Source of the DNA: Oscillospiraceae bacterium
Lineage (GTDB): Bacteria > Bacillota > Clostridia > Monoglobales > WRAG01
Reading direction: 5' to 3'
Assembly (NCBI GenBank): GCA_009780345.1
Contig: WRAG01000017.1
Location: forward strand, 1 to 48,730
Length of the DNA stretch: 48,730 nucleotides
In this document: positions 1-48,730 of the stretch, piece after piece
Layout of the letters: every line of letters begins with the position of its first letter
Numbering within the stretch: the first letter of the stretch is position 1
Position numbers and translations under genes: made by a program
Notes under the pieces: generated by a model
What the model saw: only the letters and a program-made list of their open reading frames with translations
Databases searched by the model: none
Told to the model about the DNA's origin: nothing

Positions 1-1
1 C

Positions 2-113
2 AGCGGTCAACCGTACCCAATCAAACTTCGCCAACAGACGGCTCGTTTTCTTGGACGGTTTTCACAGGGGTGGCATTAGCCGAATCCCAAAAACGGATTC
101 GGAAGCCACTCCC
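2..113 (+). repeat. Module A, copy 1
   Basis: It begins AGCGGTCAACCG and ends GCCACTCCC. A two-step hairpin at its 3' half has outer arms GTGGC/GCCAC, bulge TAG and inner arms CCGAATCC/GGATTCGG. It is nearly identical to copy 3 (10746-10857, minus strand). Confidence 0.8.
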
Positions 114-128
114 AAAGCGGCGACAACA

Positions 129-199
129 GATGAAACTCCTCGCATAAACGCTTCGGAGGGCTAAATCTCTAAGCAATAAACTGCTAAGATATTTATGCC
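129..199 (+). repeat. Module B, copy 1
   Basis: It starts GATGAAACTCCTCGC and ends TTTATGCC, with a CTCC/GGAG hairpin followed by a CTAAGCA/TGCTAAG hairpin. It sits between AAAGCGGCGA and AAGCCGGCGAC, where other clusters (for example the reverse strand near 37640) have a continuous sequence. Confidence 0.7.
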
Positions 200-561
200 A
201 AGCCGGCGACAGAAAAGCTGGGTTAGCGAACCGCATTCGCGGAAAGATTAGCGAGATAGAATGCCGCGCTATAGTCGAGAGCGAATCGCGCCTAAAAGCG
301 CAAGATGTTACTTGGTTAGGGTGCGTTGATTGCACTAACTTTCGCCCGTGGTTCCGTCAGCGGGGCACCCGCCCGACGCTTTTTGTCGGGGAGGGTCGCG
401 ACGGGGAGGGCGACGGTTTTAGTCAAGTTTTTCCCGCGCAAAAACTTGCTGGATTGTCAAGGACTGGTCCTTGACGCGCCGCGCGCGCCCGCGCAATTTT
501 GGTCTAAGGCGCAATGCGCCTTAACCCCCGCGCCTGTCGGCGCAACAAAGGAGCACTCATT

Positions 562-1140
562 ATGAAACTCAAAATCTGCGGCTTAAAAACCCTAAACGAT
601 ATAGACTTTGTAAATCGCGCAAACATCGACTTTGCGGGTTTTGTTTTCGCACCGTCAAAGCAGCAGATAACCGTAGAAACCGCGAAAACGCTCAAATCCG
701 CACTAAATCCCAACATAAAAGCGGTTGGCGTGTTTGTCGATGAATCTTACGAATTCATAAAAAACTTGATTGACGAGAATATTATTGATATGGTACAATT
801 TCATGGGGATGTGGAATACGAAATGCCCTGCCCGACAATTCGGGCGTTTAGAATGAGAACGGCGGACGATATTAAGCCGACGAACTGCGACTTCGCGCTG
901 TTCGATTCATACAGAGAAGGAACACGAGGCTCGACCGGAGGAATGTTCGATTGGCGACTTATCGATGGTTACAATGCCAAGCCATTTTTCCTCGCCGGCG
1001 GGATTAATATAACGAATCTGCGGCAAGCAATGGAGTTAAATCCTTACTGCATCGACATTTCAAGCGGCGCGGAAGATGAAAACGGCGATAAATCACTTGA
1101 TAAAATACTGAAAATAAAGGATGTGCTTAACTATGAGTAA
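562..1140 (+). CDS. trpF: Phosphoribosylanthranilate isomerase (TrpF)
   Basis: A 192-residue TIM-barrel enzyme that isomerises N-(5'-phosphoribosyl)anthranilate to CdRP in tryptophan synthesis. The N-terminus MKLKICGLK carries the family's KICG motif with the catalytic Cys. [14 protein letters not shown] and the C-terminal phosphate-binding FFLAGGIN and DISSGAED segments (with a conserved Asp) are present. The start at 562 is chosen because AAAGGAG lies 8 bases before it; an upstream in-frame ATG at 514 lies in repeat sequence. The length is slightly below the usual 200-210. The stop overlaps the trpB start by 8 bases (ATGAGTAA), indicating translational coupling. It is first in this trp cluster, whereas in the common order it precedes trpB after trpC. 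Confidence 0.93.
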
Positions 1141-2308
1141 ACGTTTTGGCGAGTTCGGCGGGCAATATGTTCCCGAAATTCTGATGAACTCAATATTAGA
1201 GCTGGAGCAGGCATACGAACACTATAAAAATGATGACGAGTTTCAACGAGAACTGTCGCATCTTTTCAACAACTACGCGAATCGTCCGTCGCTTTTGTAC
1301 TTCGCGGAAAATATGACGAAAGACTTGGGCGGCGCGAAGATTTACTTCAAGCGCGAGGACTTAAACCACACCGGTTCGCATAAGATTAACAACGTTTTGG
1401 GGCAGGCGCTTCTTGCCAAGAAAATGGGCAAAATTCGGCTGATTGCCGAAACCGGCGCGGGGCAGCACGGCGTCGCAACCGCCACGGCGGCGGCACTTTT
1501 CGGCATGGAATGTGAAATTTTCATGGGAAAAGAGGATACCGAGCGGCAGGCGCTAAACGTTTACCGCATGGAACTTCTCGGCGCGAAAGTTCACCCCGTA
1601 ACCGCGGGGACGATGACCCTCAAAGACGCGGTGAACGAAACTTTCCGCGAGTGGACGCAGCGGATTGACGACACGCATTACGTAATCGGTTCGGCGGTCG
1701 GGCCGCACCCGTTTCCGACGATGGTTCGCGATTTTCAAGCGGTGATCAGCCGTGAGGCGCGCGAGCAGATTCTCAAATTAGAGGGCGAACTCCCGCAAGC
1801 GGTAATCGCCTGCGTCGGCGGCGGAAGCAACGCAATCGGCGCGTTTTACAACTTTATCGAAGACGAAAACGTCGAGCTTATCGGCTGCGAAGCGGCGGGA
1901 TTGGGCGCCGACACGCCGAAAACGGCGGCGACAATCACTATCGGAACGCCCGGAATCTTCCACGGCATGAAAACTTTGTGGTGCCAAAACGAGGACGGGC
2001 AAATCGCGCCGGTTCACTCGATTTCGGCGGGGCTTGACTATCCCGGAATCGGGCCGGAACACGCGCACCTGCACGCAATCGGACGGGCGAAGTTCGTTCC
2101 AATCACCGACGACGAAGCGGTTACGGCATTCGAGTATCTCTCACGAACCGAGGGAATCATTCCCGCGGTCGAGTCGGCGCACGCGGTTGCATACGCCATG
2201 AAAGCCGCGAAAAACTACGACGGTTCAATCATTGTGAACCTTTCAGGCCGCGGAGATAAAGACGTCGCCAGCATCGCGCGATACAAGGGGGAAGATATCA
2301 ATGAATAA
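1133..2308 (+). CDS. trpB: Tryptophan synthase beta chain (TrpB)
   Basis: A 391-residue PLP enzyme that condenses indole with serine to give tryptophan, working in an alpha2-beta2 complex with TrpA. The sequence shows [11 protein letters not shown] at the N-terminus, the PLP lysine in HTGSHKINN (about Lys84), ETGAGQHG and the phosphate-binding GGGSNAIG. It also has the catalytic Glu region, [12 protein letters not shown] and LSGRGDKD near the C-terminus. Length and motifs fit the TrpB1 type that pairs with TrpA. The ATG at 1133 is preferred to 1121 because AAAGGATG precedes it and the resulting protein begins [10 protein letters not shown]. It overlaps trpF and trpA by 8 bases each. Confidence 0.97.
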
Positions 2309-3026
2309 AAAATTCGTAAGTTTTATAACGGCGGGCGATCCGTCGCTTGAAAAAACAAAAGAGTTTATCGAAGTTTTGGCGGAACACAGCGATATAATTG
2401 AAGTCGGGCTGCCGTTTTCCGACCCGCTCGCAGAGGGCGAGGTTATCGAAGCCGCGAATATGCGCGCGCTTGCAAACGGAGCGACCACCGCAAAGCTGTT
2501 CGACACGCTCAAATCGGTTGACGTTGCGTCGAAGTTGGTGATTCTGACCTACATAAACCCCGTTTTCGTGTATGGTTGCGACAAATTTTTCGCGCAATGC
2601 AAGGATAGCGGCGTTTACGGCATTATCATTCCCGACTTGCCGCACGAAGAACGAGGCGAAGTTGCGGAATACGCCGCCAAATATGGCATACACCTTATTC
2701 CCCTCATCGCGCCGACATCGGCGGAGCGCGTGAAAATGCTTGCCAAAGACGGAAGCGGATTTATCTACCTTGTTTCTTCGCTCGGTACAACAGGCGTTCG
2801 CGACGAAATCACGACCGACTTAACCGCCGACATTGTCGCGCAAATTCGCGAAGTCACCGACACGCCTGTTATGATTGGATTCGGAATTTCAACCCCCGAG
2901 CAGGCGGAAACGATTCGCGAAATCGCCGACGGAGTAATTGTCGGCAGCGCGTTTGTTAAAATTATCGAAGAGCACGGCAAACATGCAGCGAAGCATATAA
3001 GAAAATTTTTGAAATCTATGATTTAA
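2301..3026 (+). CDS. trpA: Tryptophan synthase alpha chain (TrpA)
   Basis: A 241-residue TIM-barrel subunit that cleaves indole-3-glycerol phosphate to indole, which is channelled to TrpB. The N-terminus FITAGDPS and the active-site segment [13 protein letters not shown] are clear. Glu34 matches the Salmonella catalytic Glu49. The residue matching catalytic Asp60 is Glu45, and the usual Pro two residues later is also Glu. The remaining phosphate-binding parts ([28 protein letters not shown]) are standard. The length is shorter than the enterobacterial 268, as in many Firmicutes. The start overlaps the trpB stop by 8 bases (ATGAATAA). Confidence 0.95.
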
Positions 3027-3040
3027 TGGAGGCATTTACC

Positions 3041-4141
3041 ATGAATGTACGGGAAAAATTAGCTGCAACGCTTAACTTTGAAGATTGCTCCAAACTCGGC
3101 GGCGGTGCGGTGCTTGAAACCTTTTATCCGTGGGATTTAACGGTAGAAAAATTTATCGCCGAAGGAATGCCTGTCGAATATACGGCGCACGATGTAATCA
3201 ACAACAAAATTGCTGATCCGCAAGGGTTACATCAATATTTCGACATTCGACTTGCCGAAAGCGCGGCAAAATTCGAGTCGTATTTCGGATACGATCCAAT
3301 GAGAAGAATGTTTTTGCAACTGCCGTTTCACTACGAAGCGCAGCACGGCGAACGCCCGCCGGTAGAAACCTTTGACGACTGGAATCGAATCAAAGCCGAG
3401 GGCGAGGCGACAATTGCGCAGTTTTTCACCGACGAGAATATAAAAACCGTGTTTGCGCTTTATTCCGAGCCGCACAAAAACGGTGAGTTCTCAATTCGTT
3501 TCGCAATGAAAGGCTTTTTCTGGTTCCCGCGCGAGGTAATGGGAATCGCCGAACATATGATGGCGCTGTACGACGAGCCTGAGTTGTTGCACGACATGAA
3601 TTCGTGGCTATGCGACTATTATATCAAGTGGCTGGATAAAATTTTCGACTATATCGCGCCCGACGTGCTGTACATAATGGAAGATTTGTCCGGCGCGAAC
3701 GGTCCTATGCTCTCGCCCGCGCACTTTGACGAATATATCGGCGCGTATTACAAAAAACTGATACCGTTCCTTAAAAGCAAAGGTGTCGGACACGTTTTCG
3801 TTGATACCGACGGAGATTTCAACGCGCTAATTCCAAACTTTATTGAATCAGGTATTGACGGATTCCTGCCAATGGACGTTAACGCAGGAATGGATATCGA
3901 AAAAGTGCGAGAGCAATTCCCTAAACTAAAATTTATCGGCGCATTTAATAAACTTGAAATCGCGCAAGGCAAAGAAGCGATTGACGCTGAGTTCGCAAGA
4001 CTTATGCCGGTAATTCGACAAGGCGGCTATGTCGTCGGCGCCGACCACCAAATCGCGCCGTCAACAAGCATGGACGACTATAAGTATTACATCAGCAGAT
4101 TGAAGGAAGCAATGAAGGAGGCAGGTTCTGCCGCCTCCTAA
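3041..4141 (+). CDS. Uroporphyrinogen decarboxylase (URO-D) family protein in the trp cluster
   Basis: A 366-residue soluble protein with the look of the URO-D/MtaA/CmuA superfamily. This superfamily is a TIM barrel that includes haem decarboxylases and corrinoid or cobalamin-dependent methyltransferases. Visible family-like parts are the middle region YIMEDLSGANGPMLSPAHF, the segment HVFVDTDGDFNALIPNFIESGIDGFLPMD and the C-terminal GGYVVGADHQIAPSTSMDDY. The N-terminus lacks the Arg-rich substrate motif of true HemE, so haem synthesis is unlikely. The start at 3041 has TGGAGG 8 bases upstream; the earlier ATG at 3026 contains that SD. It lies between trpA and trpD with operon spacing. A role linked to tryptophan supply or a methyl-transfer side pathway is only inferred. 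Confidence 0.75.
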   Translation: MNVREKLAATLNFEDCSKLGGGAVLETFYPWDLTVEKFIAEGMPVEYTAHDVINNKIADPQGLHQYFDIRLAESAAKFESYFGYDPMRRMFLQLPFHYEAQHGERPPVETFDDWNRIKAEGEATIAQFFTDENIKTVFALYSEPHKNGEFSIRFAMKGFFWFPREVMGIAEHMMALYDEPELLHDMNSWLCDYYIKWLDKIFDYIAPDVLYIMEDLSGANGPMLSPAHFDEYIGAYYKKLIPFLKSKGVGHVFVDTDGDFNALIPNFIESGIDGFLPMDVNAGMDIEKVREQFPKLKFIGAFNKLEIAQGKEAIDAEFARLMPVIRQGGYVVGADHQIAPSTSMDDYKYYISRLKEAMKEAGSAAS

Positions 4142-4152
4142 CAAAAAGGAGG
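4117..4152 (+). promoter_or_regulatory. Competing hairpins over the trpD ribosome binding site
   Basis: The last codons of the URO-D gene contain GGAGGC (4117-4122) and GCCTCC (4133-4138). CCTCC (4134-4138) can pair either with that upstream arm or with the trpD SD GGAGG (4148-4152). The two pairings are mutually exclusive, so ribosomes finishing the upstream gene could control trpD initiation. This is seen as complementarity only. Confidence 0.35.
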
Positions 4153-4161
4153 AGAATTTTT

Positions 4162-5184
4162 ATGTATAAAGAAGTTTTATCAAAAATCACTACAAATCAA
4201 GAATTAACCGAAAACGATATCAGCACACTCATCTCGGCAATCAACCGAGACGAAGTATCCGACGTGCAAATCGCCGGATTCCAAGTCGCGCTTTTGATGA
4301 AAGGCGCAAGCAAAGAAGAAATCGCGTATATCGCGAAAGCAATGCGAGACAACTGCGTGCCGCTTAGCCCCAACGTTGCGGGCGAATTGATGGACACCTG
4401 CGGAACCGGCGGCGGACTTTCGACGTTCAACATTTCAACCGCGACAGCAATCGTCGCGGCGGCGGCAGGAATTCCAATCGCAAAGCACGGAAGCCGCTCG
4501 CTTGCAAGCTTGTCGGGTAGCGCGGACGTTTTAGAGGCGTTAGGCGTAAACATCAACCTAACACCGCCGCAAGTCGAAGAAATGATCGAAAAAATCGGAA
4601 TCGCGTTCCTTTACGCGCCGCTTTTCCATCCCGTAATGTGCAAAGTTCTGCCGGCGGAAGCGGATTTGGGAATCAAAACGATTTTTTACACCATAATCGG
4701 GCCGCTTATCAACCCCGCGTTCGCGCCGCGCCACTTGCTCGGAATTTACAAGGCAGAATTGCTTGATACCGTAACATTTGTCGCGAAAGAGATGGGCTAC
4801 ACCAACGCGATGTTTGTCCACGGACTTGACGGGCTTGACGAAATTTCGCTGCTCGGCAAAACTCGGATAAACCATCTAAAAGACGGCGAAGTTACCACAT
4901 TCGAGATACAGCCGGAAGACTTCGGCATGAAAAGCTGCAAACTCGAAGATATCAAATCAAGCACCCCCGAAGCCAACGCGGCAGTAATCAAGGGCGTTTT
5001 CGACGGCAGTATTACCGATTCGAACAAAGATGCGATTGTGATAAATGCAGCGGGCGCGCTTGTTGTGGGCGGCAAAGCGAAAGACTTTCACGAGGGCGTT
5101 GCGCTTGCCCGCGAACTGATCGAAAGCGGCGCGGCTCTTAACAAGCTAAACGAATTAAAGGAGCTATCCAATGAGTACAAATGA
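4162..5184 (+). CDS. trpD: Anthranilate phosphoribosyltransferase (TrpD)
   Basis: A 340-residue enzyme that joins anthranilate to PRPP. The N-terminal helical domain (residues 1-70) is followed by DTCGTGGG (PRPP/anthranilate loop), FNISTATAIVAAAAG, KHGSRSLASLSGSADVLEALG, TIFYTIIGPLINPA and GLDGLDEIS, all diagnostic. The usual KHGNR motif reads KHGSR and the usual IFNLLGPL reads IFYTIIGPL, both conservative departures. The SD AAGGAGGAG ends 7 bases before the ATG. It overlaps trpC by 14 bases. There is no fused trpG amidotransferase domain, and no trpE or trpG occurs in the window. Confidence 0.96.
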   Translation: MYKEVLSKITTNQELTENDISTLISAINRDEVSDVQIAGFQVALLMKGASKEEIAYIAKAMRDNCVPLSPNVAGELMDTCGTGGGLSTFNISTATAIVAAAAGIPIAKHGSRSLASLSGSADVLEALGVNINLTPPQVEEMIEKIGIAFLYAPLFHPVMCKVLPAEADLGIKTIFYTIIGPLINPAFAPRHLLGIYKAELLDTVTFVAKEMGYTNAMFVHGLDGLDEISLLGKTRINHLKDGEVTTFEIQPEDFGMKSCKLEDIKSSTPEANAAVIKGVFDGSITDSNKDAIVINAAGALVVGGKAKDFHEGVALARELIESGAALNKLNELKELSNEYK

Positions 5185-5821
5185 GCATAACGCAAATAGC
5201 TTCAATTCGCAAGTCATCATCGATTTTAAGGCAATCTCACCCAAAGACGGCGACCTATTCAAGGGGAGAAATCCCCTTGAAGTCGCCGTCCGGCTGGAAA
5301 AAGCGGGCGTTTGGGGCTTGTCTGTCGTAACCGAGCCGAAAAACTTCGGCGGCTCGCTTGATTTGTTGCGCTCCATCGCAAATGCCGTAAATCTCCCGAT
5401 TTTACGCAAGGATTTTATCAAAACCGAAGATGATTTGCGCGAAACGCTCGACTGCGGGGCAACGCACGTTCTGCTAATCTGCGCGACTATGAATAATGTG
5501 GAAGAAATGCACGAAAAAGCCCTGAAACTTGGACTAAAACCGGTGGTGGAAGTTCACACGCGCGACGAAATGCTGCTCGCGCAGTCCATCGGCGCGAAGA
5601 TAATCGGAATCAACAACAAGGACATCACAATTTTGGAAAAAGACAAAGGCACGGTTGATTTAACGCTTGAGCTAATCAGCCACGCGCCGAAAGACGCGTT
5701 TATAATAAGCGAAAGCGGAATCAGAAACCGCGCCGACGCAGAGATTGCGCTGCAAAGCGGCGCGAATGCAGTATTAGTCGGCACCGCGTTTTGGACCGGG
5801 GAGTTTAGGGTTCTGCCCTAA
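5171..5821 (+). CDS. trpC: Short indole-3-glycerol phosphate synthase (TrpC)
   Basis: A 216-residue TIM-barrel enzyme converting CdRP to indole-3-glycerol phosphate. Recognisable parts are SVVTEPKNFGGSLDLL, LRKDF (catalytic Lys), the VEVH Glu, IIGINNKD and the SESG and VLVGTAF phosphate-binding loops. About 40 N-terminal residues of the usual 255-260 are missing, including the extra helix before strand 1. In the first strand the normal AEIKR/EFKR is IIDFK, so the residue matching catalytic Glu51 of the Sulfolobus enzyme is Asp18, while the Lys53 equivalent (Lys20) is kept. AAAGGAG precedes the ATG by 7 bases. The C-terminus also ends early (FWTGEFRVLP), running into repeat sequence. Confidence 0.88.
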   Translation: MSTNEHNANSFNSQVIIDFKAISPKDGDLFKGRNPLEVAVRLEKAGVWGLSVVTEPKNFGGSLDLLRSIANAVNLPILRKDFIKTEDDLRETLDCGATHVLLICATMNNVEEMHEKALKLGLKPVVEVHTRDEMLLAQSIGAKIIGINNKDITILEKDKGTVDLTLELISHAPKDAFIISESGIRNRADAEIALQSGANAVLVGTAFWTGEFRVLP

Positions 5822-5931
5822 AAACCCTTTTTCAGAGCGAGGCTCTGTGGCATTTGCCCTTGTCAGGGCAGGACGACAAGGACTTGTCGAAGTCCTTGTC
5901 AATCAACGAAAAACTTTTGACGGCAAAAGAA

Positions 5932-6003
5932 GATGAAACTCCTCGCAAAAAGCACTTCGGAGGTCTAAATCTCTAAGCAGTAAACTGCTAAGAGCTTTAT
6001 GCC
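5932..6003 (+). repeat. Module B, copy 2
   Basis: GATGAAACTCC to TTTATGCC, with arms CTCTAAGCAG/CTGCTAAGAG. The empty version of this site is visible on the reverse strand near 33150-33190 (GGCAAAAG followed by TTTTACAAAACCGTCG). Confidence 0.75.
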
Positions 6004-6096
6004 AACCGTCGCAACTATGCCGCCGACCCACCCAAAGAACGGGCGGGTACCCCGTCTGGCATGAGGGCGACAGAAGTTAGCGAACCGCGTTCGCGG

Positions 6097-6164
6097 TAAA
6101 TGAGACTTAGCTTGTGTATTTTACAAGCTGTAGTCGAATTATCCAGCGACCAACGGGAGTCGGG
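6097..6164 (+). repeat. Module M, copy 1
   Basis: TAAATGAGACTT, hairpin AGCTTGT/ACAAGCT, TAGTCGAATTATCCAG and end GTCGGG. It is inserted between the CCGCGTTCGCGG hairpin and AAAGACTAG. Empty sites read CGCGGAAAGATTAGC (for example 239-252). Confidence 0.75.
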
Positions 6165-6211
6165 AAAGACTAGTGTGATATAGCACTATGCTCATTCGAG
6201 AGCGACCCGCG

Positions 6212-6322
6212 AGCCGTCAACCGTATCCAATCAAACTTCGCCAATAGACGGCTCGTGTTCTTGGACGATTTTGACAGGGGTGGCATTAGCCGGATTAAAA
6301 AGCCAATCCGGATGCCACTCCC
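6212..6322 (+). repeat. Module A, copy 2, nested in scaffold S
   Basis: Outer arms GTGGCAT/ATGCCAC, bulge TAG and inner arms CCGGATT/AATCCGG. It interrupts the CGCG-CCTAAAA-GCGCG hairpin of scaffold S, which is intact at 13316-13335. Confidence 0.8.
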
Positions 6323-6422
6323 TAAAAGCGCGAGATGTTTTTTGGTTGAATGTGCTATGTTTGCACGTACCTCCGCGCCACGTGCGCTCGGTTTTTGAGC
6401 GTGTGAGTCCGCAAGGCGCTTT

Positions 6423-6494
6423 GGCATAAAGCTCTTAGCAGTTTACTGCTTAGAGATTTAGCCCTCCGAAGCGTTTTATGCGAGGAGTTTCATC
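6423..6494 (-). repeat. Module B, copy 3
   Basis: Reverse-oriented copy with arms CTCTTAGCAG/CTGCTTAGAG and CTCC/GGAG. It splits the GGCGCTTTTGG block that is continuous near 30880. Confidence 0.75.
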
Positions 6495-6591
6495 ATCTTT
6501 TGGCGCGCAAAAGTTTGCTGGATTGTTAAGGACTGGTCCTTAACGCGCCGCGCGTGCCCGCGCAAAAAACCGCGCCCATTGGGCGCAAAAT

Positions 6592-6636
6592 AAAAATGGC
6601 GCGTTGATGATCCAGCATCAACACGCCATTTTTTTA
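6592..6636. terminator. Bidirectional Rho-independent terminator
   Basis: Long stem AAAAATGGCG..GTTGATG / CATCAAC..CGCCATTTTT with T tracts on both strands. It would end the minus-strand sigma/anti-sigma transcript and any plus-strand readthrough from trpC. Confidence 0.85.
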
Positions 6637-6642
6637 ATCAAA

Positions 6643-6659
6643 TTGCGTAAATTACGCAA
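6643..6659. repeat. Module C palindrome after the anti-sigma stop
   Basis: TTGCGTAA-A-TTACGCAA, a 17-base perfect palindrome starting one base beyond the stop codon of the minus-strand gene. It belongs to the TTGCGTGA/TCACGCAA family seen at 25321, 35904 and 46567. Confidence 0.6.
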
Positions 6660-6660
6660 A

Positions 6661-7743
6661 CTAATTAGCACAATCCTCAATAATCTCAATCCTATGCATT
6701 ATTCCATTAAACACGCTATCGCGACTCTCCAACGTTCCCGCGAAATTACGTTCCATCAACGTGCGCGGCAATCTGTCAAAATCTTCTTGGCTAATTGTCA
6801 CTTGATTCGTATATACGGTGATTCCAAGAATGTCAAAAATGATAGCCGCGTCGTTACGAGATAAACGATAAACTTGTATCGCGTTTATGAAAATAACCGT
6901 TTCACCGAAGTCAATAGGTCCGGTCATGGGTTCAACCTCTAACAAGTCATCTGAAAACGCGTCTACATCAGCCTCTGCCACTACTACAGCAGACGCGCGG
7001 CCCGGCACGGCAACAGCTTCGTTGCTTCCGCCTCCGGCAGGCGTGTATCTGGGTGCCATAGGAGCGATTACATCGTGTATTGGCGCTGCCACCGATGCCG
7101 GCGCGGGAAATTCCCTCGGAGTCGGCAAGCGAACGCCACCTTGAATCGGCGGAATTAATACCATAGAATTTGCTTCGTTCGGCATTGGGATTATTACTGA
7201 TTCTTGAATAAGTGATTCGACATTTTGCGCTACATTAGCTGACGGAGCGTTAATGCTTGACCGTGGCACATGGCCGGGCGCAACACTCATAACTTGATTA
7301 TTCACGCCGTCGTCGGCATTGGCGCAGTAAGCATCATTATAAACATACGTTTGCGCATAGCCGTTTATATCATAATAAATCCGTCTCTCAACCGAACAGT
7401 CGGGATAATCTTCCGTACAAACAATCGGCGGATAGCCGTTTGTAACGTCGGTTTGCCCTCTATCCGGCTGAATAGGTGTAATAATATCTGCCTGGTCGAA
7501 AACTCCGGTTATAAAAACCGTGCCAATCACAAGCATACAAACCGCTCCGGCAAGCACTCCGCGAATAGATACAAGCTTTTTAAGCCAAGTTTTCTCGCTT
7601 GCGGTAGTTTGTAACATTTCTTGATTGGCTTGGGCAAGCCTGTTGTGAAGCTTCTGCGAAAAATCAGGCGGAAGCGTTACGCGACTCTCTTTCAAAAGTG
7701 AAATCATTTTATCCATATTTTTATCCATATTTTTATCAATCAT
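6661..7743 (-). CDS. Probable membrane anti-sigma factor partner of the ECF sigma factor
   Basis: A 360-residue single-pass membrane protein. About 60 cytoplasmic residues (with LPPDFSQKLHNRLAQANQEM) precede one transmembrane helix (GVLAGAVCMLVIGTVFIT) and a large extracytoplasmic region with low similarity to anything I recognise, rich in Pro, Val and Asn. It follows the ECF sigma gene in the same direction, the usual place of an anti-sigma factor, but the His-Cys-Cys zinc motif of ZAS-type anti-sigmas is absent. The function is therefore inferred from position and topology. GAGGAGGAAG precedes the start. The first codons form a tandem repeat (DKNMDKNMDKM). A promoter with ECF-type boxes lies just upstream. 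Confidence 0.7.
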   Translation of the reverse strand: MIDKNMDKNMDKMISLLKESRVTLPPDFSQKLHNRLAQANQEMLQTTASEKTWLKKLVSIRGVLAGAVCMLVIGTVFITGVFDQADIITPIQPDRGQTDVTNGYPPIVCTEDYPDCSVERRIYYDINGYAQTYVYNDAYCANADDGVNNQVMSVAPGHVPRSSINAPSANVAQNVESLIQESVIIPMPNEANSMVLIPPIQGGVRLPTPREFPAPASVAAPIHDVIAPMAPRYTPAGGGSNEAVAVPGRASAVVVAEADVDAFSDDLLEVEPMTGPIDFGETVIFINAIQVYRLSRNDAAIIFDILGITVYTNQVTISQEDFDRLPRTLMERNFAGTLESRDSVFNGIMHRIEIIEDCAN

Positions 7744-7808
7744 TGCGCTTCCTCCTCTCTATTTAAAATACACCAAAACTCTCCCAGTAATATTACTGCT
7801 ACATATTA

Positions 7809-7833
7809 GACGCCAAAACTCGAAAAAAGTTCC
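7809..7833 (-). promoter_or_regulatory. Putative ECF-sigma-dependent promoter of the anti-sigma gene
   Basis: On the minus strand GGAAC (7833-7829) is followed after 16 bases by CGTC (7812-7809). This fits the AAC...CGTC pattern of ECF promoters. The 12-base palindrome AGTAATATTACT lies just downstream at about 7783-7794. Autoregulation by the neighbouring sigma factor is inferred. Confidence 0.5.
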
Positions 7834-7892
7834 CTGATTTTTAATAAAAATTTAATATTTTTTAATTTTTGTTACAAAATTGTAATCAAATT

Positions 7893-8468
7893 TTAATTTT
7901 TGAACAATCCGTCTTCTTTCAAAAAATCATGTAAAATCGTTCGCGCGCGGGAGATTCGCGACTTAACCGTGCCTGTCGAACATTTAAGAATTTCGGCAAT
8001 TTCTTCATAAGACATATTGTTAACATCGCGCATAATTATTATGATTCGATGATTTTCCTGCAATCTTCCAATCGCTTTGTTAACCATCTTAAGCTGCTCT
8101 TCCCGCTCGAAATTTTCTTCTATATTTGACGATTTATCTTCAATTTCGCGGGTGATTTCACCCTCTTCAATCTCAATGCTGTCCGACATCGAATAAGTCG
8201 GCGTTTTCTTCCGCTTTTTAATTTCATCCAAGCAAGAATTCGTAGCAATACGATAAATCCAAGTTGAAAATTTCGAATTTCCTTTAAACTTCGAAAGGTT
8301 AAAATAAGCTTTGATAAATGCTTCCTGCGCCATGTCGGCGGCATCTTCGTGGTTTCCAATCATTCGGTAAGCAAGATTAAAAACAGATTGTTGATATTCT
8401 TCAACAAGCTGCTCAAACGCCCGCACGTCGCCGGTTTGCGCTTTATGTATTAATTCAGCTTCGTTCAT
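7893..8468 (-). CDS. ECF-family RNA polymerase sigma factor (RpoE/SigW-like)
   Basis: A 191-residue sigma-70 family protein of the extracytoplasmic-function group. Region 2 covers about residues 20-90 (FEQLVEEYQQSVFNLAYRM, DAADMAQEAFIKAY, KFSTWIYRIATNSCLDE). An acidic linker rich in Glu and Ser follows (about 97-125). Region 4 covers about 130-185 with the HTH segment MSYEEIAEILKCSTGTVKSRISRAR. It recruits RNA polymerase to stress promoters. The next gene downstream encodes a membrane protein that probably holds it inactive. Its mRNA leader (from about 8718) carries modules K1 and H1. No strong SD is seen before the ATG; AAGGTGG lies 13-19 bases upstream. Confidence 0.93.
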   Translation of the reverse strand: MNEAELIHKAQTGDVRAFEQLVEEYQQSVFNLAYRMIGNHEDAADMAQEAFIKAYFNLSKFKGNSKFSTWIYRIATNSCLDEIKKRKKTPTYSMSDSIEIEEGEITREIEDKSSNIEENFEREEQLKMVNKAIGRLQENHRIIIIMRDVNNMSYEEIAEILKCSTGTVKSRISRARTILHDFLKEDGLFKN

Positions 8469-8488
8469 CTATCTCGCTCACCACCTTC

Positions 8489-8703
8489 GTCGCAACGCGC
8501 CCTTATTGCTCATTTTTCCGCAAAAAACGCGGCAAAAGCTCACCTTATGGGCGGTTGCTCCTTCGTTTGAGACTTGACTTTGCTGACTTTTGCAAAGTTA
8601 TAGCCGAAAAGTGCAGGGGCGTAAGATTTTGCTGTGTTTGCAAAATCCACAGCCATCTGCTTTCCCAAAACGTCCACTTGCGTTGGGACGTTTCGGGAGC
8701 CCT
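8489..8703 (+). repeat. Module K (copy 1) interrupted by module H (copy 1)
   Basis: K1 runs from GTCGCAAC to GGGAGCCCT, with inner arms CCGC/GCGG and 3' arms ACGTCC/GGGACGT. H1 (8566-8660) splits it between GGTTGCTCC and TTTCCCAAAACG, which are adjacent in K2, K3 and K5. H1 has arms ACTTTGC/GCAAAGT and GATTTTGC/GCAAAATC around the fixed segment AAAAGTGCAGGGGCGTAA. The whole unit lies in the 5' leader of the sigma-factor gene. Confidence 0.8.
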
Positions 8704-8724
8704 GTTTTTAGGTGCGCCTTTCGT

Positions 8725-8753
8725 AGTATACCACATTATGTTTGACATTGCAA
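8725..8753 (-). promoter_or_regulatory. Promoter of the ECF sigma gene
   Basis: Minus-strand TTGCAA (8753-8748), 17-base spacer, TATACT (8730-8725). The transcript would begin near 8718 and carry the K1/H1 elements as its leader. Its -35 box abuts that of the divergent promoter. Confidence 0.65.
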
Positions 8754-8770
8754 ATAAAATCTAGTATAAT
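8742..8770 (+). promoter_or_regulatory. Promoter of the small membrane protein - acpS - lipoprotein operon
   Basis: TTGACA (8742-8747), 17-base spacer, TATAAT (8765-8770): a consensus housekeeping promoter, back to back with the sigma-gene promoter. Confidence 0.85.
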
Positions 8771-8820
8771 TATGAATAATATGAATCATTTCACATAAAT
8801 GACAAACGGAGGGGAACCTT

Positions 8821-9339
8821 ATGGATATATTTATTGAAAAACTGGTCGCGAAAAAGCGTGACGGAAAAGATATCGCGTTCATCATAGGCATGATATGTTT
8901 GACGCTTTTTTTATCGTTCGTTATTCTTATGTTTTTCGGAATTTTGTTCGGGCTTGAGGGCGCAATCATTATAGGATTGTTTGTCGGTTGCTTTTGGCTG
9001 ATTTCAACGCGAAATATCGAATTCGAATACAGTCTTACCAACAACGAGATGGACATCGACAAAATAATCAATCGTCGCCGCCGAAAACGATTTGTAACCG
9101 TTAACGCACGGAAAATTGATATTCTCGCGCCGACGACAAGTCCCGAATATCAGCGGGAATCGAATTCCGCAACCATTGCGCGCACCTATAACTGCGCAAG
9201 CGGAAATCCTAACAGCCGAACCTATTTCGCGACATTTTACGATAAAGACGGGCTGAAATGCCTGCTGATTTTCGAGCCGAACGAGAAAATGATTGACGGA
9301 TTCAGACGATACGCCCGAAACAAGGTGATCGACTCATGA
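8821..9339 (+). CDS. Small membrane protein upstream of acpS (resembles DUF6106)
   Basis: A 172-residue protein. Residues 20-65 form two closely spaced hydrophobic helices (IAFIIGMICLTLFLSF and GAIIIGLFVGCFWLI). A basic cluster INRRRRKRF and a soluble C-terminal domain with EYSLTNNEMDIDKI and YFATFYDKDGLKCLLIFEPNEKM follow. The layout resembles clostridial DUF6106 proteins, but that is from memory and unverified. The function is unknown. GGAGGGGAA precedes the ATG, and the stop overlaps the acpS start by 4 bases (ATGA), so the two are translationally coupled. Confidence 0.8.
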   Translation: MDIFIEKLVAKKRDGKDIAFIIGMICLTLFLSFVILMFFGILFGLEGAIIIGLFVGCFWLISTRNIEFEYSLTNNEMDIDKIINRRRRKRFVTVNARKIDILAPTTSPEYQRESNSATIARTYNCASGNPNSRTYFATFYDKDGLKCLLIFEPNEKMIDGFRRYARNKVIDS

Positions 9340-9668
9340 TAATCGGCGTAGGCATTGATATTATTGAAGTTTCGCGCGTTTCCGAGTTGATGAATCGCAA
9401 GGAAAATTTCCTTGAACGGAATTTCACCGAAGCCGAACGCGAGTTCAACCTAAAATCCGAATCGGTCGCGGGCAACTTCGCCGCGAAAGAAGCGTTCGCA
9501 AAAGCTTTAGGTACAGGTGTTCGCGGGTTTAACTTGCGTGACATTGAGGTTTTGCGAAACGAGCTCGGCGCGCCATATATCCTGTTCCGCGGCGAACGCA
9601 GTAATGCGCAAGTTTCCATATCCCACACCAAAACAACCGCCGTCGCGGTAGTGATTATTACGGAATAA
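9336..9668 (+). CDS. acpS: Holo-[acyl-carrier-protein] synthase (AcpS)
   Basis: A 110-residue phosphopantetheinyl transferase that moves 4'-phosphopantetheine from CoA to acyl carrier protein for fatty-acid synthesis. The Mg-binding Asp is in GVGIDIIEVSRV (GxD), the second metal/CoA motif is FAAKEAFAKALGTG, and the C-terminal SISHT is present. The length is normal (about 120). The order acpS, LolA-like lipoprotein, alr, mazF matches Bacillus subtilis acpS-ydcC-alr-ndoAI-ndoA apart from the missing antitoxin gene. Confidence 0.96.
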   Translation: MIIGVGIDIIEVSRVSELMNRKENFLERNFTEAEREFNLKSESVAGNFAAKEAFAKALGTGVRGFNLRDIEVLRNELGAPYILFRGERSNAQVSISHTKTTAVAVVIITE

Positions 9669-9717
9669 ACAAGCTTTCCTCGAATATATATTCATTATAT
9701 ATTTAAGGAGGGTTAAT

Positions 9718-10386
9718 ATGTTTATTACACTTAATTTAAAGCGTTGCGTCAAATTTGTCGCGGCAATCGCCGTCGCCGTAACGCTTGTACTTACGATAAG
9801 TCTGACGTCCTGCGGGACGAACGAGGACATACATACGAGGATTTACAGGAAATATTCGAACATCCAATCGTTTTCGGCGGTGGTCGAAGTCACGGTGACA
9901 GTCGAACGAACCTCGAATGTCTACCAAATGCGGCAGTATTACCGCGCGCCCGACATGTTCCGCGAAGACGTTCTCGCGCCTGAAAATTTGGCAGGAATGA
10001 CATATGTTTTTACCGGCGGAACAATGTTAATCATCCCGCCGAACGAGGGCGAGAGCATACAATTCGAGAATATTCCCGAAAACAGAAGTTACACATTTTT
10101 GCCGGAGTTTTTCCGCCGATATTTTGATTCACAAGTGACGACGGTCGCCGTAACCACCGAAGCGATCGATGAAACGTCGGTGGATGATACCGAAACCGTA
10201 TTGGAAGTCACGCTTGACGGTGGCAACACCTACCGCGCCGCGCAAAAGTTATGGATTGACAATGAAACGCTGCAACCGTTGCGGCTCGAAACCCACGACG
10301 CAAGCGGAACTCCGCTCGTTACGGTGGTTTTTACGGAATTTAATTTGAATGAACGAGTGGATGATGAAATTTTTGATGCCTTGTAG
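9718..10386 (+). CDS. LolA-like lipoprotein (YdcC-type)
   Basis: A 222-residue exported lipoprotein. The signal sequence with hydrophobic core VAAIAVAVTLVLTISL is followed by a lipobox LTSC with lipid-modified Cys32. The mature part starts with YRKYSNIQSFSAVVEVTV and contains alternating strands such as RQYYRAPDMFREDV and KLWIDNETLQPLRLET, characteristic of LolA/LppX-like half-barrels found in Firmicutes YdcC proteins. It probably sits on the outer face of the membrane. Its position between acpS and alr supports YdcC orthology. AAGGAGG lies 7 bases before the ATG. The exact role is unknown. Confidence 0.82.
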   Translation: MFITLNLKRCVKFVAAIAVAVTLVLTISLTSCGTNEDIHTRIYRKYSNIQSFSAVVEVTVTVERTSNVYQMRQYYRAPDMFREDVLAPENLAGMTYVFTGGTMLIIPPNEGESIQFENIPENRSYTFLPEFFRRYFDSQVTTVAVTTEAIDETSVDDTETVLEVTLDGGNTYRAAQKLWIDNETLQPLRLETHDASGTPLVTVVFTEFNLNERVDDEIFDAL

Positions 10387-11050
10387 GTTGCGCCTTGACC
10401 GATATGCCGCTGCGGCGGCAGGCTTTTGTTTGGGCTTCGAAGCCCGTCTTTGTTTGTCAAGGACCAGCCCTTGACAATCCCGCAAGTTTTTGCGCGGAAA
10501 AAACTTGACTAAAACCGTCGCCCTCCCCGCCGCGACCCACGCAAAAAGCGCGCGGGTGCCCCGCTGGCGGAACCACGGGCGAAAGTTAATGCAATCATAG
10601 CACACTCAATCAAACAATATCTCGCGCTTTTAGGCGCGGGTCGCTCTCAAACGAGCGCGGTGCTTTATCTCGCTAGTCTTTCCGCGTATGCGGTTCGCTT
10701 ACTAATGTTTTTAATGTCGCCGGCTTTGGCGCAAATCGCCGCCTTGGGAGTGGCTTCCGAATCCGTTTTTGGGATTCGGCTAATGCCACCCCTGTGAAAA
10801 CCGTCCAAGAAAACGAGCCGTTTGTTGGCGAAGTTTGATTGGGTACGGTTGACCGCTGGCGTTTGCGTCCATAGGCGACCGGGATTGATAAGGGCAGAGC
10901 CCTTATCGCCCGTCCGGCAGGACATTCGCCCTCGGGACGGACCCGAATAATGGTTTTTAGGGCATTCGCCCTAAAAACCCCGCGCCCGTTGGGCGCACAT
11001 ATGCGCCTGCCGCCGTGGCGGCAAAAGCCCGCGCCGGCAGGCGCAAAATT
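10387..11050 (-). repeat. Mosaic repeat cluster between the lipoprotein gene and alr
   Basis: No gene is seen. It is scaffold S in reverse orientation: GGGCTTCGAAGCCC palindrome (10434-10447), P hairpin GTCAAGGACCA/GCCCTTGAC (10456-10475), AAGTTTTT/AAAAACTT arms, CGGAACCACGGGCGAAAGT, CGCGCTTTTAGGCGCG and CCGCGTATGCGG. A3 is inserted in it, followed by a GATAAGGGC/GCCCTTATC hairpin near 10888 and GGGCATTCGCCC- and GCCGCCGTGGCGGC-type hairpins reaching the alr SD. A plus-strand reading frame through it (from 10950) merely extends alr and is not a gene. Confidence 0.8.
10746..10857 (-). repeat. Module A, copy 3
   Basis: Almost the exact reverse complement of A1. It interrupts the junction AAACGCC / AAAGCGGCGATTTGCGCC, which is continuous on the minus strand near 37640-37670. 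Confidence 0.8.
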
Positions 11051-11063
11051 AGGAGGAAACCAA

Positions 11064-12260
11064 ATGCAAGTAAACCATCGCGCCTGGGCGCAAGTAAGCC
11101 TCGACGCAATCGCTCATAATATCAGCGAGATTCGGCGCGCGGTCAACGCGCACGCGAAAATCCTCGCCGTGGTTAAAGCCGACGCTTACGGGCACGGTTT
11201 TCTGGAGGTTACCCGAACGCTGCTCGACAACGGCGCAGACGCGCTCGGCGTCGCCTTTATCGATGAGGCGATTCAGCTTCGCAACTGCAATATCAGCCAT
11301 CCTATTATAATTTTGGGCCATACACCACCAGAGTATGCTGATATTTTGGTAAAAAAAGATATCATTCCGACGGTGTTTTCGAAATCTTTGGCGACTGCGA
11401 TTTCCTATGCGGCGTTTAAACGAGAAAAGACCGCAAAGATACATATCAAAGTCGATACAGGAATGGGGCGTGTCGGGTTTGTCTACAACGACGACGCGGA
11501 TACCCGCGCGGCGGCGATAGACGATATTTTGTCTATCAGCGAACTGCCGAACATCGAAATTGAAGGGATTTTCACCCACTTCGCGCGCGCGGACGAGAGG
11601 GACCTAACGTTTACCGAACTGCAATTCGCGCGGTTTATGGATTTATGCGAAAAGCTTGAGGCGCAAGGGATTTCAATCCCTGTAAAGCACGCGGCTAACT
11701 CTGCGGCGATCATACAATACCCCGAAATGCACCTTGACATGGTGCGTCCGGGGATCATTTTATACGGTTGCTATCCATCGGAAGAGGTTGATAAAACTAG
11801 GCTAAACCTAATTCCGGCGATGGAATTCCGCGCGTCGGTGACGCAGGTGAAATGGGTGGAAAAGGATACGCCGATAAGCTATGGCGGAACGTTTGTAACG
11901 GCTGATAAAACTAAGGTTGCGACAATTCCTGTCGGATATGCCGATGGACTTTCACGTGTCCTGTCCGGCAAAGCAAGCGTGATCGCGCATGACAAAAAAG
12001 TGCCGATTATAGGAAATATTTGCATGGATCAATGTATGATTGACGCAACTTCGGTCAACAATATAGATGTCGACGACGAAATAATCTTATTTGGTCGAAA
12101 TAATCAAAATTTGGAAATACCCGTTGAAGAAGTTGCGAAACTGACCGGCACGATTAACTACGAAACCCTGTGCATTGTAGGAAAGCGCATACCCCGCGTA
12201 TATACCAGAGACGGAAAAGTTGTTGATGTTTTAAATTATTTGCTTCCGAAAAATCATTGA
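11064..12260 (+). CDS. alr: Alanine racemase (Alr)
   Basis: A 398-residue PLP enzyme making D-alanine for peptidoglycan. The PLP lysine is in AVVKADAYGHG near residue 40, followed by substrate-barrel features HIKVDTGMGRVG, EGIFTHFARAD, HAANSAA and MVRPGIILYG. The second domain has the catalytic Tyr in ISYGGTFVT, PVGYADGLSR and NICMDQCMID. AGGAGG ends 7 bases before the ATG at 11064; longer forms would start inside repeats. The length is normal. Its stop codon overlaps the -35 box of the mazF promoter. Confidence 0.96.
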   Translation: MQVNHRAWAQVSLDAIAHNISEIRRAVNAHAKILAVVKADAYGHGFLEVTRTLLDNGADALGVAFIDEAIQLRNCNISHPIIILGHTPPEYADILVKKDIIPTVFSKSLATAISYAAFKREKTAKIHIKVDTGMGRVGFVYNDDADTRAAAIDDILSISELPNIEIEGIFTHFARADERDLTFTELQFARFMDLCEKLEAQGISIPVKHAANSAAIIQYPEMHLDMVRPGIILYGCYPSEEVDKTRLNLIPAMEFRASVTQVKWVEKDTPISYGGTFVTADKTKVATIPVGYADGLSRVLSGKASVIAHDKKVPIIGNICMDQCMIDATSVNNIDVDDEIILFGRNNQNLEIPVEEVAKLTGTINYETLCIVGKRIPRVYTRDGKVVDVLNYLLPKNH

Positions 12261-12285
12261 CAAAGGTTACATAAAAATGTATAAT
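12257..12285 (+). promoter_or_regulatory. Promoter of mazF
   Basis: TTGACA (12257-12262), 17-base spacer, TATAAT (12280-12285). It starts inside the alr stop region and would give a leader of about 275 bases before mazF. TTATGTAA-type sites flank it at 12267-12274, 12301-12308 and 12332-12339. Confidence 0.85.
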
Positions 12286-12416
12286 ATTGAAGACACAATA
12301 TTATGTAATCTCATTTTCCGAAATTCTGCGTATTATGTAAATAGGAGTATCGCGAAAATTTTATACATAGCACAGGAATAGTAAATTTGCACTCTTGACA
12401 AAACGCGGTATGAAAA

Positions 12417-12541
12417 GTTTGCGTCAAATTGCGTGAGATTTCGTCGAAACGAACCCCGAAAAACCGCAGGCGTACAAATAGTACGTTGAGGATTTTGAGC
12501 GGGTGAAGTTTCGGCGGAAGATTGCGTAATTTGACGCAAAC
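12417..12541 (+). repeat. 125-base imperfect inverted repeat in the mazF leader (long form of module C)
   Basis: Outer arms GTTTGCGTCAAATT (12417-12430) and AATTTGACGCAAAC (12528-12541) are perfect. The arms remain partly complementary inward to a tip GTAC-AAATA-GTAC near 12494-12506. Shortened forms of the arms occur near 25321, 35904/36044 and 46556. Confidence 0.75.
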
Positions 12542-12568
12542 CTGCCAAATATTTGCGGAGAGTGAGCA

Positions 12569-12916
12569 ATGTTAGTAAAAAGAGGAGACATCTATTACGC
12601 TGATTTAAGTCCTGTTGTGGGTTCCGAGCAAGGCGGCGTTCGCCCTGTTTTAATCGTTCAAAACGATGTAGGAAACAAGTACAGCCCAACCGTAATCGCG
12701 ACCGCGATAACGTCGCAGCTGAATAAGGCAAAACTTCCAACTCATATCGAGCTTGGTCGTGCGGAATATTTCGGGCTTGCGAAGAATTCGATTGTGCTTG
12801 CCGAGCAGGTGCGGACGATTGATAAGAAACGGCTAAAGGAAAAAATCGGACATTTGGACGATGATTTAATGAGGCGGGTGAATGATGCCATTGGGGTTAG
12901 TTTTGGGATTAAGTAA
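12569..12916 (+). CDS. mazF: MazF/NdoA-family mRNA endoribonuclease toxin
   Basis: A 115-residue type II toxin of the PemK/MazF fold that cleaves mRNA at short specific sequences. The N-terminus [29 protein letters not shown] carries the conserved catalytic Arg and loop (split here across residues 5-33). [16 protein letters not shown] and [13 protein letters not shown] match NdoA closely. The spacing after alr and the neighbourhood match B. subtilis ndoA, but the antitoxin gene ndoAI that normally lies between alr and ndoA is missing: the 308 bases before mazF have no ribbon-helix-helix frame. The toxin has its own promoter and a long structured leader. Neutralisation could be by an unlinked antitoxin or RNA-level control. 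Confidence 0.93.
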
Positions 12917-13612
12917 AACTTTTTTAGCGGTCAACTGCATCAAATCGAGTTTCGCCAAAACACGGCTCACTCTCTTTGGCAGTTTTCACAGGGGAGTTGT
13001 TAGCGAAATCAGGATTTCGACAACTCTCCCAAAAGTTTTATCAAAATTTTTGCGCCCGACGGGCGCGGGCTTAAGGCGCAACGCGTCTTAGACCAATATG
13101 CCGCCATGGCGGCAGGCGTTTTCAGAGCGAGGCTCTGTGGGCATTGTGTCCTGCCGCATACAATCCTCAGTCAGCATAGCTGACAGCTCCTTTGCCAAAG
13201 GAGCCTTTAAAGCCCTCTTAGGCAAAGAGGGTGCCCGATAGGGCGGGTGATTGTTAGCGAACCGCATTCGCGGAAAAAGTACCGAGATAAACCGCCGCGC
13301 TCGTTCGAGAGCATCCCGCGCCTAAAAGCGCGAGATTTTGTTTGGGTAGAGTGCTTTGTTTGTACTAACTTTCGCCCGTGGTTCCGTCAGCGGGGTACCC
13401 GCCCGACGCCTTTTGTCGGGGAGGGTCGCGACGGGGAGGGCGACGGTTTTAGTCAAGTTTTTCCCGCGTAAAAACTTGTGGGATTGTCAAGGGCTAGTCC
13501 TTGACAAACAAAGATGGGCTTCGAAGCCCAAACAAAACCCGCGCGCGCCCGCGCAACGCCTGCCGCCATAGCGGCAAAAACGGGTTTTAGGGCAACACCC
13601 TATCAAAAAAGG
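12917..13612 (+). repeat. Mosaic repeat cluster downstream of mazF
   Basis: No gene is seen. A4 is followed by GCGCCC/GGGCGC, AAGGCGC-type, GCCGCCATGGCGGC and CAGAGC/GCTCTG hairpins. A separate repeat AGTCAGC..GCTGAC plus GCTCCTTTG/CAAAGGAGC (about 13169-13212) follows, of a type I recall as common in gut Clostridia. Scaffold S follows (CCGCATTCGCGG, CGCGC-CTAAAA-GCGCG at 13316-13335, ACTTTCGCCCGTGGTTCC), then P hairpin GTCAAGGGC/GTCCTTGAC (13486-13505) and GGGCTTCGAAGCCC. It ends at the SD of the next gene. Confidence 0.8.
12926..13030 (+). repeat. Module A, copy 4
   Basis: Outer arms GAGTTGT/ACAACTC, bulge TAG, inner arms CGAAAT/ATTTCG. It lies in the loop of an AAAACTTTT/AAAAGTTTT hairpin, whose uninterrupted forms are near 23926 and 32700. 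Confidence 0.8.
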
Positions 13613-13623
13613 AGAGAATACGA

Positions 13624-14109
13624 ATGATGAAAAAGAGATTTTTGAGTTTAGTGATTGCAATTGCGGTGATCGCGGCTTCCTGCGTAACCGCTATTTGGGC
13701 GTTTGGCGCGGGAGGCGCGGACGATCCGCTTGTTTCAATGAGCTATATCGACGAGCGGCTTATCCCGCGGATTAGCGCGTATATTGACGCGCGGCTTGAC
13801 GGCATAGCTGACGCTGAAATCGGAACTTCGACCGCCGGAAACAATCGGCACTTTACCGTTGTCCCTGTTCCTGCCGGGCGGCGCATAATGGGGGAAGCGG
13901 GAACCGAATTTATCCTGCGAATGGGACGCGCGAATATTATCGCTACATACCGCGGCGGGCTTGCCGATACTACTAATGGAACGGATTTGGCGCACGGAGT
14001 GGAAGTTCCGGGGAATCACCTGCTAATTGTCCCGCTATCTGACGGGCGTGGGCTGAACGTTACCGTTGACGCGCTTATCATGGTTCGGGGAAGATATACG
14101 GTTGAGTAA
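13624..14109 (+). CDS. Secreted protein of unknown function
   Basis: A 161-residue protein with a cleavable signal peptide (MKKRFLSLVIAIAVIAASC...AIWAFGAGG). Residues 38-60 look helical (SYIDERLIPRISAYIDARLD). A beta-rich C-terminal part follows (FTVVPVPAGRRIMGEAGTEF, ILRMGRANIIATYRGG, VPGNHLLIVPLSDGRGLNVT). The C-terminal block, with a residue-rich turn before LLIVP..DGRG, resembles a small conserved domain I have seen in clostridial secreted proteins, but I cannot name it. GGAGAG precedes the start, and a strong terminator follows, so it is probably monocistronic. Confidence 0.75.
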   Translation: MMKKRFLSLVIAIAVIAASCVTAIWAFGAGGADDPLVSMSYIDERLIPRISAYIDARLDGIADAEIGTSTAGNNRHFTVVPVPAGRRIMGEAGTEFILRMGRANIIATYRGGLADTTNGTDLAHGVEVPGNHLLIVPLSDGRGLNVTVDALIMVRGRYTVE

Positions 14110-14118
14110 AAGCTAATT

Positions 14119-14143
14119 AAAAAGAGCCGAAAGGCTCTTTTTT
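14119..14143 (+). terminator. Rho-independent terminator
   Basis: AAAGAGCC-GAAA-GGCTCTTT followed by a T tract, 10 bases after the secreted-protein gene. Confidence 0.9.
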
Positions 14144-14170
14144 ATTCGAGATTGAAAAAATGCTTGCTTG

Positions 14171-14270
14171 CCGGTAGATTGCAACCAATCACATTTCGTC
14201 AACAAACGACTCGTGTTCTTGGGCAATCCTCAAGTACGAGTTGTTAGCCAAATTAAAATTTGGACAACTC
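14171..14270 (+). repeat. Module A, copy 5 (diverged)
   Basis: Outer arms GAGTTGT/ACAACTC, bulge TAG, inner arms CCAAAT/ATTTGG. The 5' part (TAGATTGCAACCAATC) has drifted from the other copies while both stems keep pairing. The rest of 14271-14390 holds GCGCC/GGCGC and GGGC/GCCC hairpin remnants and no gene. Confidence 0.7.
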
Positions 14271-14393
14271 AGCAAAGGGCATTTTTTCTGCGACAGCCGG
14301 GTAAATACCGCGAGACTTGTCTCGCAATGCGCCGCAAGGCGCGTGTCCAGGGCTTGCCCTGGGGTGGATACCCGTCATTTTGAAAAATAATCC

Positions 14394-15464
<1,071 letters not shown>

Positions 15465-15475
15465 AAAACGAAACG

Positions 15476-15502
15476 AAAAAGCGGGCGAAAGTCCGCTTTT
15501 TA
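15476..15502 (+). terminator. Rho-independent terminator of gapA
   Basis: AAAAAGCGG..GAAA..CCGCTTTTT with T tract, 12 bases after the stop. Confidence 0.9.
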
Positions 15503-15592
15503 TTCATATGTTGTTTACAACGAATTAATATTTTGTTAACATTTGCCTTAATTTCGGCATGATTTTTGTGCAAGTTGCACTATAAAAATAGA

Positions 15593-15621
15593 TTGCTTTT
15601 TAGTAAAACTTGTGATAAAAT
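15593..15621 (+). promoter_or_regulatory. Promoter of the small four-helix membrane protein
   Basis: TTGCTT (15593-15598), 17-base spacer, TAAAAT (15616-15621). A short direct repeat GTCGTTGTAA follows in the leader. Confidence 0.6.
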
Positions 15622-15702
15622 GTCGTTGTAAGTCGTTGTAATAAGTTATGACAAATTAGCAAATAATTAAAATGTATATATAAAACGAAGGAGATGTTTA
15701 GT

Positions 15703-16137
15703 ATGACAGAAGCACCGGGAGCAAAAATGTTAAAGATAGTAAGTATTTTGTTCGTAATCTTTGGCGGTTGGGGCGTTATAGCAGGATTAATGGCGTGCGG
15801 CGGCGCAAGTCTTATAACGGCAAGTTTATCTATATTGGGAGTTGGAACAGGAGTTCTTTGGGTTACAATTATTGTTGCTATCGTTCTTGCGGTTCTTGGA
15901 CTTATCATGGGTATCGTTGGATTGCTTTGGAGCAATAAAACTGAAAAAGCAGGATTGCTTACAACTCTTGGAATAGCTTATATCGCTTTACTTGTTGTTA
16001 GAACTGTTTTTGATTTTATCTTTGCTTCATCGTTGAATGTAGGTCTTGGCGCATTTGCTTGGGTAGGATTGATCGTAGGTCTTGTTCTTCCTGTGTTGTA
16101 CATCCTTGGCGCAAAGAAAAACATGGCTGTGAAATAA
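15703..16137 (+). CDS. Small four-helix membrane protein of unknown function
   Basis: A 144-residue integral membrane protein with about four hydrophobic helices: VSILFVIFGGWGVIAGLMA, VLWVTIIVAIVLAVLGLIMG, LGIAYIALLVVRTVFDFIF and AFAWVGLIVGLVLPVLYIL. Gly and Ala are abundant, and the C-terminus GAKKNMAVK is positive and so probably cytoplasmic. No catalytic motif or named family is recognised. GAAGGAGATG precedes the ATG at 15703. Own promoter and terminator make it a single-gene unit. Confidence 0.8.
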   Translation: MTEAPGAKMLKIVSILFVIFGGWGVIAGLMACGGASLITASLSILGVGTGVLWVTIIVAIVLAVLGLIMGIVGLLWSNKTEKAGLLTTLGIAYIALLVVRTVFDFIFASSLNVGLGAFAWVGLIVGLVLPVLYILGAKKNMAVK

Positions 16138-16151
16138 GAAAATTAAACATT

Positions 16152-16178
16152 AAAAAAGAGCCGAAAGGCTCTTTTTTT
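16152..16178. terminator. Bidirectional Rho-independent terminator
   Basis: AAAAAAGAGCC-GAAA-GGCTCTTTTTTT, between convergent genes; usable by the membrane-protein gene and by folD. Confidence 0.9.
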
Positions 16179-16206
16179 GTTTGTGCAATTCATGTTTTGT
16201 TGCAAA

Positions 16207-17058
16207 CTAAGCGTTATTTGCCTTTTCTGCCGCTATGATGGTATTCTCCATCAATATCGCGCGGGTCATCAATCCAACGCCGCCGGGAACCGGCGTAATC
16301 GCCGCCGCAATCGGCTCGCATTCCGCGAAGTTAACGTCGCCGACAAGCTTGCCGTCCACATTCTTGTTCATTCCGACGTCAATCACCACCGCGCCGGGTT
16401 TAATCATATCACCGGTCAAGAATTCAGCCTTGCCAATCGCGACAACCACGATGTCCGCGCGCCGAGTCACTTCCGCCAAATTTTTAGTTCTCGAATGACA
16501 AATCGTCACGGTTCCGTTTTTGTGAAGAAGCAGCATCGCCTGCGGTTTACCGACAATATTGCTTCGCCCGATAACAACGCACTCCTTGCCATCGACAGGG
16601 ATGTCGTAAGCGTCCAACATCGCCATAACTCCCGCCGGCGTGCAGGGTAGGAAGTCATAATTTCCAATCATGATTTTGCCGACATTCGTCGGGTGAAACG
16701 CGTCAACGTCCTTGTCGGGGCTGATGGCATTGATGATTTTCTCCTCGTTTATATGCGCGGGCAACGGAAGTTGCACCAAAATTCCCGACATATCTGCGCG
16801 ATTGTTGAGTTTGTTGACCAATTCCAACACTTCCGCCTCGGTCGCGTCGGCGGGAAGCGCATATTCTTCGGTGATTATGCCGATTTCCTCGCAATCGCGC
16901 TTTTTGCCGTTCACGTACACGCGGCTTGCGGGATTGTCACCCACGATTATTACCGCAAGTGCCGCAGGATTACCGTTTTCCGCGAGTTTTGCCGCGCGGG
17001 TTTTGAGCGCGTCCTTGACCTTTTGCGATACCACTTTTCCGTCCAAAATTATTGCCAT
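16207..17058 (-). CDS. folD: Bifunctional methylenetetrahydrofolate dehydrogenase/cyclohydrolase (FolD)
   Basis: A 283-residue enzyme interconverting 5,10-methylene-, 5,10-methenyl- and 10-formyl-tetrahydrofolate. The N-terminal catalytic domain shows NPASRVYVNGKKRDCEEIGI (catalytic Tyr and Lys), ILVQLPLPAHI and PDKDVDAFHPTN. The cofactor domain shows VVIGRSNIVGKPQA, TICHSRTKNL, DVGMNK and the C-terminal PVPGGVGLMTRAILMENT. The SD AGGAGG precedes the ATG. It is last in a minus-strand run after ygiQ and a secreted protein. Confidence 0.97.
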   Translation of the reverse strand: MAIILDGKVVSQKVKDALKTRAAKLAENGNPAALAVIIVGDNPASRVYVNGKKRDCEEIGIITEEYALPADATEAEVLELVNKLNNRADMSGILVQLPLPAHINEEKIINAISPDKDVDAFHPTNVGKIMIGNYDFLPCTPAGVMAMLDAYDIPVDGKECVVIGRSNIVGKPQAMLLLHKNGTVTICHSRTKNLAEVTRRADIVVVAIGKAEFLTGDMIKPGAVVIDVGMNKNVDGKLVGDVNFAECEPIAAAITPVPGGVGLMTRAILMENTIIAAEKANNA

Positions 17059-17074
17059 TTTTATTGCCTCCTTT

Positions 17075-17998
17075 TTAGTTTGTGCTTATAATAACTGTCT
17101 GTGTTTCTTCGTTCCACTCGACATCCGCGCCGAAAAATTCACCGATAAATCGGAGCGGCACAAATGTTCGGTCATTTATGATTTGCGCCGGAACATCCAT
17201 TCCCTCAACCATTTCACCAATCACGAACGATAAACTTTCTTCGTCAGTAGCAAGCGTAACCTCTTGTGTACGCTCGTCCCAATCAACATCTGCGCCTAAC
17301 GCTTCGGATATTGCTCGAATCGGAACGAGAGTGCGATTGTTTTCAATAGTTGGTCGTTCACCAATATCAAATATCCTATCGTTTAGCCTTATTAAAGATG
17401 TTGTAAATGTGTTAGGCATTGCTACATTTATTTTGTGTATGTCGAAGAATGTTTCCTCGGGGTAAAGTGCGAGTAACCATGAGGGAACAGTTACTTGTAC
17501 AGCATGCCCGTCTTCCACCCACCGATATTGGTTGCTTGTATGCCCACTACCTGTTCTTGCTATCCTATTCCCATTATGTGTTATTTCAATAATATTACGA
17601 TCCCCCGTTACGCTAATCCAATTTTCAATAAAGTTCTCAACATCTCTATTTAAAAACCAACTAATTCTAAGCTCACCCTGTCGCCACGTTTCCCTGCTGA
17701 TGTATACTAATAAAATCATCCCCGGCATTATTACAATATCTGCCAATTCAACCTTAGGCACAACATTTATAAAGTCAAAATAATTTACAGTTCCTTCAAG
17801 GACTTCACCCACTACCCTTACTGCCGCGTGTTCATTCGCTATACTTGAAACTTCATTTTGAGCTCTTTGTCTTGCAGTAATAGCTGAATTATGAAATTCA
17901 CACCTTGAAGAAAAGACGATTGGATTTGGAGAAAGAGCAGAAACGGTATGCGCTAATAAAACTGATATTATTACTATCATCAAAAATAATTTTTTCAT
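17075..17998 (-). CDS. Secreted protein with copper-amine-oxidase-N-like domain
   Basis: A 307-residue exported protein. The signal peptide is [21 protein letters not shown]. The middle (residues 30-195) is of unknown fold. The last 100 residues match the pattern of the Cu_amine_oxidN1 domain: [35 protein letters not shown], then a second half [29 protein letters not shown]. In Clostridia this domain is a common cell-envelope module and does not imply amine oxidase activity. AGGAGGAAG precedes the ATG, whose ATGA overlaps the ygiQ stop. The longer frame upstream is the end of ygiQ and is not used. Confidence 0.85.
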
Positions 17999-19953
17999 TT
18001 CAACTTCCTCCTTTTTTGATAGTTCCCGCCTCTCAACAGGCGGTTTGGCGGTCTGATTAAACAATGCTTATCAAATCCAATCAAATCGAATCGTTTCGCC
18101 TGCGTCAACGCATCGTATACAAGCTGATAATTCTTCGGATTTCGATATTGCAGCAGCGCCCGCTGCATCTGCCGTTCCTTATACGATTTCGGGACGTATA
18201 CTTTTTCCATCGTTAACGGGTCAAGCCCGGTATAGTACATACACGTCGATAAAGTGCCCGGCGTCGGGTAGAAATCCTGCACTTGTTGCGGCTGATATCG
18301 AATGTCCCGCAAATACTCCGCAAGCGCGATTGCGTCGGCGAGCGTGCTTACCGGGTGGCTCGATATCAAGTACGGCACCAAAAATTGCTTCTTTCCAAGT
18401 TCAGAATTGATTTGCTCGTACTTCTTGCGAAACTTTTCGTATACCGAATGTCGCGGCTTGCCCATATATCGCAAAACCTTGTCCGACACGTGCTCGGGCG
18501 CAACTTTTAACTGCCCGCTGATATGGTGTTTTGCTAATTCGGTCAAAAATTTGTCGCTCGAATCCGCCATAATATAGTCATATCGCAAACCGGAGCGCAC
18601 AAACACCTTCTTCACGCCGTCAATCTCTCGCAGTTCGGTGAGGAGGTTCAAATAATCCTTATGCGAAACCTCCAAGTTCCCGCAAGGCGCGGGGTGCAGG
18701 CACTGCCGTTCGCGGCAACTTCCAGATTCAAGCTGCTTCCCGCACGCCGGCGCGCGGAAGTTCGCGGTAGGACCGCCGACGTCGTGAATATATCCCTTGA
18801 AATCGGGATTATACGTGAAATTTTTCGCCTCATTGAGTATGGATTTGTGCGACCGCGCGGTGACGATTCTGCCTTGATGAAAAGTTAGCGCGCAAAAGTT
18901 GCAACCACCGAAGCACCCGCGCGACGATACGACGCTAAACTCAACCTCGTTCAGCGCGGCAACACCGCCAAACTCCTCATACATCGGATGATACGTCCGC
19001 TCGTACGGAAGCGAGTAAGTGAAGTCAAGTTCCTTTGTGGAAAGCGGCATTGCGGGCGGATTTTGCACTATCGTTTTCACGCCGTGCGGCTGCGCGACCG
19101 GCTTGCCGTGAATCGGGTCCTGCTCGAGATATTGCAAGCGAAACGCCTCGGCATATGCGGCTTTGTCGGTCGAAACTTCGTCAAACGACGGCACAATTAC
19201 GGCGTTTGCCGGAAGTTCGTCGTTCGCGTCTTGCACATACGCGGTTCCGGCGATATTTTTAATATTTGCGACTTTTTCGGTTTCCAACGCCCGCGCAATT
19301 TCAACAATCGCCCGCTCGCCCATACCGAAAACCAACAAATCAGCGGTTGAGTCTATCAAAATCCCCCGCCGAACCTTGTCGGAGATGTAATCGTAGTGCG
19401 CAAACCGCCGCAAACTTGCCTCAATTCCGCCGATGATAATCGGCATATTGCGGCCATACGCCTCGCGAATACGGTTGCAGTAAATAATGGTAGTTCTGTC
19501 GGGACGTCGGTTGCTAGTGTTGCCGGATAAATACGGATCGTCCGAGCGTTTTATAAATGGCTCCCCTTGGTCGCTGTGAAGCTTGTCACGAGGGTCCGCC
19601 GAGCCGGCGATGCCCATTCGGGCTGACGCATTGGTTGTTGTTGTCTTCGGGGAGTACGGATCATCCGAGCGAACCTTCTTCGACGCGGTATAGTTTGCGA
19701 CCATGCTGTCCAAATTGCCCGCCGAAACTAAGAAACCAAGGCGTGGTTTGCCTAAACGAGTGAAATCGTCGCAAGTTCGAAAATCAGGTTGGGAGATAAT
19801 TCCGACGGTGAAGCCGTTTGCTTCCAAAACGCGCGGAATAATCGCGCACGCCCAAGCGGGGTGGTCAACATACGCGTCGCCGGTTACAAATATAAAGTCA
19901 AGCCGCTCGATTCCGCGGGCTTGCATATCAAGTTTTGAAATAGGTAGAAACAT
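17995..19953 (-). CDS. ygiQ: YgiQ-family radical SAM protein with an in-frame insertion
   Basis: A 652-residue iron-sulphur protein. The N-terminal domain [17 protein letters not shown] and [18 protein letters not shown] is typical of YgiQ. The radical SAM cluster is [14 protein letters not shown] (Cx3Cx2C), and the C-terminal domain has [19 protein letters not shown] and [10 protein letters not shown] segments. The reaction is not established for the family. Between DPYSP and [12 protein letters not shown], about 40 extra residues occur, bounded by similar RSDDPY segments; at DNA level 17-base near-identical direct repeats lie 123 bases apart. The start fits the family N-terminus, yet there is no SD and the promoter -10 box ends 6 bases before the ATG, suggesting a leaderless mRNA. 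Confidence 0.93.
19532..19671 (-). repeat. In-frame 123-bp insertion or duplication in ygiQ
   Basis: TACGGATCGTCCGAGCG (19532-19548) recurs as TACGGATCATCCGAGCG (19655-19671). Between them are TCGCTGTGAAG and GATGCCCATTCGGGC, which also occur in the truA insertion (21846-21856 and 22017-22031). The segment is 41 codons and stays open. Confidence 0.75.
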
Positions 19954-19959
19954 AGGATA

Positions 19960-19988
19960 ATTATACTATAAGTGATTGCGCGTGTCAA
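19960..19988 (-). promoter_or_regulatory. Promoter of ygiQ (leaderless transcript predicted)
   Basis: Minus strand TTGACA (19988-19983), 17-base spacer, TATAAT (19965-19960), then only 6 bases before the ATG at 19953. Transcription would start at or next to the A of the start codon. Confidence 0.7.
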
Positions 19989-20009
19989 CTGTCAAGGGCG
20001 CGCGGCAGT

Positions 20010-21092
20010 TTAGAATCTGATTACGTTTGCTTGGCTTCCGCCGACAACTAACGCGTGCCGCCGATCGTCCATAATTTGTAGACTTACAATATCGTGGGGA
20101 ACCGTGATAAGCTCTTGCGACCTGCCGTTCGGAGTGATTTTCATAACCGTTCTGAGCCGGTTCGCCAGAATCACGTCGCCCGACACGGTAATATTTCGAA
20201 GTCGTCCTTGCGTTTGATAACTTCCGCGCGGTCTTCCGTCTCTGTTGAAAAATTCAATCGTTGTGTTCCCTCGTCCGGCTTCGAACGCCAAGACGATGCA
20301 ATTTTCGCTGTCCTTATTAAATGTGAGTAAGCTTCTGCCGTTAAAATCCACTTCATACCGAATGAATCCGTTGCGGTTGAACCCTAAAAGCTCGGTATCG
20401 GATATAGCGACCAAAGTTCCGTCGCGATTGAATTTGATTGAAGAAATCATGCTTCGTTCCCGCCGAATGGTTGCGAATTCTTCGTCTTGCGAAATATCAA
20501 CAAACGAAACGACCGACGATATTGCCGCGCCGTCCGCCGAAATTTTGGCGATTGCGATTATATTATTGTTAGGCGAAATGTCAATATCGACTATATGCCC
20601 GTCGCCGACAAACCAACGGTAAACCGGCGCGCCACGGCGGTTGTAAACGGTAACCAATCCGTTAAATCCCATCGCTTCGGTGGCGATTACAGAATAGCCA
20701 TTTCGATTCACGCGTCCGAGCATGATGTTTTCGTCGGTTCCGATACGATAAACCTCGCGAAGTCGTCGATAGACCGCCGCCTCGCTGCTCCACCGTCCGG
20801 CGTGAAGAATATAATTGCCGCTTATATCGGCGAATGGAAAGGAAAACCGCTCGTTTATACTTCCCGCCATCTCGCCTTGGCGATTAATTATCGCCAAGCC
20901 ATCGTTTCTGACCAAAAGGGTCATATTATTATATCCAAACGTCTGGTGCGCCGCCGAGCCGAGCTCTAAATTTCCGCCTTGCAAAACCAAATGCGGAAAT
21001 GATTGATCAAATATAATTCGACCGGCAACGAAAATTCCGACAATGACTACGATGGAAATAATCGTTCGTTTTAAGTTAATTTTCACTTTCAC
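20010..21092 (-). CDS. DUF5711-like membrane-anchored beta-propeller protein
   Basis: A 360-residue protein. One N-terminal transmembrane helix (IISIVVIVGIFVAGRIIF) is followed by a beta-rich extracytoplasmic region with repeated blade-like units: NDGLAIINRQGEMAGS, NGLVTVYNRRGAPVYRWF, ISPNNNIIAIAK, FNRDGTLVAISDTELLGFNRNGF and TIEFFNRDGRPRGSY. This resembles clostridial DUF5711 proteins. The role is unknown; a sensor or scaffold on the outer membrane face is a guess. The start overlaps the truA stop by 4 bases, so it is in the ecf-truA operon. Confidence 0.75.
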   Translation of the reverse strand: MKVKINLKRTIISIVVIVGIFVAGRIIFDQSFPHLVLQGGNLELGSAAHQTFGYNNMTLLVRNDGLAIINRQGEMAGSINERFSFPFADISGNYILHAGRWSSEAAVYRRLREVYRIGTDENIMLGRVNRNGYSVIATEAMGFNGLVTVYNRRGAPVYRWFVGDGHIVDIDISPNNNIIAIAKISADGAAISSVVSFVDISQDEEFATIRRERSMISSIKFNRDGTLVAISDTELLGFNRNGFIRYEVDFNGRSLLTFNKDSENCIVLAFEAGRGNTTIEFFNRDGRPRGSYQTQGRLRNITVSGDVILANRLRTVMKITPNGRSQELITVPHDIVSLQIMDDRRHALVVGGSQANVIRF

Positions 21093-22150
21093 AGTTTCAC
21101 CTCGTTTAAGAACAATCCTTTAGCGGGCGCGGTAACGCCTGCGTTCGCTCGCTGTCCAGATTCGATAATCCGCGGAATGTCGTCGGGGGCAAGCTTCCCT
21201 TGCCCAACTTTTATGATGGTTCCCGCGATAATCCGCACCATATTGTGCAAAAACGACTGCCCCGTAACGGTTATGACGACAAGGTTGTCCGTTTTCTCAA
21301 CAAAACAGTCGGTAATTACTCTAACCGTGTTCTTCTCCTGTCCGTCGTCCCGGCAAACTCCGCTTTGTTCGTTTTCGGACAAAAAGCGTCCGAAAAGCTC
21401 ACTCTCTCCGTTGCCGCTCCTCTTTCCCAAAACGTCCGCTTCTCTGGGACGTTTCGGGAGCCCTAGCTCGCGCAAGCACGAGCTTGTCGTAAACGCGCGG
21501 AAATCGAATTCGCCGACGAATTTTGCCGCCGCAAGGTTCATATTTCCAACGTCAAGCGGCGTTTTCACGTGATAAGCGTAATTTTGCAAAAACGGATCTC
21601 GCTCGACCGAGTTCAACACTTGATAAACGTAGGTTTTACCCTTTACGTCATACCTCGAATGAAAATCGTCCGTTGCGTATTCGGCATCCAAAACCACAAT
21701 GTCTTTCGGCAGTTTGGCGTTCAACGCCCGCTTGACGATCTGCGGGTCCAACGTCGATTGCGTGTGGAAATTGCATATGTACTCCCGCGCGTGAACTCCT
21801 GAATCGGTTCGGGAGCAGCCGGTTATTTTAATATGCTCACTTCGTTCGCTGTGAAGTCCGTCATTTCGTCGAAACTCGCCCTCGTTGCTCGTTTTCGGAC
21901 CGAAACCGTCCGAAAAGCTTCGCCTTGCGGGCGGTTTCTCCTCTTTCCCAAAAAATTTCGGACTTAAGTCCTCATTTTTCGGGAGCCCTGCGCCGGCGGC
22001 CGGAAAATTCCCCGGATGCCCATTCGGGCAGCCCAAAATCTCATTTAATTTATCTTCAAGCACTCCTTGAACGGTCACCCCGTTCTGTTGTTTCTGCCAG
22101 CCAACGTAGTTTGTGCCGTCGTATCTTAATTTCAATAAAATATTGGCCAT
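21089..22150 (-). CDS. truA: tRNA pseudouridine(38-40) synthase TruA with two repeat-derived in-frame inserts
   Basis: A 353-residue enzyme that converts U38-U40 of tRNA anticodon arms to pseudouridine. The N-terminus LKLRYDGTNYVGWQKQ, catalytic Asp in GCSRTDSGVHA (about Asp116), KTYVYQVLN, QSFLHNMVRIIAG and C-terminal APAKGLFLNEV are all standard. The family is about 245-270 residues. The excess is explained by insert 1 (about residues 41-106, between NEILG and IKITG) and insert 2 (about residues 225-272, between TTSSC and KNTVRV). Both are made of module K and related palindromic sequence, read in the same frame in both copies. All catalytic motifs survive, so activity is plausible. The start at 22150 is chosen for its GGGAG SD. 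It overlaps ecfT. Confidence 0.93.
   Translation of the reverse strand: MANILLKLRYDGTNYVGWQKQQNGVTVQGVLEDKLNEILGCPNGHPGNFPAAGAGLPKNEDLSPKFFGKEEKPPARRSFSDGFGPKTSNEGEFRRNDGLHSERSEHIKITGCSRTDSGVHAREYICNFHTQSTLDPQIVKRALNAKLPKDIVVLDAEYATDDFHSRYDVKGKTYVYQVLNSVERDPFLQNYAYHVKTPLDVGNMNLAAAKFVGEFDFRAFTTSSCLRELGLPKRPREADVLGKRSGNGESELFGRFLSENEQSGVCRDDGQEKNTVRVITDCFVEKTDNLVVITVTGQSFLHNMVRIIAGTIIKVGQGKLAPDDIPRIIESGQRANAGVTAPAKGLFLNEVKL
21347..21464 (+). repeat. Module K, copy 2, inside truA
   Basis: Inner arms CGGAC/GTCCG with the AAAAAG loop, 3' arms AAACGTCC/GGGACGTTT, end GGGAGCCCT. On the truA strand it reads GLPKRPREADVLGKRSG... without stops. It forms most of TruA insert 2. Confidence 0.85.
21840..22031 (+). 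repeat. Module K, copy 3, nested in another insert (L) inside truA
   Basis: K3 (21868-21989) has inner arms CGGAC/GTCCG and a remodelled 3' hairpin with a GGACTTAAGTCC palindrome. It is flanked by TCGCTGTGAAG and GATGCCCATTCGGGC, sequences that are close together in the ygiQ insertion. This suggests that K landed inside an earlier insert. The whole is in frame with TruA. Confidence 0.75.
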
Positions 22151-22959
22151 ATTATCTCCCATGTTACTCTATTCGCACCTACAATCAGCACCACAAAAAG
22201 TATCATAAACATGATCGCGTGCATATCAAGTTCGGTCATTTTAAGCGCGTTTAACCGCGTTCGCCCCTCGCCGCCGCGGTAACAGCGGCACTCCATAGCG
22301 GTCGCAAGCTCGTCCGCTCGCCGAAACGCGCTGATAAACAACGGAACCAAAATCGGAATCATCGCTTTCGCGCGCCGCAAAACGTTTCTGCTTTCAAAAT
22401 CCGAGCCGCGCGCCGACTGCGCTTTCATAATTTTGTCGGTTTCTTCAAGCAGCGTCGGAATAAACCGAAGCGCGATGGTCATCATCATCGCCAACTCGTG
22501 CGCGGGTAAGCCGATTTTCTTGAACGGATTGAGCAATCGTTCTAATCCGTCGGTTAGCCGAATCGGTGTGGTTGTCAGCGTTAAAAGCGAGGAGGCGACG
22601 ATCAAAAACGTAATTCTAAGCACCATAAATGCCGCGCCGATAATGCCTTCGTAAGTGATTCTTATAAACCCGAGGCGAAAAATTTCATGCCCGTCTGTCA
22701 TAAAAAGATTTAAAATCGCGGTAAGTAAGATGAAGAACAAAAGTGGACGCAACCCTTTAAGCATAAACTTCGGCGGAACTTTTGAAAGCCATACGATAAA
22801 TGCCGTCGCGACGAACAAAACGCCGTATCCGACAAAGTTTCGGATAAGAAAAATAACCACAATATACGCAAGCGTGAGCATGATTTTCACCCGCGGGTCA
22901 AGGCGGTGAATCACCGATTCGGCGGGGAAATATTGCCCTAAGGTGATGTCTCTTAACAT
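22132..22959 (-). CDS. ecfT: ECF transporter transmembrane subunit EcfT
   Basis: A 275-residue integral membrane protein that couples the two ATPases EcfA1/EcfA2 to exchangeable vitamin-binding S components. The N-terminus HRLDPRVKIMLTLAYIV, several helices, and the coupling helices with the first Ala-Arg-Gly signature AQSARGSDF and second AMECRCYRGGEGRTRL are present; the second motif has Cys where Ala is common (AMEARCY). The C-terminus ends in a further helix (AIMFMILFVVLIVGA). It overlaps ecfA2 by 7 bases and truA by 19 bases. Which vitamin is imported depends on S components encoded elsewhere. Confidence 0.95.
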   Translation of the reverse strand: MLRDITLGQYFPAESVIHRLDPRVKIMLTLAYIVVIFLIRNFVGYGVLFVATAFIVWLSKVPPKFMLKGLRPLLFFILLTAILNLFMTDGHEIFRLGFIRITYEGIIGAAFMVLRITFLIVASSLLTLTTTPIRLTDGLERLLNPFKKIGLPAHELAMMMTIALRFIPTLLEETDKIMKAQSARGSDFESRNVLRRAKAMIPILVPLFISAFRRADELATAMECRCYRGGEGRTRLNALKMTELDMHAIMFMILFVVLIVGANRVTWEIIWPIFY

Positions 22960-23810
22960 GGCTTCACCCCCTCGATCGCTTTCAGTATTTCAAACTTCCC
23001 TGTTTGCAAGTCGTGTATCCCGCTCGGCAGAGCAAACCCGCGCCGATTCAGCCCTTCCGCGATTTTCGTAATCTGCGGAACCGACAATCCGATACTCTCC
23101 AACATTTCAACCTGCGCGAAAATCGCGTCCGGCGTATCGTCCGCCGCAATTTGTCCTTTATTCATAACGATAATCCTGTTCGCATACCGCGCGACGTCCT
23201 CCATGCTATGCGAAATAAGAATGACGGCAATCCCCGTTTCGCGGTGCATATCCCGAATCTTACAAAGGATTTCCTCCCGTCCAATCGGGTCAAGTCCGGC
23301 GGTAGGTTCGTCTAATATCAGCACTTTCGGCTCCATCGCGAGAACGCCGGCAATTGCGACGCGCCGTTTTTGCCCACCTGAGATTTCGAACGGCGATTTT
23401 TCGAGCAGTTCTTCGCCAATTCCGACCAATTGCGCGCTTGCGCGAACGCGGCGGTCAATTTCACTCTCGCCCAAGCCCATATTCTTCGGGCCGAACGCGA
23501 TATCCTTGTAAATCGTCTCCTCAAACAGCTGATACTCGGGATATTGCATAACAAGCCCGACTTTGAAGCGAATGTCCCGCAAGTTCGCGCCCTTTTCGGT
23601 TGTGGCAACGTTGTCTACGAAAACCTTGCCCGACGTCGGTTTTATAAGCGCGTTCAACATTTGAATTAACGTCGATTTCCCGGAACCCGTATGCCCGATA
23701 ATTCCGACAAACTCGCCGAGTTCGACCTGCAAATTTACATCACGAACAGCCGTTTTTTCAAACGGTCCGTTGGGCTGATATGTATATGTCACGTTTTCAA
23801 GTTTAAGCAT
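22953..23810 (-). CDS. ecfA2: ECF transporter ATPase subunit EcfA2
   Basis: A 285-residue ABC ATPase. Walker A GHTGSGKST (near residue 40), Q loop VMQYPEYQLF (the YPEYQLF form marks EcfA2), signature SGGQKRRVAIAGVLA, Walker B VLILDEPTAGLD and H-loop His in LISHSMEDV are all visible. It pairs with EcfA1 and energises group II ECF vitamin uptake. AAAGGAG lies 7 bases before the ATG at 23810; the longer frame runs into repeat DNA. The gene is separated from ecfA1 by about 560 bases of repeats, unusual for this normally tight pair. Confidence 0.95.
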   Translation of the reverse strand: MLKLENVTYTYQPNGPFEKTAVRDVNLQVELGEFVGIIGHTGSGKSTLIQMLNALIKPTSGKVFVDNVATTEKGANLRDIRFKVGLVMQYPEYQLFEETIYKDIAFGPKNMGLGESEIDRRVRASAQLVGIGEELLEKSPFEISGGQKRRVAIAGVLAMEPKVLILDEPTAGLDPIGREEILCKIRDMHRETGIAVILISHSMEDVARYANRIIVMNKGQIAADDTPDAIFAQVEMLESIGLSVPQITKIAEGLNRRGFALPSGIHDLQTGKFEILKAIEGVKPC

Positions 23811-24374
23811 GAGGTTCTCCTTTTTTTGCGCCTGCGGCGCGGGGCTGCCTTGCGCTGGCAAGCGCATATGTGCGGCGGATGCCGCATATCGTCAAGGGTA
23901 TTATCGAATACCCTCGACACGCCCCGAAAAACTTTAAAAAGTTTTATCAAACATGCGGCGCAAACGCGCTATGGCGCTATTAAAAGCGCGCCGCTAAAAT
24001 AGTGCAAACAATCTACCTCTCAGTTTAGTGCCTACGGCGGCAAAAGCCGCAGACTTTAGTAAAATTCGTACCGCGCCTAAAAGCGCGAGATATTGTTTGA
24101 ATAGGGGCGAGTTGATTGCAATAACTTTCGCCCGCGGTTCCGCCAGCGGGGCACCCGCAAGCGGTTTTTGCTTGTGGGTCGCGGCGGGGAGGGCGACGGT
24201 TTTAGTCAAGTTTTTGTCGCGCAAAAACTTGCTGGATTGACAAGGACTGGTCCTTGTCGCGCCGCGCGCGCCCGCGCAACGCTCGCCGCCTCAGCGGCAA
24301 AAAGGGTTTTTAGGGCATTCGCCTTATAAACCCGCGCGCATTCACGCGCAAAACGGTCTAAGGCGCGTTGCGCC
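23811..24374 (+). repeat. Mosaic repeat cluster separating ecfA1 and ecfA2
   Basis: No gene is seen. GCGCCTGCGGCGC hairpin, a GTCAAGGGTATT/AATACCCTCGAC hairpin (about 23892), GAAAAACTTT/AAAGTTTT, CGCGCCTAAAAGCGCG (24076-24091), ACTTTCGCCCGCGGTTCC, AAGCGG-TTTTTG-like hairpin, AAGTTTTT/AAAAACTT arms, P hairpin GACAAGGAC-TG-GTCCTTGTC (24239-24258), GCCGCCTCAGCGGC and AAGGCGCG/CGCGCCTT follow. The cluster has no A, H or K module. It interrupts the ecf operon, yet no terminator with a T tract is present. Confidence 0.8.
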
Positions 24375-25226
24375 TTACGCCCGCGCCCGCAGGGCGCAAA
24401 TCTCCTCCACACACTCGTCAACTTCCAATATATCACCGCGGAACTGCTGTCCCGCGCGGTTTAGCTCGTATAAAAGCTCGGTTGATTGCGGAACGTCAAG
24501 CCCGATGGATTTAAGTTCCTCAACCTGTGAAAATATTTCGCGCGGTGTGCCGATTTGCTCGATTTTACCGCTGTTCATTACCACAATTCGGTCAGCTTTC
24601 GCCGCCTCGTCCATATAATGAGTGACCAACACGACTGTCATTCCCTGCTCTTCATTCAGCCGCCTAATAGTCTGCATAATCTCCCGCCGCCCTTGCGGAT
24701 CAAGCATTGCGGTCGGCTCGTCAAGCACCAAAACTTCGGGGGACATTGCCAAAACGCCCGCGATTGCAATCCTTTGCTTCTGTCCGCCGGACAGCATATG
24801 CGGCGCGTGTTTTATATAGTCGTACATTCCAACGGTTTTAAGCGCGCCATCCACCAGTTCGCGTATTTCGGCAGGCGGAACGCCCAAATTTTCCGGCGCG
24901 AACGCTACGTCTTCTTCCACGATGGTCGCGACAATCTGATTGTCGGGGTTTTGGAACACCATTCCGGCGGTTCGGCGAATATCGTAGAGGTGTTCCTCGT
25001 CCTTAGTATTCATGTCCTTGACCCAAATATCGCCTTCGGTCGGAATCAAAATTGCGTTAAATAACTTGGCTAAAGTTGATTTTCCCGAGCCGTTATGTCC
25101 CAAAATCGCCAAGAATTCACCTTTTTTTATGGTTAGGTTGATGTTGTCAAGCGCTTGAAAATCGGGGGAATCATCTTCGCCCGATTTGTAAAAAAAGCTT
25201 AAATTTTCAACTTTGATTATGTCCAT
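24375..25226 (-). CDS. ecfA1: ECF transporter ATPase subunit EcfA1
   Basis: A 283-residue ABC ATPase. Walker [10 protein letters not shown] (near residue 44), Q loop [10 protein letters not shown] (typical of EcfA1), signature [15 protein letters not shown], Walker [14 protein letters not shown] and switch His in VTHYMDEA are present. The C-terminal domain with [20 protein letters not shown] is standard. GGAGG precedes the ATG at 25226. The last residues (ALRARA, then stop) are encoded by the GCGCCCTGCGGGCGC hairpin of the adjoining repeat cluster, so the natural C-terminus may have been replaced or extended by repeat sequence. Confidence 0.95.
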
Positions 25227-25251
25227 TTTTGCCTCCAAATTACAGTTACAG

Positions 25252-25321
25252 TTTACATAATTACGCTCGCGACGTTTACATAAAAACCGCACACGAAAAT
25301 ATGTCGAAATTATGTAATCTG
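25252..25321. promoter_or_regulatory. Cluster of TTATGTAA/TTACATAA sites
   Basis: TTACATAA near 25253, TTACATAA near 25277 and TTATGTAATCT near 25312, in the gap upstream of ecfA1. The same motif (including the 11-mer TTATGTAATCT) occurs three times at the mazF promoter. Possible shared operator; no binding protein is known from the sequence. Confidence 0.3.
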
Positions 25322-25348
25322 CAATTTGCGTGATTTCACGCAAATTGC
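25321..25348. repeat. Module C palindrome over the methyltransferase stop codon
   Basis: GCAATTTGCGTGA-TT-TCACGCAAATTGC, 13-base perfect arms. The stop codon of the minus-strand gene (25336-25338) lies inside it. Confidence 0.8.
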
Positions 25349-26235
25349 CAACGCCCCGAATTTCCGCAGGGTAGAAGTAGCCCGCCGTTCGTAATGGGCA
25401 AGCCAACCTCGTCGACCGCAATAGTGCCGCCGTATTTTGCCTGCAACGTCAGTTTTAGTATGTTCTCGGTTACCGCGCTCGAAAGCCCTGTCGTATATGA
25501 GTTTATCAGGAAAAACAGCGGATTATCCGACAAAACGTTCATACATAGCTTTACGAGCGGGAACAGCTCGTTTTCGATTTTCCAAACCTCGCCGTTCGGC
25601 CCGCGCCCGTAGGACGGCGGATCCATGATGATTCCGTCGTATTTGTTGCCCCGCCGCACCTCGCGGGCGACGAACTTCAAAACGTCGTCAACGATATAGC
25701 GAATCGGGTGCTTTGCTAATCCCGAGGTGGCGGCGTTTTCTTTTGCCCATTCGACCATTCCCTTTGCGGCGTCGACGTGGCAAACGCTTGCGCCCGCTGC
25801 CGCCGCGGCGATCGTCGCTCCGCCGGTGTAAGCGAACAGATTCAAGACTTTCGTATCTTTTCGTTTGGAATTTTTGATTAAGCCACTAAACCAGTCCCAA
25901 TTTGTTGCCTGTTCGGGGAAAAGCCCTGTATGCTTGAATCCCATGGCTTTGATTTTGTAAGTTAAGTCATTGCCCGAACCATTGTAACATACTTTCCACT
26001 CTTTTGGTAGTCTTTTTTCGTGCGATTTAAGAAATTGCCACTCGCCGCCGCCGCTTGAACTGCGGATATACCGCGCGTGAGCGGATTTCCATAGTGGCGA
26101 ACGCTTATCTTCGTCAACTTCCCACACAACCTGCGGGTCGGGGCGGATAAGGATAATATCTCCCCATCGTTCGAGCTTTTCGCCGTTACTCGCGTCGATT
26201 ATTTCGAAATCTTTCCAATTGTTAGATATGAACAT
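25336..26235 (-). CDS. Class I SAM-dependent methyltransferase (RlmI/RlmK-like)
   Basis: A 299-residue methyltransferase. The N-terminal 90 residues form a small beta domain ([15 protein letters not shown]). The Rossmann domain begins [20 protein letters not shown] (SAM-binding), followed by [36 protein letters not shown] and the catalytic-type [10 protein letters not shown]. This arrangement is typical of RlmI/RlmK and of PF10672-type methyltransferases acting on rRNA. The exact substrate cannot be read from the sequence. The stop codon is inside a module C palindrome, so the last residues (WQFA) are encoded by the repeat. It lies upstream of ecfA1 in the same direction. Confidence 0.85.
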
Positions 26236-26388
26236 ATTTTTTACTCCTTTCGTTAGGGCGAATGCCCTAAAAACCGTTGCGGTTGCGGTTGCGCCCTGCG
26301 GGCGCTGGGGTTAAGGCGCGTTACGCCTTAGACCAAAATTGCGCGTGCGCGCGCGGCGCGGCAAGGACCAGTCCTTGCCAATCCAGCA

Positions 26389-26475
26389 TTTGAGACTTAG
26401 ATTGCGCAGTTTGCAATCTATAGCCGAAAAGTGCAGGGGCGTAAGATTCGCAAGGCGAATCCACAGCCATCTGCC
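26389..26475 (+). repeat. Module H, copy 2
   Basis: TTTGAGACTT, arms AGATTGC/GCAATCT, fixed AAAAGTGCAGGGGCGTAA, arms GATTCGC/GCGAATC, end CATCTGCC. It is inserted between CAATCCAGCA and AAGTTTTTGCGC; the empty site is on the minus strand at about 6503-6525. Confidence 0.85.
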
Positions 26476-26707
26476 AAGTTTTTGCGCGCCAAAAATTTGA
26501 CCAAAAGCGCCGCGCTCACGCACGTGCTCAAAAACCGAGCACACGTGGCGCGGAAGTTAGTGCAAACATAGCACACTAACCAAAAACATCTCGCGCTTTT
26601 AGGCGCGGGTCGCTCTCGAACGGAGCGCAGTGCTATATCTCGCTAATCTTTCCGCGTATGCGGTTCGCTAACCAAGTTTTTCTGTCGCCGACTTTGGCGC
26701 AAATCGC

Positions 26708-26824
26708 AGGGCTCCCGCGACGTCCCAACGCAGTGGACGTTGTGGGATAGAGGAGCAACAACGGAGTATGTGAGCTTTTCGGGCGTTGTTTGCCCGAAAA
26801 TGAACAGGCGGAGTTTGTTGCGAC
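26708..26824 (-). repeat. Module K, copy 4
   Basis: Inner arms CGGGC/GCCCG. Read in the TruA-insert frame it begins GLPRRPNAVDVVG and then stops, so this intergenic copy is not open. Confidence 0.8.
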
Positions 26825-27057
26825 GGCGTTTGCGTCCATAGGCGACCGGGATTGGCAAGGGTAGAGCCCTTGTCGCCCGTCCGGTAACGGCAGCCCGCGC
26901 TTTAGCGCGTGGCATTACCTTGTGCCGTTTCCTCGGCGGTTTTCGCCGAGTCAGTGACACATTCCCTCGGTACGGACCCGAAAAAACCTGCGCCCGTTGG
27001 GCGCGAATTTTGCAAAACTTTTTTAAAAAGTTTTCCGGTCTAAGGCGCGTTGCGCCT

Positions 27058-30000
27058 TTAGCTCCCGCCGCAGGCGCAAACACTCCCGTACTCACACCAC
27101 CGGCATGGATCGTGCCCTTTAATATTTCGCGTCTTAATCGCGATATTTCCGTCGATCATGCCCTCGGCGGCGCGTTGTATCGCTTTATTTGCCTTGTCAA
27201 GCTCGGCCGACAGATCGTCGTACAGCGCCGACTTCGCGGTTGGGATAAACTCTGAACGCCCTTTATCGTCGGTGTTTACGTCCAACGCAAGCTTCACATC
27301 TTCGTTATCCAAAACCCAGCCGCTCATCTTCAAATCTTGGGTGACCGACTTTTCAATTAACTTCTCATCTGTGGGCGATGAAACCTTTACAAGCGGCTCG
27401 TCCATTGACATATAAAGCATCGCACACGCTTCGGCGTCGATAGATTGCGACATCATATTCGCGTAGGCGAGCGGCTGAATCTGCACACCTTCGTCCACCA
27501 ACGCGGCGTCAAGCTTCTTATCGGACGACTTGTAATCTACCACCGTGATGTAATCTTTGCCATCAATGTCGGCAATGTCCACGCGGTCAATATCGCCCAC
27601 CAAACTTCCGACAACTTCGCCGCTAACGTTGACGTTCGGCGATTCGAAATCGCCTTTTCCGTCGGGACGAAAACTTATCTCAAATCCGAACGGGCGGAAT
27701 TTGCTTTGTTGGTAGAACTTTACAATATTCCATGCGGTGGTTGCGGCGACGTTTTCGATTCGCCGCGCGAAATACCCGAAACTTGGGGATAAATCCATCA
27801 TTACCGAATAATTTTCCGAAACGGCAGACTTTGTGATGGCGCGAATTTCCCGCGCGCACGCGTTTCGGTCAATCGTCTCATATTCCGCTGCGTTTTGCTT
27901 GACATTCTCGAAATATCGCGCCAAAACGTCGTGCAGCAACGATCCCCGCGCGTTTTGCCGAAATTCCGCCGTGGCACGAGGTTTCGCGAACAGTCCGTAT
28001 TGCAAAAAATAGGAAAACGCGCAACCGTTGTACTTTTCGACTTTCGATATGCTAAGCCACAAATGCGCGCCGTAAAGCTTGCGCGCTAAGGTTTTCGAGA
28101 TTTTCAGCGGCGGTGGCGGCGGTGGCGGAGAAATTTCTGTTTTTGCCGTGCTATCACGCGGCACGATTACATTCAACTCTTCGAAAATATGCTTCAACCG
28201 CCCGCAGATAAAGGATTCGATTAGCGGTTTTCCGTCTCTTGACGCAAGCGGCGAGAATAGCAATAGCCGCTCGCTTGGCGCGGTGATTACGTTGTAGATT
28301 AAGTTTTGCTCCTCCGTTTGGCGGAATTCCTGTGTTTCGGCGAGTTGAACGCCGAGTTCGTTCAGCTCGTCTCGCTCTCTGTCGCTTAAAATTCCTTCGA
28401 CGTTATGACTTTTCGGCAGAACTCCGTCGTTTAAGCCGAGGACAAGCACAACTTTCGCGCCGTGATTGCGGAATCGGTCAATTTGGCTGACTAAAACCTC
28501 GTCTTGCGTCGGCGGCGTGATTCCGACTTTCAACCCCGCAAGTCCTGACGTAAGAAGGGATAGATAAGTTTCGTAAGTCATGGGCTCATCGCCGAAAATT
28601 TGGGAGATTTGGACGATTACCGAGTTTAGCGCTTTCCACGCACCGGTGTACTCGTCGATTTTGCCGTGTTGTCCTGATTCGGTGAATGTTTGCATTTTTG
28701 ATTGCAACTTTTCGACAATCTCGATTTCCTTAAAGTAGGCGAGATATGCGGTCGAGATTTCTTTTGAGGATTTTCGTCCTTTGATCGAACTTTTCAGCCG
28801 CATAATGGGCGAGAGAACCGCGCGGCGTGCGGCGTTGATGTCGTCCATAAATTCTTCGGGAATGTCGGCGACCGCTTTCCAATCAGCGTCTTCCCGCCAC
28901 AAGCGATACGAGATATCCGCCGCCAAGATGTAGTTCTCAAGCAGGTCGATTTGCCGACTTGACGTGGCACAAAACCCCGATTTCATGGTGGCGCTTACCC
29001 GTTCGTATGAAAAGCCGAACGCCAGGATTTCCATAACGCTTAAAGCGTGGCGGATGAGTGGATTGCTCATAATACTGCGGTTTTGGTCGCAGAAGTACGG
29101 AATTTTATGCTTAGCGAACAATGCGGGGATAACGCCCTCGTAGTTCTCGATTTCGCGGTACAAAACGCAAATGTCTCTGTAATGATAGTTATATTTGGCG
29201 ACCAAGCGGTTGATTTGGCGGCACGCTTCGTCGATTTCGTTGTAATGATTTTGTGGATAGAAAAGGGTAATATTTTCGGTGGTTTGGGCGTATGTTTCCG
29301 GCTTGTGGTTGAAGAAATTACGCTCCAAGTGGGCGAGCTCGTGATTGCCGTCAAATTTTGCCGAACCGCTTAACGCCCTATCGGTTGCGATCGGAATTCC
29401 CTCTTCGTTCGCGATATCAATCAATCGGCGGTAAGTATGGTTTGCCGAGGCGAAAACCGTGTTCGCGCGATCGTCGTCCATCGTCAAAGACATAACAACG
29501 TCGGCGGATTTCATGATCTCCCGCAAAACATCATATTCGAGGGCGGAGAAGCTTTTGAAATTGTCGATGTACACCGTCGCTTCGTTTAGAAAATCGCACT
29601 TCGCAAGCCGCGCGGCGCACAGCGATAAGTTATCCTCCATATCGTCGTAGCCCGCGGCGAGCAGGTTTTCGTATTCCTCGAATATAATCGCGATGTCGCC
29701 GAGTTTTGCCGAAAGATCGTCGTTTGAAGTCTCATTTCGTGCGGCGTAAAGCTTGTCGGGCGTAACGTTGTAGCGTTTGAATTCGGATATGATATTTTGC
29801 GTTATGTCGGAGAATCCCGTAAGCCGCGCGGCGCGGCGCAGAACGGTGAGGCGATCGATGCTTCTATCAAGCGCGCGCTTGATTAGCATGGCTTTCGCCG
29901 CAGCGTCGATATAGTTTATGCGAAGCGGTCCGGTTTCGGACAGAACGCGGTTTGTCAGACGTGAGAAACTTAGAACTGCCGCGTGTTTTTGCGATGATAG

Positions 30001-30156
30001 TCCGAGCATATCGATAAGGCGTTTCTCGCAAAACATGGAAAACTGGTCGGGAACGAGTAGGTATGATTTTCGTCCGGCGGCAACGTTTGCGGCAATTTCG
30101 TCGAATATGTAGTTTGTTTTGCCGCTTCCCGCTCTGCCGTAGATAAATTTGAGCAA
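27058..30156 (-). CDS. addB: AddB-type helicase-nuclease subunit
   Basis: A 1032-residue subunit of the AddAB recombination machine that resects double-strand breaks. Walker A GRAGSGKT is near the N-terminus. The C-terminal nuclease has GDIDRVDI...YITVVDYKSS (PD-(D/E)XK). The four iron-sulphur cysteines are one in KYNGCAFSYFLQ and three in CRWCEYGSVC. A run of seven prolines (SPPPPPPPLK) links the helicase-like and nuclease parts. The start is taken as TTG at 30156, preceded by GGGAGG at 9 bases; an upstream ATG at 30204 has no SD. No addA follows in the expected place: the downstream 820 bases are repeats and then an unrelated methyltransferase. Confidence 0.92.
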   Translation of the reverse strand: MLKFIYGRAGSGKTNYIFDEIAANVAAGRKSYLLVPDQFSMFCEKRLIDMLGLSSQKHAAVLSFSRLTNRVLSETGPLRINYIDAAAKAMLIKRALDRSIDRLTVLRRAARLTGFSDITQNIISEFKRYNVTPDKLYAARNETSNDDLSAKLGDIAIIFEEYENLLAAGYDDMEDNLSLCAARLAKCDFLNEATVYIDNFKSFSALEYDVLREIMKSADVVMSLTMDDDRANTVFASANHTYRRLIDIANEEGIPIATDRALSGSAKFDGNHELAHLERNFFNHKPETYAQTTENITLFYPQNHYNEIDEACRQINRLVAKYNYHYRDICVLYREIENYEGVIPALFAKHKIPYFCDQNRSIMSNPLIRHALSVMEILAFGFSYERVSATMKSGFCATSSRQIDLLENYILAADISYRLWREDADWKAVADIPEEFMDDINAARRAVLSPIMRLKSSIKGRKSSKEISTAYLAYFKEIEIVEKLQSKMQTFTESGQHGKIDEYTGAWKALNSVIVQISQIFGDEPMTYETYLSLLTSGLAGLKVGITPPTQDEVLVSQIDRFRNHGAKVVLVLGLNDGVLPKSHNVEGILSDRERDELNELGVQLAETQEFRQTEEQNLIYNVITAPSERLLLFSPLASRDGKPLIESFICGRLKHIFEELNVIVPRDSTAKTEISPPPPPPPLKISKTLARKLYGAHLWLSISKVEKYNGCAFSYFLQYGLFAKPRATAEFRQNARGSLLHDVLARYFENVKQNAAEYETIDRNACAREIRAITKSAVSENYSVMMDLSPSFGYFARRIENVAATTAWNIVKFYQQSKFRPFGFEISFRPDGKGDFESPNVNVSGEVVGSLVGDIDRVDIADIDGKDYITVVDYKSSDKKLDAALVDEGVQIQPLAYANMMSQSIDAEACAMLYMSMDEPLVKVSSPTDEKLIEKSVTQDLKMSGWVLDNEDVKLALDVNTDDKGRSEFIPTAKSALYDDLSAELDKANKAIQRAAEGMIDGNIAIKTRNIKGHDPCRWCEYGSVCACGGS

Positions 30157-30231
30157 GTTCGTCCGCCTCCCTTTGGTATAATTATCAATTATATAATTAT
30201 ACATTTAATTCGGGAAAAAATCAATAGTAGG

Positions 30232-30260
30232 TTGACAAATATTAAAGTTCGGTGTATAAT
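30232..30260 (+). promoter_or_regulatory. Promoter of tRNA-Arg
   Basis: TTGACA (30232-30237), 17-base spacer, TATAAT (30255-30260). Module K5 starts two bases downstream of the -10 box. Confidence 0.9.
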
Positions 30261-30261
30261 T

Positions 30262-30383
30262 AGGACTCCCGAAATGTCCCAACGAGGTGGACGTTTTGGG
30301 AAAGAGGAGCAACGCCGAAACATGAGAACTTTTGCCGCGAATTTTTTACGCGGCAAAACGAACAAAGTGAGGCAGTTGCGACG
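30262..30383 (-). repeat. Module K, copy 5, forming the tRNA-Arg leader
   Basis: It fills the whole interval between the promoter -10 box and the tRNA 5' end. Inner arms GCCGCG/CGCGGC and 3' arms ACGTCC/GGGACAT (one weakened pair). Read in the TruA-insert frame it gives GLPKCPNEVDVLGKRSNAET and then a stop. Confidence 0.85.
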
Positions 30384-30384
30384 A

Positions 30385-30459
30385 GGCCCCTTAGTTAAAT
30401 GGATATAACAAGCCCCTCCTAAGGGCTAATTGTGCGTTCGATTCGCGCAGGGGCTGCCA
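30385..30459 (+). tRNA. tRNA-Arg (anticodon CCT)
   Basis: A 75-nt cloverleaf: acceptor GGCCCCT/AGGGGCT (first pair G-U), D arm GTTA/TAAC, anticodon stem AGCCC/GGGCT with loop CTCCTAA, T arm GTGCG-TTCGATT-CGCGC, discriminator G and encoded CCA. A promoter and terminator flank it, and its leader is module K5. Confidence 0.93.
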
Positions 30460-30462
30460 CAT

Positions 30463-30490
30463 AAAAAAGAGTGCGAAAGCACTCTTTTTT
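30463..30490 (+). terminator. Terminator of tRNA-Arg
   Basis: AAAAAAGAGTGC-GAAA-GCACTCTTTTTT, four bases after the tRNA CCA end. Confidence 0.92.
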
Positions 30491-30962
30491 GGTTTTTAGG
30501 ACTTTGCCCTAAAAACCATTTTTTCGGGTCCGTCCCGAGGGCATATGTCCTGCCGGACGGGCGACAAGGGCTCTGCCCTTGCCAATCCCGGTCGCCTGGC
30601 GATCACAAACGCACAAACCGCGATTTGTGCCGCAAGCGGCGACGAAAAAGCTGAGTTAGCGAACCGCGTTCGCGGTAAATGAGACTTAGCTTGTGTATTT
30701 TGCAAGCTGTAGTCGAATTATCCAGCGACCAACGGGAGTCGGGAAAAATTAGCGAGATATAACGCTGTTTCAGTCGAGATCGTCCCGCGCCTAGAAGCGC
30801 GAGATGTTATTTGGTTGAATGTTTTATGTTCGCATGTATCACCGCGCCACGTGTGCGAAAGCACGTGCGTGAGCGCGGCGCTTTTGGTCAAGTTTTTGGC
30901 GCACAAAAACTTGCTGGATTGTTAAGGACTGGTCCTTAACAAAGTAAAATATAAAATTTTAT
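30491..30962 (+). repeat. Mosaic repeat cluster with M2
   Basis: No gene is seen. GGGC..GCCC hairpin, GACAAGGGC/GCCCTTGCC hairpin (about 30565), CCGCGTTCGCGG, M2 (30676-30743), scaffold hairpin CGCGC-CTAGAA-GCGCG near 30788, CACGTG-type arms near 30848-30866, AAGTTTTTG/CAAAAACTT and P hairpin GTTAAGGAC-TG-GTCCTTAAC (30921-30940) follow. Confidence 0.8.
30676..30743 (+). repeat. Module M, copy 2
   Basis: TAAATGAGACTT, arms AGCTTGT/GCAAGCT, TAGTCGAATTATCCAG, end GTCGGG. It is inserted directly after the CCGCGTTCGCGG hairpin, as in M1 and M3. Confidence 0.75.
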
Positions 30963-30963
30963 A

Positions 30964-30992
30964 GTAAAAAAAGAGTGCTTTCGCACCCTTTT
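30964..30992 (-). terminator. Terminator of the acyl-CoA synthetase gene
   Basis: Arms near AAGAGTGC/GCACCCTT (one mismatch) with A and T runs of 7, directly after the minus-strand stop. Confidence 0.75.
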
Positions 30993-30993
30993 T

Positions 30994-32655
30994 TTAATCC
31001 TTAAACTCAACCATTTCCGCATCGGTGTGGAGTATTTCCCGCGCCTGCTCGCGCAACTTCACCTTTTGAATCTTGCCGCTTGCGGTCATGGGGTAACTTG
31101 CCACAAACTCAACGTAGCTCGGCACTTTATGCCGCGCCATATTATCTTCAACGAACTTTTTAATGTCGTCCGCCGTGGTTTCGGCGTTTTCTTTCAATAT
31201 GATAAACGCGAACACTTCCTCGCCGTATTTCTCGGACGGACAAGCCACGATTTGCACGTCTTGCACGGCTTCGTGCTTGTAAATGCAATCCTCAATCTCT
31301 TTCGGGAAGATATTCTCGCCGCCGCGGATAATCACGTCTTTGATTCGCCCTGTTATCTTATAATATCCATTTTCGTCCGCAACCGCAATGTCTCCTGTGT
31401 GTAGCCAGCCGTCTTTGTCGATTGTTTGCGCGGTTTCAGCTTCCATTTTGTAGTAACCTTTCATCACGTTGTATCCGCGCGCGCAGAACTCGCCGGCAAC
31501 GCCGACGGGAACTTCTTCGCCCGTTTCGGGATCAACAATTTTCGCCTCGACGAACGGAAGAACTCGCCCAACGGTGGAAACTCGAAGTTCAATGCTGTCA
31601 TCTGTCGTGGTTTGCGTACAAACAGGCGATGTTTCGGTCTGCCCGAACGCGATTGTAACTTCTTTCATATTCATTTTGTCCACAACGTCCTGCATAACCT
31701 TAATCGGACAGGGCGAACCAGCCATTATGCCCGTTCGCAATGTGGAGAAATCGTATTTGTCGAAGTCACGGTGCTCTAACATGCCGATAAACATGGTCGG
31801 AACGCCGTGAACGGCGGTGCATTTCTCGTATTCAATGGCGTGCATTGTCTTAATCGGCGTATACCAAAGCAGCGGAACCATTGCCGATCCGTGCGAAACG
31901 CAAGCGATAATCGCCAGCACCAAACCGAAACAGTGGAAAAACGGAACGGGAATACACAACCTGTCGTCCTCGGTAAATTTCATGCAGGCGCCGATGGATT
32001 TGCCGTTGTTCACGATATTGTTATGGCTTAGCATTACGCCCTTGGGGAAGCCTGTCGTTCCTGATGTATACTGCATATTGATAACGTCGTCAGGGTGCAG
32101 ACTTTTCTTGACCGCCTCGTATTCGTCGTCGGAAATCAGCACGCCGAAATCCTCGATTTGGTTCCAATGATATATTCCGTCATATTTATTGTCGAACGAA
32201 ATCACATGCGTGAGATACGGAAATTTTTCGCATTTCATCTTGCCCGGTTTGGCGGTTTTTAGCGAAGGACATATAGAATAGATGGTTTTCGCGCAGTCGA
32301 TGTCCTTCAAACCTTCGCAGATGAAGAGCGCCTTGCTGTCCGACTGCTTGAGCAGGAATTCAAGCTCGGCTTCCTTATAATTCGTGTTGACGGTGACGAG
32401 AACCGCGCCGATTTTCGCCGTCGCGAACATAAGAACCAGCCATTGCGGATAATTTGTCGCCCAAACCGCGGCATGGTCGCCTTTTTTAAATCCCATGCCC
32501 AAAAGCCCTTTAGCGACGCGGTCAACTGTTTGGTTAAATTCGTACCAAGTTTTGTCGAACTCGGTTTCGATATATTTCACCGCTTGATGCGTCGGGAACT
32601 TTCGCGCGGTTTCTTCCAATAAATCGCCGAGCGTGATGTTTAGTAGTTTTTCCAT
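30994..32655 (-). CDS. AMP-binding acyl-CoA synthetase
   Basis: A 553-residue adenylate-forming enzyme that activates a carboxylic acid as acyl-AMP and transfers it to CoA. The P-loop-like motif YTSGTTGFPKGVMLSH, the motif IAFGQTETSPV, YYKITGRIKDVIIRGGENIFPKEIE (core motifs and hinge) and the catalytic Lys in ASGKIQKVKLRE are all present. The length fits medium/long-chain acyl-CoA synthetases (FadD/YngI-like). The chain length of the substrate cannot be told. AAGGAG precedes the ATG. It lies between addB/tRNA-Arg and aconitase, separated from both by repeats, so it is probably transcribed alone. Confidence 0.93.
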   Translation of the reverse strand: MEKLLNITLGDLLEETARKFPTHQAVKYIETEFDKTWYEFNQTVDRVAKGLLGMGFKKGDHAAVWATNYPQWLVLMFATAKIGAVLVTVNTNYKEAELEFLLKQSDSKALFICEGLKDIDCAKTIYSICPSLKTAKPGKMKCEKFPYLTHVISFDNKYDGIYHWNQIEDFGVLISDDEYEAVKKSLHPDDVINMQYTSGTTGFPKGVMLSHNNIVNNGKSIGACMKFTEDDRLCIPVPFFHCFGLVLAIIACVSHGSAMVPLLWYTPIKTMHAIEYEKCTAVHGVPTMFIGMLEHRDFDKYDFSTLRTGIMAGSPCPIKVMQDVVDKMNMKEVTIAFGQTETSPVCTQTTTDDSIELRVSTVGRVLPFVEAKIVDPETGEEVPVGVAGEFCARGYNVMKGYYKMEAETAQTIDKDGWLHTGDIAVADENGYYKITGRIKDVIIRGGENIFPKEIEDCIYKHEAVQDVQIVACPSEKYGEEVFAFIILKENAETTADDIKKFVEDNMARHKVPSYVEFVASYPMTASGKIQKVKLREQAREILHTDAEMVEFKD

Positions 32656-33206
32656 AGGTATGCTCCTTTTTTAGGGCTTTGCCCTTAAAACCTAAAAACT
32701 TTTGAAAAAAGTTTTATCAAATTTCTTGCGCCCTGCGGGCGCGGGGTTAAGGCGCGTTGCGCCTTAGACCTTTTTGCGCGTGCGCGCAGGCTTTTGTTTG
32801 GGCTTCGAAGCCCGTCTTTGTTTGTCAAGGGTGTTGTCGAACACCCTTGACGAACCCCGAAAAACTTTTTCAGAAAAAGTTTTATCAAAAACGTATATAA
32901 CCGCCTGCACCCACGCACAAATCGCGCGGGTACCCCGCTTGGCGGAAACGAATGTACGATATAACGCCGGTCTCGGACGGGCGCGGCGTTACATCTCGCT
33001 AATCTTTCCCGACTCGCTTACGCTCACTGGATAATTCGACTACAGCTTGTATAATACACAAGCTAAGTCTCATTTACCGCGTATGCGGTTCGCTAACTTG
33101 TGTCGCCCTCATGCCAGACGGGGTACCCGCCCGTTTTTTGGGTGGGTCGGCGGCATAGTGGCGACGGTTTTGTAAAACTTTTGCCGTCAAAAGTTTTTCG
33201 GGGATT
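32656..33206 (-). repeat. Mosaic repeat cluster with M3
   Basis: No gene is seen. GGGCTTTGCCC, AAAACTTTT/AAAAGTTTT, GCGCCCTGCGGGCGC, AAGGCGCG, GGGCTTCGAAGCCC and GTCAAGGGTGTT/AACACCCTTGAC (about 32826-32853) hairpins, scaffold remnants, M3 (33008-33076, minus), CCGCGTATGCGG, CCCGCCC/GGGTGGG and AAACTTTTG/CAAAAGTTTTT arms follow. The reverse strand near 33150-33190 preserves the empty site of B2. Confidence 0.8.
33008..33076 (-). repeat. Module M, copy 3
   Basis: Same 5' end (TAAATGAGACTT), arms AGCTTGTGTA/TATACAAGCT and end GTCGGG as M1 and M2, with a changed 3' segment (CCAGTGAGCGTAAGCGA). Confidence 0.7.
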
Positions 33207-33232
33207 GACAAGGGCTACGATTAGCCCTTGTC
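33207..33232. repeat. P-like hairpin over the aconitase stop codon
   Basis: GACAAGGGCTA/TAGCCCTTGTC. The minus-strand stop TAA (33221-33223) lies in this hairpin, so the last residues GDKG of aconitase are repeat-encoded. Confidence 0.8.
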
Positions 33233-35158
33233 GCCTGCGGCAGCAACCTTCGTATAATTCAACAAACCGCCGGCAGCCATGATTTTGCGCTGCCTGTCGG
33301 ATAACACGATGTCTAGCGGGATTTTATCGCCTGTCGTCAGATTTTCAAGCTCGATTTCGCCACCATTTTGGATTTTGTCCAAAATATTTGGCAACTTCAA
33401 GTTGTGAAGCAACTCGATTTTGTCGTAATCCGCAGGGTTTTTAAACGTCAGCGGCAAAATTCCCGAATTAATCAAGTTCGCCATATGAATTCGTGCGAAC
33501 GACTTCGCGATTACCGCTTTGACGCCCAAGTACAGCGGCACTAGCGCCGCGTGTTCGCGCGAGCTTCCTTGTCCGTAGTTCTCGCCCGCGATTACGAAGC
33601 CGCCGCCGTGTTCTTTCGCGCGCGCGGGGAAATCTTTATCGCACGGCGCGAGGCAGTAATCCGAAAGATACGGAATGTTTGATCGATAGGGCAATAAACT
33701 TGCGTTTGACGGCATAATATGGTCGGTTGTAATGTTGTCCTCAACTTTCAGCAACGCTTTTGCGGTGATCTCGCTCGGTAGCGGCGTATTCACAGGAAAC
33801 GGCTTGATATTCGGGCCGCGCACAACTTCGGTGTCATATTCCGGCGCGACGACCATGTTGTCGTTCACAAGAAACGCCGCCGGCATTGGGATATTCAGGT
33901 CAACTTCGTCTTTCCACTCGCGCGGGTCGGTTAAAACTCCCGTAATCGCAGACACCGCTGCAATTTCAGGGCTTACAAGATAAACTTTCGCGGATTTTGT
34001 TCCGCTTCGACCCTCGAAGTTACGGTTAGACGTTCTAAGTGACACCGCGTCGGTTTTAGGCGATTGTCCCATGCCGATACACGGGCCGCAAGCGCTTTCG
34101 AGGATTCTCGCGCCCGCTTCAACCATATCGGCAAGCGCGCCGTTTTCGGCGAGCATTGCGAGCACTTGCTTCGAACCCGGTCCGATTACCAAACTAACGT
34201 CAGGGTGAACCGTCTTGCCTTTCAGGATTCGCGCGGTTTTCATCATATCTTGGTACGACGCGTTGGTGCAGGAACCGATATAAACCTGGTCGATTTTGAT
34301 TTTGCCGATATTTTCAACGGTATCAACCAAGTCGGGCATATGCGGCTTTGCCGCAAGGGGTGTCAATGCCGACAAATCAATGGTTATCGTCTTGTCGTAT
34401 ATCGCGTTACTATCGGGGAGGATTTCGACGAAATCGCTTTCCCGTCCCTGGGCGCTCAAAAATTCGCGCGTAATTTCGTCGCTTGGGAAAATTGATGTTG
34501 TCGCGCCGTGCTCCGCGCCCATGTTTGTGATTGTCGCGCGTTCGGGAACGCTTAGCGATTTAATTCCCTCGCCCGCGTATTCCAAGATATATCCAACGCC
34601 GCCCTTAACCGAAATTTGGCGCAGAACTTCCAAAATAACGTCTTTCGCGCTTACCCATTTATTAAGCTTGCCGGTAAGCTCGACTTTCATCATCTTCGGC
34701 ATGGTGATATAATACGCGCCGCCGCCCATACAAACCGCGACGTCAAGCCCGCCCGCGCCGATTGCCAACATTCCGATTCCGCCGCCTGTCGGCGTATGGC
34801 TGTCCGAACCGAGCAGGGTTTTGCCCGGAATTCCGAATCGTTCAAGTTGAACCTGGTGGCAGATTCCGTTGCCGGGGCGGGAGAAGTAGATTCCGTGACG
34901 GCTCGCGACCGTTTGGATATACTTATGGTCGTCGGCGTTCTCAAATCCCGCTTGAATCGTGTTGTGGTCGATATACGCGACCGATTTCTCGGTTTTCACC
35001 CGCGGAACGCCGATTGTTTCGAATTGAAGATACGCCATTGTTCCGGTGGAATCCTGCGTAAGCGTTTGATCGATTTTAATCGAAATTTCGTTTCCCGCCT
35101 GCATTTCGCCCGAAACCAAATGCGATTTTATTATCTTTTGTGCAATTGTGTAACCCAT
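33221..35158 (-). CDS. acnA: Aconitate hydratase
   Basis: A 645-residue 4Fe-4S enzyme isomerising citrate to isocitrate. LLGSDSHTPTGGGIGMLAIGAGG is present as two overlapping motifs (residues about 117-140). The cluster Cys occur in YIGSCTNAS and the CGPCIGMG segment, SNRNFEGRSG is present, and the swivelling domain has GENYGQGSSREHAAL with the catalytic Ser. The size fits the compact clostridial aconitase rather than the 890-residue AcnA. GGAGG precedes the ATG at 35158; the longer frame to 35239 runs through the neighbouring small-RNA promoter and is rejected. The stop codon is inside a repeat hairpin. Confidence 0.93.
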   Translation of the reverse strand: MGYTIAQKIIKSHLVSGEMQAGNEISIKIDQTLTQDSTGTMAYLQFETIGVPRVKTEKSVAYIDHNTIQAGFENADDHKYIQTVASRHGIYFSRPGNGICHQVQLERFGIPGKTLLGSDSHTPTGGGIGMLAIGAGGLDVAVCMGGGAYYITMPKMMKVELTGKLNKWVSAKDVILEVLRQISVKGGVGYILEYAGEGIKSLSVPERATITNMGAEHGATTSIFPSDEITREFLSAQGRESDFVEILPDSNAIYDKTITIDLSALTPLAAKPHMPDLVDTVENIGKIKIDQVYIGSCTNASYQDMMKTARILKGKTVHPDVSLVIGPGSKQVLAMLAENGALADMVEAGARILESACGPCIGMGQSPKTDAVSLRTSNRNFEGRSGTKSAKVYLVSPEIAAVSAITGVLTDPREWKDEVDLNIPMPAAFLVNDNMVVAPEYDTEVVRGPNIKPFPVNTPLPSEITAKALLKVEDNITTDHIMPSNASLLPYRSNIPYLSDYCLAPCDKDFPARAKEHGGGFVIAGENYGQGSSREHAALVPLYLGVKAVIAKSFARIHMANLINSGILPLTFKNPADYDKIELLHNLKLPNILDKIQNGGEIELENLTTGDKIPLDIVLSDRQRKIMAAGGLLNYTKVAAAGDKG

Positions 35159-35192
35159 TTTACTCGCCTCCAAAGTATTTTTTGAAAAAGTG

Positions 35193-35221
35193 TTGACAAA
35201 TTCGAAGAAATGTCGTATAAT
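35193..35221 (+). promoter_or_regulatory. Promoter of the candidate antitoxin small RNA
   Basis: TTGACA (35193-35198), 17-base spacer, TATAAT (35216-35221), with no open frame downstream before a strong terminator. Confidence 0.88.
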
Positions 35222-35227
35222 TAACAT

Positions 35228-35325
35228 ATAAAGAGGCAAGACCGAAAACGGTTAGCCCGAAGTAAGAAAACTTTAATAAAAAAAGTAGCTCATACTATGG
35301 GACTAGTTGGGGGCTACTTTTTTTT
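35228..35325 (+). ncRNA. Candidate antisense antitoxin RNA (type I TA)
   Basis: An RNA of about 100 nt is predicted from the promoter at 35193-35221 to the terminator T tract ending at 35325. It contains a hairpin ACCG-AAAA-CGGT (about 35241-35252) and no ORF with an SD. It is antisense to the 3' end of the small hydrophobic peptide mRNA, including its last codons and terminator. This convergent overlap at a shared terminator is the layout of Fst/RNAII and TxpA/RatA-type systems. Confidence 0.7.
35282..35325. terminator. Bidirectional terminator shared by toxin mRNA and small RNA
   Basis: Arms AAAGTAGC (35282-35289) and GCTACTTT (35313-35320) with an inner ACTA/TAGT hairpin. T tract on the plus strand (35318-35325) and A tract at 35275-35284 serving the minus strand. 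Confidence 0.88.
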
Positions 35326-35391
35326 ATTTTGATTTGCTATTATATCGACAATTGCAACAATTATCTTTAAAACTATGTAAGCAATCTCCAC
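35314..35391 (-). CDS. Candidate type I toxin: 25-residue hydrophobic peptide
   Basis: GTG start at 35391, stop TAG at 35316-35314. The peptide is MEIAYIVLKIIVAIVDIIA followed by NQNKKK (first codon GTG read as Met): one hydrophobic helix with a basic tail, like Fst, BsrG and TxpA peptides. The SD AGGAGGTGA is complementary to almost the whole anti-SD of 16S rRNA, 8 bases from the start. The gene has its own promoter and ends inside a terminator shared with the convergent small RNA. The peptide is too short for standard gene calling. Toxicity and RNA control are inferred from architecture. Confidence 0.72.
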   Translation of the reverse strand: MEIAYIVLKIIVAIVDIIANQNKKK

Positions 35392-35446
35392 AAAAATCAC
35401 CTCCTCTCGGAAGTGAACTAACCGTCCAACCTTACCTCATTTATTA

Positions 35447-35476
35447 ATTATATAATAATATATGAAAGCCTGTCAA
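35447..35476 (-). promoter_or_regulatory. Promoter of the hydrophobic peptide gene
   Basis: Minus strand TTGACA (35476-35471), 18-base spacer, TATAAT (35452-35447). The leader would be about 50 bases. Confidence 0.8.
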
Positions 35477-35557
35477 GTTTTTGTTGCAATTCTTTAAAAA
35501 AAGTGGTAAAATAAAATATTATAATCACCATTATAAAGTTTTAGGAGGCGAATGATT

Positions 35558-35902
35558 ATGGAAGAAATTTTGAAAAAACTTGAAAGCGAGCGCGAGTTTA
35601 TCACCGCTGTTATTGAATTGCGTGTGACGCCGGCGCCCGGAGCGGGGTTTGACAAACTTGCGTCGCGGATTTGTAAATATCCGCAGGTTTTATCACTTAG
35701 GCTTATGTCCGGCGGATACGATTTTTCGCTTACAGTTGAGGGCAAGAGTATCAAGGATATCGCGAATTTTGTGTCCGAAAAACTATCTACTATGGACGGC
35801 GTTGTCGGCACCGCCACTCATTTTGAGCTTAAAAAATATAAGGATAACGGAGTGGTTTTATCTGCCGATGATACTGACAACAGAGAGATGATCACGTTTT
35901 AA
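35558..35902 (+). CDS. Lrp/AsnC ligand-binding (RAM) domain protein without HTH
   Basis: A 114-residue protein. After a short helix (EEILKKLESEREF) it contains only the RAM effector domain of Lrp/AsnC regulators: ITAVIELRVTPAPGAGFDKL, PQVLSLRLMSGGYDFSLTV, SIKDIANFVSEKLSTMDGV and GTATHFELKKY. The DNA-binding winged helix of full-length regulators (about 150-160 residues) is reduced or absent. It directly precedes an aminotransferase gene, a pairing common in Firmicutes, and may sense an amino acid. AGGAGG lies 9 bases before the second ATG (35558), which I prefer over 35552. Confidence 0.82.
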   Translation: MEEILKKLESEREFITAVIELRVTPAPGAGFDKLASRICKYPQVLSLRLMSGGYDFSLTVEGKSIKDIANFVSEKLSTMDGVVGTATHFELKKYKDNGVVLSADDTDNREMITF

Positions 35903-35903
35903 T

Positions 35904-35921
35904 TTGCGTGAAATCACGCAA
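35904..35921. repeat. Module C palindrome (arm of a longer form split by A6)
   Basis: TTGCGTGA-AA-TCACGCAA directly after the stop of the Lrp-domain gene. Together with CACGCAATTTGACGC at 36044-36058 it corresponds to the long form near mazF. Confidence 0.75.
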
Positions 35922-35939
35922 TATTTCGCGACGAAATCT

Positions 35940-36043
35940 GGGAGAGTTGTCGGAAACTTGTTTTCGCTAACAACTCCCCTGCGAAAACTGCCCGAGAGAG
36001 CAAGGCGTTTTTTGCCGCCGCTTGATTGGATGCAGTTGACCGC
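35940..36043 (-). repeat. Module A, copy 6, with precise empty site
   Basis: On the minus strand the flanks read GCGTG / element / AGATTTCGTCG. The mazF-leader copy of module C reads GCGTGAGATTTCGTCG (12431-12446) with nothing inserted. This fixes the ends as GCGGTCAAC and CTCTCCC, with no target duplication. Outer arms GAGTTGT/ACAACTC. Confidence 0.88.
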
Positions 36044-36083
36044 CACGCAATTTGACGCAAATTTTTGAAAGGAAGTTTTTTTT

Positions 36084-37247
36084 ATGAAATATTCAATAAC
36101 TCCCTCGGTGGCGAACATTCCGCCGTCGGGAATACGGAAATTTTTCGATATTGTCACTCAAATGAAGGACGCTATTTCATTAGGAGTCGGCGAGCCTGAT
36201 TTTGACACGCCGTGGAACGTTCGAGAGGCGGGAATTCAATCGTTGGAAAGCGGTCAAACGTATTACACCTCGAATTTGGGGTTAAAAGAGCTTCGAACCG
36301 AGCTTTCCGGCTACTTAAACCGAAAATATGGGACTAGCTACGACGCTGACGACGAAATTTTGGTAACGGTTGGGGGAAGCGAAGCGATTGACCTTCTAAT
36401 CCGCGCGGTAATCGGGCCGGGCGACGAAGTATTGATCCCTGAACCGTCATTCGTATGCTATCAACCCTGCACAGCTTTGGCGGGCGGAACGCCTGTTCCT
36501 ATTGTTACCACCGCGGAGAACGAATTCCGTCTGACGCCGGAACAGTTAAAAGAAAAAATCACCGACAAAACGAAACTGCTCATTTTGCCGTTTCCCAATA
36601 ATCCTACCGGCGGAATCATGTTCCGCAAGGATTATGAAGCGATTGCCGATGTTTTGAGAGGAACCGATATTTTGGTAATGTCGGACGAGATTTATTCCGA
36701 ACTTAACTATAGCGACGAGCCGCACACATCATTTGCGTCCATCGACGGAATGTGGGAACGTACAGTCACGGTTAACGGATTTTCCAAAGCGTTTGCGATG
36801 ACCGGGTGGCGGCTTGGTTATGCCGCGGGGCCGAGCGAAATAATCGCCGCGATGACGAAAATTCATCAATACGCGATTATGAGCGCGCCCACAACAAGCC
36901 AATACGCGGCGATTGAGGCGTTGCGCAACTGTGACGACGACGTTGCCGACATGAAAGCGGAGTATAACCGTCGCCGTAAGATTATGCTGAACGGATTCCG
37001 TGAAATGGGGCTTGATTGCTTTGAGCCGCTTGGCGCGTTTTACGTTTTTCCGTCCATTCAAAAAACCGGATTGACTTCGGAGGAGTTTTGCAGTAAATTA
37101 CTTGAAGAAGAAAAAGTCGCAGTCGTTCCCGGAAACGCTTTCGGCGCGAGCGGTGAGGGGTTTGTGCGATGCTGCTACGCTTATTCGTCGGAGCATATTG
37201 AGGAAGCGCTTAAACGGATAAAGAAATTTGTGGAGCGGCATATTTAG
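36084..37247 (+). CDS. Class I/II PLP-dependent aminotransferase (aspartate aminotransferase-like)
   Basis: A 387-residue fold-type I aminotransferase. SLGVGEPDFDTP and YYTSNLGLKELR are in the N-terminal region, LVTVGGSEAIDLLIRAV is the cofactor loop, FPNNPTGGI and VMSDEIYSEL carry the PLP-binding Asn and Asp, the PLP Lys is in GFSKAFAMTGWRLGY (about Lys235), and the substrate Arg is in GFVRCCYAYS. It belongs to the aspartate/aromatic aminotransferase family (PatA/AlaT-like); the substrate cannot be assigned. The adjacent Lrp-type domain gene suggests amino-acid-responsive control. AAAGGAAG precedes the ATG. Confidence 0.93.
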   Translation: MKYSITPSVANIPPSGIRKFFDIVTQMKDAISLGVGEPDFDTPWNVREAGIQSLESGQTYYTSNLGLKELRTELSGYLNRKYGTSYDADDEILVTVGGSEAIDLLIRAVIGPGDEVLIPEPSFVCYQPCTALAGGTPVPIVTTAENEFRLTPEQLKEKITDKTKLLILPFPNNPTGGIMFRKDYEAIADVLRGTDILVMSDEIYSELNYSDEPHTSFASIDGMWERTVTVNGFSKAFAMTGWRLGYAAGPSEIIAAMTKIHQYAIMSAPTTSQYAAIEALRNCDDDVADMKAEYNRRRKIMLNGFREMGLDCFEPLGAFYVFPSIQKTGLTSEEFCSKLLEEEKVAVVPGNAFGASGEGFVRCCYAYSSEHIEEALKRIKKFVERHI

Positions 37248-37805
37248 CGCCCTGCGGGCGCGGGCTTAAGGCGCAATGCGCCTTAGACCTTTTGCCGCTG
37301 AGGCGGCGGGCTTTTTCAGAGCGAGGCTCTGGGGGCTTTGCGCGGGCGCGCGCGGCGCGTCAAGGACCAGTCCTTGACAATCCAGCAAGTTTTTGCGCGT
37401 CAAAAACTTGATCAAAACCGTCGCCCTCCCCGTCGCGACCCTCCCCGACAAAAAGCGTCGGGCGGGTACCCCGCTGGCGGAACCGCGGGCGATAATTAGT
37501 GCAAACAACGCACCCTAATCAGATTAGATCTCGCGCTTTTAGGCGCGGTACGGTCTCGAACGGGCGCGACGTTATATCTCGCTAGTCTTTCCGCGAATGC
37601 GGTTCGCTAACTAATGTTTTTATCGTCGCCGGCTTTGGCGCAAATCGCCGCTTTTTGGCGTTTGACGTCATAGGCGACCGGGATTGGCAAGGGCAGAGCC
37701 CTTGTCGCCCGTCCGGCAGGACATAAGCCCTCGGGACGGTCCCGAAGAACCCCGCGCCCGTTGGCGCAACTCTTGCAAAGCCCTGCCCTAACAAAATTTG
37801 ATATT
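37248..37805 (-). repeat. Mosaic repeat cluster (nearly uninterrupted scaffold S)
   Basis: No gene is seen. GCGCCCTGCGGGCGC, AAGGCGC, CAGAGC/GCTCTG hairpins, P hairpin GTCAAGGAC-CA-GTCCTTGAC (37359-37378), AAGTTTTTG/CAAAAACTT, CGACAAAAAGCGTCG-type hairpin, CGGAACCGCGGGCGATAAT, CGCGCTTTTAGGCGCG, CCGCGAATGCGG, and GGCAAGGGC/GCCCTTGTC (about 37687-37707) follow. With no A, B, H, K or M module, it is the best empty reference for the scaffold. Confidence 0.82.
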
Positions 37806-37825
37806 TAAAGAAAGGTTTGATCTCT

Positions 37826-38152
37826 ATGTTCTGCCCGAACTGCGGAGTGAAAGTTGCGCACGAAAACGCGCATGTTTGCATAAGTTGTGGCGTGTTGCTG
37901 AATCAAGAACCGCCGCAGATTGTGTATGTGCAAGCGCCTGCGCCACCTGAATTGCCTATGTTTTATAAAGCAGGATTTACTTTGGGTGTTTTGTCGTTGT
38001 GCATACCTATGCACGGACTGTTTTTAGGCGCGATTGGTTTGCCGTTTGCATGTATCAGTAAGCGGAAAAGTTCGATCATTATGAACAGTATCGGCATAGT
38101 TGTGTGGGGCGGGCTTATTGCGTGGATGGCGTCACCGTTATTTCCGGCTTAA
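37826..38152 (+). CDS. Zinc-ribbon membrane protein
   Basis: A 108-residue protein with an N-terminal double-CxxC zinc ribbon (MFCPNCG and CISCG, about 20 residues apart), a Pro-rich linker, and two hydrophobic segments (AGFTLGVLSLCIPMHGLFLGAI and IMNSIGIVVWGGLIAWMA). Such proteins are common in Firmicutes; a role in sensing or scaffolding is unproven. The ATG at 37826 is chosen because it places the zinc ribbon at the extreme N-terminus and has AAAGG 9 bases upstream. It is close to guaA on the same strand (43-base gap) and may be cotranscribed. Confidence 0.8.
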   Translation: MFCPNCGVKVAHENAHVCISCGVLLNQEPPQIVYVQAPAPPELPMFYKAGFTLGVLSLCIPMHGLFLGAIGLPFACISKRKSSIIMNSIGIVVWGGLIAWMASPLFPA

Positions 38153-38194
38153 CCGAGCCAAAATCAGATTTTACAACTGAAAGGATGATTATAC

Positions 38195-39157
38195 ATGAGA
38201 GAAAAACGCGATATGTCCGCGTTCGCGGAAACGGCGATTGCGGAGATAAAAGAAAAAGTCGGCGATAAAAAGGTTTTGTGCGCTCTGTCCGGCGGCGTTG
38301 ACAGCAGCGTTTGCGCGGTTTTAGTGCATAAAGCGATAGGGCATCAACTTGTCAATATTTTCGTTGACACCGGACTTATGCGTAAAGACGAGGGTGACGA
38401 AGTTGAGCGTTTATTTAAAGACCAATATGGCATGAATTTTATCCGAATTAACGCGGAAGAGCGGTTTTTGGGCAAGCTTAAAGGTGTTTCCGACCCTGAA
38501 GAGAAGCGCAAAATTATCGGCGAGGAATTTATCCGCGTATTCGAGGAGGAAGCGAAGAAAATCGGCGCGGTTGACTTCCTTGTGCAGGGCACGATTTATC
38601 CCGATATTATTGAAAGCGGAACGGATAAAAATAAGTTGGTAAAAAGCCATCACAACGTTGGCGGACTACCTGATGTGATTGATTTTAAAGAGATTTTAGA
38701 GCCTGTGCGACTTTTGTATAAAGACGAGGTTCGCGAACTTGGACGAATCATCGGGATGCCCGATTTTCTGGTGGATAGACAGCCGTTTCCCGGCCCCGGG
38801 CTTGGCGTTCGGGTGATTGGAGAGATAACGAAGGAAAAATTGGATATTTTGCGTGAAGCTGATTACATTTTCCGTGATGAGATTGCGCTTGCTGGGTTGG
38901 ATAAGAAAATTTGGCAATATTTCGCGGTTCTAACGGGCTTGCGGAGTGTTGGAGTTAAAAACGACGAACGGACTTACGGTTACACCGTCGCGCTTCGCGC
39001 GGTTACGAGTGAAGATGCGATGACTGCCGATTGGTATGAGATTCCGTATAGTGTGTTGCGTAAAATTTCGGCACGGATTGTGGACGAGGTTGATGATGTA
39101 ACCCGCGTGGCGTATGACATTACCGAAAAGCCGCCGAGTACGATCGAGTGGGAGTAG
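38195..39157 (+). CDS. guaA: GMP synthase, ATP-pyrophosphatase and dimerisation domains only (GuaA-like)
   Basis: A 320-residue protein with the N-type ATP-PPase motif [13 protein letters not shown], the lid FVQGTIYPD-like segment [44 protein letters not shown] and the C-terminal [10 protein letters not shown]. It makes GMP from XMP. The class I glutamine amidotransferase domain that forms the first 190 residues of ordinary GuaA is missing, and the region upstream is a zinc-ribbon gene, so no frameshifted remnant is present. It must use ammonia directly or a separate GuaAa subunit encoded elsewhere, as in archaea. AAAGGATG precedes the ATG. Confidence 0.93.
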
Positions 39158-39232
39158 CGGGTTGAACGGTTGTAACTACTGATATTAATATATTTACACC
39201 TTAACAATTTGCCTTTTGGCAACATATATCTT

Positions 39233-39268
39233 AAAAAGCTAACCGATTTAATTATCGGTTAGCTTTTT
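39233..39268. terminator. Rho-independent terminator
   Basis: AAAAAGCTAACCGAT/ATCGGTTAGCTTTTTT with a TTAATT loop, 75 bases after guaA; usable in both directions. Confidence 0.92.
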
Positions 39269-39366
39269 TGTTGTCTTAATTTATCAAGTTTCGTCTTGCG
39301 AGCCTTTGCATCGGATTTCGGATAATTATACCGCCACGTATCGTATTCATATTTTGTAACAAAGAT
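39259..39366 (-). pseudogene. Possible 3' remnant of a lost gene
   Basis: A minus-strand frame of 35 codons without a start reads IFVTKYEYDTWRYNYPKSDA and then KARKTKLDKLRQQKS before a stop inside the terminator stem. It has a protein-like composition and a charged C-terminus, but no family is recognised. It may mark the left edge of the restriction island. Confidence 0.25.
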
Positions 39367-39445
39367 TTAATGTTCAGTTTTCCTTTTAATAACGGTGATT
39401 TTGTCCTTTTATGTCCGATCGTGTCCTTAAAATTCCCTTAAAGTC

Positions 39446-39474
39446 TTGACGCCATTTCAGTATTATATTATAAT
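39446..39474 (+). promoter_or_regulatory. Promoter of the restriction-modification operon
   Basis: TTGACG (39446-39451), 17-base spacer, TATAAT (39469-39474), 38 bases before the TTG start of the HTH gene. Confidence 0.85.
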
Positions 39475-39511
39475 AATAGGCACATAAAATGTTTAGAGAG
39501 GGTGTTAGGCA

Positions 39512-39697
39512 TTGGCAGATATATTTACCATTTCACAAGTTGCGAAATATTTACAAATATCCGAAAAAACAGTTAGAAGATTGATAGCTAACGGAGAACT
39601 TATAGCGTCAAAAGTTGGCGGGCGCTCTTGGAGAATAAAAGAAACCGAAATAGAACAATATCTTAATGCAAATACCAACGGAAAGGAGCAGAACTGA
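39512..39697 (+). CDS. Excisionase/MerR-type helix-turn-helix protein
   Basis: A 61-residue DNA-binding protein: FTISQVAKYLQISEKTVRRL forms the helix-turn-helix and GELIASKVGGRSWRIKETEI the wing, as in the excisionase-family HTH_17 domain. It starts with TTG after GAGAGGGTG. The next gene begins one base after its stop, so it heads the restriction-modification operon and is likely its controller protein, although no operator repeat was identified at the promoter. Confidence 0.88.
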   Translation: MADIFTISQVAKYLQISEKTVRRLIANGELIASKVGGRSWRIKETEIEQYLNANTNGKEQN

Positions 39698-39698
39698 T

Positions 39699-41558
39699 AT
39701 GCCTATTGAACGATATACCGAAAGCCTAACAGAGAAAGAAATGAAAATTCAAATCGGCTATAATGATTGGGGATATGTTTATCCGCAAGGCGATGTTGCT
39801 GATGCTTATGAAATAGATGAATTGTTGAAAAAAGCCGGCGGTAAACCTAAGATTTGTCCTCTTGATGATTTTAGTCAAGGCGGAAAGGGTAAAGGTAAGC
39901 CGGAGTTTATAATTACTTTCAACGATGATACCAATACTATAATTTTAGTTGAGTGTAAGAATACCGCCAAAAAGCATAGAAGTGAAAACCTTGATTGCCC
40001 GAGCGGTTTTGCCGTTGACGGAGCTTTGTATTATGCAAAATTTTTGAAAGAAGAATATAATGTAATTGCCGTTGCAATAAGCGGCACTACAACTGCAAAT
40101 ATGAAAGTTGACGCTTATCATTGGTTAAAAGGACAAGATGAATATTTGCAACTTAAAAAAGCAAGTGATATTATTTTAGAACCTAAAAATTATATCAAAC
40201 TAATAAAAGGCGAAAAACTTCAAAAGAACTATTCGCTTGATGAAATAAGAGAAACCGCTATTGAAATGCATAATTATTTACGAGAGATTAAGGTTATAGA
40301 GGGGCATAAACCCATTTTTATTGCAGGTATTCTTATTGCGCTTTCTGATGATGATTTTTGCAAGATGTATTCGGGGTTGCCATCTTTTAAGGCGGTTATG
40401 TCAAGCATACAAAATGCTATTGAAACGGTACTCTTGAATAGCAGCATAAAAAATGATAGGACGCCATACATAAAGCAAGTTTTTAGCGTATTGCAAGATA
40501 ACACTAAATTTGCAGACATTCCATTAATCAACAAAAAATCTATATATTGGTATATTAAACAACTTGAAATTAAAATCAAGCCAATGATGGATTATGCAGA
40601 TAGCACTCTTGACGCGCTTGGAGTGTTTTATCACGAATTTATTAAATATTCGGGAGGTGACGGAAGCGGATTAGGTATCGTTTTAACTCCGCAACATCTA
40701 ACTGAATTTATGTGTGATTTGGCTAACATAAGCAAAAATAGCCGTGTTGTTGATATTTGCTGTGGTAGCGGGTCTTTTATCGTCACAGCGATGAATAAAA
40801 TGTTCAAGTGTGCAAATCCCATTGAGGCTGAAAAGATTAGGCAAGAGCAGTTGTTTGGAGTTGAATTTGATGATGGGCTTTATACGCTTGCTGTTGCGAA
40901 TATGATAATCCGTTTGGATGGTTTGAATATCTATAAAGGGGATTGCTTTAATCCTAATATTGTTAAGCTGTTAAAGGAGAAAAATCTTAATGTAGGTCTA
41001 ATTAATCCGCCCTATTCGCAAACCGATAAGTGTGAATTAGAATTTGTTGAACAACTTTTATCTGTTCTAATTGTTGGCGGAACAGGAGTTGCCGTTGTGC
41101 CTATGAGTTGTGCTATTGGTACAAAATTCAAAGAAGTTAGGGAGAGGCTTTTCAAAAAACATACTCTTAAAGCGGTATTCTCAATGCCGGATGATATTTT
41201 TTATCCCACAGGAACAAATCCTTGTGTTATGGTTTGGGAGGCGCACACTCCACACGATAGTTCACAAGAGACATTTTTCGGCTATTGCAAAAATGACGGT
41301 TTTGTTAAGCGCAAAAAATTAGGTCGTATTGATGCTTATGGAAAATGGCAAAAAATTGAAAGCGAATGGCTGAAGCTATACCGCAATCGCGATATTGTTG
41401 ATGGCTTTTCGGCAAGACAAGCTATTAAGCATAGCGAAGAATGGCTTTGTGAAGCATACATGAAAACTGATTACAGCAAATTGACACAGGCAGATTTTCA
41501 AAATACGGTTAATGATTATTTGGCTTATCTTGTAAAGGTGGGTGAAGTCAATGAATAA
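39699..41558 (+). CDS. Fused nuclease-adenine methyltransferase subunit (BcgI-like type IIB/IIG)
   Basis: A 619-residue restriction-modification subunit. Residues about 60-100 contain a nuclease-like core (KPEFIITFNDDTNTIILVEC, then KN) fitting PD-(D/E)XK. The middle (about 170-310) is helical. The N6-adenine methyltransferase domain starts with LTPQHLTEFMCDLA, motif I VVDICCGSGSFIVTA and motif IV NPPYSQ. The order nuclease, helical linker and methylase with a separate specificity gene matches BcgI-type enzymes rather than classical HsdM. The ATG at 39699 has AAAGGAGC upstream. Codons are much more AT-rich than in flanking genes, which suggests transfer. Confidence 0.85.
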   Translation: MPIERYTESLTEKEMKIQIGYNDWGYVYPQGDVADAYEIDELLKKAGGKPKICPLDDFSQGGKGKGKPEFIITFNDDTNTIILVECKNTAKKHRSENLDCPSGFAVDGALYYAKFLKEEYNVIAVAISGTTTANMKVDAYHWLKGQDEYLQLKKASDIILEPKNYIKLIKGEKLQKNYSLDEIRETAIEMHNYLREIKVIEGHKPIFIAGILIALSDDDFCKMYSGLPSFKAVMSSIQNAIETVLLNSSIKNDRTPYIKQVFSVLQDNTKFADIPLINKKSIYWYIKQLEIKIKPMMDYADSTLDALGVFYHEFIKYSGGDGSGLGIVLTPQHLTEFMCDLANISKNSRVVDICCGSGSFIVTAMNKMFKCANPIEAEKIRQEQLFGVEFDDGLYTLAVANMIIRLDGLNIYKGDCFNPNIVKLLKEKNLNVGLINPPYSQTDKCELEFVEQLLSVLIVGGTGVAVVPMSCAIGTKFKEVRERLFKKHTLKAVFSMPDDIFYPTGTNPCVMVWEAHTPHDSSQETFFGYCKNDGFVKRKKLGRIDAYGKWQKIESEWLKLYRNRDIVDGFSARQAIKHSEEWLCEAYMKTDYSKLTQADFQNTVNDYLAYLVKVGEVNE

Positions 41559-42525
41559 TTTTGACTTTACGAAATGGTCGGAATTTCTGCTTAAAGATTT
41601 ATTTTTTGTAACTACATCAAAAGATGCTAATTTATTTAATAGCAATGCCGGAAGTACGCCCTATGTTTCTGCTTCGTCAGAAAACAATGGTGTTACGGCA
41701 TATGTTGATGCAGAGCCTACACAAAAACCAAATACACTTACCATAGCAAGGAATGGCTCTGTTGGTTCGACTTTCTATCAACCGCAACCATATTGTGCCT
41801 CTCCCGACGATGTGCGTATACTAACTCCAAAGTTTGAGATGAATATATATATTGGACTTTTTTTCAAGACAATTATCGAAAGAGAAAAATTCCGCTATGC
41901 ATATGGGAGAAAATTGGGAACAAAGCGCATACAAAATATGGTGATTAGACTACCCTCTACCATTGATAGTAATCCGGATTTTAAATTTATGGAAAATTAT
42001 ACAAAAAAATTAAACGTCAAGCCTATTACAACAATGCAGGCAAAAACTCAAAATTCATCGTTTGTGGTGAATGATTGGAAAGAGTTTTATCTCAATGATT
42101 TGTTTTGTTTTGAAAGAGGTAGGCGCCTGACGAAAGAAAATAGATTTGCCGGTGATATCCCTCTTATAACAGCGGGATTTCAAAATCAAGGGGTGGCAGA
42201 GTATATAAGAACAGATGTTTGTAAATTATATTCCAATAAGATAACAATAGATATGTTTGGAAATTCTTTTTATAGAGGTTATGATTTCTATTGTGATGAT
42301 AATATTTTAATTCTTATAGACAAAAATAATATTAGTTTATATGCTAAACTATTTATTGTTACTGTTATAAATGTGGATAAATATAGATACTCTTATGGAA
42401 AGCAATACAGGCAAAAAGATATATGCAATCACATTATTAAATTGCCTGTAAAATCAGATGGCTCGCCCGATTGGGCTTATATGGAGGATTATATAAAATC
42501 TTTGCCTTACGGAGATAGGATATAG
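41551..42525 (+). CDS. Restriction-modification specificity (S) subunit
   Basis: A 324-residue protein with two target-recognition repeats. The first runs from FLLKDLFFVTTSKDANLF through LGTKRIQNMVIRLP and the second from FYLNDLFCFERGRRLTKENR through YRQKDICNHIIKLP. Each recognition unit reads one half of the bipartite DNA target for the preceding methylase-nuclease. Similar internal halves (YAYGRKLGTKRI / YSYGKQYRQKDI) show the usual duplication. The ATG at 41551 overlaps the previous stop by 8 bases (ATGAATAA). Target sequence unknown. Confidence 0.88.
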   Translation: MNNFDFTKWSEFLLKDLFFVTTSKDANLFNSNAGSTPYVSASSENNGVTAYVDAEPTQKPNTLTIARNGSVGSTFYQPQPYCASPDDVRILTPKFEMNIYIGLFFKTIIEREKFRYAYGRKLGTKRIQNMVIRLPSTIDSNPDFKFMENYTKKLNVKPITTMQAKTQNSSFVVNDWKEFYLNDLFCFERGRRLTKENRFAGDIPLITAGFQNQGVAEYIRTDVCKLYSNKITIDMFGNSFYRGYDFYCDDNILILIDKNNISLYAKLFIVTVINVDKYRYSYGKQYRQKDICNHIIKLPVKSDGSPDWAYMEDYIKSLPYGDRI

Positions 42526-42637
42526 AAAAAATAATATTATACATAAGAAACGGTTGACCGAATTTAATTTCAACTATCGAAATGTTACACTAAACGAATT
42601 ACATTTGATAATATAGTAAATGATGCACAATTTTTTC

Positions 42638-42666
42638 TTGCAAAATCGCGTAATATATGGTATAAT
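42638..42666 (+). promoter_or_regulatory. Promoter of the truncated secreted protein gene
   Basis: TTGCAA (42638-42643), 17-base spacer, TATAAT (42661-42666), 32 bases before the start codon. Confidence 0.78.
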
Positions 42667-42698
42667 TTACGAAAAATGTAACGAAGGCGGTGTGTTAT

Positions 42699-43757
42699 AT
42701 GAAAAAATTACTCGCTATGTTTATTACTATTATATTTTTAACTTCAATTTTGGCAGGAACGGTGGTTGCTTCGGCGACGGGAACCGAACAGAGCTCTCCC
42801 TTGCCGCCGATTCAGATTTTTGCATTGAACCCACAAAATATGCAAATTACACATTTTTTTGGGGACAACGAAACTGCGGTAAGAGCTTTTTTTCCATACG
42901 AATATTGGGATATTGCGCTAAGTGCGTTTGAAAGTCTTTTAAATCAAGATTTGTGGAGCGGCGGTGTTTTGTTGGGAGGCGGTTTCAATGCTTTTTTTGC
43001 CGACTTAACAGGAGATGGAATATATAATATTATTTTCACCTATTGGGCAGGTTCGGGAAACATTTCGTTTGTAGTAACGGTTTTTGATATTCCCGGTCAA
43101 AGAGCTTTTTTTAAGGGCTCTGTCTTCAATGGGCCGTTTGGAAGTTTTAACCCGCACGCAAGAATATTAGACGGAGAATTTATTTCTTATCGAATTTTCG
43201 GTGCTAATAGTCGCGTTGTAGTCGGTGATTTAGTGATAGAAGATGATGAGTTACATTTTGTCGAGCGGACGGCAGGCGTGATTCCGTTATTTCGTGATAC
43301 TTGGGAGTTAAGAACAGGCACATATATTGTTCATGGCACGGTTGAAATTACCCACCGCTTACGAATCAGCGGCGATGTGACGATAATCCTTGCGGACGGC
43401 AGTCATTTGGACGCAAGTCGCGGCGGAATTCGTGTTAGCGAGGGCAATAGTCTGACTATTTACGCTCAATCTGAAGATGAGGCGACAATGGGCAGATTGA
43501 CTGCGCACGGAATCGGCGGCGCGGGAATTGGCGGGAATGACGGTGATTTTAACGGCGTTGATGGCGAAAACGCCGGGACGATTACTATAAACGGTGGAAA
43601 CATTACTGCCACCGGTAGCGGCGGCGCGCCGGGAATCGGTGGCGGCAACGGCTTCCTTGGAGGTCACGGGGGATATATTACTTTCGTCATGCACCTATAT
43701 TTATGCAAATTTGCCAAAATCCAAATCAATCATATTCAGCAGGCTTTAATAATTTGA
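42699..43757 (+). CDS. Secreted protein, probably 3'-truncated
   Basis: A 352-residue exported protein. The signal peptide is MKKLLAMFITIIFLTSILAG. A domain of about 180 residues (FGDNETAVRAFFPYEYWDIA, FFADLTGDGIYNIIFTYWA) of unknown type is followed by a Gly-rich beta region (DVTIILADGSHLDASRGGIR, ENAGTITINGGNITATGSGG, APGIGGGNGFLGGHGGYITF). Such GGN/GGxxG repeats normally continue in clostridial surface proteins. Here the frame changes abruptly to VMHLYLCKFAKIQINHIQQ and stops. This suggests that a deletion removed the C-terminal part, leaving a junction near 43685. The start at 42699 is preferred over 42690. Confidence 0.72.
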   Translation: MKKLLAMFITIIFLTSILAGTVVASATGTEQSSPLPPIQIFALNPQNMQITHFFGDNETAVRAFFPYEYWDIALSAFESLLNQDLWSGGVLLGGGFNAFFADLTGDGIYNIIFTYWAGSGNISFVVTVFDIPGQRAFFKGSVFNGPFGSFNPHARILDGEFISYRIFGANSRVVVGDLVIEDDELHFVERTAGVIPLFRDTWELRTGTYIVHGTVEITHRLRISGDVTIILADGSHLDASRGGIRVSEGNSLTIYAQSEDEATMGRLTAHGIGGAGIGGNDGDFNGVDGENAGTITINGGNITATGSGGAPGIGGGNGFLGGHGGYITFVMHLYLCKFAKIQINHIQQALII

Positions 43758-43776
43758 TCTGTTGAATTTATAAAAT

Positions 43777-43823
43777 AAAAACGCCTATCTATTAGGCGTA
43801 AAGCCAATGAAATAGGCGTTTTT
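43777..43823. terminator. Terminator between the secreted-protein gene and the tRNA genes
   Basis: AAAAACGCCTAT at 43777-43788 pairs with ATAGGCGTTTTT near 43812-43823. An internal ACGCCTA/TAGGCGT alternative hairpin overlaps the left arm. It can serve both the plus-strand gene and the minus-strand tRNA transcript. Confidence 0.78.
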
Positions 43824-43829
43824 GTTATT

Positions 43830-43914
43830 TGGTGGAGGGAAGTGGATTTGAACCACTGAAGTCGAAGACAACAGAGTTACAGTCTGCCCCCTTTGGCCAC
43901 TCGGGAACCCCTCC
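43830..43914 (-). tRNA. tRNA-Tyr (anticodon GTA)
   Basis: An 85-nt type II tRNA with long variable arm: acceptor GGAGGGG/TCCCTCC (one imperfect pair), anticodon loop CTGTAAC, variable arm between TCTGTTG and the T arm AGTGG-TTCAAAT-CCACT, discriminator A and encoded CCA. Confidence 0.93.
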
Positions 43915-43927
43915 GTTTTGTTGCCTT

Positions 43928-43965
43928 GTTAAGAATTAGCCGCCTTGCGGCGGCTAATTCTCAAC
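43928..43965 (-). other. Hairpin spacer between tRNA-Thr and tRNA-Tyr
   Basis: Arms of 17 bases (GTTAAGAATTAGCCGCC / GGCGGCTAATTCTCAAC, one mismatch) with a TTGC loop, exactly in the spacer of the tRNA pair. No T tract follows, so it is more likely a processing structure than a terminator. Confidence 0.7.
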
Positions 43966-43972
43966 AAAACTA

Positions 43973-44047
43973 TGGAGCTGGCGATCGGAATCGAACCAAC
44001 AACCTGCTGATTACAAGTCAGCTGCTCTACCGTTGAGCCACGCCAGC
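43973..44047 (-). tRNA. tRNA-Thr (anticodon TGT)
   Basis: A 75-nt cloverleaf: acceptor GCTGGCG/CGCCAGC, anticodon stem CTGA/TCAG with loop CTTGTAA, T arm TTGGTTCGATTCCGA, discriminator T and encoded CCA. Confidence 0.94.
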
Positions 44048-44103
44048 GTCGTCGCAACTCGCCATAGTTGCTCTCACAACCATGTTTTTTCGCGAACCAA
44101 ATC

Positions 44104-44132
44104 ATTATATCATAACCTTACGAGCTTGTCAA
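44104..44132 (-). promoter_or_regulatory. Promoter of the tRNA-Thr/tRNA-Tyr unit
   Basis: Minus strand TTGACA (44132-44127), 17-base spacer, TATAAT (44109-44104). Confidence 0.88.
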
Positions 44133-44172
44133 CATTTTTTATAAAAATTTTTAAAATTATCTTCAACCTTCA

Positions 44173-44736
44173 TCAAGACAGCAAAATTTTAATCCCGATT
44201 CCAATCAAAATAATGCCTCCCGCAAGCTCGGCATACTTTGCCAAATATTTTCCAAGCAATTTTCCGAAATATACGCCGGCAAACGAAATAAGAAAAGTCG
44301 TAAGCCCGACAATCCCGGCGGCAATCCAAATATCGACGCTTTTATCAATTCCAAAATGCACGCCAACCGCCAAAGCGTCTATACTCGTCGCGATTCCAAG
44401 TATAATCAGTCCCCAAAATCCCAAAGAACGTTTAACGTTATCATTTTCGGCACAATCGCCCTTGTTTCTAATCCCGGAATAAACCATTCTGCCGCCGATA
44501 ATGCTAAGTAAGCCGAACGCGATCCAATTACTGAAAGTCGTTACAAACTCTAAGTTTGCGAATAGTTCGCCCGTAAAATATCCGACCGATACCATCGCCA
44601 ATTGAAAGAAACCGAAACAAAGCGCGACGGATAACGCGAATGTGATATTGCTTTTTCGTAATCCTTGGCACGTCGCCACCGCAAATGCGTCCATAGACAG
44701 CCCAAGCGCGATTAGCATGATAGTTATGATGTCCAT
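44173..44736 (-). CDS. mntP: Manganese efflux pump MntP
   Basis: A 187-residue protein of six transmembrane helices in two homologous halves. The first has IMLIALGLSMDAFAVATCQG and the second has LGIATSIDALAVGVHFG: the paired membrane Asp residues of the MntP (DUF204) family. It exports Mn2+. The start at 44736 is chosen because AGGAAG lies 7 bases upstream; upstream in-frame ATGs at 44742 and 44766 overlap or precede that SD. The gene follows the VanW-family gene by 26 bases on the same strand. No yybP-ykoY riboswitch is visible in that small gap. Confidence 0.93.
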   Translation of the reverse strand: MDIITIMLIALGLSMDAFAVATCQGLRKSNITFALSVALCFGFFQLAMVSVGYFTGELFANLEFVTTFSNWIAFGLLSIIGGRMVYSGIRNKGDCAENDNVKRSLGFWGLIILGIATSIDALAVGVHFGIDKSVDIWIAAGIVGLTTFLISFAGVYFGKLLGKYLAKYAELAGGIILIGIGIKILLS

Positions 44737-44762
44737 TTGCATACTTCCTATAAATTTTATCG

Positions 44763-46580
44763 TCAATAAGAATACAATATCGGTTCCGGCTCGTTCGGAA
44801 CAGCAGGTTCGTTAGGCTCGGACGGGATATACACATCCGGCAAGTCATCTCCACCGACGCCGGGCTGGTTGTCCGGCTCGGTCGGAGGTAAAGTTTCGCC
44901 GTTTTCATCGTAATAAGGCGGCGATTCAACGGGAATACTCCAATCTCTGTATCTATCCACAGGGTTGATTACATATATTCTGTCCATTGGCTGATAACGG
45001 CTTACGTGCAAGAATTCTCTCGATTGCTCAACGCCCGCGACGGTCACAATTCTATACGATCTTACCGAAAAACCGCCCGATCCTGCTTGCTCGACGCGAC
45101 GCGTTCCAACAGGAATATAACTGCTATGTTGCGTCACAACTCTCGGTTGTGTCGGGCTGTGGGTGAAATTCTCGATTCGCACAACTTGATTTTCAACCGT
45201 TTGCGTTCCGACAAGCTGTATCGTAACGCTGTTAGCCGTGCTTGTCGCCACAATTTTTATGGGATAATCGGTGCTATTTAAAAACCGAAGGTCGATAACC
45301 CCGCGCGCAACCGCCGCGTCGATTCCGTGGCGGATATATCCGACAGGGAGCGAGTGATTATGCCGCTCGACCACTTCCAAATTCGCGTACAAAATCGCAG
45401 CGTAAAGGGTTGACGACGGCTGGCAAATCCCGCCGCCAAAGCCTGTTTCTATCCTGTTTCCGATAAATATATTCGCTTCACGAAACCCCGCTTGCGGCGT
45501 TCGAGGCCCAACCGTAATGTCGTAAGAAAATTCTTCGCCGGAAAGCAGTTGCGAATGATTGATATTGCTCGTCGCAAGCCGCACGTTGCTTGAACGCCCG
45601 ACGTCATTGGCGTTAAAAAATGTGGTATAACTCGAAAGCACGTCGCGGAAAAGCAAAGCGTATAAATATTCTCTTGTTCTCGTGGGGTAAATCGTGCGAA
45701 CGGTAAGTTGCGTCACGTTCGGCGCGTTGTAAAGCGCTTCTTCCAATTCGTCCCGCGCGATTACCACTTGCGGTCGTTCGGGCGCGATTATCACTTGATT
45801 GTACTCGTTTTTGGTAAAATAAGCGTCAATCGCCGCCGCGGTCAGCATGCGATAAAGTTCGTCCAAGCCAAACTCGCCCGCTGGAACGTATTCAATGTTA
45901 AGTTCAACTTCCTCGCCGGAATTAAACCCGAAAACCTGCTCGATTCTCTCTCTCGCCAAGTTTCTGTCTATAATATACCCTGGTTCGCCGCGTCTTATCG
46001 TCAAAACATTGCCGCTTATATCAAAACTCGGCATCACAGGCGCGATTTCCCGCCCGCGAGTAAGCTGCAAAATCAAACGCTCAACCGTATCGTCGTGCGC
46101 TGACACTTCAAGCGGAATATCTCTTGGGAAAAGCCGCGCGGCAACAAACTGATGTGTTCGTGAGAAAATATTTCCACCGCGTCCGACGTCGAACGCGTTT
46201 CGCACAGACTGTTCAAAGTCAATACGAATGCCCAATTCTTCGCCGTTGTAGGTTACGCTTGCATCGTCGGTGGTGATTGTAATCGCTTTCGAGTTTAACT
46301 CGTCGTCAAATAGGCGTTCAAGCTCAGCCTGCGCCTCGACCGCTGAAAGTCCGCCGATATTTATACCCGCTACCGATACGTTCGGAAAAATATTTTCATA
46401 TCCGTTAACGTAAACACCCATTCCGACAATCGCCAAAATAATCGCCGAACATAGTATTAAAACTACTATTCTTACTGTTTTTCTTCGCTTTTTCGGGTTT
46501 GTTTTGGTAACCGCAACCTCTGCCAAGTCCTTCCCCACCCTTTCCAACAAATAAGTTTGCGTCAAATTGCGTGATTTCAC
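44763..46580 (-). CDS. VanW-family cell-envelope protein
   Basis: Up to 605 residues. One transmembrane helix (VRIVVLILCSAIILAIVGMGVYV) follows a basic stretch PKKRRK. Two PG-binding-4-like repeats come next (IGGLSAVEAQAELERLF..., ILQLTRGREIAPVMPSFDIS). The VanW domain has LLSGEEFSYDITVGPRTPQ and GFGGGICQPSSTLYAAILYA, and a G5-like segment and Pro/Glu-rich C-terminus (PSEPNEPAVPNEPEP) end the protein. The family is associated with the cell wall, biochemistry uncertain. No ATG starts the frame; a GTG at 46580 lies inside a module C palindrome only 6 bases after the rho stop, and TTG or GTG codons near 46520-46555 are alternatives, so the start is uncertain. Confidence 0.85.
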   Translation of the reverse strand: MKSRNLTQTYLLERVGKDLAEVAVTKTNPKKRRKTVRIVVLILCSAIILAIVGMGVYVNGYENIFPNVSVAGINIGGLSAVEAQAELERLFDDELNSKAITITTDDASVTYNGEELGIRIDFEQSVRNAFDVGRGGNIFSRTHQFVAARLFPRDIPLEVSAHDDTVERLILQLTRGREIAPVMPSFDISGNVLTIRRGEPGYIIDRNLARERIEQVFGFNSGEEVELNIEYVPAGEFGLDELYRMLTAAAIDAYFTKNEYNQVIIAPERPQVVIARDELEEALYNAPNVTQLTVRTIYPTRTREYLYALLFRDVLSSYTTFFNANDVGRSSNVRLATSNINHSQLLSGEEFSYDITVGPRTPQAGFREANIFIGNRIETGFGGGICQPSSTLYAAILYANLEVVERHNHSLPVGYIRHGIDAAVARGVIDLRFLNSTDYPIKIVATSTANSVTIQLVGTQTVENQVVRIENFTHSPTQPRVVTQHSSYIPVGTRRVEQAGSGGFSVRSYRIVTVAGVEQSREFLHVSRYQPMDRIYVINPVDRYRDWSIPVESPPYYDENGETLPPTEPDNQPGVGGDDLPDVYIPSEPNEPAVPNEPEPILYSY

Positions 46581-46584
46581 GCAA
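46556..46584. repeat. Module C palindrome between rho and the VanW gene
   Basis: TTTGCGTCAAA followed by TTGCGTGA-TT-TCACGCAA (46567-46584). It lies two bases beyond the rho stop codon (46587-46589) and reads in frame with the VanW-family protein. Confidence 0.8.
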
Positions 46585-46586
46585 TC

Positions 46587-47924
46587 TTACTCGAAAACTT
46601 TTCCGATATTTTGTATAAATTCTTGGTTGCTTTTAGTTCTTAACATCCAATTTATGATCGTTTCGGTTGTTTCAACCGTACTATGATTCGCCAATGATTT
46701 GCGTATCATCCACATGGTTTCAAGCTCTTCCCGCGAGTATAGCAATTCTTCTTTACGTGTTCCTGATTTGGATATGTCGATCGCGGGGAATATGCGTTTT
46801 TCCTGCAATTTTCGGTCAAGATGAACTTCCATATTGCCGGTGCCTTTAAATTCTTCGAAAATCACGTCGTCCATTCGACTTCCCGTTTCGATTAACGCGG
46901 TTCCGAGGATTGTCAAGCTTCCGCCTTCCTCGATTTTACGCGCCGCGCCGAAGAATCGTTTCGGACGATAAAGCGCGCCGGGATCAAGTCCGCCTGAAAG
47001 CGTCCGCCCGGTCGGCGATATGGTTAAATTATATGCGCGGGACAGGCGCGTTATGCTGTCCAGCAAAATCACAACATCTTTTTTATGCTCGACAAGCCGC
47101 TTTGCCCGCTCTAACACGATTTCGGTAACTTTGCAGTGATTCTCCGGCTCTTGATCGAACGTGGAATATATAACGTCGCCCTTGATACTCCGTTGCATAT
47201 CGGTAACTTCCTCGGGGCGTTCGTCGATCAGAAGTACGATTAAGTTTACTTCCGGATGATTTTTCGTAATGCTGTTCGCGATGGTTTTAAGAAGCGTCGT
47301 TTTCCCCGCTTTTGGGGGCGCGACGATGATTCCGCGTTGCCCTTTTCCGATTGGCGCGATTAAGTCAATCAACCGCATTGAAAGGGAACGCGAATCGGTT
47401 TCCATGCGCAATCGCTCGTTCGGATAAATCGGCGTTAGGTCGTCGAAGGATTTTCTGCCGAATAGCGAGTCAACCGAGTCGCCGTTCACCGTTTGGATAT
47501 ACAAAAGTCCGGCGAAACGCTCGCCCTCTCTTTTCATACGCGTGTTTCCGACGATAAAATCGCCGGTTCGAAGTTTAAATCGTTGAATATGGTGCGGCGA
47601 GACGTAAACGTCATTTTCGCCGGTTTGGTAGTTATTACACCGTAAGAATCCGAATCCGTCGGGCAGAATTTCCAAAACTCCGTCCATTATTTTGGTTTCG
47701 CGTTCCGGTTGCGGCGCTGCCGTAGCTTCGGGAGTTTTAACAGGCTCAATAGATTCAATAGGTTCAACAGTTTCGACAGATACGTCAGGCTCCGCTTTAA
47801 TCGCGGCAACAATCATATCAATCAGTTCGCTTTTCTTATATTTGGTCACACTTTTAACGCCGGCAGCTTTTGCCAACGCTTGAATATCACCGATTTTTTT
47901 GCCTTGAAGTTCGCTAACTTCCAT
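46587..47924 (-). CDS. rho: Transcription termination factor Rho
   Basis: A 445-residue hexameric RNA helicase. The N-terminal helical Rho-N domain ([31 protein letters not shown]) is followed by an acidic tandem insert with repeated VEPIE/IEPV units (about residues 50-70). The RNA-binding cold-shock fold ([26 protein letters not shown]) and ATPase (Walker [14 protein letters not shown]-loop, Walker [17 protein letters not shown]) come next. All standard parts are present. AGGATGTG precedes the ATG. Cotranscription with the VanW-family gene and mntP downstream is likely. Confidence 0.97.
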
Positions 47925-47942
47925 TTTTACACATCCTAAATT

Positions 47943-48434
47943 TTAATTGTTCCAAAATCCGAACATATTTTCCACAAAATTATTGTTATACATGAAACTT
48001 CCGATATTTGAACTTTCAATCGCGTCACGAATCGTCGCGAATTGTTCCGGCATTGCAAGGTTGATAATCGGAAGAGAGGCGAGATTGAATATCGCGAATA
48101 CGAAAAGTACAATCAGCGCGCCCTGCAAAAATCCGAAAACCCCGCCGCCAAGCGCGTTTAGTTGCTTGATAACCGGCAAGCGTGTCACAACTTTTAATGC
48201 CCGCGCGACGAACATAAGCAAAACTTTGCATAAAATAAACAACCCGAGAATTATAAGAAGATTGACAATCAAATTTCCGCCGAAAATCCTTGCGATATGC
48301 GGATACGCGAACCAAACGAGCGCGATGGAGATAATCCAAGATAGTAGGCGGATCACTGACAAAATTAATCCGCGGCGGAATCCGTTAAACGTCATAAATG
48401 CGATAAGCGCGATTATGATGATGTCGATTAGCAT
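47943..48434 (-). CDS. CvpA-family membrane protein
   Basis: A 163-residue integral membrane protein with four helices: IIIIALIAFMTFNGFRRG (ending in the typical GFRRG), SWIISIALVWFAYP, NLLIILGLFILCKVLLMFV and GFLQGALIVLFVFAIF. This matches the CvpA/colicin V production family, including the GxxFGFLQG-like motif near residue 105. The function in Firmicutes is unclear; links to envelope stress have been proposed for the family. AAGGAG precedes the ATG at 48434; the longer frame begins at a TTG within the SD. It sits 18 bases upstream of rho. Confidence 0.88.
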   Translation of the reverse strand: MLIDIIIIALIAFMTFNGFRRGLILSVIRLLSWIISIALVWFAYPHIARIFGGNLIVNLLIILGLFILCKVLLMFVARALKVVTRLPVIKQLNALGGGVFGFLQGALIVLFVFAIFNLASLPIINLAMPEQFATIRDAIESSNIGSFMYNNNFVENMFGFWNN

Positions 48435-48730
48435 TTTTTTGCTCCTTTCCAATGCGCCCTACGGGCGCGGGGTTAAGGCGCGTTGCGTCTTAGACCGTGC
48501 GGCGAACGCCGCATAGTTTTTAGGGCTTTGCCCTAAAAACCCTTTATTCAGAGCAAGGCTCTGGGGGGATTGCGCGGGCGCGCGCGGCGCGGCAAGGACC
48601 AGTCCTTGCCAATCCAGCATTTGAGACTTCGCTTGTGTGATTTTTCACAAGCGGTAGTCGAAAAGTGCAGGGGCGTAAGATTTTTGTGGTTTTTACAAAA
48701 ATCCACAGCCATCTGCCAAACTTTTGCGCG
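48435..48730 (+). repeat. Mosaic repeat cluster at the window end with H3
   Basis: No gene is seen. GCGCCCTACGGGCGC, AAGGCGCG, GCGGCGAACGCCGC, GGGCTTTGCCC, CAGAGC/GCTCTG, GCGCGGGCGCGC hairpins and P hairpin GGCAAGGAC-CA-GTCCTTGCC (48591-48610) precede H3 and a cut-off AAACTTTTGCGCG block. Confidence 0.8.
48620..48717 (+). repeat. Module H, copy 3
   Basis: TTTGAGACTT, arms CGCTTGTG/CACAAGCG, fixed AAAAGTGCAGGGGCGTAA, arms GATTTTTGT/ACAAAAATC, end CATCTGCC. It is inserted at the same CAATCCAGCA / AAACTTTTGCGC junction as H2, yet its stems differ completely from those of H2. Confidence 0.88.

Follow-up and report, generated by a model that had tools for sequence, protein, structure and literature searches.

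A two-hairpin repeat of gut Clostridia lies in frame within truA and abuts the ends of stable-RNA genes

The truA gene of an Oscillospiraceae bacterium raises the question of why its product, tRNA pseudouridine 38–40 synthase, is so much longer than the rest of its family. A sequence-only reading of the 48,730-nucleotide stretch that carries the gene (contig WRAG01000017.1 of GCA_009780345.1; hereafter the window) had put the excess at about 110 residues and assigned it to two in-frame copies, K2 and K3, of a palindromic module termed K. The open reading frame is a full TruA, as it matches TIGR00071 above the cut-off of that model, and alignment with Escherichia coli TruA (1DJ0) bears out both the size and the location of the excess (Table 1). 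The first excess, of 63 residues, falls between query residues 44 and 108, after the N-terminal helix and before the strand preceding the catalytic RTDSGVHA motif, which is present, in keeping with the claim that the catalytic motifs are kept. The second, of 45 residues, lies within query residues 231–287, where the 1DJ0 chain has 12 residues, and the insert there includes the peptide stretch SGNGESELFGRFLSENEQSGVCRDD. The K-derived share of the two excesses together is only ~81 of 108 residues, the remainder being other repeats or flanking sequence. An AlphaFold prediction of TruA, run without an alignment, gave a pLDDT of 36.8.

Relatives support the assignment. We searched 60 genomes, comprising the host genome and 59 relatives, none closer than order level, and found TruA matches in 58, host included. 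The TruA frames in most of these genomes span ~245–280 residues and neither insert is found in the aligned TruA of the 57 other genomes, the alignments skipping both stretches.

Table 1. Coordinates of K copies, truA and associated features. Plain numbers are positions in the window; entries that begin with C give contig and position in the host genome. CM, covariance model.
Feature	Position	Strand or orientation	Basis
K1, split by a nested other repeat (~8559-8639)	8487-8702	-	CM, repeat listing
truA (tRNA pseudouridine 38-40 synthase), 357 aa, two inserts	21089-22162	-	ORF, TIGR00071, 1DJ0 alignment
TruA insert 2, ~residues 230-274, almost entirely K3	21341-21475	-	1DJ0 alignment
K3, full-length, 119 nt, in frame, truA-sense	21345-21463	-	CM, E 8.6e-30
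TruA insert 1, ~residues 45-107, K2 with other palindromic sequence either side	21842-22030	-	1DJ0 alignment
K2, full-length, 123 nt, in frame, truA-sense	21866-21988	-	CM, E 7.4e-26
K4, intergenic, inside a larger repeat, replaces ~8 bp of a hairpin	26709-26826	+	CM, empty-site comparison
Promoter-like TTGACA-17-TATAAT, directly upstream of K5	30232-30260	+	sequence
K5, between sigma-70-like promoter and tRNA-Arg, occupies the whole leader	30263-30384	+	CM, sequence
tRNA-Arg(CCT), zero nt downstream of K5	30385-30459	+	tRNA match, sequence
tex with K	C1:26835	sense	CM, translation, Pfam/NCBIfam
tatD with K	C2:25773	sense	CM, translation, Pfam/NCBIfam
Threonine ammonia-lyase/dehydratase with K	C3:96258	sense	CM, translation, Pfam/NCBIfam

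To define K, 23 copies from the host genome were aligned and a covariance model (CM) was built, which returned 39 matches in that genome (best E 2.8e-30, beyond chance). Each K is ~115–123 nt long and is laid out as GGGCTCCCG, hairpin 1, GGGAAAGAGGAGC, hairpin 2 and GCGACGA. In alignment A2, 98% of cells are paired and the covariation score is 0.571, compared to 0.196 for shuffles and 0.06–0.09 for slid controls; among copies from relatives the score is 0.648. Both alignments were fitted to the model, which biases the pair counts its way, but the margin over the slid controls is still large. On this strand, G·U pairs far outnumber A·C pairs among the non-Watson–Crick pairs (74 versus 9, and likewise 88 versus 10), indicating that the constraint acts on one folded strand, either RNA or single-stranded DNA. 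Nearly all copies have GACG as their 3′ end (a CGTC tag), and the termini, GGGCTCCC and CGACG, are not inverted repeats of each other. The Rfam 15 covariance models gave no match to K, including no intron or ribozyme match.

The sequence-only reading had also placed K outside genes, and the CM confirms K1, K4 and K5 as such copies. K1 ends, on its 3′ side, 18 nt before an ATG and immediately ahead of the Shine–Dalgarno-like AGGTGGTG. Small repeats are unusually plentiful in the window overall, with at least 24 direct-repeat families of at least 40 nt, many of them palindromic and partly nested. The ygiQ ORF (17995-19953) has an apparent insert of its own at 19555-19720 (minus strand), between two RSDDPY motifs of YgiQ. 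Segments of that insert have matches at seven further sites in the genome, which suggests that K is not the only repeat family to enter genes.

K is not peculiar to the host species. At E≤0.01 it is present in 47 of the 60 genomes, which are mostly draft metagenome-assembled genomes (MAGs), often with 20–50 copies each. The nearest named relatives of the host are Monoglobus and other gut Clostridia, and a pattern scan of named genomes found K in uncultured Monoglobus, unnamed Clostridia, Borkfalkia and rumen 'Ruminococcus' MAGs. One pattern match came from Thermus, where the CM gives no K at E≤1e-5, and none of the viral contigs scanned matched the pattern. This distribution indicates that K belongs to gut Clostridia, among which it is an order-wide family. 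That spread had escaped the sequence-only reading, as had the abutting of K to stable-RNA genes described below.

How K sits in DNA is visible at sites for which an empty version exists. The K-filled copies of other repeats at C2:3969, C17:26709 and C8:19686 have empty versions that read CACAAATCGC, GGTTTGTG and CG in succession. At C1:55310, K stands in place of CTTTGTACG after GCGTAC; at C8:16735 and C1:88438 it replaces ~9 bp, and C1:45705 is an apparently simple insertion. Stem-loop apices are replaced by K in two pairs of loci from relatives (L188/L199 and L192/L145), and at a further locus (L216, 6611-7078) a whole K lies within RNase P RNA, where it replaces part of the P12 stem (RF00010, 274.9 bits). 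K usually replaces 8–20 bp, often part of a hairpin, while the sites in L183 and L140 show no clear hairpin. No target-site duplication was seen at the empty sites compared, where target bases are lost or the insertion is simple. The left flank is fixed as YA, with A the base before K in 121 of 123 copies. A general excess of palindromes in the sequence immediately 5′ to K is weak (22% versus 13%, stems of at least 6).

In the host genome, the 3′ end of K lies 0–2 nt upstream of 7 of the 33 tRNA genes, on the same strand, against a chance expectation of 0.008. Among 143 distinct copies from the host, relatives and named genomes, 17 have their 3′ end −1 to 3 nt from a tRNA end, 11 of them in sense at the tRNA 5′ end and 6 in antisense at the 3′ CCA end; no copy has its 5′ end near a tRNA. 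The 3′ end of K also adjoins the RNase P RNA 5′ end in L136 and L205. Once this pattern had been noticed, 40 further stretches were fetched, which yielded 37 new copies whose 3′ ends again abut tRNA, rnpB and 5S rRNA genes. In the pooled set of 180 copies, 27 have the 3′ end −3 to +4 nt from a stable-RNA end (tRNA, 5S or rnpB), a count that includes orthologous loci of one genus repeatedly and that comes to ~19 separate cases after merging by genus and gene; the 5′ end falls within this range in 0 of 180. The 3′ end also sits just before Shine–Dalgarno sequences or start codons: a same-strand ATG lies ≤40 nt downstream of it in 18 copies, compared to 2 facing the 5′ end. The genes downstream, judged by their N-terminal sequences, include priA, secA, infA and glmM. 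A tRNA-Pro gene in ten species of one genus (L269-L278) carries 0, 1, 2 or 3 tandem copies between promoter and tRNA. Weaker antisense K-like matches lie just 3′ of this tRNA-Pro in several of these loci.

Five K copies of the host lie in four conserved protein genes, namely truA (two copies), tex, tatD and threonine dehydratase. Thus, the in-frame behaviour that had been likened to Rickettsia palindromic elements in a Firmicute extends to three further genes, and in the ORFs scanned from host and relatives no Pfam domain spans K outside these four. All five copies are in frame, free of stops and in sense orientation. The sequence-only reading held that K2 and K3 are read in the same frame; this stands for hairpin 1, which is read in frame 0, as GLPK, ELPK or GFPK, in 4 of the 5 copies, and in frame 2, as APETS, in threonine dehydratase. 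It does not extend to hairpin 2. K2 and K3 differ in length (123 against 119 nt), which puts their second hairpins in different frames, one shared by K2, tatD and threonine ammonia-lyase and the other by K3 and tex.

The further proposal, that coding copies are selected to stay open, finds no support beyond survivorship. The GLPK frame of K4 and K5 does stop after 13 and 20 codons, as had been noted, but that frame is open in 41% of non-coding copies, and the five coding copies show no special frame. Two coding copies in the same frame give a dN/dS of 0.37, and comparison of either one with a non-coding copy gives 0.30 and 0.47; selection on a K peptide is thus not evident from dN/dS, which is no different between coding and non-coding copies. 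With several frames in use, non-coding copies often open and dN/dS alike, the openness of the coding copies is accounted for by survivorship. The bias of the coding copies lies instead in orientation. Each sense frame is open in 22–41% of non-coding copies and each antisense frame in 63–89%; openness alone would thus favour antisense by more than a factor of two, yet all five are in sense. The chance of five out of five in sense is ~0.003 when weighted by frame openness and 0.03 by a plain coin.

The K copy at G000:C6:52094-52215 (L117) directly abuts the 5′ end of an amidase-like frame (GGIDDGASGHGTIEKEINLAIAL), whose start may be located inside K. In the tex reading frame, TGTTTCACGTGAAACA stands immediately 3′ of K (L099, G000:C1), and fits the ParB parS consensus.

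Could the extra segments of TruA instead be an ancient domain, or an insertion specific to the TruA family? They are encoded in frame and leave truA intact, as such a domain would be. However, they are missing from the aligned orthologues, and the same DNA lies in three unrelated genes and between genes and is not confined to a single reading frame. Copies between genes and out of frame refute this origin, to which we give practically no credence.

In our view, K likely belongs with the small mobile DNA repeats of the REP/RPE type. K would spread through Monoglobus-related Clostridia as two hairpins that fold as one particular strand. It would go in without target duplication, usually swapping out 8–20 bp, often part of a stem-loop, and its GACG end would be set against a boundary such as a stable-RNA end, a Shine–Dalgarno sequence or a start codon. 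Copying of the folded strand probably depends on a trans-acting factor, or else results from template switching between folded strands during replication. Within truA, tex, tatD and threonine dehydratase, sense-oriented copies with an open frame would be those that survived; judged from the reading frames, they would be translated as extra loops, tolerated at the protein surface and probably neutral. Plain hairpin replacement does not predict the exact placement at RNA ends, some empty sites have no clear hairpin, and the placement could instead reflect leader function. Indeed, K could be a leader or processing element under selection, acting in stable-RNA maturation or at mRNA 5′ ends, with the genic copies as by-products. 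The strand-specific covariation would fit such a role, as would the exact coincidence of the 3′ end with tRNA, 5S and rnpB ends, its position immediately ahead of Shine–Dalgarno sequences, and a promoter-to-tRNA leader filled wholly by K. We nonetheless regard it as unlikely. Sister species carry from none to three copies at the same tRNA-Pro gene, K also occurs in antisense at tRNA 3′ ends and inside rnpB, other repeats and protein genes, and only 7 of the 33 host tRNA genes have a full K.

Less likely again is that the ends of mature structured RNAs serve as the target of K, or as the template from which it is copied, with its folded strand joined precisely to RNA-gene ends. Joining would be to the 5′ end of tRNA, 5S or RNase P RNA or to the CCA end of a tRNA, perhaps by way of an RNA or cDNA intermediate, and would make K the bacterial equivalent of the SINE-like or tRNA-targeting elements of eukaryotes. 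We think it improbable that an IS200/IS605-like or RAYT HUH (Y1) transposase moves K as an element of the REP/BIME type. A folded single strand with a CGTC end recalls the CGTC REP family, which includes RPE-4 and RPE-6 (PMC3733652), the left flank YA is fixed, and the host genome has one Y1_Tnp gene. But 9 of the 15 genomes with at least 20 K matches have no Y1_Tnp match, an internal TAA interrupts the one host gene, in whose vicinity the search found no K match, and K insertions remove target bases. That gene, the host's single IS200-like Y1 transposase, is at G000:C31:6324-6680 (L058), and its single reverse transcriptase is at G000:C9:65610-66224. More broadly, a search for a mobilising enzyme yielded none: Y1_Tnp, RVT_1 and IS110 genes are missing from many K-rich genomes, and several (e.g. 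G007, G008, G017, G027 and G036) lack all three families, so resident Y1, reverse transcriptase or IS110 enzymes do not appear to be required, an absence that rests on draft genomes and that novel families would escape. Finally, an intron-like element spliced from RNA might be expected in some of the places where K is found, namely within rnpB, at the ends of tRNA genes and within conserved protein genes. We judge it very improbable, because the frame stays open through K in all five coding copies and no Rfam intron or ribozyme model matches; moreover, K is 119 nt long, no multiple of three, in 3 of the 5, so that exact excision would shift the frame.

As a probable mobile repeat, K seems to work like an RPE, and by behaviour it comes closest to RPEs and CGTC-tagged REPs. 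RPEs (Ogata et al.) are palindromic repeats of 100–150 bp, present in many copies, that occupy non-coding DNA and are also inserted in frame within unrelated housekeeping genes (PMC10969869, PMC3767692). Like them, K is a dispersed palindromic repeat with hairpins (119–123 nt, 39 matches), present in frame and without stops in unrelated protein genes as well as in non-coding DNA. A terminal CGTC is shared by K with RPE-4 and RPE-6 (PMC3733652). Unlike RPEs, K resides in Clostridia, not Rickettsiales, and consists of two defined covarying hairpins placed at tRNA, 5S and rnpB ends; the likeness drawn here is one of behaviour. CGTC REPs have no known dedicated transposase, REPs lie within genes in several species, and the published CGTC REP has a stem of 8–9 bp and a loop of 4–5 nt, with Firmicutes missing from the phyla listed (PMC3733652). 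K shares the terminal CGTC tag, although a four-base tag alone is weak evidence, and its two hairpins in ~119 nt differ from a single 8–9 bp stem in a 20–40 bp unit. Unlike REPs mobilised by RAYTs, no K match flanks the one Y1 gene of the host. Since K departs from RPEs and REPs in size, taxon or enzyme, we liken it to them by behaviour and do not equate it with either.

K resembles MITEs in being short, non-coding and dispersed, and in-frame fusions of MITEs are known, but it has no terminal inverted repeats and no target-site duplication, and target bases are lost. The small dispersed repeats and STRRs of cyanobacteria are, like K, inserted in functional RNA genes and other repeats; they are much shorter and belong to another phylum. 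Our literature search found nothing direct on RPE-like elements in Clostridia or on palindromic repeats beside rnpB, 5S or tRNA genes. In the cited literature, the invasion of protein genes by in-frame palindromic repeats is a speciality of Rickettsiales; here it is seen in gut Clostridia, with a different element. With its exact placement at stable-RNA ends, zero to three copies in sister species and visible empty sites, K offers a natural system in which to study the movement of REP/RPE elements that have no known transposase and the ways in which essential proteins gain new peptide segments.
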